This document shows, piece after piece, positions 1 to 41,276 of a stretch of 41,276 nucleotides of DNA. Below the pieces are notes generated by a model that was not told where the DNA came from, did not search any database, and saw nothing but the letters and a program-made list of their open reading frames with translations. The stretch spans positions 1 to 41,276 of the forward strand of contig JAQXZD010000107.1 in NCBI GenBank assembly GCA_029227035.1. Reading direction: 5' to 3'. The position numbers and the translations under genes were made by a program. The DNA is from Lachnospiraceae bacterium (GTDB taxonomy: Bacteria > Bacillota > Clostridia > Lachnospirales > Lachnospiraceae). Within the stretch, counting starts at the first letter, position 1, and each line of letters opens with the position of its first letter.

Positions 1-35
1 CGGAAGCTCCGGAAAAACCGGAAGAAGAACAATAG
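1..35 (+). CDS. C-terminal end of a plus-strand gene (partial)
   Basis: In the third frame the first bases read EAPEKPEEEQ followed by TAG at 33-35, immediately before a strong hairpin terminator. This is consistent with the Pro/Glu-rich tail of a protein whose body lies outside the window. Only ten residues are visible, so the product cannot be identified. Confidence 0.45.
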   Translation, partial: EAPEKPEEEQ

Positions 36-47
36 AAAAAGAAACAT

Positions 48-83
48 AAAAATAAGAGTTTCGCTCGCGAAACTCTTATTTTT
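48..83. terminator. Bidirectional intrinsic terminator
   Basis: A perfect 13-bp stem (51-63 with 68-80) closes a 4-nt loop, CTCG. It is flanked by A residues on the left and T residues on the right, so it can stop transcription from both sides. It lies between the plus-strand gene ending at 35 and the minus-strand tad operon ending at 76, and overlaps the latter's stop codon. Confidence 0.9.
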
Positions 84-441
84 TATATGTTTTCTCACAA
101 ATCCATGTTTTTTGGACTCCACCAGGAAGCCGGAATGTCTCCGTCAACTTTACGGAAAGCTCTCCCCGTTCCATGTCACACGCAAGCACAGATACAGATA
201 TTTCCGATACCGTGCTGCAACAGGCACGCAGCTTATTCTCGACAAGCTCTGCAACTGCATTTTCACTTTCCATCCCTTCTTCGCATTGGCGCACGGTCTG
301 CTTCAACACACACGTCAGGTGATTCTCCATCTCATTTTTCCGGACTGCGATTCCATATATGCTGAGACCTGCCGCAACGGTGTACCATAAGATTGCAATC
401 CCCACAATTCCCAACATAAGATTCTTCAATGTCCCCTCCAA
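76..441 (-). CDS. TadE-like pilus assembly protein, last gene of the tad operon
   Basis: This is a protein of about 121 residues with one hydrophobic N-terminal helix (LGIVGIAILWYTVAAGLSIY), then a hydrophilic region with three to four cysteines and a beta-rich tail. The layout is that of TadE/TadF-type minor pseudopilins, which are bitopic proteins exported with a tad machine. The longest reading begins at a TTG codon at 441 that overlaps the end of the upstream small gene. An ATG at 417 is an alternative, with GGAGGGG about 15 nt upstream, which would give 113 residues. It is the last gene of a tightly packed operon and its stop lies inside the terminator hairpin. The family call rests on topology and context, not on a clear motif. 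Confidence 0.65.
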   Translation of the reverse strand: MEGTLKNLMLGIVGIAILWYTVAAGLSIYGIAVRKNEMENHLTCVLKQTVRQCEEGMESENAVAELVENKLRACCSTVSEISVSVLACDMERGELSVKLTETFRLPGGVQKTWICEKTYKK

Positions 442-590
442 TATTCTTCCAGTGCCTGATTTTCCACTGCTTCCGGTATCGTGACAAAACGCCCTGCTGC
501 CCCCGGTATCTGTACCGTAATCCGCATCAGACCGATTGCTACCAGCACTGTAATCACCATTGTACCATACTGTCTTAGCATTTCTTTCAC
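426..590 (-). CDS. Small Flp-like membrane peptide, 54 aa
   Basis: A GTG at 590 opens a 54-residue frame that overlaps the stop of the preceding small gene (GTGA type overlap), which indicates translational coupling. It begins (M)KEMLRQYGTMVITVLVAIGL: charged N-terminus, Met at 4, Tyr at 8, Gly at 9, then a hydrophobic helix of about 17 residues. A short hydrophilic tail with an ENQALEEYW segment follows. The [EQ]YG step before the helix resembles the EYG of mature Flp pilins, but there is no leader peptide. Its end overlaps the following gene. It is one of four very short pilin-like genes in the operon. Confidence 0.7.
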   Translation of the reverse strand: MKEMLRQYGTMVITVLVAIGLMRITVQIPGAAGRFVTIPEAVENQALEEYWRGH

Positions 591-736
591 TGCATCACCC
601 CACTTCCCCAGATTTCCACAAATCGTACCAAAAATCCGTTTTCCGAAAACAGCAGTGTACCTGCCAGTGCCATAAACAGGATTCCCCCTGTCGCTGCCGT
701 AACTGCCCCTGCATATTCACGTATCATTTCCCGCAT
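587..736 (-). CDS. Small Flp-like membrane peptide, 49 aa
   Basis: The ATG at 736 begins MREMIREYAGAVTAATGG, followed by a hydrophobic segment (ILFMALAGTLLF) and a short amphipathic tail ending in GVMQ. It starts 5 nt after the stop of the 32-residue gene upstream and its TGA overlaps the GTG of the next gene. A longer reading from 877 in the same frame has an arginine-rich, implausible N-terminus and runs through the 32-residue gene in another frame, so I reject it. Met4, Glu7, Tyr8 and Gly10 match the sister peptides in this operon. Confidence 0.7.
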   Translation of the reverse strand: MREMIREYAGAVTAATGGILFMALAGTLLFSENGFLVRFVEIWGSGVMQ

Positions 737-741
737 GCACT

Positions 742-840
742 TTATACCCCCTGCAAAAACAGGCTGAGTGCCGTAAGCACCACGCCTCCGACAAGAATCA
801 TAATGATACTGACGCCATACTCTTCCACGATCTGTTCCAT
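742..840 (-). CDS. Very small Flp-like membrane peptide, 32 aa
   Basis: The ATG at 840 is preceded by AAGGAGGAG and encodes 32 residues starting MEQIVEEYGVSIIMILVGG and ending LFLQGV. The N-terminus has two acidic residues before Tyr8-Gly9, and the rest is one hydrophobic helix. The strong ribosome site, the position between two other pilin-like genes and the shared signature (Ile4, Glu7, Tyr8, Gly9) support a real gene despite its size. It is essentially the N-terminal helix of a Flp pilin without leader or tail. Confidence 0.7.
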   Translation of the reverse strand: MEQIVEEYGVSIIMILVGGVVLTALSLFLQGV

Positions 841-863
841 ATTTTTCTCCTCCTTCGCTGATA

Positions 864-1244
864 TTAAGTAACCGCATAACCCGAAAATGTATGCATGCTG
901 TTGATTCCCAAAAACGGTATCCGAAACGGAAAAGTCAGTTCTATCCTCGCCATCTGCACATTATCCGGCAAAGTCCCTATCCCATTTTCATCCGTCCAAA
1001 CAATTACTTTTCCATCCTCCGTAAACAATGTCACTTCAAGCCTGCAGCCGCCTGTTCTGCTTTCCTCAAAGCATGCCTGCATTACCTGAGTGTCAAAGCT
1101 GCTATTCTCCGCCTCATGGATAAATCTCGCCTTCATATCCTGCGCATCCAGTACCTGCACATAAGCAGACAGAATCCCCAAAGAAACTGCTGTCATAAGC
1201 AGAATAAGAAAAACACCCGTATATGCCTTCATAATCTGGCTCAT
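864..1244 (-). CDS. TadE-like minor pilin-type protein, 126 aa
   Basis: It begins MSQIMKAYTGVFLILLMTAV, so it carries the Ile4/Tyr8 signature of the small peptides in this operon. A hydrophobic helix to about residue 28 follows, then about 95 mostly hydrophilic residues with two cysteines and several predicted beta strands. This fits a TadE/TadF-type pseudopilin anchored by its N-terminal helix with an extracellular domain. It lies 12 nt after the TadB/C gene and 23 nt before the 32-residue peptide gene. No leader peptide or conserved cleavage glycine is visible. Confidence 0.65.
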   Translation of the reverse strand: MSQIMKAYTGVFLILLMTAVSLGILSAYVQVLDAQDMKARFIHEAENSSFDTQVMQACFEESRTGGCRLEVTLFTEDGKVIVWTDENGIGTLPDNVQMARIELTFPFRIPFLGINSMHTFSGYAVT

Positions 1245-1256
1245 CTTACTGTCCTC

Positions 1257-2645
1257 CTATCCTCCAAACCCTGCGCCTGCCAGAAATGCCAGCATAAAAA
1301 CCGCCATATCTGCCAGAAGCTTTACGGATGCCGTCACAATCGGTGCCAGAAACAACAGATACATACCGCTGTTCAAATCCTTGAGCCGCTGCGTCTCCGC
1401 CTCATCCAGCATCTTCAGATTGCGTCCGACCAATTCACCTATCTGTTCATCCGCCTTCGCACTGTGCCCCATGGATATGGAATAAAGCATGCGCATTGCA
1501 GAGTGCACTTCAGGTATCTTAAAATCCTGTAAGAATGCATGATATGGCTCTGCCGACTCCGGTTCCATCGGAAGCCTGTCCAACAAAAGCTGCAAATCCC
1601 ACGCAAGAATTCCCGGCACATGCTGCATGGATTTCATCAGTGCCACCTGCACATTTTCACTCTGCAACAGCAGAATCATATCCATAAGCCAACCCGGAAA
1701 TGCGCTGCGAATACTCTTTACAATATTCTTTTTTGCAAGATGCCTGCCAATCTTATGCTGATTTACCATAAGTAAAATTCCGAATACGCCGATTGCCGCA
1801 AGCATCTGTTTTCCGCAAAAGAAAAAATATCCTGTCAAAAGAATTACCGGGATACTGAGTATCACGGACATTCTCTTGTCCTTGCTCTTGTTATACTGAT
1901 AGTAACTGCGCATCCTCTGTTCTCCGTCAGGTTCCGTACTGTTTCCCAACGCAATCCAGTCCTTTGCCAGATATTTCTGTGCTTTCATTAAAATTAAATC
2001 ATCCAATAACAAAACTGCAACCGTTAATATCTGCGAAAAAGCACTTTTAGTAACATCTACATTCATAACCGGAAGATGTAAAATCATACAGCAGATAACC
2101 AGTGAAGCCGCAACGGAAAGCACAATGTCCGTGAACATTTTCTTCCGTTCCTGCATGGCAACGCGAACTCTTTCTTCCCATCGTCTCTTGTCTGAAAGCA
2201 AAAGTTCAATCTGCTTTATAATTTCTCCTCCATAGTTCTCCACATGTATCATAAAATCATGTACAGATTTTATTCTGCTGCACGGATACCCCACCTCGAT
2301 GATTTTCAGGGAATCCCTCATGACATCAGTATCATCAAAGGTCATATGTATATGATCCAGTGCGTCCCATACAAGTTCCCTGAGTGGACTGTCCTCCATG
2401 GCAGCCTCTGTATCTGCCAGAGCTCTCTCTGCCTTTTCTTCTTTTCCAAATGCATATAGCAGTGTGTCCAGATACTCCGAAGTCTCCTCAAACCGTAAGT
2501 TTTCCTCCTTCATGCGCCGATACAATGCTTTATGTTTTTGCAGTCCCAACAGCAGACATACCGCCGTCACAACCGTCGCAATCCAGTTCATCTTAAGCAG
2601 AAGATGCAGAAGATACACTCCCGCAAGAAGTACAAGAATACTCAT
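1257..2645 (-). CDS. Tad pilus inner-membrane platform protein, TadB/TadC-like fusion
   Basis: This 462-residue membrane protein has hydrophobic segments near residues 1-40, 170-215, 255-300 and at the C-terminus (about 425-460). Two cytoplasmic helical regions precede the second and last groups (about 95-165 and 300-425) and are laid out like two T2SF (type II secretion F) domains. In standard tad loci the platform is two genes, tadB and tadC, of about 300 residues each, so this looks like a shortened fusion of both. Its ATG overlaps the stop of the ATPase gene by 4 nt (ATGA), as expected for partners in one machine. The fusion is inferred from length and layout. Confidence 0.7.
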   Translation of the reverse strand: MSILVLLAGVYLLHLLLKMNWIATVVTAVCLLLGLQKHKALYRRMKEENLRFEETSEYLDTLLYAFGKEEKAERALADTEAAMEDSPLRELVWDALDHIHMTFDDTDVMRDSLKIIEVGYPCSRIKSVHDFMIHVENYGGEIIKQIELLLSDKRRWEERVRVAMQERKKMFTDIVLSVAASLVICCMILHLPVMNVDVTKSAFSQILTVAVLLLDDLILMKAQKYLAKDWIALGNSTEPDGEQRMRSYYQYNKSKDKRMSVILSIPVILLTGYFFFCGKQMLAAIGVFGILLMVNQHKIGRHLAKKNIVKSIRSAFPGWLMDMILLLQSENVQVALMKSMQHVPGILAWDLQLLLDRLPMEPESAEPYHAFLQDFKIPEVHSAMRMLYSISMGHSAKADEQIGELVGRNLKMLDEAETQRLKDLNSGMYLLFLAPIVTASVKLLADMAVFMLAFLAGAGFGG

Positions 2646-3709
2646 TCATCCACCTCCTGCCCCATATGTTTGTCCATAACCGGACATTCCAACGGATTCT
2701 CCACACCCTCTCTGGCAAGCCGAATGCGGATGCTCTCCGGTATCTTTTCCGGTTCCATCTTTCCATTCTGTACCACCATCACAATCCGGTTCTGTCCGGC
2801 CTCTCTGGTAAAAAAGCACACCTGATCGATATAACGGTACAGATGCTCCTGTCCGTCCCTTCTCTTTCTGAGGAGAATCCCCACATCCACCGCCTGATAG
2901 ATATCATTCTCCAGCCGATCCGCATCAATACGATTTTCCAGCATGTTTAAGATACGATCCGGAATGTTCCTCACATCATCTGTGTGCAGTGTAGTCATCC
3001 CACACACACCTGTCGACCAGCTTTCCAGAAGGTATTTTACCTCCTTGGAACGCGCCTCAGACAGCATAATCCACTTAGGATTCAGCCTGAGACATGCCTT
3101 AATCGCCGCCGGATAATCGAAGACTTCACTGACTCTCATCTCAATACAGTCCTTTCCCGGATTCGTCACAGAGTACCGAATCTCCATCGTGTCCTCTATG
3201 GTAATCACTCTCTCATTCTCCGGAATGAACTGCGAAAAAAACTTCACACACTCTGTCTTCCCGATTCCCGGCATCCCGCAAAATATAAAATTCATCTTCG
3301 CCAATACGCAATTCATGAGAAGTGCCAGCATATCCCGTGTGCAGTAACGTTCCTCCAGTGCCTTTTGCCCGGTAAGCCGGATTACCGGCGGGGTCTTTCG
3401 AATGCTGATGCTTCTTCCGGACCTCGCCACCGACTCATGCAGAATTGTCACCCGAAGCTCGCTTGTTTCCGCTTCCAGCTCCGGGTTCTGCTTGTTGAAC
3501 TGTCTGCTGACCACATTTGCAATTCTCTGCGTAAACTGTTCCACGAAGGCTGCTGTAATATGTTCGTCCACATAGGACTGATTGACGCAATACCTCTCGT
3601 TATAAATATTGGTCAGCCAGATTTCCCGCCCGTTGTAATCCACATCCGTAATTTCCTCATTGCTGATGTATCTCCACAACGGTCCAAAATATTCCTTTCC
3701 CAGTTCCAT
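2642..3709 (-). CDS. Tad/CpaF-type pilus assembly ATPase
   Basis: This is a secretion ATPase of the TadA/CpaF (type II/IV secretion, VirB11-like) family, which powers pilin assembly from the cytoplasmic side. Visible motifs are Walker A GMPGIGKT (about 145-152), an Asp box after ITIEDT, a Walker B-like WIMLSEAR (about 213-220) and a His box TTLHTD (about 239-244). The usual GEVRG of CpaF is SEARS here, with the Glu kept. At about 355 residues it is shorter than many CpaF proteins because the N-terminal part is small. The ATG at 3709 is chosen over a GTG at 3715 because AAGGAG lies 5 nt before it. It is cotranscribed with the Flp-like gene upstream and the platform gene downstream. Confidence 0.88.
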   Translation of the reverse strand: MELGKEYFGPLWRYISNEEITDVDYNGREIWLTNIYNERYCVNQSYVDEHITAAFVEQFTQRIANVVSRQFNKQNPELEAETSELRVTILHESVARSGRSISIRKTPPVIRLTGQKALEERYCTRDMLALLMNCVLAKMNFIFCGMPGIGKTECVKFFSQFIPENERVITIEDTMEIRYSVTNPGKDCIEMRVSEVFDYPAAIKACLRLNPKWIMLSEARSKEVKYLLESWSTGVCGMTTLHTDDVRNIPDRILNMLENRIDADRLENDIYQAVDVGILLRKRRDGQEHLYRYIDQVCFFTREAGQNRIVMVVQNGKMEPEKIPESIRIRLAREGVENPLECPVMDKHMGQEVDE

Positions 3710-3718
3710 ACGCACTCC

Positions 3719-3901
3719 TTAAGGGATCAAAGCAGTACTCGCATCTGCCTGGTTGACAAAATTGTCCAACAGTTTCACAAACGCCATACCAATCGGGCTT
3801 GTGGCATCCTTTCCGACAATTGCCCCCACGACAAGTACCACAGCAAGAATGGCAACAACGGTAATCAGAACGCCGCCATACTCCTGAAATATTTCTTTCA
3901 T
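3719..3901 (-). CDS. Flp-like pilin without leader, first gene of tad operon, 60 aa
   Basis: The protein begins MKEIFQEYGGVLITVVAILA, continues hydrophobic to about residue 30, then has a 30-residue hydrophilic tail. EYG followed by a long hydrophobic helix is the hallmark of mature Flp (type IVb) pilins, where Glu5-Tyr6 follow the processed glycine. Here the Glu-Tyr pair lies at residues 7-8 directly after the initiator Met, with no leader and no glycine at the cleavage position. It is the first gene of the operon and therefore the best candidate for the major pilin. AAAGGAATTG precedes the ATG, and the stop overlaps the ribosome site of the ATPase gene. Confidence 0.72.
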   Translation of the reverse strand: MKEIFQEYGGVLITVVAILAVVLVVGAIVGKDATSPIGMAFVKLLDNFVNQADASTALIP

Positions 3902-3955
3902 ATATTCAATTCCTTTCTTACGTTTTTATGTATCTGTTTTGTTATTTTGGGGAAT

Positions 3956-3975
3956 CCACAGATGAATATCCGTGG
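3956..3975. promoter_or_regulatory. Imperfect palindrome in the tad leader
   Basis: CCACA at 3956 and GTGG ending at 3975 bracket an imperfect 20-bp dyad between the predicted -10 box and the first tad gene. It could be an operator or a small 5' UTR hairpin. No regulator is known for it. Confidence 0.3.
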
Positions 3976-3996
3976 TTAATGAAAAAAGATAATCTT

Positions 3997-4025
3997 AATA
4001 TGCCACATTTTTTGTGATTTGTAAA
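3997..4025 (-). promoter_or_regulatory. Predicted promoter of the tad operon
   Basis: On the minus strand TTTACA (4020-4025) and CATATT (3997-4002) are separated by 17 nt, about 95 nt upstream of the first tad gene. The -10 box is only a partial match to the housekeeping consensus. Confidence 0.45.
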
Positions 4026-4040
4026 GAATTTTTTGTAATT

Positions 4041-4124
4041 ATTCACAGTAGCAAAATGAAATCTGTAATTCGCGCGTCAAGCTTGCCTGTAAGCCGAATT
4101 TATGATTTCATTTGCTAAGTGAAT
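4041..4124 (-). terminator. Long hairpin after the aminotransferase gene
   Basis: ATTCAC/GTGAAT at the base, then TAGCAAAATGAAATC pairing with GATTTCATTTGCTA (one bulge), then AATTCG/CGAATT and a small GCTT/AAGC tip form an 84-nt imperfect hairpin. It starts about 10 nt after the aminotransferase stop (4135). A run of T follows on the minus strand only after several other bases, so it may act as a terminator, an mRNA 3' end stabiliser, or be a dispersed palindromic repeat. Confidence 0.55.
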
Positions 4125-4134
4125 CATTCAAAAA

Positions 4135-5421
4135 TTATTTACTTTCCAAAAGCTTCTCTACACTGACAAGACGGACAATGACTACAAACACTTCCGCTGC
4201 TTCCTTCAGCTCTTCAAGAGACGGATAGGTCGGTGCAATACGAATAACCGAATCCTCCGGATCCTTCTTGTACGGGAACGGAGAGCCTGCTCCGGTCAGA
4301 ACCACGCCTGCCTCCTTACACTTCTCAACAATCTTTCGTGCACAGCCGCTCAAGGCCTCAAAGGAGATAAAATATCCACCCTTCGGATTCATCCACTTGC
4401 CGATTCCGCGGGATGCAATCTCCTGCTCCAGAAGATTCTCCACCAGCTCAAATTTCGGACGGATAATCTGCGCCTGCTTCATCATATGTGCGCGAATTCC
4501 TTCCTGATTCTTGAAAAACTTCACATGACGGAACTGGTTAATCTTGTCATGGCCGATGGTCTGGATGGTCAGACGCTTTTTGATATCTGCAAGATTTGCT
4601 TCTGACGTTGCAATGGCTGCCACACCGGCTCCCGGAAAGCTGACCTTGCTGGTGGAGCAGAACTCAAATACCATATCGGCATTTCCCGCCTTCTCGCACT
4701 CCTCCAGAATATTTAAAATCTCTGCCTGCTCCTCCTCATAGAGATGGTGCACCGCATAAGCATTATCCCAGAAAATACGGAAGTCTGCGGCTGCCGGTTT
4801 CAAAGCTGCAAAACGGCGGACCGTCTCATCCGAATAAACCACACCCTGCGGATTGGAATACTTCGGAACACACCAGATTCCCTTGACCGCCGGGTCATTG
4901 TTCACATACTGTTCCACAAGATCCATATCCGGTCCATCTTCCGTCATTGGAATATTAATCATCTCAATACCGAAATTCTCGGTAATCGCAAAATGTCTGT
5001 CATATCCCGGCACCGGACAGAGGAACTTTACCTTGTCCAGTCTGCACCACGGGGTATTGCCACAGATACCGAACATCTCTGCACGCGCAACCTGATCATA
5101 CATAATATTCAGGCTGGAATTGCCGTATACGATTACATTTTCCGGCTTAACTCCAATCATGTCCGCCATAAGCTTTCTGGCTTCCGGAATTCCTTCCACC
5201 CCGCCGTAATTACGGAGATCCGTTCCGTTCTCGCTTGCCAGCACTGTTCTGGAATCCAGAACGTCCATCATTCCCATGGTCAGATCCAACTGCTCTGCCC
5301 CCGGCTTTCCTCTTGACATATCAAGCGCAAGCCCTTTTTCTTTGATTTTCTCATATTCTGCCTCAAGCGCTGTCTTTTCCTGTAACAGTTCTTCCCTGCT
5401 CATTTCCTGATAAGTTTTCAT
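4135..5421 (-). CDS. PLP-dependent class I aminotransferase (aspartate aminotransferase-like, PF12897 type)
   Basis: This 428-residue fold-type I aminotransferase has the usual active-site landmarks: GNSS (about 100-103) at the phosphate cup, YSNPQG (188-193) with the substrate/PLP Asn, DNAY (219-222) with the Asp that contacts the PLP nitrogen, and STSK (about 256-259) with the Schiff-base lysine, followed by FPGAG. The N-terminal MSRGKPGAEQLDL and the overall motif pattern match the 'MocR-like, aspartate aminotransferase' subgroup common in Firmicutes. The substrate is probably aspartate or another amino acid with 2-oxoglutarate, but it cannot be fixed from motifs. It starts 18 nt after rarA with AAGGAGG before the ATG, so the two genes are probably one transcript. 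Confidence 0.85.
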   Translation of the reverse strand: MKTYQEMSREELLQEKTALEAEYEKIKEKGLALDMSRGKPGAEQLDLTMGMMDVLDSRTVLASENGTDLRNYGGVEGIPEARKLMADMIGVKPENVIVYGNSSLNIMYDQVARAEMFGICGNTPWCRLDKVKFLCPVPGYDRHFAITENFGIEMINIPMTEDGPDMDLVEQYVNNDPAVKGIWCVPKYSNPQGVVYSDETVRRFAALKPAAADFRIFWDNAYAVHHLYEEEQAEILNILEECEKAGNADMVFEFCSTSKVSFPGAGVAAIATSEANLADIKKRLTIQTIGHDKINQFRHVKFFKNQEGIRAHMMKQAQIIRPKFELVENLLEQEIASRGIGKWMNPKGGYFISFEALSGCARKIVEKCKEAGVVLTGAGSPFPYKKDPEDSVIRIAPTYPSLEELKEAAEVFVVIVRLVSVEKLLESK

Positions 5422-5439
5422 TGAAAAGTTTCCTCCTTA

Positions 5440-6768
5440 TTATTCATCCGGATTGTCGTGTATTTTCTCATAATATGCGCGAATCTGGGCTTCGTACCCG
5501 TTTTCGGTGGGCTCATAAAATTTTTCTTCGGTCAGCCCGTCCGGCAGATACTGCTGCCTGACGTAATGGTTCTTATAATTATGGGCGTATTTGTAACCGA
5601 GCCCATGCCCAAGCTTTTCGGCTGCCTGATAATGTGCATCCTGCAAGTGCACCGGAACCGGCGGTGTCTTTGTCTCTTTTACCACCTGCATCGCCTTTGA
5701 AATCGCATTTACCGCTGCATTGCTCTTGGGCGCGCTGGCCATATAAGTAACTGCCTGTGCCAGAATAATCTGCGCCTCAGGCATCCCGATTCGCTCCACA
5801 GCCTGCGCCGCTGACACTGCCACATTCAGCGCCATCGGATCTGCATTCCCAATGTCCTCGGACGCCAGTATCATAATCCTTCGTGCGATAAACCTGACAT
5901 CCTCCCCGGCATAAAGCATTCTTGCCAGATAATAGACTGCCGCATCCGGGTCCGAACCTCTCATGCTTTTGATAAAAGCAGACACCGTATCATAGTGATT
6001 ATCTCCCGTCTTATCATAGGGAATCACCCTCTTTTGTATGCATTCCGATGCCACTTCAATGGTAATGTGTATGATTCCGTCCTCACTGCGCTCCGTTGTC
6101 AGGACTCCAAGCTCAATGGCATTCAGTGCCGCCCTCGCGTCACCGTTGGATACATCCGCCAGAAACTCCAACGCATCCTCGTCAATCTCTGCATGATACG
6201 AGCCCATTCCTTTCTCTATATCATTCACTGCGCGAAGAAGCAGAGTTTTTATATCTTCTTTTGACAATTTTTTCAGCTCAAAAATCACGGAACGGGACAA
6301 GAGAGCTCCATTCACTTCAAAGTACGGATTCTCCGTCGTGGCACCAATCAGAATAATGGTGCCATCCTCCACAAATGGGAGCAGATAATCCTGCTGTCCT
6401 TTGTTAAAGCGGTGTATCTCGTCGATGAAAAGGATGGTTTTCTTTCCATACATTCCCTGATTGTTCCTTGCCGCCGTAATCACTTCCTCCATATCCTTTT
6501 TTCCTGCGGAGGTTGCATTAATCTGTCTGAACTCGGCACTCGTCGTATTGGCAATCACCTTTGCCAGCGTTGTCTTTCCCGTGCCCGGTGGACCGTAAAA
6601 AATAATGGAGCTTAGCTTGTCCGCCTTGATGGCCCGATACAAAAGCTTGTCTTTTCCGACAATGTGCTGCTGTCCCACCACCTCATCCAGCGTAGTGGGA
6701 CGAAGCCTTGAGGCAAGCGGTGATTCCGACTCCATATTCTGTTCTCTCATATACTCAAACAAATCCAT
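5440..6768 (-). CDS. rarA: Replication-associated recombination protein A (RarA/MgsA)
   Basis: This 442-residue AAA+ ATPase acts at stalled replication forks and is related to clamp-loader subunits. Near the N-terminus are PLASRLRPTTLDEVVGQQHI, Walker A GPPGTGKTT (59-67), Walker B LFIDEIHRF (113-121) and sensor 1 GATTENP. Next is the MgsA C-terminal tetramerisation region (from about 260), with the typical MRGSDPDAAVYYLARML and LPDGL...FYEPTENGYE ending. Length and motif order are normal for the family. The start ATG at 6768 has AGGGGAATTAG before it. A 10+12+10 nt inverted repeat lies 18 nt upstream in the leader. Confidence 0.95.
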   Translation of the reverse strand: MDLFEYMREQNMESESPLASRLRPTTLDEVVGQQHIVGKDKLLYRAIKADKLSSIIFYGPPGTGKTTLAKVIANTTSAEFRQINATSAGKKDMEEVITAARNNQGMYGKKTILFIDEIHRFNKGQQDYLLPFVEDGTIILIGATTENPYFEVNGALLSRSVIFELKKLSKEDIKTLLLRAVNDIEKGMGSYHAEIDEDALEFLADVSNGDARAALNAIELGVLTTERSEDGIIHITIEVASECIQKRVIPYDKTGDNHYDTVSAFIKSMRGSDPDAAVYYLARMLYAGEDVRFIARRIMILASEDIGNADPMALNVAVSAAQAVERIGMPEAQIILAQAVTYMASAPKSNAAVNAISKAMQVVKETKTPPVPVHLQDAHYQAAEKLGHGLGYKYAHNYKNHYVRQQYLPDGLTEEKFYEPTENGYEAQIRAYYEKIHDNPDE

Positions 6769-6786
6769 TCTAATTCCCCTGATATT

Positions 6787-6818
6787 GTAACTATTCTAAA
6801 GGAGTTCTGAATAGTTAC
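6787..6818. repeat. 10-12-10 inverted repeat, copy 1 (leader of rarA)
   Basis: GTAACTATTC (6787-6796) and GAATAGTTAC (6809-6818) form a perfect 10-bp inverted repeat with a 12-nt loop. The same arms with the same loop length occur at 13988-14019 in front of the amino acid ABC operon. Both copies lie 18-26 nt upstream of a minus-strand start codon. It could be a dispersed palindromic repeat, an operator or a 5' UTR hairpin. Confidence 0.7.
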
Positions 6819-6916
6819 CTGTTTTCGAAATATATGAATTATTCGCATTGTTATCCTTCATTTTTTCTGTCGGCAATCCGTTTTTTCATCCAGATTTCAA
6901 AAGATTATGACAGAAA

Positions 6917-6972
6917 AAGTGTTGGGAAATTCATTGTATCTATATAAGGATACATGATTTCCCAACACTTTA
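6917..6972 (-). terminator. Intrinsic terminator of clpB
   Basis: AAAGTGTTGGGAAA (6917-6930) pairs with TTTCCCAACACTTT (6959-6972), with GTATC/GATAC extending the stem inside. On the minus strand the stem ends in CTTTTTC, 10 nt after the clpB stop. Confidence 0.85.
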
Positions 6973-6982
6973 CAAGTGATAA

Positions 6983-9571
6983 TTACAATTTCTTTACATC
7001 GGCATCCAGTCTTCCATCCGTTACGCCAATCTCAATCGTATCTCCGGTCTTCACCCGGTCTGCAAGAATCAGCTTTGCCGACAGTGTTTCCACATGCTTT
7101 TGCAGGAAACGTTTCAATGGTCTTGCTCCGTAAACCGGATCATAACCGTGCTCCACAATATAAGCTTCCGCCTCCGGTGTTAAGTCCACACGAATTTCCC
7201 GGTCACTCAGACGTTTGTTGAGATCTTCCATCATCAGCTTGATAATATTACCGATATTATCTTTTGTCAGCGGCTTGAACATGATAATCTCATCCAGACG
7301 GTTCAAAAATTCCGGCCGGAAATGTCCCTGCAGTTCTTCCATAACCGCCTGCTCCGCAGAAGGCGCGATATTGCCGTTTTCATCAATGCCCTCCAGAAGG
7401 TGCGCGGAACCGAGGTTACTTGTCATGATAATGATGGTATTCTTAAAATCCACCGTCCGTCCCTGCGAATCCGTAATACGCCCGTCATCCAATACCTGAA
7501 GCAGGACATTAAAGACATCCGGATGCGCTTTTTCGACCTCATCAAAGAGAACCACCGAATACGGTTTCCTTCTCACCGCCTCTGTAAGCTGTCCTCCTTC
7601 GTCATATCCCACATATCCCGGAGGTGCTCCTATCAGACGTGACACAGAGTATTTCTCCATGTATTCACTCATATCGAGACGTACCATGTTGGACTCGTCA
7701 TCAAAAAGCCCTGCCGCCAGCGCTTTGGCAAGCTCCGTCTTTCCAACACCTGTCGGCCCCAGAAACAGGAATGAGCCAATTGGTTTTGTCGGATCCTTAA
7801 TTCCCGCCTTTGAACGCATAATTGCTTCTGACACTTTTGTGACTCCGTCATCCTGTCCAACCACCCGCTTATGCAGTTCTTCATCCAGATGCAGAGTCTT
7901 ATTGCGCTCACTCTCACTGAGCTTTGTCACAGGAATTCCTGTCCAACGCGAGATAATCTTTGCAATCTCCTCATCCGTCACATTCTCATGCACCAGAGAC
8001 AGATCCCGGTCTTTCAACGCCTCTTCCTCTGTCTCCAACTGCTTCTGCAACTGCGGCAGCACTCCGTACTGCAGCTCTGCCATCTTCTCCAGATCATAAT
8101 TCTGCTGCGCCTGCTTAATTTCGTTCTTGGTTGCCTCAATCTTTTCCCGCAATCCGCTGACACGATCCACCGCATCCTTCTCGGTGCTCCACTGCGCCTT
8201 CTTTCCGTTCAGTTCATCCTTGAGTTCCGCCAGCTCCTTCTGCAGGTTTGCAAGCCGCTCCTGACTCAGATGATCCGTCTCCTTCTTAAGCGCGGTCTCC
8301 TCGATTTCAAGCTGCATCACCTTACGGTTCAGTTCATCCAGCTCTGCCGGCATGGAATCCAGTTCTGTCTTAATCATGGCACAGGCCTCATCCACCAGGT
8401 CAATCGCTTTATCCGGCAGAAAACGGTCTGAGATATACCGGTTTGACAGAACCGCCGCCGTAACCAGCGCGGAATCCGTAATCTTGACACCATGGAATAC
8501 CTCATAGCGTTCCTTTAATCCTCGCAAAATGGAGATCGTGTCCTCCACCGTCGGCTCATCCACCATAACAGGCTGGAAACGACGCTCCAATGCGGCATCC
8601 TTCTCAATATATTCGCGGTACTCATTCAGCGTTGTTGCACCGATGCAATGAAGCTCTCCTCTTGCCAGCATTGGCTTTAAAAGCTGTCCTGCATCCATTG
8701 CCCCATCCGTTTTTCCGGCCCCTACAATTGTATGAAGCTCATCAATAAAAAGAATAATCTGTCCGTCAGAATTCTTTACTTCATCCAGCACTGCCTTCAG
8801 ACGCTCCTCGAATTCTCCCCGGTACTTGGCTCCTGCCACCAGCGCTCCCATATCCAGCGCGAACAGTTTCTTATCTTTGAGTCCCTCCGGCACATCTCCT
8901 TTAACAATACGCTGGGCAAGTCCCTCGACAACCGCCGTCTTACCAACTCCCGGTTCACCGATTAAAACCGGATTATTCTTTGTCTTCCGGGAAAGGATTC
9001 TGACTGCGTTACGGATTTCATCATCCCTGCCGATTACCGGATCCAGCTTCTGCTCTCTGGCACGTTCGACCATATCGTACCCATATTTTTCCAAAGTATC
9101 ATAAGTTGCTTCCGGATTGTCCGAAGTCACACGCTGATTCCCCCTCACCGTGGACAATGCCTGCAGGAAACGGTCTCTTGTCAATCCATATTCACGGATA
9201 AGCTCTTTCATGGCTTTATTCGGATATTTCAGCAGGCATAAGAACAAGTGCTCCACGGAAACATATTCATCTCCCATTGCCTTTGCTTCGTCTTCCGCAT
9301 GAATCAGAACATTGTTCAGATCCTTTCCAATCCGGAGTTCTCCGCCGGACACCTTAACCCTCGCCGCCAGCTTACTCTTTGCATTGTTTGTAAAATGCGC
9401 CAGATCAATCTCCATCTTCTCAATCAGCTTCGGAATCAGTCCATCCTCCTGCTCCAAAAGGGATACCAGAAGATGCTCCTGTTCTATTTCCTGATTTCCG
9501 TAATCGTAGGCAAGCTTTTCACAACCATTAACTGCCTCGATTGACTTTTGTGTAAATTTCTGAATGTTCAT
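6983..9571 (-). CDS. clpB: ATP-dependent disaggregase ClpB (Hsp100)
   Basis: The 862 residues have the full ClpB layout. There is a Clp N-terminal repeat domain (1-145), a first AAA+ domain with Walker A GEPGVGKT (205-212), a coiled-coil middle domain (about 410-530, rich in Lys/Glu/Leu) that separates ClpB from ClpA/ClpC, a second AAA+ domain with Walker A GPTGVGKT near 600, and the C-terminal D2-small domain. It solubilises aggregated protein together with DnaK. AAGGAGG lies 7 nt before the ATG. A canonical CIRCE element overlapping the promoter shows control by the HrcA heat-shock repressor. It is monocistronic, with its own terminator. Confidence 0.98.
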
Positions 9572-9627
9572 AGCACGCCTCCTTATCTATTCTCTGCAAT
9601 AATTCGAATTTCATTTTTTACGATATA

Positions 9628-9656
9628 GTTATAGCACATATTATTAGCACTCGCAA
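9628..9656 (-). promoter_or_regulatory. clpB promoter overlapping CIRCE
   Basis: On the minus strand the -35 TTGCGA (9651-9656) and -10 TATAAC (9628-9633) are 17 nt apart. The -35 box sits inside the CIRCE element, so bound HrcA would block polymerase. Confidence 0.75.
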
Positions 9657-9670
9657 TAGGCGAGTGCTAA
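9644..9670. promoter_or_regulatory. CIRCE element (HrcA operator)
   Basis: TTAGCACTC (9644-9652), a 9-nt spacer and GAGTGCTAA (9662-9670) match the CIRCE consensus TTAGCACTC-N9-GAGTGCTAA exactly. It lies upstream of clpB and defines HrcA control. Between here and the bioY operator (9671-9790) I see no further feature. Confidence 0.98.
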
Positions 9671-9790
9671 TTTTATATTTTTTTCATATTCATGAATCAT
9701 TCCCAGAATTAAGATAACTATTTAATATCTCCCGATTCCGTTCCGCTCTAATTTGATTAAAACTGTTTTTAAGTCAACTGACTCAGAAAG

Positions 9791-9820
9791 TGTTAACCCG
9801 CAATATTTTATTGGTTGACA
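9791..9820. promoter_or_regulatory. BirA-type biotin operator before bioY
   Basis: TGTTAACC (9791-9798), a 14-nt spacer and GGTTGACA (9813-9820) form an 8-bp inverted repeat with one mismatch. This is the known form of the Firmicute BirA binding site (TGTTAACC-N14/15-GGTTAACA). Its right arm contains the -35 box of the bioY promoter, so biotinyl-AMP-loaded BirA would repress. Confidence 0.9.
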
Positions 9821-9843
9821 TTTACATTTTTACAATATATAAT
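9815..9843 (+). promoter_or_regulatory. Consensus promoter of bioY
   Basis: TTGACA (9815-9820), 17 nt, TATAAT (9838-9843) is a perfect housekeeping promoter, about 45 nt upstream of the bioY start. The -35 box lies within the right arm of the BirA operator. Confidence 0.93.
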
Positions 9844-9887
9844 GAGAAGCAGAAATCACCTTGAAAATAATATGAGGAGAGACAGAT

Positions 9888-10451
9888 ATGTCAAAAATTT
9901 CCAGACCAACCCGGACATCTTCCGTCCGTAACATTGTCTATATTGCAATGTTCACCGCCCTGATTGCAGTCTGTGCACAGATATCACTGCCGATTGGCCC
10001 GGTACCGTTCACACTCCAGACAATGGCAGTATTTATCACTGCCGCCCTGCTTGGGCCAAAACGGGGTATGATAAGCATCCTTATTTATCTTCTGCTGGGC
10101 CTACTTGGCGCTCCGGTATTTGCCGGTTTCACCGGTGGCATCGGTACAGTTATCACACCACCCTTTGGATATATTGTAGGATTTATCCCGACAACACTTG
10201 TGGTCGGCTTCGGTACCCGGATATACAAAACCAAAGTAGTTCCGCTTACCCTGTCCATGGTAACCGGTCTCATTTTATGTTATATCGTCGGAACCGTCTG
10301 GTTCCTGCTTGTATATGCCCCAACGCAGGGCGGCATGAGCCTCGGTCTTGCACTCTCTTACTGTGTATGGCCTTTTCTGATTCCGGATGCCTGTAAGATT
10401 GCCGCCTCTGTAATTCTTGTCAATCGTCTCGGAAAACTGATCCGATTATAG
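9888..10451 (+). CDS. bioY: Biotin transporter BioY (ECF S component)
   Basis: This 187-residue protein has about six hydrophobic segments and the BioY signature PIGPVPFTLQTMAVF (residues 36-50), GPKRGM (about 57-62), LLGLLGAPVFAGFTGG (68-83) and GYIVGF. It captures biotin in the membrane as the substrate-binding component of an energy-coupling factor transporter. No EcfA/EcfT genes are next to it, so it works alone or with shared ECF subunits encoded elsewhere. GAGGAGAG precedes the ATG. A perfect promoter with an overlapping BirA operator independently supports biotin as the substrate. Confidence 0.97.
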   Translation: MSKISRPTRTSSVRNIVYIAMFTALIAVCAQISLPIGPVPFTLQTMAVFITAALLGPKRGMISILIYLLLGLLGAPVFAGFTGGIGTVITPPFGYIVGFIPTTLVVGFGTRIYKTKVVPLTLSMVTGLILCYIVGTVWFLLVYAPTQGGMSLGLALSYCVWPFLIPDACKIAASVILVNRLGKLIRL

Positions 10452-10456
10452 AAAAA

Positions 10457-10638
10457 GTCCCTTTTTACAAAAGTGTACCCAAATGAATTTTGCTATTCTA
10501 ATTGCAGACCGTAAAGCAACGTCGGTACTTAATGAGTGTTTTTACGAATTTAGTACCGCTACGTTGCGATCCGAGCGAAAGCGTGTCTGCAATAGAATAT
10601 GCAAATTCATTTTTAGGAACACAACTGTAAAAAGAGAC
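10457..10638. repeat. 182-nt nested inverted repeat between bioY and parA
   Basis: The outer arms GTCCCTTTTTACA (10457-10469) and TGTAAAAAGAGAC (10626-10638) differ at one base. Inside, AAATGAATTT pairs with AAATTCATTT (10481-10490/10603-10612), TATTCTA with TAGAATA, TTGCAGAC with GTCTGCAA (10502-10509/10585-10592), GCAACGT with ACGTTGC (10516-10522/10561-10567) and GGTACT with AGTACC (10524-10529/10552-10557). The whole segment can fold into one long imperfect hairpin, like a MITE or a structured RNA. No convincing open frame is present. Confidence 0.8.
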
Positions 10639-10641
10639 CAG

Positions 10642-10668
10642 AAAAAAGAGCTGTTTTTATCAGCTCTT
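10642..10668 (-). terminator. Intrinsic terminator of the parA gene
   Basis: AAGAGCTG pairs with CAGCTCTT (10646-10653/10661-10668), and on the minus strand the stem is followed by TTTTTTC. The TGA stop of the parA-like gene lies inside the hairpin. Confidence 0.85.
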
Positions 10669-11418
10669 CAGTAATTCTTTCACAAACGCCTCATAGTCCT
10701 GCGTTGTGGTACATTTTGGTGCGTAATCCACCAGCAGGCGATGCGCTTCCTGTGCCTCCTTGGTCTTCACACACTCCCTGATTTTTGTTTCAAACAAACG
10801 TGTTCCCATATCTGCCGCCAAATCGGTAAGCTCTTCCAGCACGGTTCTTTCCAGATTGGAACGCCCCGAAAACTTTACCAGAAGAAGTCCTGCGATGGTA
10901 AGTGCCGGATTCTGTCGTCTCTGCACGGCGTGAATCGTATCGTGAAGCTGCTTCATTCCCTGCAGGGAATATGCATCCGCCGTCACCGGAATCACCACAG
11001 AATCTGCCGCAATCAGACAATTGTATAAGATCACGTTTAAAGATGGAGCGGTATCAATCACTATGTAATCATATCCGTCAAGTTCATCAATCGCATCCTT
11101 CAGACGATACAAGCCTTCCACATCCCCATCCAGCATCTTCTCTGCCTTTATCAAAAGAGGATCGGATGCAACAATATCTCCGTTCGGCATATGCTGGATT
11201 GCCTCATCAATCGGAAGCTTGTCCGAATCTACCATCACATCATAAAGAGTTGCCGCATCCTCGATTTTCGCCTGATAAGTGCTGGTACTGTTTCCCTGCG
11301 GATCTGCATCGATGAGAAGTGTCTTTTTCTTTTTCCCAAGAATTCCTGCCAAAGTAGTTGCGGTAGTTGTCTTGCCGATGCCGCCCTTCTGATTTGCCAC
11401 TACATATGTAACTGCCAT
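10660..11418 (-). CDS. ParA/Soj-family ATPase
   Basis: This 252-residue MinD/ParA ATPase starts MAVTYVVANQKGGIGKTTT, which contains the deviant Walker A KGGIGKT with the signature lysine. Walker A' follows as LLIDADPQGNST and Walker B as YIVIDTAPSL. Such proteins position chromosomes, plasmids or other cargo by dynamic DNA binding. No parB or parS site is adjacent: the partner upstream is an 84-residue protein of unknown role, and both are downstream of the amino acid ABC genes with short gaps. It is therefore an orphan ParA, and the cargo cannot be told. AGAGGAGGG precedes the ATG. Confidence 0.85.
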   Translation of the reverse strand: MAVTYVVANQKGGIGKTTTATTLAGILGKKKKTLLIDADPQGNSTSTYQAKIEDAATLYDVMVDSDKLPIDEAIQHMPNGDIVASDPLLIKAEKMLDGDVEGLYRLKDAIDELDGYDYIVIDTAPSLNVILYNCLIAADSVVIPVTADAYSLQGMKQLHDTIHAVQRRQNPALTIAGLLLVKFSGRSNLERTVLEELTDLAADMGTRLFETKIRECVKTKEAQEAHRLLVDYAPKCTTTQDYEAFVKELLKS

Positions 11419-11432
11419 CTTTTTTCCCTCCT

Positions 11433-11687
11433 CTAAAACGGAATACTGCCTTCCACCGTCTGATTTACAACATAAAAAACCGCCTGCTCCTCCGGTTTCA
11501 CATAGATGTTGACTTCCTCGATATCTTCATCCTTCATGCCCTTATTCAGAATGTCTCTCTTAATCAGCGCCAGCAGGTTCTCTTCCATACGTTCTCTCCC
11601 CTGATACTGGATAATCACATTCTTCTTTGCCGTTGCAAATCCTCCGGTCACCTTCTGTGCCCGTTCCACACTACATCTTCTTGCCAT
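11433..11687 (-). CDS. Small conserved protein of unknown function before parA, 84 aa
   Basis: The 84-residue protein begins MARRCSVERAQKVTGGFATAKKN, then has a basic stretch, a helical middle (MEENLLALIKRDILNKGMKDED) and a beta-type C-terminus (VNIYVKPEEQAVFYVVN). It may belong to the Lachnospiraceae family DUF6465, but that is from memory and unverified. AAGGAGG precedes the ATG. It lies 14 nt before the ParA gene and 13 nt after the ABC ATPase gene. A ParA-adjacent small basic protein could be a ParA partner, but nothing in the sequence proves it. Confidence 0.7.
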   Translation of the reverse strand: MARRCSVERAQKVTGGFATAKKNVIIQYQGRERMEENLLALIKRDILNKGMKDEDIEEVNIYVKPEEQAVFYVVNQTVEGSIPF

Positions 11688-11700
11688 ACAAATCTCCTCC

Positions 11701-12492
11701 TTATCCTTCCGTGTATCTTGTCAAAAACTGTCTGGTTCTCTCTTCCCTCGGATGTTCAATCACCTGATGCGGATCACCCTGTTCCACAATCAATCCATCA
11801 TCCATAAAAATCACCTGATCGGCAACATCTCTTGCAAATGCCATCTCATGCGTCACGATAATCATGGTGGTCTTCTGCTCTGCCAGTCCCCGGATAACCC
11901 GAAGCACCTCTCCGGTCAGCTCCGGATCCAGTGCCGAAGTAGGCTCGTCAAAACATAGGATATCCGGTTTCAATGCCAACGCTCTTGCAATTGCCACACG
12001 CTGCTGCTGTCCGCCGGAAAGCTGATGCGGATAATGCTCCATCCGCTCAGACAGCCCCATCTGATCCAAAAGTTCCCTTCCATGCTGCTCAATCCCGGCG
12101 AGAATCTCCTTCTTATCCGTCTTGTAATTTGGCTGTTCCTGTGCCAACAGGCGCTCCGCCAGCGTAACATTCTCCAGCGCCGTATACTGCGGAAACAGAT
12201 TAAAGGACTGGAAGACCATTCCGAAATGCAGACGCTTCTTACGCAGTTCCTCATCCTTTTCCTTCTTTTTTCCTGCCTGCTGTGCATCAAACAAAAGCTC
12301 ATCCCTGACTGAGATGCTGCCCTTGTCTGCCCGCTCCAGGAAATTCAGGCACCGCAAAAGTGTTGTCTTTCCGGAACCGGAGGAACCGATGATCGCAAGT
12401 GCATGTCCCTCCTCCAGTGAAAAGCTGACATCCTTTAATACCTGCGTCCTGCCAAAATGTTTTTCAATATGCTTTACCTCTAATAATGCCAT
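11701..12492 (-). CDS. Polar amino acid ABC transporter, ATP-binding protein
   Basis: This 263-residue ABC ATPase of the GlnQ/HisP type couples ATP hydrolysis to uptake by the permease upstream. Walker A GSSGSGKT lies at 36-43, the Q-loop region at VFQSFNLFPQ, the signature LSGGQQQR near 160, Walker B ILCFDEPTSALDPE and the switch His in VTHEMAFA. An insertion rich in Lys/Glu (about 70-90, after DAQQAGKKKEKDEE) makes it slightly longer than the usual 240 residues. It is third in the order binding protein, permease, ATPase. GTAGGAG precedes the ATG. Confidence 0.93.
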   Translation of the reverse strand: MALLEVKHIEKHFGRTQVLKDVSFSLEEGHALAIIGSSGSGKTTLLRCLNFLERADKGSISVRDELLFDAQQAGKKKEKDEELRKKRLHFGMVFQSFNLFPQYTALENVTLAERLLAQEQPNYKTDKKEILAGIEQHGRELLDQMGLSERMEHYPHQLSGGQQQRVAIARALALKPDILCFDEPTSALDPELTGEVLRVIRGLAEQKTTMIIVTHEMAFARDVADQVIFMDDGLIVEQGDPHQVIEHPREERTRQFLTRYTEG

Positions 12493-12524
12493 CTGATATT
12501 CTCCTACTGTAATCAGAACTTCTT

Positions 12525-13181
12525 TTATTTAAAGTAGTCCAGTCTGCGCTCTATATAATTAAATAACAATGTAAGAATTCCCACAAATGCCAGATAAAAG
12601 ACTCCCGTATAGAAAAGCGGCCAGATGATTCCGGCTGATTTCATAAAGGAAAATCCCGCAAACGTCAGCTCATATGCCGCAATGATACGCGCCAGTGAAG
12701 TATCCTTCACCAAAGTTATAATCTCATTTGACATCGGCGGCACAATACGCTTAATCATCTGGAGCAGGGTAATCTTAAAAAAGATCTGACTTTTTGTCAT
12801 GCCAAGCACCTGACCTGCCTCGCGCTGACCTGCCGGAACTCCCTCGATTCCTCCGCGGAAAATAACAGAAAAATAGCATGCGTAATTAATGGTAAACGCA
12901 ACTACGGTCGCAGAGATTCGCCCCGCCTCATTTCCGCTCCAGATATTGTGGGACAGCCAGAGTCCCGGTCCATAAAAGATAATGATAAGCTGAAGCATCA
13001 ATGGTGTGCCCCGAATGATCCAGACCAGAACCTGTATCAGATAGCGAAGCGGCTTAAACTTGCTCATCGAGCCAAATGCCAGAACCAGCCCGAGAGGAAG
13101 TGCAAATATAAGCGTCAGTATAAAGATTTCAAAAGTTGTTGCCACTCCATTTAAAAGTGACTGTGTTACTGTCCAAAACAT
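12525..13181 (-). CDS. Polar amino acid ABC transporter, permease
   Basis: This 218-residue permease of the HisM/GlnP family has about five hydrophobic segments and the EAA loop GQREAGQVLGMTKSQIFFKI (about 127-146), which contacts the ATPase. It probably works as a homodimer, because no second permease gene is present. The start ATG follows directly after the stop of the binding-protein gene, and its ribosome site (GGAG) lies inside that gene's end, so expression is coupled. Confidence 0.92.
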   Translation of the reverse strand: MFWTVTQSLLNGVATTFEIFILTLIFALPLGLVLAFGSMSKFKPLRYLIQVLVWIIRGTPLMLQLIIIFYGPGLWLSHNIWSGNEAGRISATVVAFTINYACYFSVIFRGGIEGVPAGQREAGQVLGMTKSQIFFKITLLQMIKRIVPPMSNEIITLVKDTSLARIIAAYELTFAGFSFMKSAGIIWPLFYTGVFYLAFVGILTLLFNYIERRLDYFK

Positions 13182-13961
13182 TTATTTATTCTCCACAACT
13201 ACCTGTGCATTGTTGCAGTACGCATTTGTACATTCCATTGCCGAGGTAACTTCATCTGTCAGTGTCATTCCGTTCCATACCACATCAATATTCTTGGAAT
13301 CCAATTCCATAATCTTGGAATCCCAGTCAATCTCCACGAACTGAACCTCCACACCAAGCTTCTCTGCTACAAGCCGGGCCATATCTGCGTCAAATCCTAC
13401 CCAGTCATCTCCCTCTTTGTAATCCATCGGCTCAAAATCCGTAACGCCAACAATCAGGGTTCCCTTGTCCTTAATATATTCCACATCACTGTCTTCCGTC
13501 GCCTTATACTCTGTATCCTTCTGCTCAATCAGAGCCTCCTGGACACCGTATTTCTCTGCCGTTGTTTTCATGGTTCCGTCCGCATAGCTCTCTGCAAAAA
13601 TCTGATTTATGTAAGATGCCAGATCTGAACCTTTACGGCAGCCGACACCGTACTTTTCCGTTGTCAGTTCTTCCGTATGGATCATATCCGGGTAACTGGT
13701 TCCTTCTCCAATCATGGCTCCTGCCATCAGAAGGTCGATAATTGCTGCATCAGAAGTGCCGGAGGCAACCTCCATCAAAGCATCCGCCTGTGAAGAAACC
13801 GCATTATATTGAAGTCCTTTCTCCTTTGCGGCTTCCTCTCCCGCAGAACCTGCTTCCACTGCATATACCTTATTCTCCGCTGTTGTCTCCTTGCCGCCTC
13901 CGCAGGCTGTCAGCCCAAACACCATACAGCATGCCAGCAGAACTGCTATTCTCTTTTTCAT
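13182..13961 (-). CDS. Amino acid ABC transporter binding lipoprotein, circularly permuted SBP_bac_3
   Basis: This is a 259-residue lipoprotein with lipobox LTAC (Cys20). Residues 31-145 correspond to the usual C-terminal half of family 3 binding proteins: KVYAVEAGSAGEE like the 'VAVksGTt' strand, SGTSDAAIIDL like 'GrvDAvv.D', then YGVGCRKGSDL and the closing TAEKYGV helix. Residues 166-259 are the usual N-terminal half: KGTLIVGVTDFEPMDY, WVGFDADMARLVAEKLG, IDWDSKIMEL and NGMTLTDE. The order is thus swapped. The Arg that normally follows TDE and holds the substrate carboxylate is Val239 here. The ATG at 13961 is chosen over a GTG at 13964 because AAGGAGG is 7-8 nt before it. Confidence 0.9.
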   Translation of the reverse strand: MKKRIAVLLACCMVFGLTACGGGKETTAENKVYAVEAGSAGEEAAKEKGLQYNAVSSQADALMEVASGTSDAAIIDLLMAGAMIGEGTSYPDMIHTEELTTEKYGVGCRKGSDLASYINQIFAESYADGTMKTTAEKYGVQEALIEQKDTEYKATEDSDVEYIKDKGTLIVGVTDFEPMDYKEGDDWVGFDADMARLVAEKLGVEVQFVEIDWDSKIMELDSKNIDVVWNGMTLTDEVTSAMECTNAYCNNAQVVVENK

Positions 13962-13987
13962 CACTTGTCCTCCTTGTATGTTTTTTA

Positions 13988-14019
13988 TTAACTATTCGTA
14001 ATGGATTCTGAATAGTTAC
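13988..14019. repeat. 10-12-10 inverted repeat, copy 2 (leader of ABC operon)
   Basis: TTAACTATTC (13988-13997) and GAATAGTTAC (14010-14019) have the same arms and 12-nt loop as the copy at 6787-6818 in front of rarA. Nine arm pairs are perfect. It sits between the predicted promoter and the binding-protein start, so it would be in the 5' UTR. Confidence 0.7.
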
Positions 14020-14027
14020 TCTTTCTT

Positions 14028-14056
14028 ATAGTAACAAATTATCTTACTAAAGTAAA
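14028..14056 (-). promoter_or_regulatory. Predicted promoter of the amino acid ABC operon
   Basis: On the minus strand TTTACT (14051-14056) and TACTAT (14028-14033) are 17 nt apart. The promoter lies directly upstream of inverted-repeat copy 2. Confidence 0.45.
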
Positions 14057-14058
14057 GA

Positions 14059-14094
14059 AATACCGGGGAAAAGCCATGTCTTATCCCCGGTATT
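14059..14094 (-). terminator. Terminator hairpin of ldh
   Basis: AATACCGGGG (14059-14068) pairs perfectly with CCCCGGTATT (14085-14094). The ldh TAA lies in the loop side of the right arm. The T-run on the minus strand is interrupted (TTCTTTACTTT), so termination may be partial. Confidence 0.7.
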
Positions 14095-15043
14095 CCGGCA
14101 GTGCCTCTTCCAGCACTTCCCTTAAGGTATTCGCCGAACTGTGCAGGCTTGCAACCTCATCCTGATCCAGATCGATGGGAACTTTCGTCTCGTATCCGTC
14201 TTTTCCGACAATGCACGGAAGACTCAGCATCACATCCGAAATTCCATACTCCCCATACATCATGGTGGAAATCGGCAGAATCGACTTTTCATCCCGGATA
14301 ATTGCCGCACAAATTCTCTTGACGGACATGGCAATTCCGTAGTAGGTCGCACCTTTTTTGGAAATAATCTCATATGCGCTCTGCTTGACCTCCTCCGCAA
14401 TCCTGTCTGTTGCCTCCACATGATTATAATGCCCACGCATCTCACAAAAACTGTCCAGTGGAATCCCGGATACGTTGGCACTGCTCCATGCCGCAATTTC
14501 ACTGTCCCCATGCTCTCCCACGATAAAAGCATGCACACTCCGGCTGTCCACTCCCAGATGCTCACCAAGATGATATTTTAAGCGCGCCGTATCCAGAACC
14601 GTCCCCGAACCTATAACCCGGTTCTCCGGATACCCGGACAGCTTTAATGCCGTATAAGTCAGGATGTCTACCGGATTTGCCACCACAAGCAGAATTCCCT
14701 CAAAATTCCGGGCCGTAATCTCCGGAATAATTGAATGGAAAATAGCCACATTTTTATGCACCAGATCCAGTCTTGTCTCATCCGGCTTCTGATTTGCGCC
14801 CGCCGTAATAATAATGATTGCCGCGTCTGCCACGTCATCATAGTCACCTGCATAAATTCTGATGGGCGAACCAAATGGCACTCCGTGTGCAATATCGTAA
14901 GCTTCCCCTTCCGCCTTTTCATGATTGGCATCCAAAAGAACCATCTCCGTAAACAATCCACTCTGCATCAATGCAAATGCCGACGCGGAACCCACAAAAC
15001 CACATCCGATAATTGCCACCTTCCCAAGCTTAACTTTTCCCAT
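14081..15043 (-). CDS. ldh: L-lactate dehydrogenase
   Basis: This 320-residue NAD-dependent enzyme reduces pyruvate to L-lactate at the end of fermentation. The Rossmann motif GCGFVG is at 13-18. ANQKPDETR (83-91) carries the Gln that marks lactate over malate dehydrogenase and the loop arginine. NPVD is at 123-126 and the catalytic histidine in GEHGDSE (His178). Length is normal. CAAGGGAGG precedes the ATG. The gene stands alone between the sporulation operon and the ABC operon, with its own terminator. Confidence 0.95.
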   Translation of the reverse strand: MGKVKLGKVAIIGCGFVGSASAFALMQSGLFTEMVLLDANHEKAEGEAYDIAHGVPFGSPIRIYAGDYDDVADAAIIIITAGANQKPDETRLDLVHKNVAIFHSIIPEITARNFEGILLVVANPVDILTYTALKLSGYPENRVIGSGTVLDTARLKYHLGEHLGVDSRSVHAFIVGEHGDSEIAAWSSANVSGIPLDSFCEMRGHYNHVEATDRIAEEVKQSAYEIISKKGATYYGIAMSVKRICAAIIRDEKSILPISTMMYGEYGISDVMLSLPCIVGKDGYETKVPIDLDQDEVASLHSSANTLREVLEEALPEYRG

Positions 15044-15119
15044 GATATCCTCCCTTGTGTTCTATATTAAATCATGTATTAACATTAATATGTCTCACAA
15101 CAAAAGAATCTATTCACAA

Positions 15120-15860
15120 TTAAACCAGCCTGCGCCTCAGTTTTTGCAATATCTTTTTTTCCATCCGCGATACAGCCACCTGATTCGTTCCCATCAGCTC
15201 TGCCACCTCTGCCTGCGTATGATTCTGCTCATAACGAAGCTGAATCAGTTTTGTCTCCTGTTCCTCCAGATCTTCCATTACCTGTTTTAATGCAATTCTG
15301 TTCAAAATCGGTGTCTCAAAATAATGGCTGTCTTCCAGTCGATCCTCCAGGGTCTGCCCCGCGTCATTTTCACCTCCGAGAGGCCTGTGAATCGATTCGA
15401 CTTTGGCCTCTGCATCCATTGCAATCACCAGCTCTTCCCTGCTGAGTCCTGTCCGTTTGCACAATTCTTCCATGGACGGCTCTCTGTTGTCAGTCTTTTT
15501 TGCTTCTTCCCTGACAATTGCAATTTTTCTGGCATTCTCCTTGATAGCGCGACTGATATGTATCATTCCGTCATCCCTCAGAAATCTTCGGATTTCCCCG
15601 ATAATCAGCGGCACTGCGTAAGTTGAAAAAGAATACGGTGTAGATGCGTCAAATTTATCAATGGCCTTAATCAGACCAATAGCTCCAATCTGACTGAGTT
15701 CCTCCGGCTCTGCTCCACGGTTTGCGAATCGCTTCACAACCATATAGACAAGCCCCATATTCTGTGTTACCAGTTCATCCCTTGCGCTGCGGTCTCCTGC
15801 CTGTGCCCTTTGGATATCCTCCCTCCAGTTCTTCTCTTTCGCAGAAAGTGCACTATTCAC
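15120..15860 (-). CDS. sigF: Sporulation sigma factor SigF (SpoIIAC)
   Basis: This 246-residue sigma-70 family factor drives forespore gene expression. Region 2 is visible in NMGLVYMVVKRFANRGAEPE, ELSQIGAIGLIKAIDKFD and the following FSTYAVPLIIGEIRRFLRDD. Region 3 and region 4 follow, with HTQAEVAELMGTNQVAVSRMEKK as the -35 recognition helix-turn-helix. The identity as SigF rests on being third after spoIIAA and spoIIAB. The start is a GTG at 15860 that overlaps the spoIIAB end by 8 nt, which suggests coupling of factor and anti-factor synthesis. Confidence 0.95.
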   Translation of the reverse strand: MNSALSAKEKNWREDIQRAQAGDRSARDELVTQNMGLVYMVVKRFANRGAEPEELSQIGAIGLIKAIDKFDASTPYSFSTYAVPLIIGEIRRFLRDDGMIHISRAIKENARKIAIVREEAKKTDNREPSMEELCKRTGLSREELVIAMDAEAKVESIHRPLGGENDAGQTLEDRLEDSHYFETPILNRIALKQVMEDLEEQETKLIQLRYEQNHTQAEVAELMGTNQVAVSRMEKKILQKLRRRLV

Positions 15861-16284
15861 TTTCCCTTTCTATGTACTTCCACATAACCACTTTGGTTCC
15901 CGTCCCGGGATGGGACTGCACCTCCACTTTATCCATAAACGCTTCCATGAATGAAAATCCCATCCCGGAGCGTTCCATCTCCGGCTTGGTTGTAAAAAAG
16001 GGCTGCATCGCCTCCTCCAGATTCACAATCCCCACCCCGTGATCCTCCACGGTAACGACAAGCTGCTGTCCGTCCCTGTCGCAAACCATCTCTACGGTCT
16101 CACACTCCTCTTCATATCCATGAATGATTGCATTGGTTACTGCTTCCGAAACGGCAGTCTTTACATCCGCAATCTCCTCCAGCGTTGGGTTCATGTCTGT
16201 CATAAATGCGGCAACCATCATTCGTGCCAGCCCCTCATTTACTGACTTTGCGTCAAAGCGTACCTGCATATGATTCGATTCCAT
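15853..16284 (-). CDS. spoIIAB: Anti-sigma F factor / serine kinase SpoIIAB
   Basis: This 143-residue GHKL-type kinase binds and inhibits SigF and phosphorylates SpoIIAA. The N box EAVTNA is at 47-52, the G1 box DHGVGI at 81-86 and the G2 box SGMGFSFM at 106-113. The ATG at 16284 is chosen because GGAGGG lies at a good distance and the N-terminus MESNHMQVRFDAKSVNEG then aligns with the family. A longer reading to 16344 would add 20 residues and overlap spoIIAA. The start is 4 nt after the spoIIAA stop. Confidence 0.96.
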   Translation of the reverse strand: MESNHMQVRFDAKSVNEGLARMMVAAFMTDMNPTLEEIADVKTAVSEAVTNAIIHGYEEECETVEMVCDRDGQQLVVTVEDHGVGIVNLEEAMQPFFTTKPEMERSGMGFSFMEAFMDKVEVQSHPGTGTKVVMWKYIERESE

Positions 16285-16288
16285 ATTC

Positions 16289-16609
16289 TTACTTTCCCTC
16301 CCTGCATTCTGTCTCAATAATCCGATATAAACCTGACTTTTCAAATATCTTCTGTACGCGTTCCCCCAGATGAACTGCTGTCACTTTCCCGGAATGAAGC
16401 TCCATGGTCTTGCTTCTTCCAATAAGAACTCCGATTCCGGAACTGTCCATAAATTCCGTTTCCGAGAAATCAAATTCCAGTGTTCTGATATTCCAGGAAT
16501 CCAGGAGGAAATCAATCTCCCTGCCAAGTCCCCCTGCAATATGATGATCCACCTCTTTCGGCATCTGTACCACCATCTTGTCATTCGTAATCTGATACTG
16601 TAATTCCAT
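16289..16609 (-). CDS. spoIIAA: Anti-anti-sigma F factor SpoIIAA
   Basis: This 106-residue STAS-domain protein frees SigF by binding SpoIIAB. The phosphorylation loop FMDSSGIGVLIGR (53-65) contains the serine that SpoIIAB phosphorylates, inferred as Ser57 from the family. The ATG at 16609 is preceded by GGAGGG and is preferred to an upstream ATG at 16627 that would add MNRRET. A terminator of the gene upstream ends only about 20 nt before this ATG, leaving little room for a separate promoter. Confidence 0.95.
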   Translation of the reverse strand: MELQYQITNDKMVVQMPKEVDHHIAGGLGREIDFLLDSWNIRTLEFDFSETEFMDSSGIGVLIGRSKTMELHSGKVTAVHLGERVQKIFEKSGLYRIIETECREGK

Positions 16610-16629
16610 CGTTTCCCTCCTATTCAAAC

Positions 16630-16667
16630 AAAAAAGACGCCGGCAGCTTCCGCTGTGACGTCTTTTG
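16630..16667 (-). terminator. Intrinsic terminator between TPR gene and spoIIA operon
   Basis: AAAAGACG (16632-16639) pairs with CGTCTTTT (16659-16666) and GCAGC with GCTG inside. On the minus strand the stem runs into TTTTTTGTTT, right before the ribosome site of spoIIAA. Confidence 0.85.
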
Positions 16668-16685
16668 TAAATCCTGTCTTAACTT

Positions 16686-18053
16686 TTATTCTTCCGCGTT
16701 AACATAATTCTGCGCTGTTCGCGCCCGTTCAGTATTCGGATAATTGTCAATGACATACTGATAATACTGCTCTGCTTTGTCCATCTCATTGTTTCTTCGA
16801 TAAGACTGTGCCAGATAATATGCCGCCGAACCGTCGTTATAATCCTGCTGCTCATCCACTACCTGCTGCAGAATCTCAATTGCATCCTTATATTTTCCTC
16901 TCTGGTATGCACGATATCCTTCCTTGTAAAGCTGTGCCAGATATTTTTCCGTCACCACTTCGTTCAGCTCTTTATAAGTCTCCTTTGCCGTGCCGGAAAG
17001 ATATTTCTTCTTCACTTTGGCAATGGTTTCTCCCGCCTTCGTAATATCACCTTCTGTATAGGCAACATACGCTTCCAGCAGTTTTCCATAAGAAGCAATC
17101 TGATCATTGACCTTCTTGCTGTTTCCTTTTTCCGCTTCAAGCTGATCCTGAAGATCTGCAATCTGACTTTCCAGATCCTTGATGGTCTGTCCGTTGGAAG
17201 CAATGGTATCACTTGCCTCAATCACCTGCTGTTTGGCTTCTTCCCTCGCCTTGTTCTGAACACTCGGAACAATCAGCCAGGCCGTAACCGCGACTCCCAC
17301 AATCAGACCAATCACAATGTATACAAGCGAAGCTCCCAGTGAAGATTCCTTAAAACGCTTTGGCATAATAATCGTCTCATTCCCACTCTGGTAAGAGATC
17401 AAATCATCTTCCTTTGGCTTTTTTGACGGGCTCTTTTCCTTTAATCTGGCATTAACTTCCTTGAGATACCGCAGTGTTGTCGTGTTATTGGCATCAATCT
17501 TACCGGCATTGCGCAAAGTTTTTTTTGCCTGTTCCAGCTTATCATCCTGAATGTAAAGGAGTGCCAAAAGCTGATGTGCTTTTATTAACTTTGGATTTAA
17601 GGAAAGCACTTTCTTAAGCTGAATCACTGCAAGATCCCTGCTATCCTGTCTGCAGTAATGCAATGCCTGATTGTACTTTTTAATCGTCTGGTTAACCGCA
17701 TCCAAATGCCCTCTGTTCTGTTGAATCTCATTCAGATAACGGTTTGCCAGATTATCCTTCGGCTGATAGCTCTGGCTGATTACCCATTCGCTTAAAGCCG
17801 ACACTACTTCACCTGTTTCACAATACACAAGTCCCAAAAGGTTTCTTGCGTTGATATTATATTTATCAAACTTAAGACTGTTCTTTAAGCTGACAATTGC
17901 ACCGGACAGATTCCGGACCGAGGCCTGTTCCAGGCCCATATTGTAATACGCATTGGAAATGTGCTTAATCTTCCAGAACAGGGTGAGATCCGCACCACAG
18001 GAAGTACAGCTTTTTGCATTTCCAACCTCATGTCCACATCTATAACAAATCAT
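16686..18053 (-). CDS. Zinc-ribbon, TPR and single-TM membrane protein
   Basis: The 455-residue protein starts with a zinc ribbon (Cys3, Cys6, Cys16, Cys19). TPR-type helical repeats (about 30-215) follow, then one membrane segment (about 245-265, LVYIVIGLIVGVAVTAWLIV), a coiled coil (about 270-330, with EAKQQVIEASD and DLESQIADLQDQLEAEKG), and further TPR-like repeats to the end, including AAYYLAQSYRRNNEMDKAEQ. The N-terminal part should be cytoplasmic and the C-terminal TPRs outside, which fits a scaffold linking cytoplasm and cell surface. No specific function is recognised. It follows a 47-residue gene by 9 nt and has a terminator before spoIIAA. Confidence 0.82.
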   Translation of the reverse strand: MICYRCGHEVGNAKSCTSCGADLTLFWKIKHISNAYYNMGLEQASVRNLSGAIVSLKNSLKFDKYNINARNLLGLVYCETGEVVSALSEWVISQSYQPKDNLANRYLNEIQQNRGHLDAVNQTIKKYNQALHYCRQDSRDLAVIQLKKVLSLNPKLIKAHQLLALLYIQDDKLEQAKKTLRNAGKIDANNTTTLRYLKEVNARLKEKSPSKKPKEDDLISYQSGNETIIMPKRFKESSLGASLVYIVIGLIVGVAVTAWLIVPSVQNKAREEAKQQVIEASDTIASNGQTIKDLESQIADLQDQLEAEKGNSKKVNDQIASYGKLLEAYVAYTEGDITKAGETIAKVKKKYLSGTAKETYKELNEVVTEKYLAQLYKEGYRAYQRGKYKDAIEILQQVVDEQQDYNDGSAAYYLAQSYRRNNEMDKAEQYYQYVIDNYPNTERARTAQNYVNAEE

Positions 18054-18062
18054 ACCAACCTC

Positions 18063-18206
18063 TCATCGTCCTTCTTTGGCTTCCCGGATCATATCCGCAA
18101 TAATATCCGCAACATCTGTCAGATCATGCTCATAGATTGCCGCCTCTGCCTCTTCCACTTCAAGGCTTGGTTCAAAATTTTTCAGTTCTTTCTCAAAATT
18201 AATCAT
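18063..18206 (-). CDS. Small acidic protein of unknown function, 47 aa
   Basis: The ATG at 18206, with AGAGGA 6 nt upstream, opens a 47-residue frame: MINFEKELKNFEPSLEVEEA, then a helical segment (YEHDLTDVADIIADMIREA) and a basic end KEGR. It is strongly acidic and has no membrane segment. The stop is 9 nt before the start of the zinc-ribbon/TPR gene and a promoter lies upstream, so it is the first gene of that operon. I do not recognise a family. Codon use and a good ribosome site support it as real. Confidence 0.72.
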   Translation of the reverse strand: MINFEKELKNFEPSLEVEEAEAAIYEHDLTDVADIIADMIREAKEGR

Positions 18207-18256
18207 AATTCATCCTCTGATCTTTAGAATCTTGTAACTGTTCTCTCTGTCTAACT

Positions 18257-18284
18257 ATTATAGTATAATTCTGTTTATATACAA
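18257..18284 (-). promoter_or_regulatory. Predicted promoter of the 47-aa/TPR operon
   Basis: On the minus strand TTGTAT (18279-18284), 16 nt, TATAAT (18257-18262). The distance to the start codon of the 47-aa gene is about 50 nt. Confidence 0.6.
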
Positions 18285-18312
18285 GCATAATTATTCGCAA
18301 AATCAGACTTTA

Positions 18313-19710
18313 TCAGACAACCGAATCTGCAAGAGAAAGCATAATCACATTTTCTTCTCTCCGCTTAAACTGTACCGAGGTCTGCTGTTCCTTGACTCCA
18401 AGACGTGACTGGTCTATGGTGACAGCTACCCCCGGATAGACATCTTTAATGACACTGACGGTTGCTCCCTTACTTTTCTCAACCACGATTTCTACACGTT
18501 TTAACGCCTTCTGAAGAGATGCAACCTCCGCGCTTTTTGTCATTTTGGTTCGAAGAAGTGCCACTCTTCTCGGATCCTGGCTGATATCGATTCCACGTTC
18601 TGCCGCAGCCTCTTCATATTGCGCCAGACCTACCGTAATCTTACGGATTGTATCGTTCGCCTCATTTAACATCTTTTGAGACTCTGCCTGTTCACGAAGT
18701 ATATCCTGCGTCACACCCACATGAATCAGTGTCCGCACCTCACTCGGATTGCCCAGTATGTTCAGGACAATTCCCGAAGTGGCATAAGTATAGCCTCCTG
18801 TAATACTTCCCTTCTTTCCCGAAAGAAAGATTCTGTCATAGCATACCATGCGGCAGTCAAAGACATAATCAGCCTCGATATAGCCGGTTGCCTGTATCTT
18901 GCAATACTGGAAAAACTTCGCATGAATATTACCTTTGGATTTAATAAACGCACGATTGTCCCCAAGCACGCCGCTTCGCAAGACGATATCCTTTCCTGCC
19001 TCTATGGTACAGTTCTCACAGACTCCGTCTACCGTGATACTTCCGGTCGCTTTTACGACGGCTCCCGATACGATACCGCCATGAATCACCACATCTCCAT
19101 GATAATCGATATTTCCGGTTCCCAGACCCACATCACCCGGTATCTCGTAGATTTCCGAGATTCGGACCTGCCCGTTTACAACCTCAATTTTTCCGGAAAT
19201 GGATGCCGTGTAAGTTGTTCCATCCGCGGAAGCTGTAAAGCCTTTTCCTGCCAGTGGCGGAAGCGGCTTTCCTTTTTTGGCCGGAATCCTCTGCCCTCTG
19301 ACAGACATTCCGTCCTTTTCCTCTGTCGGCGGCTTATAGGTTGCAATCACCTGTCCCTCGTTCACCAGCTCAACTGCGTGAATACTCCAGTAATCCACGG
19401 AACCATCGGAACGAATCTTCGGCTTTTTGCTCATGGTTGCATCAAAATTGTAGGTGTACTCTCCATCCTCTCCGTTTTCCGGACGTACTCCCCTTGCAAT
19501 GCAGATTTCCTGCCCATAGGCCTGTGCTTCCAGCAGCTTCTTAACCGCCTCCTCATCAATACCATAAGTCACTTTCTGTGCACGGATGTAAGACATTACC
19601 TCCGTAATATTGAAACTATCCTCCACAGACTGTGGGGACAGAGACAGATATGCCTCCATCCCATCCCCCGAAATACGTACATTGATACCCTTAGTTAAAG
19701 ATTCACCCAT
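18313..19710 (-). CDS. DUF342 / FapA-family protein
   Basis: This 465-residue cytosolic protein has the layout of the DUF342 (FapA) family. The N-terminal part includes MSYIRAQKVTYGIDEEAVKKLL and GEDGEYTYNF. A central region of glycine-rich short beta repeats reads like a beta-helix (GDVGLGTGNIDYHGDVVIHG, ENCTIEAGKDIVLRSGVLG, KGNIHAKFFQYCKIQATGYI). A C-terminal coiled coil and a small beta end follow. A role in polysaccharide or flagellar/cell-surface regulation has been suggested for relatives, but none can be fixed here. It is 11 nt downstream of valS, with AAAGGAG before the ATG. Confidence 0.88.
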   Translation of the reverse strand: MGESLTKGINVRISGDGMEAYLSLSPQSVEDSFNITEVMSYIRAQKVTYGIDEEAVKKLLEAQAYGQEICIARGVRPENGEDGEYTYNFDATMSKKPKIRSDGSVDYWSIHAVELVNEGQVIATYKPPTEEKDGMSVRGQRIPAKKGKPLPPLAGKGFTASADGTTYTASISGKIEVVNGQVRISEIYEIPGDVGLGTGNIDYHGDVVIHGGIVSGAVVKATGSITVDGVCENCTIEAGKDIVLRSGVLGDNRAFIKSKGNIHAKFFQYCKIQATGYIEADYVFDCRMVCYDRIFLSGKKGSITGGYTYATSGIVLNILGNPSEVRTLIHVGVTQDILREQAESQKMLNEANDTIRKITVGLAQYEEAAAERGIDISQDPRRVALLRTKMTKSAEVASLQKALKRVEIVVEKSKGATVSVIKDVYPGVAVTIDQSRLGVKEQQTSVQFKRREENVIMLSLADSVV

Positions 19711-19721
19711 ATTTTTCTCCT

Positions 19722-22370
19722 TTATCTCATCTGTGACAAACGCTCCTCTACCTGTGCCATCATCTGCTCATATTTTGCGAGCTTATCCTTCTCTTCCTGA
19801 ACCTTTTCCGGCTTTGCATTATTCAAAAACTTTTCATTAGAGAGCATTCCCCTTGAACGAGCAAGTTCCTTGGTCAAACGGTCTTTCTCTTTCGTGAGAC
19901 GTTCCTTTTCTTTTTCAAAGTCAACCAGATCTTCCAGCGGCAGGTAAACAACTGCTCCCGGAATCACAACGGATACCGCGTCTTCCCGGATTCCGTTCTT
20001 GTCTCCCTGCACCGTAATCTCGCCGGCAAAAGCAAGGTTTACATAAACTTCCCGGTTCTCTTCAAATACTCTGCGAACATCCGCATCCTCCGATACCACA
20101 AAGAGCTTTGCCTTGCGTGAAGGTGGTACTTCCATCTCTGTCCGGACATTCCGCACGCCTCTGACCAATTCCTTACAATGTTCAATGGCAGCTTCCTCCT
20201 GCGGGAAATTCCACTCCTGCTTATACTCAGGCCACTTGGAAAGCATAATGGTTTCCTCTTCGGACTGCAGTGTACAGAAAATCTCCTCCGTAATAAACGG
20301 CATATACGGATGGAGCAGCTTCAATGCCTCCGTCAGCACGGTCTTCAAGGTCCAAAGAGCCGCATTTGCGGATTTCGGATCTTCCTTCTTCTTATAAGTA
20401 CGAACCTTTGCAATCTCAATATACCAGTCGCAAAACTCATCCCATATAAAATCATATACCTTTTGAACGGCGATGCCAAGCTCATATTTGTCCATATTTT
20501 CCGTAACATCTTTTGCAAGGGTATTGATTTTGGATAAAATCCACTTATCAGCCGGACGCAGTTCCTCCGTTGCCGGTTCCGTCACCTCTTCACCGTCCAG
20601 ATTCATCATGATAAACCGGGATGCATTCCAGACCTTATTTGCAAAGTTGCGGGATGCCTCCACACGCTCCCAGTAGAAACGCATGTCATTTCCCGGCGCA
20701 TTTCCGGTCATCAGTGTCAGGCGAAGGGCATCGGCACCATACTTGTCAATGACTTCCAGAGGATCGATTCCGTTACCCAGAGACTTACTCATCTTGCGTC
20801 CCTGCGAATCCCGGACAAGTCCGTGGAACAATACCGTATGGAACGGTGCTTCTCCCATCTGCTCGTATCCTGAGAAAATCATACGGATAACCCAGAAAAA
20901 GATGATATCGTATCCGGTTACCAGCACATCATTCGGATAGAAATAATCCAGATCTTCCGTCTTCTCCGGCCAGCCAAGTGTAGAGAACGGCCAGAGTGCT
21001 GAAGAGAACCATGTATCCAGCGTATCCGGATCCTGTGTCATATGCTTGCAACCACACTTCGGACATACGCCCGGATTCTCAATGGAAACCACCATCTCTC
21101 CGCAATCGTCACAATACCATGCCGGAATCCGATGTCCCCACCAGAGCTGACGGCTGATACACCAGTCGCGGATATTGTCCGTCCAGTTAAAATAGGTTTT
21201 CTCCATACGCTTTGGAATAAGCTGAATGGTTCCGTCCTTGACAGCCTTCACTGCAGGCTTTATCATCTCATCCATCTTGACAAACCACTGCTGCTTAATC
21301 ATCGGCTCTACAGTGGTATGGCATCTGTCATGGACTCCTACATTGTGTGAATGCGGTACAACCTTAACCAGAAGTCCCTCTTTCTCCAAATCTTCAACCA
21401 GGGCTTTCCGGCACTCATAACGATCCATGCCGGCATACTTTCCTGCCTTGTCGTTCATGGTTGCATCATCATTGATTACAATAATCTCCTCCAGATTATG
21501 GCGCTTTCCAACCTCAAAATCGTTCGGATCATGTGCCGGTGTAATCTTCACACATCCGGTTCCGAATTCCTTATCTACATAGGCGTCCGCAATAACCGGA
21601 ATCTCACGGTCTGTCATCGGAAGCTTCAGCATTTTGCCAATGATGTCCTTGTAACGCTCATCATCCGGATTTACCGCAACCGCAGTATCTCCAAACAAGG
21701 TCTCCGGACGTGTGGTCGCAATCTCAACAAATCTTCCTTCCTCGCCGACAACCGGATAATTGATGTGCCAGAAAAATCCATCCTGTTCTTCATGTTCTAC
21801 CTCGGCATCCGAAATGGATGTCTTGCAGACCGGACACCAGTTGACGATACGGGAGCCTTTGTATATCCATCCCTTATCATACAGCTTGGTAAATACCTCC
21901 TGTACCGCATGGGAACAACCCTCGTCCATGGTAAAACGTTCTCTCTCCCAATCGGCAGAAGATCCCATCTTGCGGAGCTGCTTTACAATCCGTCCGCCGT
22001 ACTCCTCTCGCCAGTCCCAGCATTTATCTAGGAATTCCTCTCGTGTCAGATCCGACTTATTGATTCCCTGCTTCTTCAGAGATTCAATGACCTTAACCTC
22101 CGTTGCAATGGAAGCATGGTCCGTACCTGGCTGCCAAAGTACATTATATCCCTGCATTCTCTTGTAACGTGCCAGAATATCCTGCATGGTATTGTCAAAT
22201 GCATGTCCCATATGAAGCTGTCCCGTAATGTTTGGCGGCGGCATCATAATGGTAAAAGGCTTTTTGCTTCTGTCCACTTCCGCATGAAAATAGCCATTGC
22301 TCTCCCATTTCTTATAAAGACGATCCTCGATATCTTTCGGATCGTAAGTCTTACTCAGTTCCTTACTCAT
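19722..22370 (-). CDS. valS: Valine-tRNA ligase
   Basis: This 882-residue class I aminoacyl-tRNA synthetase charges tRNA-Val. HIGH-type signature PPPNITGQLHMGHAF lies near 44-58, and the CP1 editing domain near 190-340 includes TTRPETLFGDTAV and the GTGCVKITPAHDPNDF hallmark. Zinc-like cysteine pairs sit at CDDCGEMV and CPKCGCKH. KMSKS appears as GRKMSKSLGNGIDP near 525. A C-terminal coiled-coil arm is present (LTKEKDRLTKELARSRG). Length is typical of bacterial ValRS. AAGGAGG precedes the ATG. A T-box riboswitch with a GUA specifier lies directly upstream. Confidence 0.98.
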   Translation of the reverse strand: MSKELSKTYDPKDIEDRLYKKWESNGYFHAEVDRSKKPFTIMMPPPNITGQLHMGHAFDNTMQDILARYKRMQGYNVLWQPGTDHASIATEVKVIESLKKQGINKSDLTREEFLDKCWDWREEYGGRIVKQLRKMGSSADWERERFTMDEGCSHAVQEVFTKLYDKGWIYKGSRIVNWCPVCKTSISDAEVEHEEQDGFFWHINYPVVGEEGRFVEIATTRPETLFGDTAVAVNPDDERYKDIIGKMLKLPMTDREIPVIADAYVDKEFGTGCVKITPAHDPNDFEVGKRHNLEEIIVINDDATMNDKAGKYAGMDRYECRKALVEDLEKEGLLVKVVPHSHNVGVHDRCHTTVEPMIKQQWFVKMDEMIKPAVKAVKDGTIQLIPKRMEKTYFNWTDNIRDWCISRQLWWGHRIPAWYCDDCGEMVVSIENPGVCPKCGCKHMTQDPDTLDTWFSSALWPFSTLGWPEKTEDLDYFYPNDVLVTGYDIIFFWVIRMIFSGYEQMGEAPFHTVLFHGLVRDSQGRKMSKSLGNGIDPLEVIDKYGADALRLTLMTGNAPGNDMRFYWERVEASRNFANKVWNASRFIMMNLDGEEVTEPATEELRPADKWILSKINTLAKDVTENMDKYELGIAVQKVYDFIWDEFCDWYIEIAKVRTYKKKEDPKSANAALWTLKTVLTEALKLLHPYMPFITEEIFCTLQSEEETIMLSKWPEYKQEWNFPQEEAAIEHCKELVRGVRNVRTEMEVPPSRKAKLFVVSEDADVRRVFEENREVYVNLAFAGEITVQGDKNGIREDAVSVVIPGAVVYLPLEDLVDFEKEKERLTKEKDRLTKELARSRGMLSNEKFLNNAKPEKVQEEKDKLAKYEQMMAQVEERLSQMR

Positions 22371-22393
22371 ATTTTCCTCCTTATTATGAAATC

Positions 22394-22639
22394 AAAACGC
22401 CCTTTGTACAGAAACCAATCTGTACAAAGGGCGAAATCTGTCCGCGGTACCACCTTTGCAATACTCCTCCTGTCCGATAACGGGGACGATCCGGGAACAT
22501 CTAATGCATCTTTCTCAACATTCCGATTCTGAAGCTACCTTCTGCATGTTCTCTCTGTGGGCATCTTCCAGCTTATAAACACCCTTCTCTGGCAGGAAAT
22601 TCATACATACTCCTCTTCATCACAATCTTTTCGATATCT
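22394..22639 (-). promoter_or_regulatory. T-box riboswitch (valine, GUA specifier) of valS
   Basis: The minus-strand leader holds the T-box core AGGTGGTACCGCG (22455 down to 22443), in which UGGU can pair with a tRNA acceptor end whose discriminator is A. Stem I can be drawn from GATT at about 22627: GAAG pairs with CTTC, and TGTATG with CATGCA. These enclose a loop with GAGTA on one side and GAAG-GTA-G on the other. The GTA at 22538-22536 is therefore the specifier, a valine codon, as expected for valS. Uncharged tRNA-Val should favour antitermination. Confidence 0.92.
22398..22433 (-). terminator. Regulated terminator of the valS T-box
   Basis: CGCCCTTTGTACAG (22398-22411) and CTGTACAAAGGGCG (22420-22433) are perfect 14-nt arms. 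TTTT follows on the minus strand (22394-22397). The alternative antiterminator would use the adjacent T-box sequence. Confidence 0.93.
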
Positions 22640-22645
22640 TACTTA

Positions 22646-22674
22646 ATGATACTTTTCACGGTCTTATTTGTCAA
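22646..22674 (-). promoter_or_regulatory. Promoter of valS
   Basis: On the minus strand TTGACA (22669-22674), 17 nt, TATCAT (22646-22651). The predicted start of transcription is near 22639, just upstream of the T-box stem I. Confidence 0.8.
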
Positions 22675-22707
22675 GAAAATTTCTCCGGTTTTCTATCTTT
22701 GGATTTT

Positions 22708-23349
22708 CTAACTCAACGATTTAATCAAAGTCTGATATGCAAACTCTCTTGCCTCCTGATAGTCCATTCCAAAATGCGGGTTCTCCTTCTTGTCATGGAA
22801 AGAAAGAATCATCTGGAACAGCATTGCCGCAAATGCCAGTCTGCGCTTTGTCACATCCGTTTCCGTAAATGCACCTTCCCTGTATCCCTGCTCCATGATT
22901 TCATCGCCTACGCTGAACAGGAACTGATTCATTCCGTCCAACAGTACCCTTGGCATCTTTTCCTTCGGGCATACCTTTTCTCCAAAACTTCCGGTTGCCG
23001 CACGGATGATATGCATAAAGGAATGATTATAATCCTGATTCTCATACAGCCAGTCAAAAAGATGATTTATTTTATCATGAAACCGGCTTATCGTCTCCAT
23101 CATTTTCCGTACTTCATCCAGCTTTGTTCCATATTCATAGAACAAAGCCATAATGATAATTTCCTCCCGGGAGGAAAAATATTCATATGCAGTTCCTTTC
23201 CCGATGCCGGCGCGTTCCGTAATGTCCTGCACCTTAATGGTGCTGATATTCGTTCTCTCCCGTACCAGATCCGATACCGCCTCATACATCCGCCGGACTT
23301 TCTCCGGCGGATTGCAGAATATGTCTATTGTAAGCTCGCCTTTTGGCAT
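22708..23349 (-). CDS. TetR-family regulator of the RND exporter
   Basis: This 213-residue regulator has an N-terminal TetR HTH (about 15-65) with ISTIKVQDITERAGIGKGTAYEYFSSREEII as recognition region, then a helical ligand-binding domain. Its ATG overlaps the stop of the RND exporter gene by one base (TAATG), so the two are translated together. A palindrome downstream of the operon promoter is the likely binding site. The regulator would then limit its own synthesis together with the pump until a ligand releases it. The ligand is unknown. Confidence 0.9.
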   Translation of the reverse strand: MPKGELTIDIFCNPPEKVRRMYEAVSDLVRERTNISTIKVQDITERAGIGKGTAYEYFSSREEIIIMALFYEYGTKLDEVRKMMETISRFHDKINHLFDWLYENQDYNHSFMHIIRAATGSFGEKVCPKEKMPRVLLDGMNQFLFSVGDEIMEQGYREGAFTETDVTKRRLAFAAMLFQMILSFHDKKENPHFGMDYQEAREFAYQTLIKSLS

Positions 23350-26300
23350 TACAATTCCTCCTCAACCATGCTCTTTTCACGGTTAAATGCATCATAGATA
23401 CAAGGAATCACAATCAAAGTCAGGATTGTTCCGTATACCAGACCTCCGATAATGGTAATCGCCATAGGCCGCATCATCTCTGAGCCGTCTCCGAAGCCAA
23501 GTGCCGTGGTCAGCATTGCAAGGATTGTGGTCAGAGCCGTCATAAGAATCGGACGTACTCTGGTCTTTCCTGACTCAATAATCGCTTCCTTCTTGGACAT
23601 GCCTTCTTTTCGTGCCTGATTGATGTAATCCACCAGAACGATACCATTATTTACAATCAGACCTGCCAGCATAATAAATCCCAGCATGGACATTACATTC
23701 AGTTCCTGTCCCGTCAGAAGCAGGGCTATGAATCCTCCGGTAAATGCCAGCGGAATGGAGAACATGATAATAAACGGTGAGGTCAGTGACTGGAACTGTA
23801 CCACCATAATCAGATAGATAAATACAACCGCCAGTACCAACATCAGTCCAAGCTGCCCCATGGAATCATTGATTGTCTCATCTTCACCTGTCATCACAAT
23901 CTTATATCCTTCCGGAACATCCAGCTTGTCAATCTCTTTTTGTACCTGATCACTCAGCAGGGTAACATTGTGGTCCTCGTCCACATTGCAGGATACCGTC
24001 AGATATCTGGTCTGTGCCTCACGGCTGATGGTGCTTAAGGTTGTTCCCTCCTCCATGGTGCAGATTTTTGTCAGAGGGATGTCTTTGACTTTTCCCTTCT
24101 TGTCGGTATATTCGAAAGTCATCTTTTTGATATCGGACAGCTTCGGATCTGACTGATCCTCTGTCTGCAGATAAACCTCATAGTCTTTAATATCTGTGGA
24201 AATTGTGGTCACACTGCTGCTGTCTGCCATCTTGTCATACACAAGCTGGTATACCTGTGCAACCGTAAGCCCGTATTCGGCAGCCTTTTCCTTATCCACG
24301 GATATGGTCAACTGCGGGCTGGCTGTATCCAAACCATCCTCAATATCCACAGCTCCTTCCGTCTTCTTCAGGATATCCGCAACATCCGCTGCCAGTGTCT
24401 GAAGTGTATCCAGATCATTTCCCTCAATATTGATGGACAAGCCTTCTCCAAAAACACTTCCCGTATCCATTGCCGATGCACTTGTTGTAACCTCACAGTC
24501 TATATCTTTGGTACGCTCTGCAATTTCTTTTTCCACATCGGAAGACTTCACATCGGACTCTTCATCCAGAAGAATATACATGCTGACGCTTTCATTTCCG
24601 CCACTCATCAGGTTCATGGTAGAATTGCCGCCCGCCATGGCGCCGACTGTCTCAACTCCCTCAATATCCGTCACCTTGTCAATGACCTGATTGGATCTCT
24701 CCTTCAATTCCTCAAAAGTGAGTTTCTCATCTTCTTTCGGCGCAACGGTAACCGATATCTGGTTGGATTCCATATCCATATCCATAAAATTCATACCCTT
24801 TGACAGCGATAAAAACATGCTTCCCACAAGGAGCAGAATCGCCACAAGGAATACAACCAGCTTAAATCGCAGGCAGGTCTTTAAAAATCTTCCGTAGGCT
24901 TCCTTGAAGGAATCGAACCACGGATGACGAATTTCCCTTGTTCTGGTCAGCATTACGGAAGAAAGCGCAGGCACGAATGTCAGTGCCACCACCAGACTGG
25001 CCAGAAGCGTAAACGCAATCGTCAGTGCCAGATCCACAAACAACTGTCTGGTAATTCCCTCTGTAAAGATAATCGGTGCATACACGCTGACGGTGGTAAG
25101 GGTTGATGCCACAATGGCACCCGCAACCTGTCCGGCACCTTCCACCGCTGCTTTCCTGATCGAATATCCTTCGCCACGCAACCGGTAGATATTCTCGATT
25201 ACAACGATAGAGTTATCCACAAGCATACCAATGCCAAGAAGCAGTCCTGACATGGAAATGATATTCATGGAAATTCCCGTAAAGTACATCAATACCACTG
25301 CCGCAACAACAGAAAGCGGAATTGAGCAGGCAATGATAATAGTTGGCTTGACATCTTTTAAGAACAAAAGCAATACAAAAATTGCAAGAATCGCACCAAA
25401 AATCATATTCTGTACAACGCTGTTCACAATCATGTCGCTGTACACGCCCTGATTCATCAGTACATTCAGATGAAGATTCTCATTGTCCTTTTCCAGAGAA
25501 TCAAATTTATCCAGAATCCGGTCCGTTACTTCTCCGGTGGAATAACCGGTCTGTTTTTCCATGGAAAGCATAATTCCCGGATTTCCGTTGATTACGGCAT
25601 AAGTTTCATCCGAGTTGTCCTGCATCTCTACGTCTGCCACATCCGATAAACGAATGGTATCCACTCCGTCCATGCCAAGATCCAGAAGCGGAAGCTCCTT
25701 TAACTCTTCAACGCTCTCTACGGATTCTCCCACACGAACCAGATACTCGGTGTTTCCGTCCATAACGTAACCTGCCGGCATATCAAAGTTCTGCGCACTA
25801 AACAGATTTGCCAAGGTCTCCTGTGTCAGTACCGTGTTCAAATCTGCAGAATCATATGCATTTTCTTTTGCCGTATCCAGATCGGTCTGTGCCGTATCCA
25901 ATGAAGAGGAAGCGGTGGTCAGTTCTGCGGAACTTGAACCAATCTGAAGCGCTGCAAGTGCTGCATTTGCGTTCAATGTATCCAGTGCGGAAGACATGGT
26001 AACCTTGCCGGATTCCACTTTTTCCAGTGCACTTTCAATTGTTGTAATTCCTGTATTTACCTTGGTCAAAAGCTTTCCTACTTCTGCGGCAGCATTTGGC
26101 AGGTCTTCATAAGTCTTCACCTGAATTCCCAATGCTTTCAAGCCGGAAAACTGCGTCTTGACTACTTCATTTAACTGTGCAATCTGCTGCTGCACCTCCG
26201 GAAGCTCTGCCGCCTGCGGATTTTCTTTCAGCATAACGGTAAGTCCGGTATAAGAATCTGATTCCATGAAGGCATTGATTCCTTCCTGAATCTTTGTCAA

Positions 26301-27107
26301 GGACTTCTTCTGTTTCTTCAAATCCTTAAGCTGCTTATTTAAATCTTCTTCCGTTTCATACAACTGATCCTTCTGATCCATTGCCTGGTTGATCGCGGAG
26401 GTAAGCTTATCCTTGTTGGAATCAATTGCATTCTTTCCACTCTCTATCTTATTCTTGCCGCTGTCAATCTCTCCCTGGGCATCATCAAACTCTTTGTCAA
26501 TGCTCTTACGGATTTTCTTATTGAGCGCATCAATCTTGTCCTGGTTCATGGTAACCTGGACATTCTCTTCAAGCTGTCCGGTTGTATTAACAGAAGCCAC
26601 ACCCTCAAGACTTTCAATGGTTGGTGCCAATTCGTTTTCCACATAATCCGAAAGCTCCGATGCATCCATATCATCCGCATCTACTGCCGCCGCAAGCACC
26701 GGCATCATATCCGGATTGATTTTCATAATCATCGGTGTCCCGACTTTATCATCCCATTGTCCGGATATCTGATCCAGCTTCTGCTGTATCTCAATGACAA
26801 CCGAGTCCATATTGGCATTCTGCTCATACTCAAGTGTTACGATAGAATAGCTGTTGTATGAGATTGAGCTGACCTTCTTGATATTAGAGGTCGTAGCCAT
26901 CGCCGACTCAATCGGTGCGGTGACATCAGTCTCCACCTTTTCAGGGCTCGCACCCATATCTGTGGTTACAACCATCGCGTACTGAAAACTCATGTCCGGC
27001 AGCAAATCCGTTGTCATCCTTGACAAGGACACAATGCCAAGCACGATTACAAGTATCACACCTACCAGTACGGTAAATGGCTTTTTTACACTGTACTTTG
27101 AAATCAT
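23349..27107 (-). CDS. RND-family exporter with a large coiled-coil insertion
   Basis: This RND permease of about 1252 residues resembles AcrB-type pumps. The first helix starts VKKPFTVLVGVILVIVLGI. The TM4 motif GMLVDNSIVVIENIYR and its second-half counterpart LAGLIVNNGIVLVDY are clear, and two six-helix groups surround two large extracellular loops. The first loop carries an extra Lys/Glu/Asp-rich coiled-coil segment (about residues 215-430). No membrane-fusion or outer-membrane partner gene is next to it. The ATG at 27107 is chosen because GGGAGG lies upstream; the longer reading to 27158 runs through the operator. Drug or lipid export is likely, but the substrate is unknown. Confidence 0.93.
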   Translation of the reverse strand: MISKYSVKKPFTVLVGVILVIVLGIVSLSRMTTDLLPDMSFQYAMVVTTDMGASPEKVETDVTAPIESAMATTSNIKKVSSISYNSYSIVTLEYEQNANMDSVVIEIQQKLDQISGQWDDKVGTPMIMKINPDMMPVLAAAVDADDMDASELSDYVENELAPTIESLEGVASVNTTGQLEENVQVTMNQDKIDALNKKIRKSIDKEFDDAQGEIDSGKNKIESGKNAIDSNKDKLTSAINQAMDQKDQLYETEEDLNKQLKDLKKQKKSLTKIQEGINAFMESDSYTGLTVMLKENPQAAELPEVQQQIAQLNEVVKTQFSGLKALGIQVKTYEDLPNAAAEVGKLLTKVNTGITTIESALEKVESGKVTMSSALDTLNANAALAALQIGSSSAELTTASSSLDTAQTDLDTAKENAYDSADLNTVLTQETLANLFSAQNFDMPAGYVMDGNTEYLVRVGESVESVEELKELPLLDLGMDGVDTIRLSDVADVEMQDNSDETYAVINGNPGIMLSMEKQTGYSTGEVTDRILDKFDSLEKDNENLHLNVLMNQGVYSDMIVNSVVQNMIFGAILAIFVLLLFLKDVKPTIIIACSIPLSVVAAVVLMYFTGISMNIISMSGLLLGIGMLVDNSIVVIENIYRLRGEGYSIRKAAVEGAGQVAGAIVASTLTTVSVYAPIIFTEGITRQLFVDLALTIAFTLLASLVVALTFVPALSSVMLTRTREIRHPWFDSFKEAYGRFLKTCLRFKLVVFLVAILLLVGSMFLSLSKGMNFMDMDMESNQISVTVAPKEDEKLTFEELKERSNQVIDKVTDIEGVETVGAMAGGNSTMNLMSGGNESVSMYILLDEESDVKSSDVEKEIAERTKDIDCEVTTSASAMDTGSVFGEGLSINIEGNDLDTLQTLAADVADILKKTEGAVDIEDGLDTASPQLTISVDKEKAAEYGLTVAQVYQLVYDKMADSSSVTTISTDIKDYEVYLQTEDQSDPKLSDIKKMTFEYTDKKGKVKDIPLTKICTMEEGTTLSTISREAQTRYLTVSCNVDEDHNVTLLSDQVQKEIDKLDVPEGYKIVMTGEDETINDSMGQLGLMLVLAVVFIYLIMVVQFQSLTSPFIIMFSIPLAFTGGFIALLLTGQELNVMSMLGFIMLAGLIVNNGIVLVDYINQARKEGMSKKEAIIESGKTRVRPILMTALTTILAMLTTALGFGDGSEMMRPMAITIIGGLVYGTILTLIVIPCIYDAFNREKSMVEEEL

Positions 27108-27130
27108 CTTGTTTATCCTCCCTATAATTC

Positions 27131-27150
27131 GACTGACCGACCGGTCAGTC
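27131..27150. promoter_or_regulatory. TetR operator of the RND operon
   Basis: GACTGACCG (27131-27139) and CGGTCAGTC (27142-27150) form a perfect 9-bp inverted repeat with a 2-nt centre. It lies between the -10 box and the RND start, at about the first transcribed bases. It is the natural target for the TetR protein encoded in the same operon. Confidence 0.88.
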
Positions 27151-27163
27151 AGTTGCATGTTTC

Positions 27164-27191
27164 ATTATACGCAACGGGTTTTCATTTACAA
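27164..27191 (-). promoter_or_regulatory. Promoter of the RND-tetR operon
   Basis: On the minus strand TTGTAA (27186-27191), 16 nt, TATAAT (27164-27169). The operator starts 13 nt downstream of the -10 box. Confidence 0.72.
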
Positions 27192-27230
27192 GTGATTTCC
27201 GGGTTATTTTCTCCTTTTTTTAGAAATATT

Positions 27231-27572
27231 TTATTTTTTCTGACTGATTGCTTTTTCTTCGTTTTTAATCTCCCAGTGAATCAAAAAGGTCAGCAGTCCG
27301 CGGAGAAGAATCACCGCGCCCAGAATTCCAAGCTCTGCCCATTCTCGAACCACAACGGTACGCAACACTTCGCTTCCCATCTTAAATTCCAGTGACAGTG
27401 CAATTCCCTGTGCCAGATCCAGCCGCAGGGTTGCCTTATGCTTAATCCACTGCACAAACCCCTTTACCGCCGTAAAAACCAGCACAATAACACCAAGCAT
27501 CTCCAGCACCACCGTGCAGATTTCCACGATATAATTCAACCACAATTCAATATTGGCCAGTATATTCTCCAT
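27231..27572 (-). CDS. DUF1622 family membrane protein, 113 aa
   Basis: Taking the ATG at 27572 (AAAGGAGAACAGG before it), the product is 113 residues with hydrophobic segments near 12-37 and 80-98. The stretch LRLDLAQGIALSLEFKMGSEVLRTVV is the core of the DUF1622 family, a small integral membrane protein of unknown role. The upstream extension to 27704 is arginine-rich and runs through a terminator and the end of the previous gene, so it is not used. It follows a 46-residue membrane protein gene, with a hairpin terminator between them. Confidence 0.85.
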   Translation of the reverse strand: MENILANIELWLNYIVEICTVVLEMLGVIVLVFTAVKGFVQWIKHKATLRLDLAQGIALSLEFKMGSEVLRTVVVREWAELGILGAVILLRGLLTFLIHWEIKNEEKAISQKK

Positions 27573-27597
27573 CCTGTTCTCCTTTTTCCCATCAAAC

Positions 27598-27626
27598 AAA
27601 AAGAGCTGCAGTCCTGCCACAGCTCT
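27598..27626 (-). terminator. Hairpin terminator between the two small membrane protein genes
   Basis: AGAGCTG (27602-27608) pairs with CAGCTCT (27620-27626). TTTTT follows on the minus strand. It lies between the 46-aa gene and the DUF1622 gene, so it may only partly stop transcription into the latter. Confidence 0.7.
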
Positions 27627-27639
27627 CTTTCTCTTACTC

Positions 27640-27780
27640 TTACTCTTCTTCCTGTCCGTCCTCTTCGTCCACGATTGCCGCAGATGCGCCCGACACCGCC
27701 GCAATCACCGCAATAATCGCACCAAGAACCGCAACTCCTACTATCACACCTATAAAAATCAACACACCTGTATCTGTCAT
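27640..27780 (-). CDS. Small membrane protein of unknown function, 46 aa
   Basis: The ATG at 27780 opens a 46-residue frame: MTDTGVLIFIGVIVGVAVLG, continued hydrophobic (AIIAVIAAVSGASAAIV), then an acidic tail DEEDGQEEE. It is one transmembrane helix of Gly/Val/Ala/Ile type with an acidic end. A second ATG at 27789 touches the ribosome site GAGGAG, so the ATG at 27780, with 9 nt spacing, is preferred. A good promoter lies upstream. It is probably expressed with the DUF1622 gene. No known family recognised. Confidence 0.72.
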   Translation of the reverse strand: MTDTGVLIFIGVIVGVAVLGAIIAVIAAVSGASAAIVDEEDGQEEE

Positions 27781-27825
27781 GTCATTCATCTCCTCTGAGT
27801 ACTAGTATGATCTGTTTCCTGTATT

Positions 27826-27854
27826 ATTATAATACTACTCAGGCATTTTCACAA
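27826..27854 (-). promoter_or_regulatory. Promoter of the 46-aa / DUF1622 genes
   Basis: On the minus strand TTGTGA (27849-27854), 17 nt, TATAAT (27826-27831), about 46 nt before the start codon. Confidence 0.78.
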
Positions 27855-27868
27855 GACACGTCTGCAAG

Positions 27869-29575
27869 CTATATCTTAGAATCTCCAAAACTCTCCACAT
27901 TCAGTGTCAGGCTGTCCGCCATCTGTCTCAACTTATCCGCTGCGGTCTCCACCGTCTCAAACTCATCATGCAGCTCTGTAACGGCTGCCGTTGTCTCTTC
28001 CATACTTGCCACATTGTTCTCGGCAATCTCTGAAAGGTTCTGAATAATCTGAACGATTTCGCCACGGGCTGCCTCCAGCTCCTTGGCCTGCTTCTCCACC
28101 CGGTGTATTCCCTGAATGGAAGACTGAATCTCTTCCATTACATGATCCACAGTATCTGCGGTCGTGTCAATATGCGTTCTCTGTCTGGTGATGACCTCCT
28201 GCATATGCTCCATCGCCTGAACCACACGTTCAGAATTGCCAATCAGTTCGTTTACCGTACCGTCAATACTGCTGCTGGCATTGTTGGACTGCTCTGCCAA
28301 GGTCTGGATTTCCGATGCCACAACCGCAAAGCCTTTTCCTGCTTCCCCTGCACGCGCCGCCTCAATACTGGCATTCAGCGCCAACAGATTCGTCTGGTCT
28401 GCTATCTCTGAAATAAAATCGGATGCATCCTTGATATGTGCGGCGGAATCGTTGGTCTGCCTGGTCAGTTCCGCAATCATCTCCACAACATTCTCCACCT
28501 CACTGCTGCATTCTTTCAAATCCCGAATGGTCTCAGCCGCCTGGTCGCTGGACTCATGCATGCTGTCCGCACAACCGCTCAGGAAATCCGCTTCCCGGCT
28601 TGCCCCGATAATCAGCTCTCCCATGTGATTGATGTTCGCAGAGGCATCCTGTGTGTCCTTCGCCTGTGAAGTTGCATTGTTTGTGATATCTTCCACCGTC
28701 AACTGCACATTATTCATATTTTCATAAGTCTGTCCTGCGGTCTGGTCAAGAGCATTGGAGGCACTCAGAAGATGCTCGGCATTCTCCCTGATTCCTCCCA
28801 TAATGTTGCGAAGTCCTTCCTGCAGACTCTGCACTGCCCGTGTCAGGTCTCCGGTCTCGTCCTTCTGTTTTAAATCCTTCCGGTCGATTGCCACATCCAG
28901 TTTTCCATTTGCCACCGCCTGCACATTTGTAATATTCCGTTTCAGCCGCTTGGAAATGGAATTCGTAACCGGAACAATCACTGCCACACATCCCAGCATA
29001 AGCAGTACAATGGTTCCTGCCAGCATTGCAATAATCCTGGTAATGCCTTTTAAAGTCTCTGCCCTGTTGGTTCCCGCAAAAACCATACCGACAGGTGTAT
29101 CGTTTCCGCTCTGGTATACAGGCTCATACAGACCATAATACAAGGTTCCGTCTATGGATACTTTATCCGTAAAATAAGTATTTCCTTTCTTCAGGACTTC
29201 ATCGACAATCTTTTCTCCTGCCGGCGAACCGAGAATTCTCTCTCCGTTTTTATCCACTGCAGAAGTCATGATACGCTGGTCTCCGTAGAAAAAAGTCACT
29301 TCCATTCCGGAGCGCTCCTTGATCGTATCCAGCAGTTCCTCCGACTGGGAAATATTGTAACTTCCTTTCCAGATATCTCCGTTTTTTGCCTGAATGTAAT
29401 CTCCGCTGTTCTGGTCGTAAGCGGCAAGTGTTGCCACCGCTGTTCCCTCCAGAGAACTTTGCACCCGGTCAATCAATGTGCTTCTCACTGCAGTATTCGC
29501 AATGACTACTACAATAAGTGCCAGAAGAAGTACCGGCATAAGCGAACTTATCAGCATTTTCTTTCGTAAACTCAT
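27869..29575 (-). CDS. Methyl-accepting chemotaxis protein (transmembrane)
   Basis: This 568-residue chemoreceptor has TM1 at about 8-28 and an extracellular single-Cache-like domain (about 30-185; [49 protein letters not shown] and [11 protein letters not shown] are typical). TM2 lies near 193-217, followed by a HAMP domain and a long signalling coiled coil. Its hairpin tip is [38 protein letters not shown]. The ATG at 29575 with GGGGG upstream is preferred to the TTG at 29590 that touches the previous stop. It directly follows the BMP lipoprotein gene, so the two may sense one ligand. It feeds into CheA/CheW elsewhere in the genome. Confidence 0.93.
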
Positions 29576-29590
29576 CTTTCGTACCCCCAA

Positions 29591-30763
29591 TCACTCCAAG
29601 ACTACCACATTCTCACAGTACCAGTTGATTCCACCCATAATGTCCTCATCTGACAGTGTTGAGCCTTCCGTTCCGACGGTCTCTCCTGTATTCGTTTTTA
29701 TCACACCGTCAAACACATTGCATTCGCCGCTTAAGATCTTTGCGGTCGCTTCATCCACCTTTTCTGCGGTTCCTTCCGCCGCAAAGGAAGCCAGATCCGT
29801 GATCTCCACCAGGCCGTCCTGCATACCGCCATAGTAATTGGAACCGTCCCAGGTGCCATCAATAATACTCTGAACCGCAGTCGTATAATAAGCACTCCAG
29901 TTCCAGATTACACTGGTCAGGCAGGAATCCGGTGTCTCTTTACTCATATCGGAGTTGTAACCGATTCCATATACTCCCCGCTCTTCCGCAAGAGTCTGCG
30001 GATACGCGGTGTCACAATGCTGTGCCATAACGTCGCAGCCCATATCCAGAAGTTCTTTCGATGCCTGCTTCTCCTTATCCGGATCGTACCAGCTATTGGT
30101 TACGGAAACATATACCTTTGCATCCGGATTCACGGAAGCAATTCCAAGTGCAAACGCATCAATTCCTCCGGTAACCTCGGAATTGGATGAGTCCTGCGCC
30201 GCAACATATCCAATCTTATTTGTCTTTGTGTTCATTCCTGCCACAATTCCGCTCAGATAACGTGCCTGATAAATTCTTCCGAAATAGTTGTTAAAATTCT
30301 TGCCGTTGGACATATATCCGGTTCCATGGGAAAAATAGACATCCGGATATTCCTCCGCCATTTCTGCCGTTGCCTCCATATAGCCCCAGCTCGTGGCAAA
30401 AATCACATTACAGCCATCATCAATCAGGTTTTTTATCTCCGTTTTAATCTCTTCTGTATCGGAATCTGCAATAATATCTCTTTCAATCTGTTCATCCTCA
30501 AGTCCGAGATTTTTCTGCATTCCTTTGATTCCCAGATCGTGCGTATAATTATATCCGCTTCCGTCCTCCGGATCTCCGATATACAGAACTCCAACCTTGA
30601 TATCTTCCCTGGCTATTCCGGTGGTCACTGCCTCACCGGCCTCCGTGGTTTCCTCATAGCCTTCGTTCGTTGCATAATCTTCCACTGCATCACTTCCGCA
30701 GCCTCCCAGCAGCACCATACTCAGCACCACTGCCGCTGCTCTTTTACAAACTGACTTTTTCAT
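29591..30763 (-). CDS. BMP-family (PnrA-like) substrate-binding lipoprotein
   Basis: This 390-residue lipoprotein has lipobox LGGC (Cys22). The BMP fold is visible in DIKVGVLYIGDPEDGSGYNY, LIDDGCNVIFATSWGYM, EYPDVYFSHGTGY, FGRIYQARYLSGIVAGM, KIGYVAA, DPDKEKQASKELLDMGCDVMAQHCD and the YGIGYNSDM motif. Relatives such as PnrA/TmpC and BmpA bind nucleosides. No ABC permease or ATPase is nearby. Instead it is flanked by two chemoreceptor-type genes, which suggests use as a sensory ligand-binding partner. GGGGGAAG precedes the ATG and the gap to the downstream chemoreceptor is minimal. Confidence 0.9.
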   Translation of the reverse strand: MKKSVCKRAAAVVLSMVLLGGCGSDAVEDYATNEGYEETTEAGEAVTTGIAREDIKVGVLYIGDPEDGSGYNYTHDLGIKGMQKNLGLEDEQIERDIIADSDTEEIKTEIKNLIDDGCNVIFATSWGYMEATAEMAEEYPDVYFSHGTGYMSNGKNFNNYFGRIYQARYLSGIVAGMNTKTNKIGYVAAQDSSNSEVTGGIDAFALGIASVNPDAKVYVSVTNSWYDPDKEKQASKELLDMGCDVMAQHCDTAYPQTLAEERGVYGIGYNSDMSKETPDSCLTSVIWNWSAYYTTAVQSIIDGTWDGSNYYGGMQDGLVEITDLASFAAEGTAEKVDEATAKILSGECNVFDGVIKTNTGETVGTEGSTLSDEDIMGGINWYCENVVVLE

Positions 30764-30788
30764 TTGGCTTCCCCCTTAATTCCCTGCT

Positions 30789-31751
30789 CTATTCCTGAAG
30801 CATGGTATTAATCTGTCGTAAAACATCACTAATCTCACAGAGCGCAGTATTTTTCTCGCTGCTCTTGTGATTTAATCCATCCACTTGTGCATCAATTCCA
30901 CTCACGGCATCTTCTATGGAACTCATCCCGCCCACCGCACTGTCAATCTGTGCACTGGTCTCCTGAATGGCGCCCACAATATTCGTTCCGACTGTCCGGA
31001 CCTGTCCTGAACAATCCCTCACTTCTCCCATGGATTCTTTTAATTCTCCGGCATATGCAATATTGGAATTCATCATATCCGAAGTTCTTCCAATCTCTCC
31101 CTGAAGACTCTGAAGCGATTCCTTAAGCTGCATAATTGACTCTTCAATTCCGCTGACCAGAGATGCTGTGGACGCGGACAGTTCCCGGATCTGGTCTGCC
31201 ACAACCGCAAATCCCCGTCCTGCTTCTCCCGCACGGGCTGCCTCAATAGAAGCATTCAGTGCCAAAAGGTTCGTCCTTGACGAGATTCCCGTGATATCCG
31301 CTGTCAGATTCGTAATATTGGTAAAATCATTTTCGAACTGTTCAAAGGTCGTTGTCATATTTGAAAGCTGTTCCTTCGAATTCTCAATCTGCGTTGTCAG
31401 AAGCTCCATGCTTTTGCTGGACTCTTCAATCTTCTGATCCGATTCATTCATCACATCATCAATCTGCGTTGCGAATCCGTTGAACTCCTGATAATTCCGG
31501 CTGATTACTTCAAGGAGTTCATTGCTTTGGTTCAGATACTCCCTGGTGGTCTGAGTACAATTTTCGATAGCATCCATACTGGCGGACAGATCCACCTCCT
31601 GCGCCATATACTGGTCAATGCGCTTCACAAGGAACTGTACTCCTTCCTTCAGGCTTTCCTTGCTCTCCTCCTGCTCACGCTTTATGTTTTCCAGCTTCAC
31701 CTGCTCCTGCATAGCTTCCGCCTGTGTTTCCTTTTTCTTAAAAATGCCCAT
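30789..31751 (-). CDS. Cytoplasmic methyl-accepting chemotaxis-type protein
   Basis: This 320-residue protein has no membrane segment. Its N-terminus is charged and helical ([19 protein letters not shown]), and the rest is a long coiled coil with the receptor tip region [39 protein letters not shown] (about 160-198). It is much shorter than a standard receptor and lacks HAMP and sensor domains. It may be a soluble signalling module that reads the FIST protein encoded just upstream, with 14 nt between the genes. AGAGAGGAG precedes the ATG. Confidence 0.88.
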
Positions 31752-31765
31752 TCTTTACTCCTCTC

Positions 31766-32870
31766 TTACTCAAATACCGCAACGATCATCGTCTGGTTAA
31801 ACTGCTGCTCACCCGCCTGCTCGCCATAACCTGAAAAACCAATATATTCCCCAAGCACATTTCCCATGGCTCTCGCATACTCCTGGAGATAACCTTCACT
31901 GTCAAACAACAGCGTCCTCGCCAGACAGTGGCACATAATGGAAAAAGAAGGATGCGGTATCTCACTCTTTATTTTTTCCATTGTCTCGGAAACTATCTGC
32001 TTATAATCCGCCGGTCTCAACACCTCTACTCTGGAGTTCTCATAAACCTGGGCGTGATAAGTGATTCCATGATTATCCGTCAGTGCACAGTTCGCCGTAA
32101 TATACATATCATCACCCACGACACGTCCCATGGGATTCGTATCAAAATACTTGGTTATCTGATCCTTTGACACCCCAAGCTCTTCCGCATATACCGCATC
32201 TGCCGGTCTGTGATTATATTCGTATACCGTTCTGGTGGCTGCATTGACTTTTGTGGCAGTAAGAACATGTCCGTTAACCGGTTCATAGATATTTTCCCGA
32301 AAAATTCTTACCTTGCCTTTTTCGTTATGAATCAAGGCAAATACCGCACTCTTCTCACACACACGTCCATTCAGGGATACCTTCGTCCCGATTGCCGTCC
32401 CCGGATCTCCCGCCGTTCCGCCAAACACCGGAATATTCTTATCCAACAGAACTGTATTTAGCGCGGAAAGCACGGACTCCTCCGCACAAAGAAACGCCGT
32501 TGTAAATTCAAGGCAAATGGTATTCTGTGTATTTCTTACCGCATCCACACAACGCTTTACACGGTTGGCATACTTAATCGGATACTTATCTACATCCTCC
32601 AGTACATCCGCGGCACAGGTAATTCCGCTCTCAAAGGCCATTGCCTTTAATCCCTGCTTATCCGCTCCACTCTTACTGAATGCTGCGATTGCAGTCGCAC
32701 CCATGCAGACACTCTTCGGAAATTTCTCATGGATCAGCTTTGTATACTCTTCAAACCCCTCAACCTGCGAAAAAAAACAGAATCAGCTTCGGATTCTGAA
32801 ACTTTGCCGTAGCTTCATTCACGCATTGCTGCGGATCTCTGCTGACACTACTTCCAATACTATACTCCAT
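31766..32870 (-). pseudogene. FIST-domain signalling protein, interrupted by a frameshift in a T8 run
   Basis: Two frames together encode a FIST_N/FIST_C protein (F-box and intracellular signal transduction sensor), about 367 residues if joined. The first frame, ATG at 32870 after GGGAGGAA, reads MEYSIGSSVSRDPQQC and ends LILFFFAG with a TGA at 32760. The second frame takes up the protein at FFSQVEGFEEYTKLIHEK and runs to 31766. The break is in eight T (A8 at 32770-32777 on the plus strand); with seven the gene would be intact. A 312-residue product from an internal ATG at 32704 would lack the N-terminus. Other motifs are PVFGGTAGDPGTAIG and GFSGYGEQAG. Causes may be mutation, phase variation, slippage or a sequencing error. 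Confidence 0.85.
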
Positions 32871-32938
32871 CCTCAAATTCCTCCCTCTTTCGTTCTTATT
32901 CGTTCCATTTCTATACTACGGAACCCATAACCAATTTC

Positions 32939-32968
32939 AGTATACCATAGTATGTGCTATTATGACAG
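32939..32968 (-). promoter_or_regulatory. Possible promoter of the FIST/MCP/BMP operon
   Basis: On the minus strand CTGTCA (32963-32968), 18 nt, TATACT (32939-32944), about 68 nt before the FIST start. No sigma-D type motility promoter (TAAA-N15-GCCGATAA) was found here. Confidence 0.4.
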
Positions 32969-32986
32969 ATTTTTTTTGCTTTTTTT

Positions 32987-33036
32987 CGCAGTTATTCGGC
33001 ATTATCGCCATACAAAATAAAGAACTTGCGAAAAGT
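32987..33036 (+). repeat. 50-nt direct repeat, copy A (left border of toxin-antitoxin segment)
   Basis: The 50 nt contain GTTATTCGGCATTATCGCC, AAAATAAAG and ACTTGCGAAAAGT, and match 34611-34660 with three substitutions. The similarity stops sharply on both sides. In this copy only one half of the hairpin present at copy B remains. Confidence 0.9.
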
Positions 33037-33058
33037 CTGTTGATTCTCTTACAACAAC

Positions 33059-34063
33059 TTATACCGTTTGTAATCTACTGCTGATGTATTCTTTTATTCC
33101 ATCAACACTGTCTATTTCATAATTTTTAGCGACTTCTGAGAAATACTTTTTTATGGATTTTTTCGGTATTACTTCATTAGAGGGTTCTCCCGGCAAACAA
33201 TTTATTCTGGCATCCTTCCATGGGGTTTCCCCATGCGTAATCTGTTCCAGTGTTTTTCCACTATATATTCCAAAGGATTCTACTACCAAATCTATCACTT
33301 TTTTTTCATTATCCGATAATTCCTTAAATCTATTTTGAAGCATCGAAAATCGTGTATCATCGATCGGATTATATTTGAAGGTTTTAAATACTTCATATAC
33401 ATCTTTGAACACCGGTCCGTGCGCCCATGCTTCACATTCTTCATCAAATAATTCCACTCCAAACAAAACCATATAAATGCCCTGAATAAAATACAGCATT
33501 TTCTGTAATGCAAGCGGTGTAACTTCTTCTGCTTTTTTAAAGATATATGAAATTGTCAATAACATTTTTTCAGACAATGCAAACAATGGTTCTACCTCTT
33601 TTGCCGCATTCATCGCCTTCTTATAAGCTGTTTCACCAATTTTGTCTATGTTCTCATTCAACTTTTCAATCATAAATGCCGGTGATTCCAAAGCTTTTTT
33701 AATAATATCTGAATATTCTTTTGACGGAACCTGACCTGAAAGGTATCTGGTAATTGTAATTTCTCCAAATCCCAATGCTAAAGACAATGGAGCTTTACCA
33801 ATTTTATAAACTTCCATCAAATCATAAATATCATCAATGCTAACAATTCCTTCCTGTAATCTATACTGTCTGTCAACCTCCTGCGCATTCCTATCCATGA
33901 GCCCCGGAATATTCACTGCTTCTCCACATTTTTCACAAACAGCCTCTGCAATTACAAATTCATACTCCTTATCTTTAATACATTTTCTGCACGAAACAGG
34001 TTGTATTCGATACGTTGTTTCCTCTCTGCATCCAATGCAGAATTGTGTTCTCTCCTTTGGCAT
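33059..34063 (-). CDS. Antitoxin: zinc ribbon + HTH + Panacea (DUF4065/SocA-like) domain
   Basis: This 334-residue protein has three CxxC pairs (Cys9/12, 25/28, 43/46) as in MqsA/YgiT-type zinc-binding domains. An HTH follows (about 78-126; APLSLALGFGEITITRYLSG). A C-terminal Panacea domain (about 165-315) shows TPLALQKMLYFIQGIYMVLFG and EAWAHGPVFKDVYEVFK. Panacea domains neutralise many unrelated toxins, and the HTH should repress the operon. It lies 36 nt after an MqsR-like gene. The ATG at 34063, with AAAGGAGG 8 nt upstream, is preferred to the ATG at 34090, which lacks a ribosome site. The direct repeats around the pair point to recent gain. Confidence 0.85.
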   Translation of the reverse strand: MPKERTQFCIGCREETTYRIQPVSCRKCIKDKEYEFVIAEAVCEKCGEAVNIPGLMDRNAQEVDRQYRLQEGIVSIDDIYDLMEVYKIGKAPLSLALGFGEITITRYLSGQVPSKEYSDIIKKALESPAFMIEKLNENIDKIGETAYKKAMNAAKEVEPLFALSEKMLLTISYIFKKAEEVTPLALQKMLYFIQGIYMVLFGVELFDEECEAWAHGPVFKDVYEVFKTFKYNPIDDTRFSMLQNRFKELSDNEKKVIDLVVESFGIYSGKTLEQITHGETPWKDARINCLPGEPSNEVIPKKSIKKYFSEVAKNYEIDSVDGIKEYISSRLQTV

Positions 34064-34099
34064 TTTTGCGTCCTCCTTTTTAATCTCCATCTGTTTAAA

Positions 34100-34477
34100 T
34101 CACTTAAATTTGTAAGTTAATGGATATTCCTGCTTATGAAATGAAATAACAATCACATACTGATTGGTTAATTTATTAAACTTAATATATAACGAAACTA
34201 TCTCCTCTGAATCACCATATCTTGGCATCAGCTTAATATCCTTACCAAATATATAAAGAATTTCTTCCGGATGCTGCGGGTGGTCATTCTGCACTGCCTC
34301 TGAAAAATCATACACTGTCAGGGAAAGAATTACTTTTTTCGCATCTTCTTCTGTAAACACATAATCTATGTATATATCTTGATTTTTCTGTCGTGGTGAT
34401 ATCTGATATCTTCCTTCATTAACAGCAGTAAACACATCCGACAGATATTGTTCAACATCAGATTTCGTAATGTTCAA
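34100..34477 (-). CDS. MqsR-like toxin (putative mRNA interferase) of a TA pair
   Basis: This is a 125-residue protein. The pattern VEQYLSDVFTAVNEGRYQIS, then KKVILSLTVYDFSEAV, then SLYIKFN and VIVISFHKQ ends like MqsR (helix, 'I..L...DF', 'YiK', 'viSFh'), a RelE-fold endoribonuclease family. It is the first gene before a zinc-ribbon/HTH antitoxin, the order used by mqsRA (toxin first), which supports the call. The start is a TTG at 34477 with AGGAGG 9 nt before it. Catalytic residues cannot be assigned with confidence. The family resemblance is moderate, the TA role is inferred from context. Confidence 0.68.
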   Translation of the reverse strand: MNITKSDVEQYLSDVFTAVNEGRYQISPRQKNQDIYIDYVFTEEDAKKVILSLTVYDFSEAVQNDHPQHPEEILYIFGKDIKLMPRYGDSEEIVSLYIKFNKLTNQYVIVISFHKQEYPLTYKFK

Positions 34478-34504
34478 TAGATTTAACCTCCTGCAATTTA
34501 TTGT

Positions 34505-34574
34505 ATGATAGACTTTTCATTTTATTCTATCATCATTTTATTTCAATGATATGTTTTTGTCAATAGTCTATCAT
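34505..34574 (-). promoter_or_regulatory. Promoter and three operator-like boxes of the toxin-antitoxin pair
   Basis: On the minus strand TTGACA (34558-34563), 17 nt, TAAAAT (34535-34540) is a strong promoter. Three related boxes surround it: ATGATAGACT (34505-34514), TCTATCAT (34526-34533) and AGTCTATCAT (34565-34574), in mixed orientation. The outer two are perfect 10-bp inverted copies. This is a typical layout for autoregulation by a dimeric antitoxin. Confidence 0.8.
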
Positions 34575-34610
34575 TACAATCAGAATGACAAAATTCATTT
34601 TCAGAAACAA

Positions 34611-34660
34611 CGCGGTTATTCGGCATTATCGCCATATAAAATAAAGGACTTGCGAAAAGT
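34611..34660 (+). repeat. 50-nt direct repeat, copy B (right border of toxin-antitoxin segment)
   Basis: It is the second copy of the 50-nt repeat found at 32987-33036, with substitutions at three positions (A/G, C/T, A/G). It ends within the terminator hairpin of the zinc-ribbon gene at 34695. The 1574 nt between the copies hold exactly the toxin and antitoxin genes with their promoter. Confidence 0.9.
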
Positions 34661-34679
34661 TTTTCGCAAATCCTTTATT
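34640..34679 (-). terminator. Hairpin terminator of the 481-aa zinc-ribbon gene
   Basis: AATAAAGGA (34640-34648) pairs with TCCTTTATT (34671-34679) and TTGCGAAAA with TTTTCGCAA (34650-34658/34661-34669), giving an 18-bp stem with one mismatch. On the minus strand it is followed by TTATAT, so the U-tract is short. It overlaps direct-repeat copy B. Confidence 0.75.
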
Positions 34680-34694
34680 ATTAGATTGTTTGTC

Positions 34695-36140
34695 TCAATC
34701 CCACATATAAATATTGTTGGCCATTTCTCCCGTAGAGACATCAAACGCTGCACTTGCAAAGTGTCCTTCATCTTTTCCGGATCCTTCAATCCCAACATCA
34801 ACTACAGTGATTCCACCTGCATCCCAATAATATTCTTCACTATATAAAATTGCAACATCCGCATCTTCTGGAACTCCTAAAGATTCCCTGACAAATTCTG
34901 CTGTAATAACAGAATTATAATCCTCATTTTCATCTTCTACCAGTTGTTCTTCAAAAACATTTATCTTATCATTTTTCAGTGGAATACTCATTTCTGCAAA
35001 CTCTAACTCTACTGTATCCAATTGAAAATTATTAGCTTCAAATCCAACTGTACCATCTACTTCTCGTCCTGGTGAGATAAATGCTCTAGGTAATGAAGTA
35101 CGCTCTACATAGCTCATTTCTAAAATTTCATTATTTCCATACATGGAAAAATCTGCCGGTCCAATATCAATATCACTATTTCCAGTATTTTTCACATGCA
35201 CATGAATAACAATAAAATCTTTTTGTAACATTCCATCGTAATCTTGATAACAATCTACTATCTGCAACTCTGCGGAATTATTCTCATCTCCATTCTGACA
35301 AAATGAAATCACTTGTCCTATTGGAGAATCATTATTCTGCGATATATTGTCCTCTTCATTTTCTTCTGTTTTTTCCGATTCGCTTGATTCCGATGTTTCT
35401 TCCTTTGCTTCTTCACTTATCATCTCAGGGTGATTTTTATAATACTGCACGATATCATCATAATCCAATACCATAAGGTCATCCACCGAAAGACCTGCAC
35501 TTTCCAAGTCCTTCTCAAATGACTTCACATCTTGTTTCATGATATCTGCGATACCATAATCATCCAGATATTCTTGAAATTCATCCGTAACATCATACCA
35601 TTCATCGTCAACCAACAAAGTCCACTTTTCTTTGTCCAAAGAATAGTTAATCGTACTTACATGTCCTTCCTTATCCTCACAATCGACCTGTACAAATAAA
35701 TCGTTTTCATTCCAATTATATAAAAACTCCCCATCATTTCCTATTTCTTCACTTTCAAAACTCTCAGAAATACAATCATATATATTTTCTTCTTTAATTT
35801 TCACAGTCTGAGCCGTTTCATTATAATTAATCACCCATGTATCGTTATAACTAAATAAGAAGCTCTCCTCCTCTTGTGTAACACTTGTCAGCTTACTTAA
35901 CTTGGTAATTATTTCATCTGTCTGCTCATTATCACCTCCGCCTATCAAGCAAAAAAACAATAAAAGCAGAATACAAACTCCCAAAATAAGCGGGATTATC
36001 CATATTTTTTTCTTTTTGGGTTTTACATTGTTTTCATTTACTTTGGAATTCATATTATTTTCATTCATCAATGTAGCACCACAATATAAGCAAAATTTCG
36101 AATTTTCCTCATTCTCTTTTCCACAATTCTGACAATACAT
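34695..36140 (-). CDS. Zinc-ribbon membrane protein with extracellular DUF4352-like region, 481 aa
   Basis: The N-terminus MYCQNCGKENEENSKFCLYCG is a two-pair zinc ribbon (Cys3, Cys6, Cys17, Cys20). A single membrane segment lies near 47-67 (IWIIPLILGVCILLLLFFCL). The exposed part has acidic, serine-rich linkers (about 260-290) and a beta-type domain (about 300-410; IVIHVHVKNTGNSDIDIGPADF) like the DUF4352/telokin-like family. The layout, a cytosolic zinc ribbon joined to an extracytoplasmic domain, is frequent in Clostridia, but the function is unknown. AAGGAG precedes the ATG. It is second in an operon with a smaller zinc-ribbon protein. The region is AT-rich compared with the genes before 33 kb. 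Confidence 0.8.
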   Translation of the reverse strand: MYCQNCGKENEENSKFCLYCGATLMNENNMNSKVNENNVKPKKKKIWIIPLILGVCILLLLFFCLIGGGDNEQTDEIITKLSKLTSVTQEEESFLFSYNDTWVINYNETAQTVKIKEENIYDCISESFESEEIGNDGEFLYNWNENDLFVQVDCEDKEGHVSTINYSLDKEKWTLLVDDEWYDVTDEFQEYLDDYGIADIMKQDVKSFEKDLESAGLSVDDLMVLDYDDIVQYYKNHPEMISEEAKEETSESSESEKTEENEEDNISQNNDSPIGQVISFCQNGDENNSAELQIVDCYQDYDGMLQKDFIVIHVHVKNTGNSDIDIGPADFSMYGNNEILEMSYVERTSLPRAFISPGREVDGTVGFEANNFQLDTVELEFAEMSIPLKNDKINVFEEQLVEDENEDYNSVITAEFVRESLGVPEDADVAILYSEEYYWDAGGITVVDVGIEGSGKDEGHFASAAFDVSTGEMANNIYMWD

Positions 36141-36178
36141 CTAAGCTTCTCCTTCCGTAATTCAAAATTAACCTCTCT

Positions 36179-36709
36179 TTAGTTCCTTTTTACAACAGCC
36201 AATAATTGCTGAACATCTTCCGAGTTCATTTTCGCCGGAATAATATATTCTTTGCCATCCAGTTTCTTTATTTTAATAACTTTCCCATATCCACAAAATA
36301 AAAAGAGTGCTGCTACCAAAAACCATACTGGATAAAAAAAGCCAAGAACAATAAAAATAATTCCATACAAGGTATCCCAAAAATCCATTTTTGTTTTTAT
36401 CCCGATTTCCTGAATCTGTGATAACAAAATATTATCTTCCGTTTTTCGTGACTTCCTAAATAATTTCTTTATTGTCTGTGAAAAATGGATTACTTGATTG
36501 TCAATTTCCACCTCTGTATCCGTCTGCCGATACACTAAATAACTCAACATTTTTTTCTTTTGAAACGTCAATTTTTTATGCTCTTCCTCTACTAAAACTT
36601 CCTCTCTTTCTTCCTGCATGCCCTCCACAAGCGGAGTTCCGCAAATCGGACAAAAGCCTGCGTTTTCATTGTCAAATTCCTTTTTACATTTTTCACAATA
36701 TTTGCTCAT
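36179..36709 (-). CDS. Zinc-ribbon protein with two membrane segments, 176 aa
   Basis: MSKYCEKCKKEFDNENAGFCPICG is a zinc ribbon (Cys5, Cys8, Cys20, Cys23). A basic central region with VEIDNQVIHFSQTIKKLFRKSRK follows, then a hydrophobic pair near 118-145 (TLYGIIFIVLGFFYPVWFLVAALFLF) and a short end, KVIKIKKLDGKEYIIPAKM. The architecture suggests a membrane protein with a cytosolic PH-like or regulatory part, but no family is recognised. It is the first gene of the pair transcribed away from an Xre regulator, with a palindrome over its -10 box. GAGGAGGAG precedes the ATG. Confidence 0.78.
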   Translation of the reverse strand: MSKYCEKCKKEFDNENAGFCPICGTPLVEGMQEEREEVLVEEEHKKLTFQKKKMLSYLVYRQTDTEVEIDNQVIHFSQTIKKLFRKSRKTEDNILLSQIQEIGIKTKMDFWDTLYGIIFIVLGFFYPVWFLVAALFLFCGYGKVIKIKKLDGKEYIIPAKMNSEDVQQLLAVVKRN

Positions 36710-36738
36710 CTTACTCCTCCTCTGTAAAGTTCTCTTTT

Positions 36739-36757
36739 AGAGATATTATATATCTCT
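36739..36757. promoter_or_regulatory. Palindromic operator between zinc-ribbon operon and Xre gene
   Basis: AGAGATAT-TAT-ATATCTCT is a perfect 8-bp inverted repeat with a 3-nt centre (36739-36757). It covers the -10 box of the minus-strand promoter and is the likely binding site for the divergently encoded Xre protein. Confidence 0.75.
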
Positions 36758-36773
36758 TATAGCTAATTTTCAA
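36745..36773 (-). promoter_or_regulatory. Promoter of the zinc-ribbon gene pair
   Basis: On the minus strand TTGAAA (36768-36773), 17 nt, TATAAT (36745-36750). The -10 box lies inside the palindrome at 36739-36757. Confidence 0.8.
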
Positions 36774-36821
36774 CTGGTAATAATAACTTTATGCTATTCA
36801 AAAAGGAGCGGACAGAGACCT

Positions 36822-37160
36822 ATGGAACAAGGATTATTAGGAAATACAATTCGTCAGGCAAGAATTGACAATCATATGACACAGGAGCAACTTGCAGAAC
36901 TGGTACAAATAACCCCGACTCATTTGAAGCATATTGAAAGTGAACACCGAAAACCATCCATAGAAGTACTCTTTGCTTTGGCCTCGGTACTTCATTTTTC
37001 TTTGGATGCCCTTCTGCTCACCAATGAAACATATGAACATACAAAGCGAAAAAACGAACTAAATCTGCTCATAAATTCATGTACAGATGATGAACTGGAT
37101 GTTTTTATCGCGGCTCTCCGTGAACTGACTCGACAAAAAAGAATAACTTGCACCGAATAA
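36822..37160 (+). CDS. Xre-family HTH regulator, 112 aa
   Basis: The N-terminal 65 residues form a Cro/C1-type HTH: LLGNTIRQARIDNHMTQEQL, then AELVQITPTHLKHIESEHRKPSIEVLFALASVLHFSLDALL. The C-terminal part (about 70-112) is charged and helical and may serve dimerisation. AAGGAGCGG precedes the ATG. The gene diverges from the two zinc-ribbon membrane protein genes, and a palindrome in the shared region suggests it controls them. It ends before a strong terminator shared with the convergent TetR gene. Confidence 0.88.
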   Translation: MEQGLLGNTIRQARIDNHMTQEQLAELVQITPTHLKHIESEHRKPSIEVLFALASVLHFSLDALLLTNETYEHTKRKNELNLLINSCTDDELDVFIAALRELTRQKRITCTE

Positions 37161-37177
37161 TTTCACGCTATAATGTA

Positions 37178-37224
37178 AAAAGCACCAAACAGAAGAAACC
37201 ATTTTTCTTCTGTTTGATGCTTTT
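37178..37224. terminator. Bidirectional terminator between Xre and TetR genes
   Basis: AAAAGCA pairs with TGCTTTT and CAAACAGAAGAAA with TTTCTTCTGTTTG (37178-37198/37204-37224), with one mismatch pair. A and T runs at the two ends allow it to work for both convergent genes. Confidence 0.9.
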
Positions 37225-37242
37225 CTCTTTTTCATTACGCTC

Positions 37243-37794
37243 TTAAATATCCGGTGACATCAACCCCTTTTTGAGGCTCTGAATCAATTCAGATGACGGA
37301 ATGACCATGTCGTTTTCAACCCATTTCAACAGCATGCTGTGCATACCGCCCACGGCATAAGCCAGCAGATACGGAAGCTGGCGCGAAAAAGTATTTACCG
37401 TTTCCGTGGAGCGGACATAAGCAAACACATCTGATGAATGTTCATATACACATTCGAACAAAAACGGCAGAAGCGCATTTTTTTTAAACAGAAGCAGGAT
37501 ATCTTTTTTCGACTCCCAAAAGTCAAAATACATCTGAACCACTTCCCAATAATGATGAATATCCTGCGCTTTTATCTGCGTAAGACATTCCGTAAAAAGT
37601 CCTTCAAAATACAACTTCAACACTGCCTCCTTATCCGGAAACAGGCGGTAAAAGGTTTTTCTGGACAGCTCTGCTTCTTGGGAAATCTGGGTGATGGTAA
37701 TTTCTTTATAATCATACTGCTCCATGACAGACAGCAAAGCTTCCATGATTTTTTGTTTTGATTGTTCTGCGATTTTTCCGTTGGTTGTATTCAT
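37243..37794 (-). CDS. TetR-family regulator (divergent from the dehydrogenase)
   Basis: The 183-residue protein has a TetR HTH at about 14-60 (KIMEALLSVMEQYDYKEITI, then TQISQEAELSRKTFYRLFPDK), followed by a helical domain with LPYLLAYAVGGMHSMLLKWVEND, the form of the TetR_C group near DhaS-type regulators. It is divergent from a short-chain dehydrogenase gene. Two TGTGTxACACA-type palindromes lie in the 149-nt intergenic region, so local control is likely. GAAAGGAAC precedes the ATG. Confidence 0.9.
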   Translation of the reverse strand: MNTTNGKIAEQSKQKIMEALLSVMEQYDYKEITITQISQEAELSRKTFYRLFPDKEAVLKLYFEGLFTECLTQIKAQDIHHYWEVVQMYFDFWESKKDILLLFKKNALLPFLFECVYEHSSDVFAYVRSTETVNTFSRQLPYLLAYAVGGMHSMLLKWVENDMVIPSSELIQSLKKGLMSPDI

Positions 37795-37839
37795 ACTGTG
37801 TTCCTTTCCTGTTGGAGATTAAGAGTTACAAATGCAGCG

Positions 37840-37854
37840 AATGTGTAACACATT
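37840..37854. promoter_or_regulatory. TetR operator 1
   Basis: AATGTGT-A-ACACATT is a perfect 7-bp inverted repeat about an A. TAG... follows, as at the second site. Confidence 0.82.
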
Positions 37855-37865
37855 AGTGCCTTCCC

Positions 37866-37894
37866 TTGTAAATATCTTTTTACAATTATATAAT
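37866..37894 (+). promoter_or_regulatory. Promoter of the short-chain dehydrogenase gene
   Basis: TTGTAA (37866-37871), 17 nt, TATAAT (37889-37894), about 50 nt before the ATG. The promoter is flanked by TetR operators 1 and 2. Confidence 0.78.
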
Positions 37895-37911
37895 CGTTTC
37901 ACAGAAGTTAC

Positions 37912-37925
37912 AAGTGTGACACATT
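37912..37925. promoter_or_regulatory. TetR operator 2
   Basis: AAGTGTGACACATT is a near-perfect palindrome that shares ACACATTAG with operator 1. It lies just downstream of the transcription start region, where bound repressor would block elongation or initiation. Confidence 0.78.
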
Positions 37926-37943
37926 AGATACGGAGGTTATCCT

Positions 37944-38783
37944 ATGAAAAGAGAACAGTTAGTTGTGGTAATCAGCGGCGCATCAACGGGAATTGGTTAC
38001 AGCCTTGCAACTGAATTGGCGGCCGACGGAAATGAGGTATATGCCGGGGCAAGGAAAGAGGAAGATATTGAAAAGCTGTCAGCAATCCCTAATATTACAG
38101 GTATCAAGCTGGACATTACCTGCCCGGAGCAGATCCAGGAAGCTGTGAAAAAAATAGAAAATGAAAAAGGGCATGTTGACGTTTTAATCAACAATGCAGG
38201 AGTCACCGGATGGGGCGCCGTTATGGATCGGGATATGGATTATTTTCGAAAGGTATTGGAAATAAACTTTTTCGGACATGTTCAGACCATAAAAGCCTTT
38301 TATCCGCTCGTGAAAAAGTCTGTCAGGAATCCAATCATTATCAATGTCAGTTCACAGGCCGGCAATTATGCTTTTCCTTTCTGGTCTGCTTATCATAGCA
38401 GTAAATGGGCAATTGAGGCATTTTCTCATTGCCTGAGACGCGAGTTACAGCCATACGGCATCCGGGTGGCAATCGTGCAGCCGGGAGCTATTCAGTCTCA
38501 GGCATTTATAAAGGACATAGGAGATTTTGAGCGCTACAAAGAAACGCGCAATTCGGATTTTGTGGAATATGCAGTTCCTATGCTGGAAGCAGCTTTTCAC
38601 CGCGCCCCAATTTCAAAAGAAAAAACGCCTTTATTGGTTGTGAATTCTGTCCGTCATGCAATTTATCGAAAGAAAAATGCCATCTATTATCAGCCTGGAC
38701 GCAGGCTGGTGCCTGATTTTATTATGGCAAAATTACCTTATAAGGCTGTCGATCGTATCATGGCAAAAATGCTTCGTCGCTAA
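37944..38783 (+). CDS. Short-chain dehydrogenase/reductase
   Basis: This 279-residue classical SDR has the nucleotide motif SGASTGIG (11-18), the NNAG motif (about 83-86), the catalytic serine in NVSSQAGN, and the active-site YHSSK (Tyr-x-x-x-Lys, about 151-155), followed by PGAIQSQAF. The acceptor site near residues 36-40 (AGARKEE, with an arginine after the second strand) suggests NADP(H), as an inference. The substrate is unknown. GGAGG precedes the ATG. It is divergent from a TetR gene and has two matching operators around its promoter, so it is probably induced by its substrate. Confidence 0.93.
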   Translation: MKREQLVVVISGASTGIGYSLATELAADGNEVYAGARKEEDIEKLSAIPNITGIKLDITCPEQIQEAVKKIENEKGHVDVLINNAGVTGWGAVMDRDMDYFRKVLEINFFGHVQTIKAFYPLVKKSVRNPIIINVSSQAGNYAFPFWSAYHSSKWAIEAFSHCLRRELQPYGIRVAIVQPGAIQSQAFIKDIGDFERYKETRNSDFVEYAVPMLEAAFHRAPISKEKTPLLVVNSVRHAIYRKKNAIYYQPGRRLVPDFIMAKLPYKAVDRIMAKMLRR

Positions 38784-38798
38784 CTTCTCCAAAGCCAG

Positions 38799-38834
38799 AC
38801 AGGTTGCAATCTCACTCGTCTGCAACCTGTTTTC
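38799..38834. terminator. Terminator of the SDR gene
   Basis: ACAGGTTGCA (38799-38808) pairs perfectly with TGCAACCTGT (38821-38830), followed by TTTT on the plus strand. The stop of the convergent deacetylase gene lies in the loop. Confidence 0.88.
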
Positions 38835-39417
38835 CGGCAACATCCATATGATAATTTTCTCTCATAATCAATTCCGAAATTGGTACCACTGTATACCCTT
38901 TTTCTTCAAGCTGCGTCAGCATGGTATCCAGCGCCTGTGCTGTATATTTTGCCCCATTATGACAGAGAATAATTGCCCCCGGCCCCAGAGCCTTGTGGTT
39001 GCACACCGTATCTATGATGGAATCCACTCCATAATCCTTCCAGTCAAGACTGTCCACAGACCACTGTATCGGATAATAATCCAACTGATAGGCCGTCTTG
39101 ATTACATCATTGTCATAGGCTCCATAGGGCGGGCGAAACAGTTCCATCTCATAACCGGTCAGTTCCTTTACGCGGTCATGCACCAGCTTCATCTCTTCTT
39201 CCTTCTCTGCATTGGAAATCGTGGTCATATCGTAATGATGTTCACTGTGGTTCCCCAGATCATGCCCTTTCTCCACCAGTTCCTTCACACAGTCCGGATT
39301 ATCTTCTACCCAGCCGCCGGTCATAAAAAAGGTCACCTTCACCTTATGCTTATCCAGGATCTCCATAATTTGCTGAAAATCCTCCGCTCCCCAGGCGGAG
39401 GTTGTGTCGTTGGAACT
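38812..39417 (-). pseudogene. Polysaccharide deacetylase (NodB domain), 5' part missing
   Basis: The frame is closed by a TAG at 39418-39420 just upstream of DTTSAWGAEDFQQIMEILDK. It then reads KVTFFMTGGWVED, HDLGNHSEHHYDMT (the His-x3-His metal motif, in NHSEHH), RPPYGAYDNDV and IILCHNGA, the motif order of NodB/PdaA-type deacetylases. The first catalytic motif (TFDD-type) and the usual signal/anchor region are absent, since the frame starts inside the first strand-helix unit. An ATG at 39366 would give 184 residues but no full active site. The loss coincides with the start of an AT-rich block of unrelated small genes, so it was probably cut by an insertion. Confidence 0.85.
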
Positions 39418-39481
39418 CTAAAAACCTTGAAAATACTGGATAAACCAAACAGATAAAGTATAACAATTACAGAAAGGAATG

Positions 39482-39509
39482 TTTGAATACTCTTTGATAA
39501 TCATATAAT
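39482..39509 (+). promoter_or_regulatory. Possible promoter of the mobile-element gene block
   Basis: TTTGAA (39482-39487), 16 nt, TATAAT (39504-39509), inside the 278-nt gap (39418-39695) between the cut deacetylase and the first small gene. The rest of the gap holds the attenuator-like leader and no credible gene. Confidence 0.5.
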
Positions 39510-39565
39510 AAATCCGCCTTTATATAGCAAAAATTTAATAAAATTTTGAGAGCCAGTTGGTTAAT

Positions 39566-39627
39566 GGTTCTTGAAATAATTCTTTAGTTACGAACCTAGG
39601 TATCTTTTATATAAGGTTCTTTTTTTA
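39566..39627 (+). promoter_or_regulatory. Attenuator-like leader (GGTTC / GAACC / AGGTTC + T8)
   Basis: GAACCT (39592-39597) can pair with AGGTTC (39614-39619), followed by eight T: an intrinsic terminator. GAACC can instead pair with GGTTC at 39566-39570, which would release it. This three-segment layout is that of transcription attenuators found in leaders of conjugative-element genes. A weaker TAAGC/GCTTA hairpin with T-run follows at 39633-39661. Confidence 0.6.
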
Positions 39628-39695
39628 TGTCCTAAGCAAGACTTTAAAAGGCTTATTTTTTACGTTCATTTTTATAAAAGAAAGGAGTTTTACAA

Positions 39696-39845
39696 ATGAT
39701 GAAACAAGAATTTGATGAATGGTTACACAAGAAATGTCCTTGGTGGTATCTGATTACCGAGGAACAAGAGGAACAATATTTTTCACAGTGGTTTGATGAA
39801 TGTTATCTAAGAAAGGAGCAAGACAATGATGATGAAATGGTTTAA
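39696..39845 (+). CDS. Small acidic, Trp-rich protein, 49 aa
   Basis: The frame has 49 residues: MMKQEFDEWLHKKCPWWYLI, then TEEQEEQYFSQWFDECYLRK and EQDNDDEMV. AAAGGAG lies at the right distance before the ATG at 39696. It is strongly acidic with four tryptophans and two cysteines. Its 3' end overlaps the J-domain protein gene by 20 nt, whose ribosome site lies inside it. No family recognised; probably a cargo gene of the mobile element. Confidence 0.75.
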   Translation: MMKQEFDEWLHKKCPWWYLITEEQEEQYFSQWFDECYLRKEQDNDDEMV

Positions 39846-40296
39846 GGACGTAACAACAGTTGATGAACTTCGAAAATTATATCGAGAAATTTTGCGAAAG
39901 CACCATCCCGATAATGGAGGAAATGTATCGGATATGCAGGAAATAAATGCGGAATATGACGCTTTATTTGCCATTTTAAGCAAGGAAAATAGTTCAACTG
40001 CTAATTCTTACAGTGAAGAAGAAAACGAGCAATTTAAGGCTATTCTGAATGAAATCATTGGCTATAACATGACGATTGAGGTTATCGGCTCTTGGATATG
40101 GTGCTTTGAATGCTACCAGTACAAAGACCAGTTAAAAGCTCTTGGTTTTACGTGGTGCAGTAAGAAAAAATCGTGGGTGTGGCATAGCGAACCATATCGC
40201 AGACACCACAAAAAAGAGATACCGCTAAATGATATTCGAGCAAAGTACGGCTCACAGACCGTTAAAAAGCAATCATATCAATATTCATTAAATTAA
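39826..40296 (+). CDS. J-domain (DnaJ-like) protein of a mobile element, 156 aa
   Basis: The N-terminal part (about 1-55) is a J-domain: WFKDVTTVDELRKLYREILR, then KHHPDNGGN with the HPD triad, then MQEINAEYDALFAIL. A charged linker and a C-terminal part with paired Trp/Cys follow (GSWIWCFECYQYKDQLKALGF and CSKKKSWVWHSE). Short J-proteins of this shape are carried by conjugative elements of gut Firmicutes, where they may recruit the host DnaK. GAAAGGAG precedes the ATG. The start is within the end of the preceding small gene. Confidence 0.85.
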   Translation: MMMKWFKDVTTVDELRKLYREILRKHHPDNGGNVSDMQEINAEYDALFAILSKENSSTANSYSEEENEQFKAILNEIIGYNMTIEVIGSWIWCFECYQYKDQLKALGFTWCSKKKSWVWHSEPYRRHHKKEIPLNDIRAKYGSQTVKKQSYQYSLN

Positions 40297-40311
40297 AGGA
40301 GTGTGAAGAAC

Positions 40312-40503
40312 ATGAAAAAAGAAGATTTTATCGCAATATTTGAAGCAACACTATTATCCGCAAACCTTGATGTAATTGGACTCTCTCTCATCGATGATAG
40401 TCATGTTCTAATTCGGTTCAAGGGTAATGGTACACGTAAGGTAAATATCGAAGCAGATAGTTTTGGCGCAATTATCGTTGATGTTATGAATCATGTATTT
40501 TAG
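40312..40503 (+). CDS. Small protein of unknown function, 63 aa
   Basis: The ATG at 40312 is preferred to the GTG at 40303, because AAAGGAG lies 10 nt before it. The 63 residues begin MKKEDFIAIFEATLLSANLD and continue with IGLSLIDDSHVLIRFKGNGTR, ending VDVMNHVF. It looks like a small alpha/beta domain with no membrane segment. It follows the J-domain gene by 15 nt and is followed closely by the next small gene. No family recognised. Confidence 0.75.
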   Translation: MKKEDFIAIFEATLLSANLDVIGLSLIDDSHVLIRFKGNGTRKVNIEADSFGAIIVDVMNHVF

Positions 40504-40520
40504 AAAGGCTGGTGAATCTT

Positions 40521-40694
40521 ATGTGCATGAAGAATTATCAAGAAGTAAGTCAATACAATAGCCCGTGTGGTAGCTGTCCCGAATTTCTTACCACCTGCAA
40601 ACCAATCATTGTTGACGGCTTTATTTGGGGTGAATGTGACCAACTTTATTGTTCTTGGTGTAGCTGTTATGAAGAATGTGAAGAAAGGAGCTGA
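40521..40694 (+). CDS. Small cysteine-rich protein, 57 aa
   Basis: The ATG at 40521 (GAAAGG upstream) opens 57 residues with ten cysteines: MCMKNYQEVSQYNSPCGSCPE, FLTTCKP and CDQLYCSWCSCYEECEERS. The spacing CxxC, CxxxxC, CxxCxC suggests a small zinc or other metal-binding fold. It lies between two small genes with tight spacing. A GTG at 40512 would extend it by three residues. Unknown function. Confidence 0.72.
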   Translation: MCMKNYQEVSQYNSPCGSCPEFLTTCKPIIVDGFIWGECDQLYCSWCSCYEECEERS

Positions 40695-40698
40695 TTTT

Positions 40699-40959
40699 AT
40701 GAAACTTATTAATTTTGATACAAAAACATTGATTCTTGAAAATGTACGTTCTAATGAAAAAATAATACCAACCAGTTTTACAACAACCCAATATAAAATA
40801 TTGTGTCGGTTGATTAGGCAAAAGCGCATCACAAAAGAATTTTTCTATTTCCTGCTGTTAGAACTTTATCAGCTAAGAGATTGGAAACAAATGACTTATG
40901 AGCAAATGTACGAAATGATACATATTCTCACTTTTTATAATTATACCACGGAGGTCTAA
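40699..40959 (+). CDS. Small protein of unknown function, 86 aa
   Basis: The ATG at 40699 with AAAGGAG 8 nt upstream gives 86 residues beginning MKLINFDTKTLILENVRSNE, rich in Ile, Leu, Tyr and Lys, with a helical end DWKQMTYEQMYEMIHILTFY. A reading from 40567 in the same frame passes through the preceding cysteine-rich gene and lacks a ribosome site, so it is not used. The gene starts 4 nt after the previous stop and ends 2 nt before the next start. No family recognised. Confidence 0.75.
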   Translation: MKLINFDTKTLILENVRSNEKIIPTSFTTTQYKILCRLIRQKRITKEFFYFLLLELYQLRDWKQMTYEQMYEMIHILTFYNYTTEV

Positions 40960-40961
40960 AA

Positions 40962-41210
40962 ATGAATGCTTTATTAAAGAAAATATATGATACTATTGTC
41001 TGCTACGAAGATGAAACCATAAATTTAGGAAAGGAACTGGATAAAGAAGTAAATCGATTAGTACAGCCATATCAGAATCTTTATAATGAACAAGAATTGG
41101 AAGAACTGAAATCAAAGTTGTATAGCATTTCCATTCAATCCGAAAGAGCAGGATTCATTCTTGGTGTAAAATGGATGATGAAATTGTTATTGGAAATATT
41201 CATGCAATAA
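40962..41210 (+). CDS. Small helical protein of unknown function, 82 aa
   Basis: The ATG at 40962 follows GGAGG by 8 nt. The 82 residues (MNALLKKIYDTIVCYEDETI, NLYNEQELEELKSKLYSISI, GFILGVKWMMKLLLEIFM) are almost all helical. The pattern resembles the DUF6809 proteins of mobile elements in Clostridia, but that match is from memory and unverified. It is the last gene of the visible block and is followed by a terminator. Confidence 0.75.
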   Translation: MNALLKKIYDTIVCYEDETINLGKELDKEVNRLVQPYQNLYNEQELEELKSKLYSISIQSERAGFILGVKWMMKLLLEIFMQ

Positions 41211-41232
41211 ATTATAGAACTTTAGCGATTCG

Positions 41233-41259
41233 GAGAAGTGTTTCCTGCTTCTCTTTTTT
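41233..41259 (+). terminator. Intrinsic terminator after the small-gene block
   Basis: GAGAAG (41233-41238) pairs with CTTCTC (41248-41253), followed by TTTTTT on the plus strand, 23 nt after the last stop. Confidence 0.85.
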
Positions 41260-41276
41260 CATGCCTTTTATCGTGT

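Follow-up and report, generated by a model that had tools for sequence, protein, structure and literature searches.

A circularly permuted family 3 binding protein in a Lachnospiraceae bacterium, and evidence for more than one permutation in its phylum

We analysed a stretch of DNA from a Lachnospiraceae bacterium (GCA_029227035.1, contig JAQXZD010000107.1; 41,276 nt, the whole of which is called the window and supplies all positions given here). It encodes a family 3 substrate-binding protein (SBP), hereafter the window protein, which was confirmed to carry the second half of the SBP_bac_3 domain ahead of the first. The first half is denoted N and the second half C, so that canonical proteins are NC and permuted ones CN. 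The protein very probably serves an ABC importer of the amino-acid family as its lipoprotein receptor, with the circular permutation cut where lobe 2 begins. Few receptors have been studied as well as family 3 binding proteins, and their chain order has been altered naturally more than once (e.g. in Roseburia and Oscillibacter), with the operon partners retained.

A family 3 domain with its halves in reverse order

The window protein is a 259-aa ORF on the minus strand, starting with an ATG at 13961 and closed by a stop codon at 13182-13184; an alternative in-frame GTG at 13964 would give 260 aa. Its parts and the adjoining genes are listed in Table 1.

Table 1. Parts of the permuted binding protein and genes of its operon in the window
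Feature	Position	Strand	Basis or remark
Signal peptide with lipobox LTAC (Cys20)	13902..13961	-	Sequence; lipid anchor now ahead of the C half
C half of SBP_bac_3, residues 31-145	13527..13871	-	6svf alignment, C-half profile match
Linker, residues 146-161	13479..13526	-	Alignment with canonical L131 and L150
N half of SBP_bac_3, residues 162-259, carries Val238	13185..13478	-	Pfam match, tail length
Permease, 218 aa, BPD_transp_1; HEQRo_perm_3TM	12525..13181	-	Profile match
ABC ATPase, 263 aa, PF00005 over residues 19-186	11701..12492	-	Profile match

In its native order, the protein scored 88.2 bits against Pfam SBP_bac_3 (PF00497; gathering score 26.4), which places it in the family, and the match covered only residues 170-257, corresponding to profile positions 2-91 of 132. 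The N-then-C order typical of SBP_bac_3 was not found within the chain, identifying the protein as a permuted variant. A phmmer comparison with PDB chain 6svf returned two pieces in reversed order, with query residues 160-258 aligned to chain residues 3-103 and 30-138 to 118-226. A swap of the two parts was the check proposed in the preliminary description; when the residues from about 149 onward were moved to the front, the swapped sequence produced one continuous SBP_bac_3 stretch (residues 22-222, profile positions 2-130 of 132, 97.7 bits). The swap also raised the local alignment scores against the canonical proteins L131 (from 410 to 774; 153/240 identical) and L150 (from 403 to 740; 150/244 identical), and 148 of 241 aligned positions were identical with canonical L154. 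The swapped protein aligned end to end with all three at 61-64% identity. Such full-length alignment was obtained solely after swapping, as is characteristic of a circularly permuted homolog.

A scan of cut positions against L131, L150, and L154 placed the best new N-termini at residues 147-158 (summed score 2307-2327, vs 1220 for the unrotated sequence), which brackets the cut at about residue 155 given in the preliminary description. That description had claimed a circular permutation with the motifs of both halves all retained, and the Pfam and canonical-homolog alignments of the swapped sequence agree with it. The counter-case that it had named, a duplicated half, does not apply: half-profiles matched each half of the window protein exactly once, indicating that the protein is not a duplication. 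The nearest canonical subfamily shares 76% identity with the N half and 67% with the C half, by which retention of the fold is strongly implied.

The ATG of the permease immediately follows the stop codon of the SBP, with no gap. Together, the HEQRo-type permease and the ABC ATPase that adjoin the SBP make the operon that of an amino-acid-type ABC importer, and the profile matches bear out the earlier remark that both partners are normal. The window genome (a draft, 85.6% complete) contained a single SBP_bac_3 match and a single HEQRo-type permease match, both in this operon; in the control for these genome-wide searches, SBP_bac_3 was matched in 12 and the HEQRo permease in 11 of 14 genomes.

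Based on homology, the window protein would fold as a normal two-lobed Venus-flytrap receptor, and the lipid-anchored receptor would close on a small amino-type ligand, dock, and pass the ligand to the permease. Since there is one permease gene, the permease is probably a homodimer, driven by the ATPase. From the known fold of the family, we take the C half to comprise lobe 2 followed by the C-terminal part of lobe 1. The new termini presumably lie in lobe 2 beside the hinge, leaving lobe 1 continuous in sequence. The chain termini and the lipid anchor would thereby have moved from lobe 1 to lobe 2.

Conservation of the swapped order and anatomy of the cut

A scan of named genomes yielded 376 candidate stretches, of which 350 were confirmed as relatives. 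Among the best 80 of these 350, C preceded N in all 80 named loci, the permease adjoined the permuted SBP in all 80, and the ATPase lay beyond it in 78; the available DNA of the two remaining loci (L054 and L079) stops early. The titles of these 80 loci are mostly of Lachnospiraceae and Oscillospiraceae, including Roseburia porci, Roseburia faecis, and Oscillibacter sp. PC13. Close relatives of the source bacterium live in animal guts. The window's group of permuted proteins, group 1, comprises 95 proteins including that of the window (83 of them distinct), which have at least 68% identity to the window protein over the aligned columns. The half order is the same throughout group 1, which is far beyond chance. 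In 91 of the 95 proteins the half-HMM matches lie 27-29 residues apart, and in all 95 the chain ends 2-5 residues past the N-half (hinge-strand) match and the permease ORF starts between -100 and +177 bp relative to the SBP stop. The protein had been treated as a single oddity in the preliminary description; it is instead a member of a conserved subfamily, one of several separate permuted lineages.

The window assembly is fragmented (121 contigs, 85.6% complete), which would suit an assembly chimera, a misread ORF, or a decaying gene. The same order in all 80 named loci examined, including isolates, argues against such an artefact, as do the open reading frames with their conserved order and a permuted protein of 72% identity in G016, a single-contig genome from the window's genus. 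Independent assemblies thus refute this reading, to which we attach next to no probability.

At locus L192, a canonical SBP from another operon lies immediately upstream of the permuted operon. Neighbours similar to it occur at L005, L009, L013, L023, L028, L033, L034, L080, and L081, among others.

Comparison with canonical L131 located the rearrangement. In L131, the order is lipobox, acidic spacer, SDLEYIKGKGKLIVG..., hinge strand, surface segment, LTFAVESGSAGE..., YGVQDALVEQ, and stop. The window protein begins with a lipobox, a short spacer, KVYAVEAGSAGE..., YGVQEALIEQ, and KDTEYKATED, and continues with SDVEYIKDKGTLIVG..., AQVVVENK, and stop. In the alignment with L131 and L150, the linker connects what was the C-terminus (..GVQEALIEQ) with what was the N-terminus of the mature protein (SDVEYIKDKG..), and so appears to combine the former C-terminus with the spacer that used to follow the lipobox. 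The window protein lacks part of the surface segment at the cut (13 gap positions relative to L131).

We propose that an ancestral NC gene underwent tandem duplication followed by fusion, and that loss of the outer halves would then have given the order lipobox, C half, linker, and N half. The make-up of the linker and the missing surface segment are what such a course would leave. Among the loci fetched, we saw no tandem NC-NC intermediate from the subfamily of the window protein. Elsewhere, L193:1410-4313 (-) encodes a canonical protein of 967 aa in which a triple SBP (NCNCNC) is fused to a permease; it is possibly the kind of intermediate that could yield CN fusions by loss of the outer halves. 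Tandem permuted proteins also exist besides this tandem canonical one. The two halves might alternatively have been joined from different paralogs, and the report on the permuted lipoprotein TpMglB-2 (PMC4990184) shows its authors weighing a different gene as the source of the permuted part. For the two halves of the window protein, however, the nearest canonical subfamily is the same one (L131, L150, L152, and L154; 63-76%), and the window permease falls in that subfamily as well, which makes a two-paralog origin highly improbable. In the canonical operons of the subfamily, the permeases are 59-67% and the ATPases 61-75% identical to those of the window. This similarity indicates that the SBP changed its order while the operon was retained.

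Other permuted forms and the number of origins

Half order was read with half-profiles in the ORFs of the fetched loci. A search of 392 genomes of the window's order (its own included) at E 1e-46 or better matched 49, several of which had supplied rows for the query alignment A1. The domain order was checked in all 49: 46 were CN, two were CNC (G154 and G674), and one, in G675, was a canonical triple NCNCNC fusion, which had been counted among the matches and was rejected. A permuted family 3 protein was thus verified in 48 of the 392 genomes, probably a lower bound because scoring was limited to six candidates per genome. In a sample of the phylum, 28 of 299 genomes matched at E 1e-35 or better, a count that includes plain canonical proteins; proteins of CN order were recognised in families f41, f67, f80, and f96, and a tandem CNCN protein in f45.

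The permuted proteins take several forms. Free CN proteins accompany a separate permease; others are CN fused to the permease, mostly of 499-531 aa; and CNCN (L200, L211) and CNCNCN (L201) proteins are both fused to the permease. The ATPases adjoining L200, L201, and L211 have 353-363 aa, compared with about 240-260 aa in most other operons. Groups 1, 2, and 3, when aligned together, are cut at nearly one place, just past hinge strand 1. A second cut site, near the end of lobe 2, gives the CNC order at eight loci (L122-L124, L126, L127, L130, L134, and L195). A third, read from the sequence of L148, follows the opening strand and helix of lobe 2; L151 and L153 were assigned to this type from half-profile coverage. 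Among the listed matches, none was noticed that crossed the C-N junction and ended inside the N half, so that no cut in lobe 1 was seen, with a query that was biased towards lobe-2 cuts. Three single-piece tblastn plasmid matches from other phyla (H14-H16) seemed permuted, and H13 (Pusillibacter faecalis) was a further candidate; the proteins proved canonical in each case (plasmid matches examined: 4 of 372 records with a window-protein match).

For the first SBP tree, 236 rows were reduced to 95 by thinning at an identity of 80% and removing those that contained over 60 gaps; three NCN rows whose ORFs are open at the locus end (L078, L155, and L210) were omitted. The CN label required 10 changes on this tree, at least six of them forced by starred branches, with the CNC protein L126 mislabelled as CN because its third piece fell under the threshold. 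A more careful SBP tree was built from 49 hand-picked rows of the 236, and a permease tree from 39 hand-picked rows of 88 thinned ones; the latter is a check immune to the rotation applied to the SBPs. In the 49-row tree, group 1 and its canonical relatives formed a clade (98/90) apart from group 2, the second large permuted group, with its own canonical relatives. The AU test rejected a single clade of all 23 CN rows (log-likelihood 291 lower, p 1.8e-64), and likewise a joint clade of groups 1 and 2 (log-likelihood 258 lower, p 1.6e-7). The permease tree also rejected the joint clade (p 1.3e-21) and united the group-1 permeases in one clade (100/98). The SBPs of group 1 alone did not form a clade in their tree (three changes), and constraining them to do so was not rejected (AU p 0.487). 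A clade of group 2 with two further permuted rows, L113 and L117, was not rejected either (p 0.0747), so these two were not counted as certain separate events. L204, which is the same gene as L122, stood apart from the other CNC proteins in both the SBP and the permease trees and may represent a separate permutation event. Other permuted proteins share at most 38% (N half) and 32% (C half) identity with the window protein.

That there was more than one permutation event is certain, and the trees point to at least two in family 3 of the phylum; by our own estimate, there were probably five or more. A single ancient permutation would require all the intervening canonical relatives to be reversions. 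In its favour, groups 1, 2, and 3 are cut at nearly one place, and parsimony is unable to separate gain from loss. Against it stand the rejected monophyly of the permuted rows, with which the permeases concur for groups 1 and 2, the repeated reverse permutations that it would demand, and the two further cut sites (CNC; L148 with L151 and L153). A single origin is therefore strongly disfavoured and, in our judgement, very unlikely. The fuller account of recurrence comprises at least five events in family 3 of the phylum at three cut sites, affecting tandem and permease-fused proteins too, passing through a tandem SBP intermediate, and shifting the chain ends (and any anchor) from lobe 1 to lobe 2. 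We regard this account, taken as a whole, as evenly balanced between right and wrong.

Anchoring, known systems, and the ligand site

In group 1, 88 of the 95 proteins have a lipobox pattern ahead of the C half. With redundant loci counted, 123 of 136 free CN proteins, 13 of 20 CN-permease fusions, and all eight CNC entries show it ahead of their first half. The pattern is crude, missing LCAC boxes (L052, L079, L170, and L171) and depending on ORF starts; some pattern-negative proteins have LCAC boxes or lack their start. Three group-1 proteins (L031, L050, and L060) and five group-2 proteins (L167, L168, L172, L174, and L177) have a signal peptide without a lipobox and no fused permease, and are apparently secreted unanchored.

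The permutation could be adaptive, kept for the shift of the tether from lobe 1 to lobe 2, rather than a neutral by-product of tandem SBPs. All cuts seen, at three sites, lie in lobe 2 and move the chain ends off lobe 1, and most permuted proteins have a lipobox pattern or a fused permease. Anchoring was also suggested as a possible reason by the authors of the TpMglB-2 study (PMC4990184). However, the eight proteins that seem to have neither lipobox nor fused permease argue against anchoring as the whole reason, canonical relatives are likewise lipoproteins, and the search profile was itself cut in lobe 2, so that lobe 1 cuts are harder to detect. We consider the adaptive explanation doubtful.

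The window protein resembles canonical SBP_bac_3 proteins (GlnH, HisJ, ArtJ) in family, in being a lipoprotein or secreted SBP, and in its operon of one permease and one ATPase, and differs from them in half order and in its new termini in lobe 2. The S1/S2 ligand-binding domain of ionotropic glutamate receptors has its chain interrupted at roughly the same point, where hinge strand 1 leads into lobe 2. The channel is inserted there and the N-then-C order is retained, unlike in the permuted SBPs. Profile searches display the window protein as a truncated domain, and such proteins are therefore easily overlooked. No permuted family 3 protein in print was found in the literature searched, outside which most subscription papers fell, and none with a solved structure was present among the best 60 of the 82 PDB chains that matched the permuted profile. 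Within the same 60 chains, tandem GlnPQ (6h30) alone had a C-then-N best stretch, and this spans the SBD1-SBD2 junction. GlnPQ has tandem SBDs fused to the permease (PMC8025302). Tandem family 3 domains and fusion to a permease are common to GlnPQ and the permuted forms. Each SBD of GlnPQ is canonical (NCNC), whereas a permuted protein has C first and N last (CN, CNCN, CNCNCN).

In the literature searched, one natural permuted ABC binding protein was recognised, TpMglB-2. Its report (PMC4990184) describes that protein (Tp0684, Treponema pallidum) as a naturally circularly permuted ABC glucose-binding lipoprotein of type I, which binds its ligand in vitro with a conformational change. Relatives are given from treponemes and Gram-positive bacteria, and the authors propose the class Type Ic. 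Natural permutation of a lipid-tethered ABC binding protein is common to both cases. TpMglB-2 has a type I (cluster B) sugar fold with the N-lobe permuted, while the proteins analysed here belong to type II family 3, with cuts in lobe 2 and more than one origin. The window protein matches family 3 models and no type I family, and so lies outside Type Ic. The close canonical and permuted relatives (61-64% identity) are natural pairs in which the effects of chain order and of the anchored lobe are directly testable.

In family 3, the Arg after the T-x-E motif binds the carboxylate of the ligand. The preliminary description had reported its replacement by Val after TDE, and Val occupies the position in 85 and Thr in 10 of the 95 group-1 proteins, none of which retains the carboxylate Arg. 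The Val itself was read correctly; its number is 238 counted from the ATG, and 239 just from the GTG. This replacement sets the protein apart from canonical SBP_bac_3 in general, and Val also occurs in canonical relatives: the nearest six share it, five at a greater distance have Leu at this position, and another four, more distant again, have Arg. Loss of the Arg thus predates the permutation, and a link between the two was ruled out by the canonical relatives that likewise lack the residue. Asp76, taken to be the residue that holds the ammonium group in this family, and Arg109 do not vary across all 95 group-1 proteins. Rfam gave no match in the window, and a search for a riboswitch or T-box in 14 other loci found none, only RNase P and a tRNA. 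Our guess, of low confidence, is that the ligand may be a compound with an amino group but no carboxylate held in the conventional way. Two cysteines, Cys108 and Cys244, occur in all 95 group-1 proteins and a third, Cys249, in 94, and all three are present in canonical L131; they are possibly a disulfide or ligand feature.
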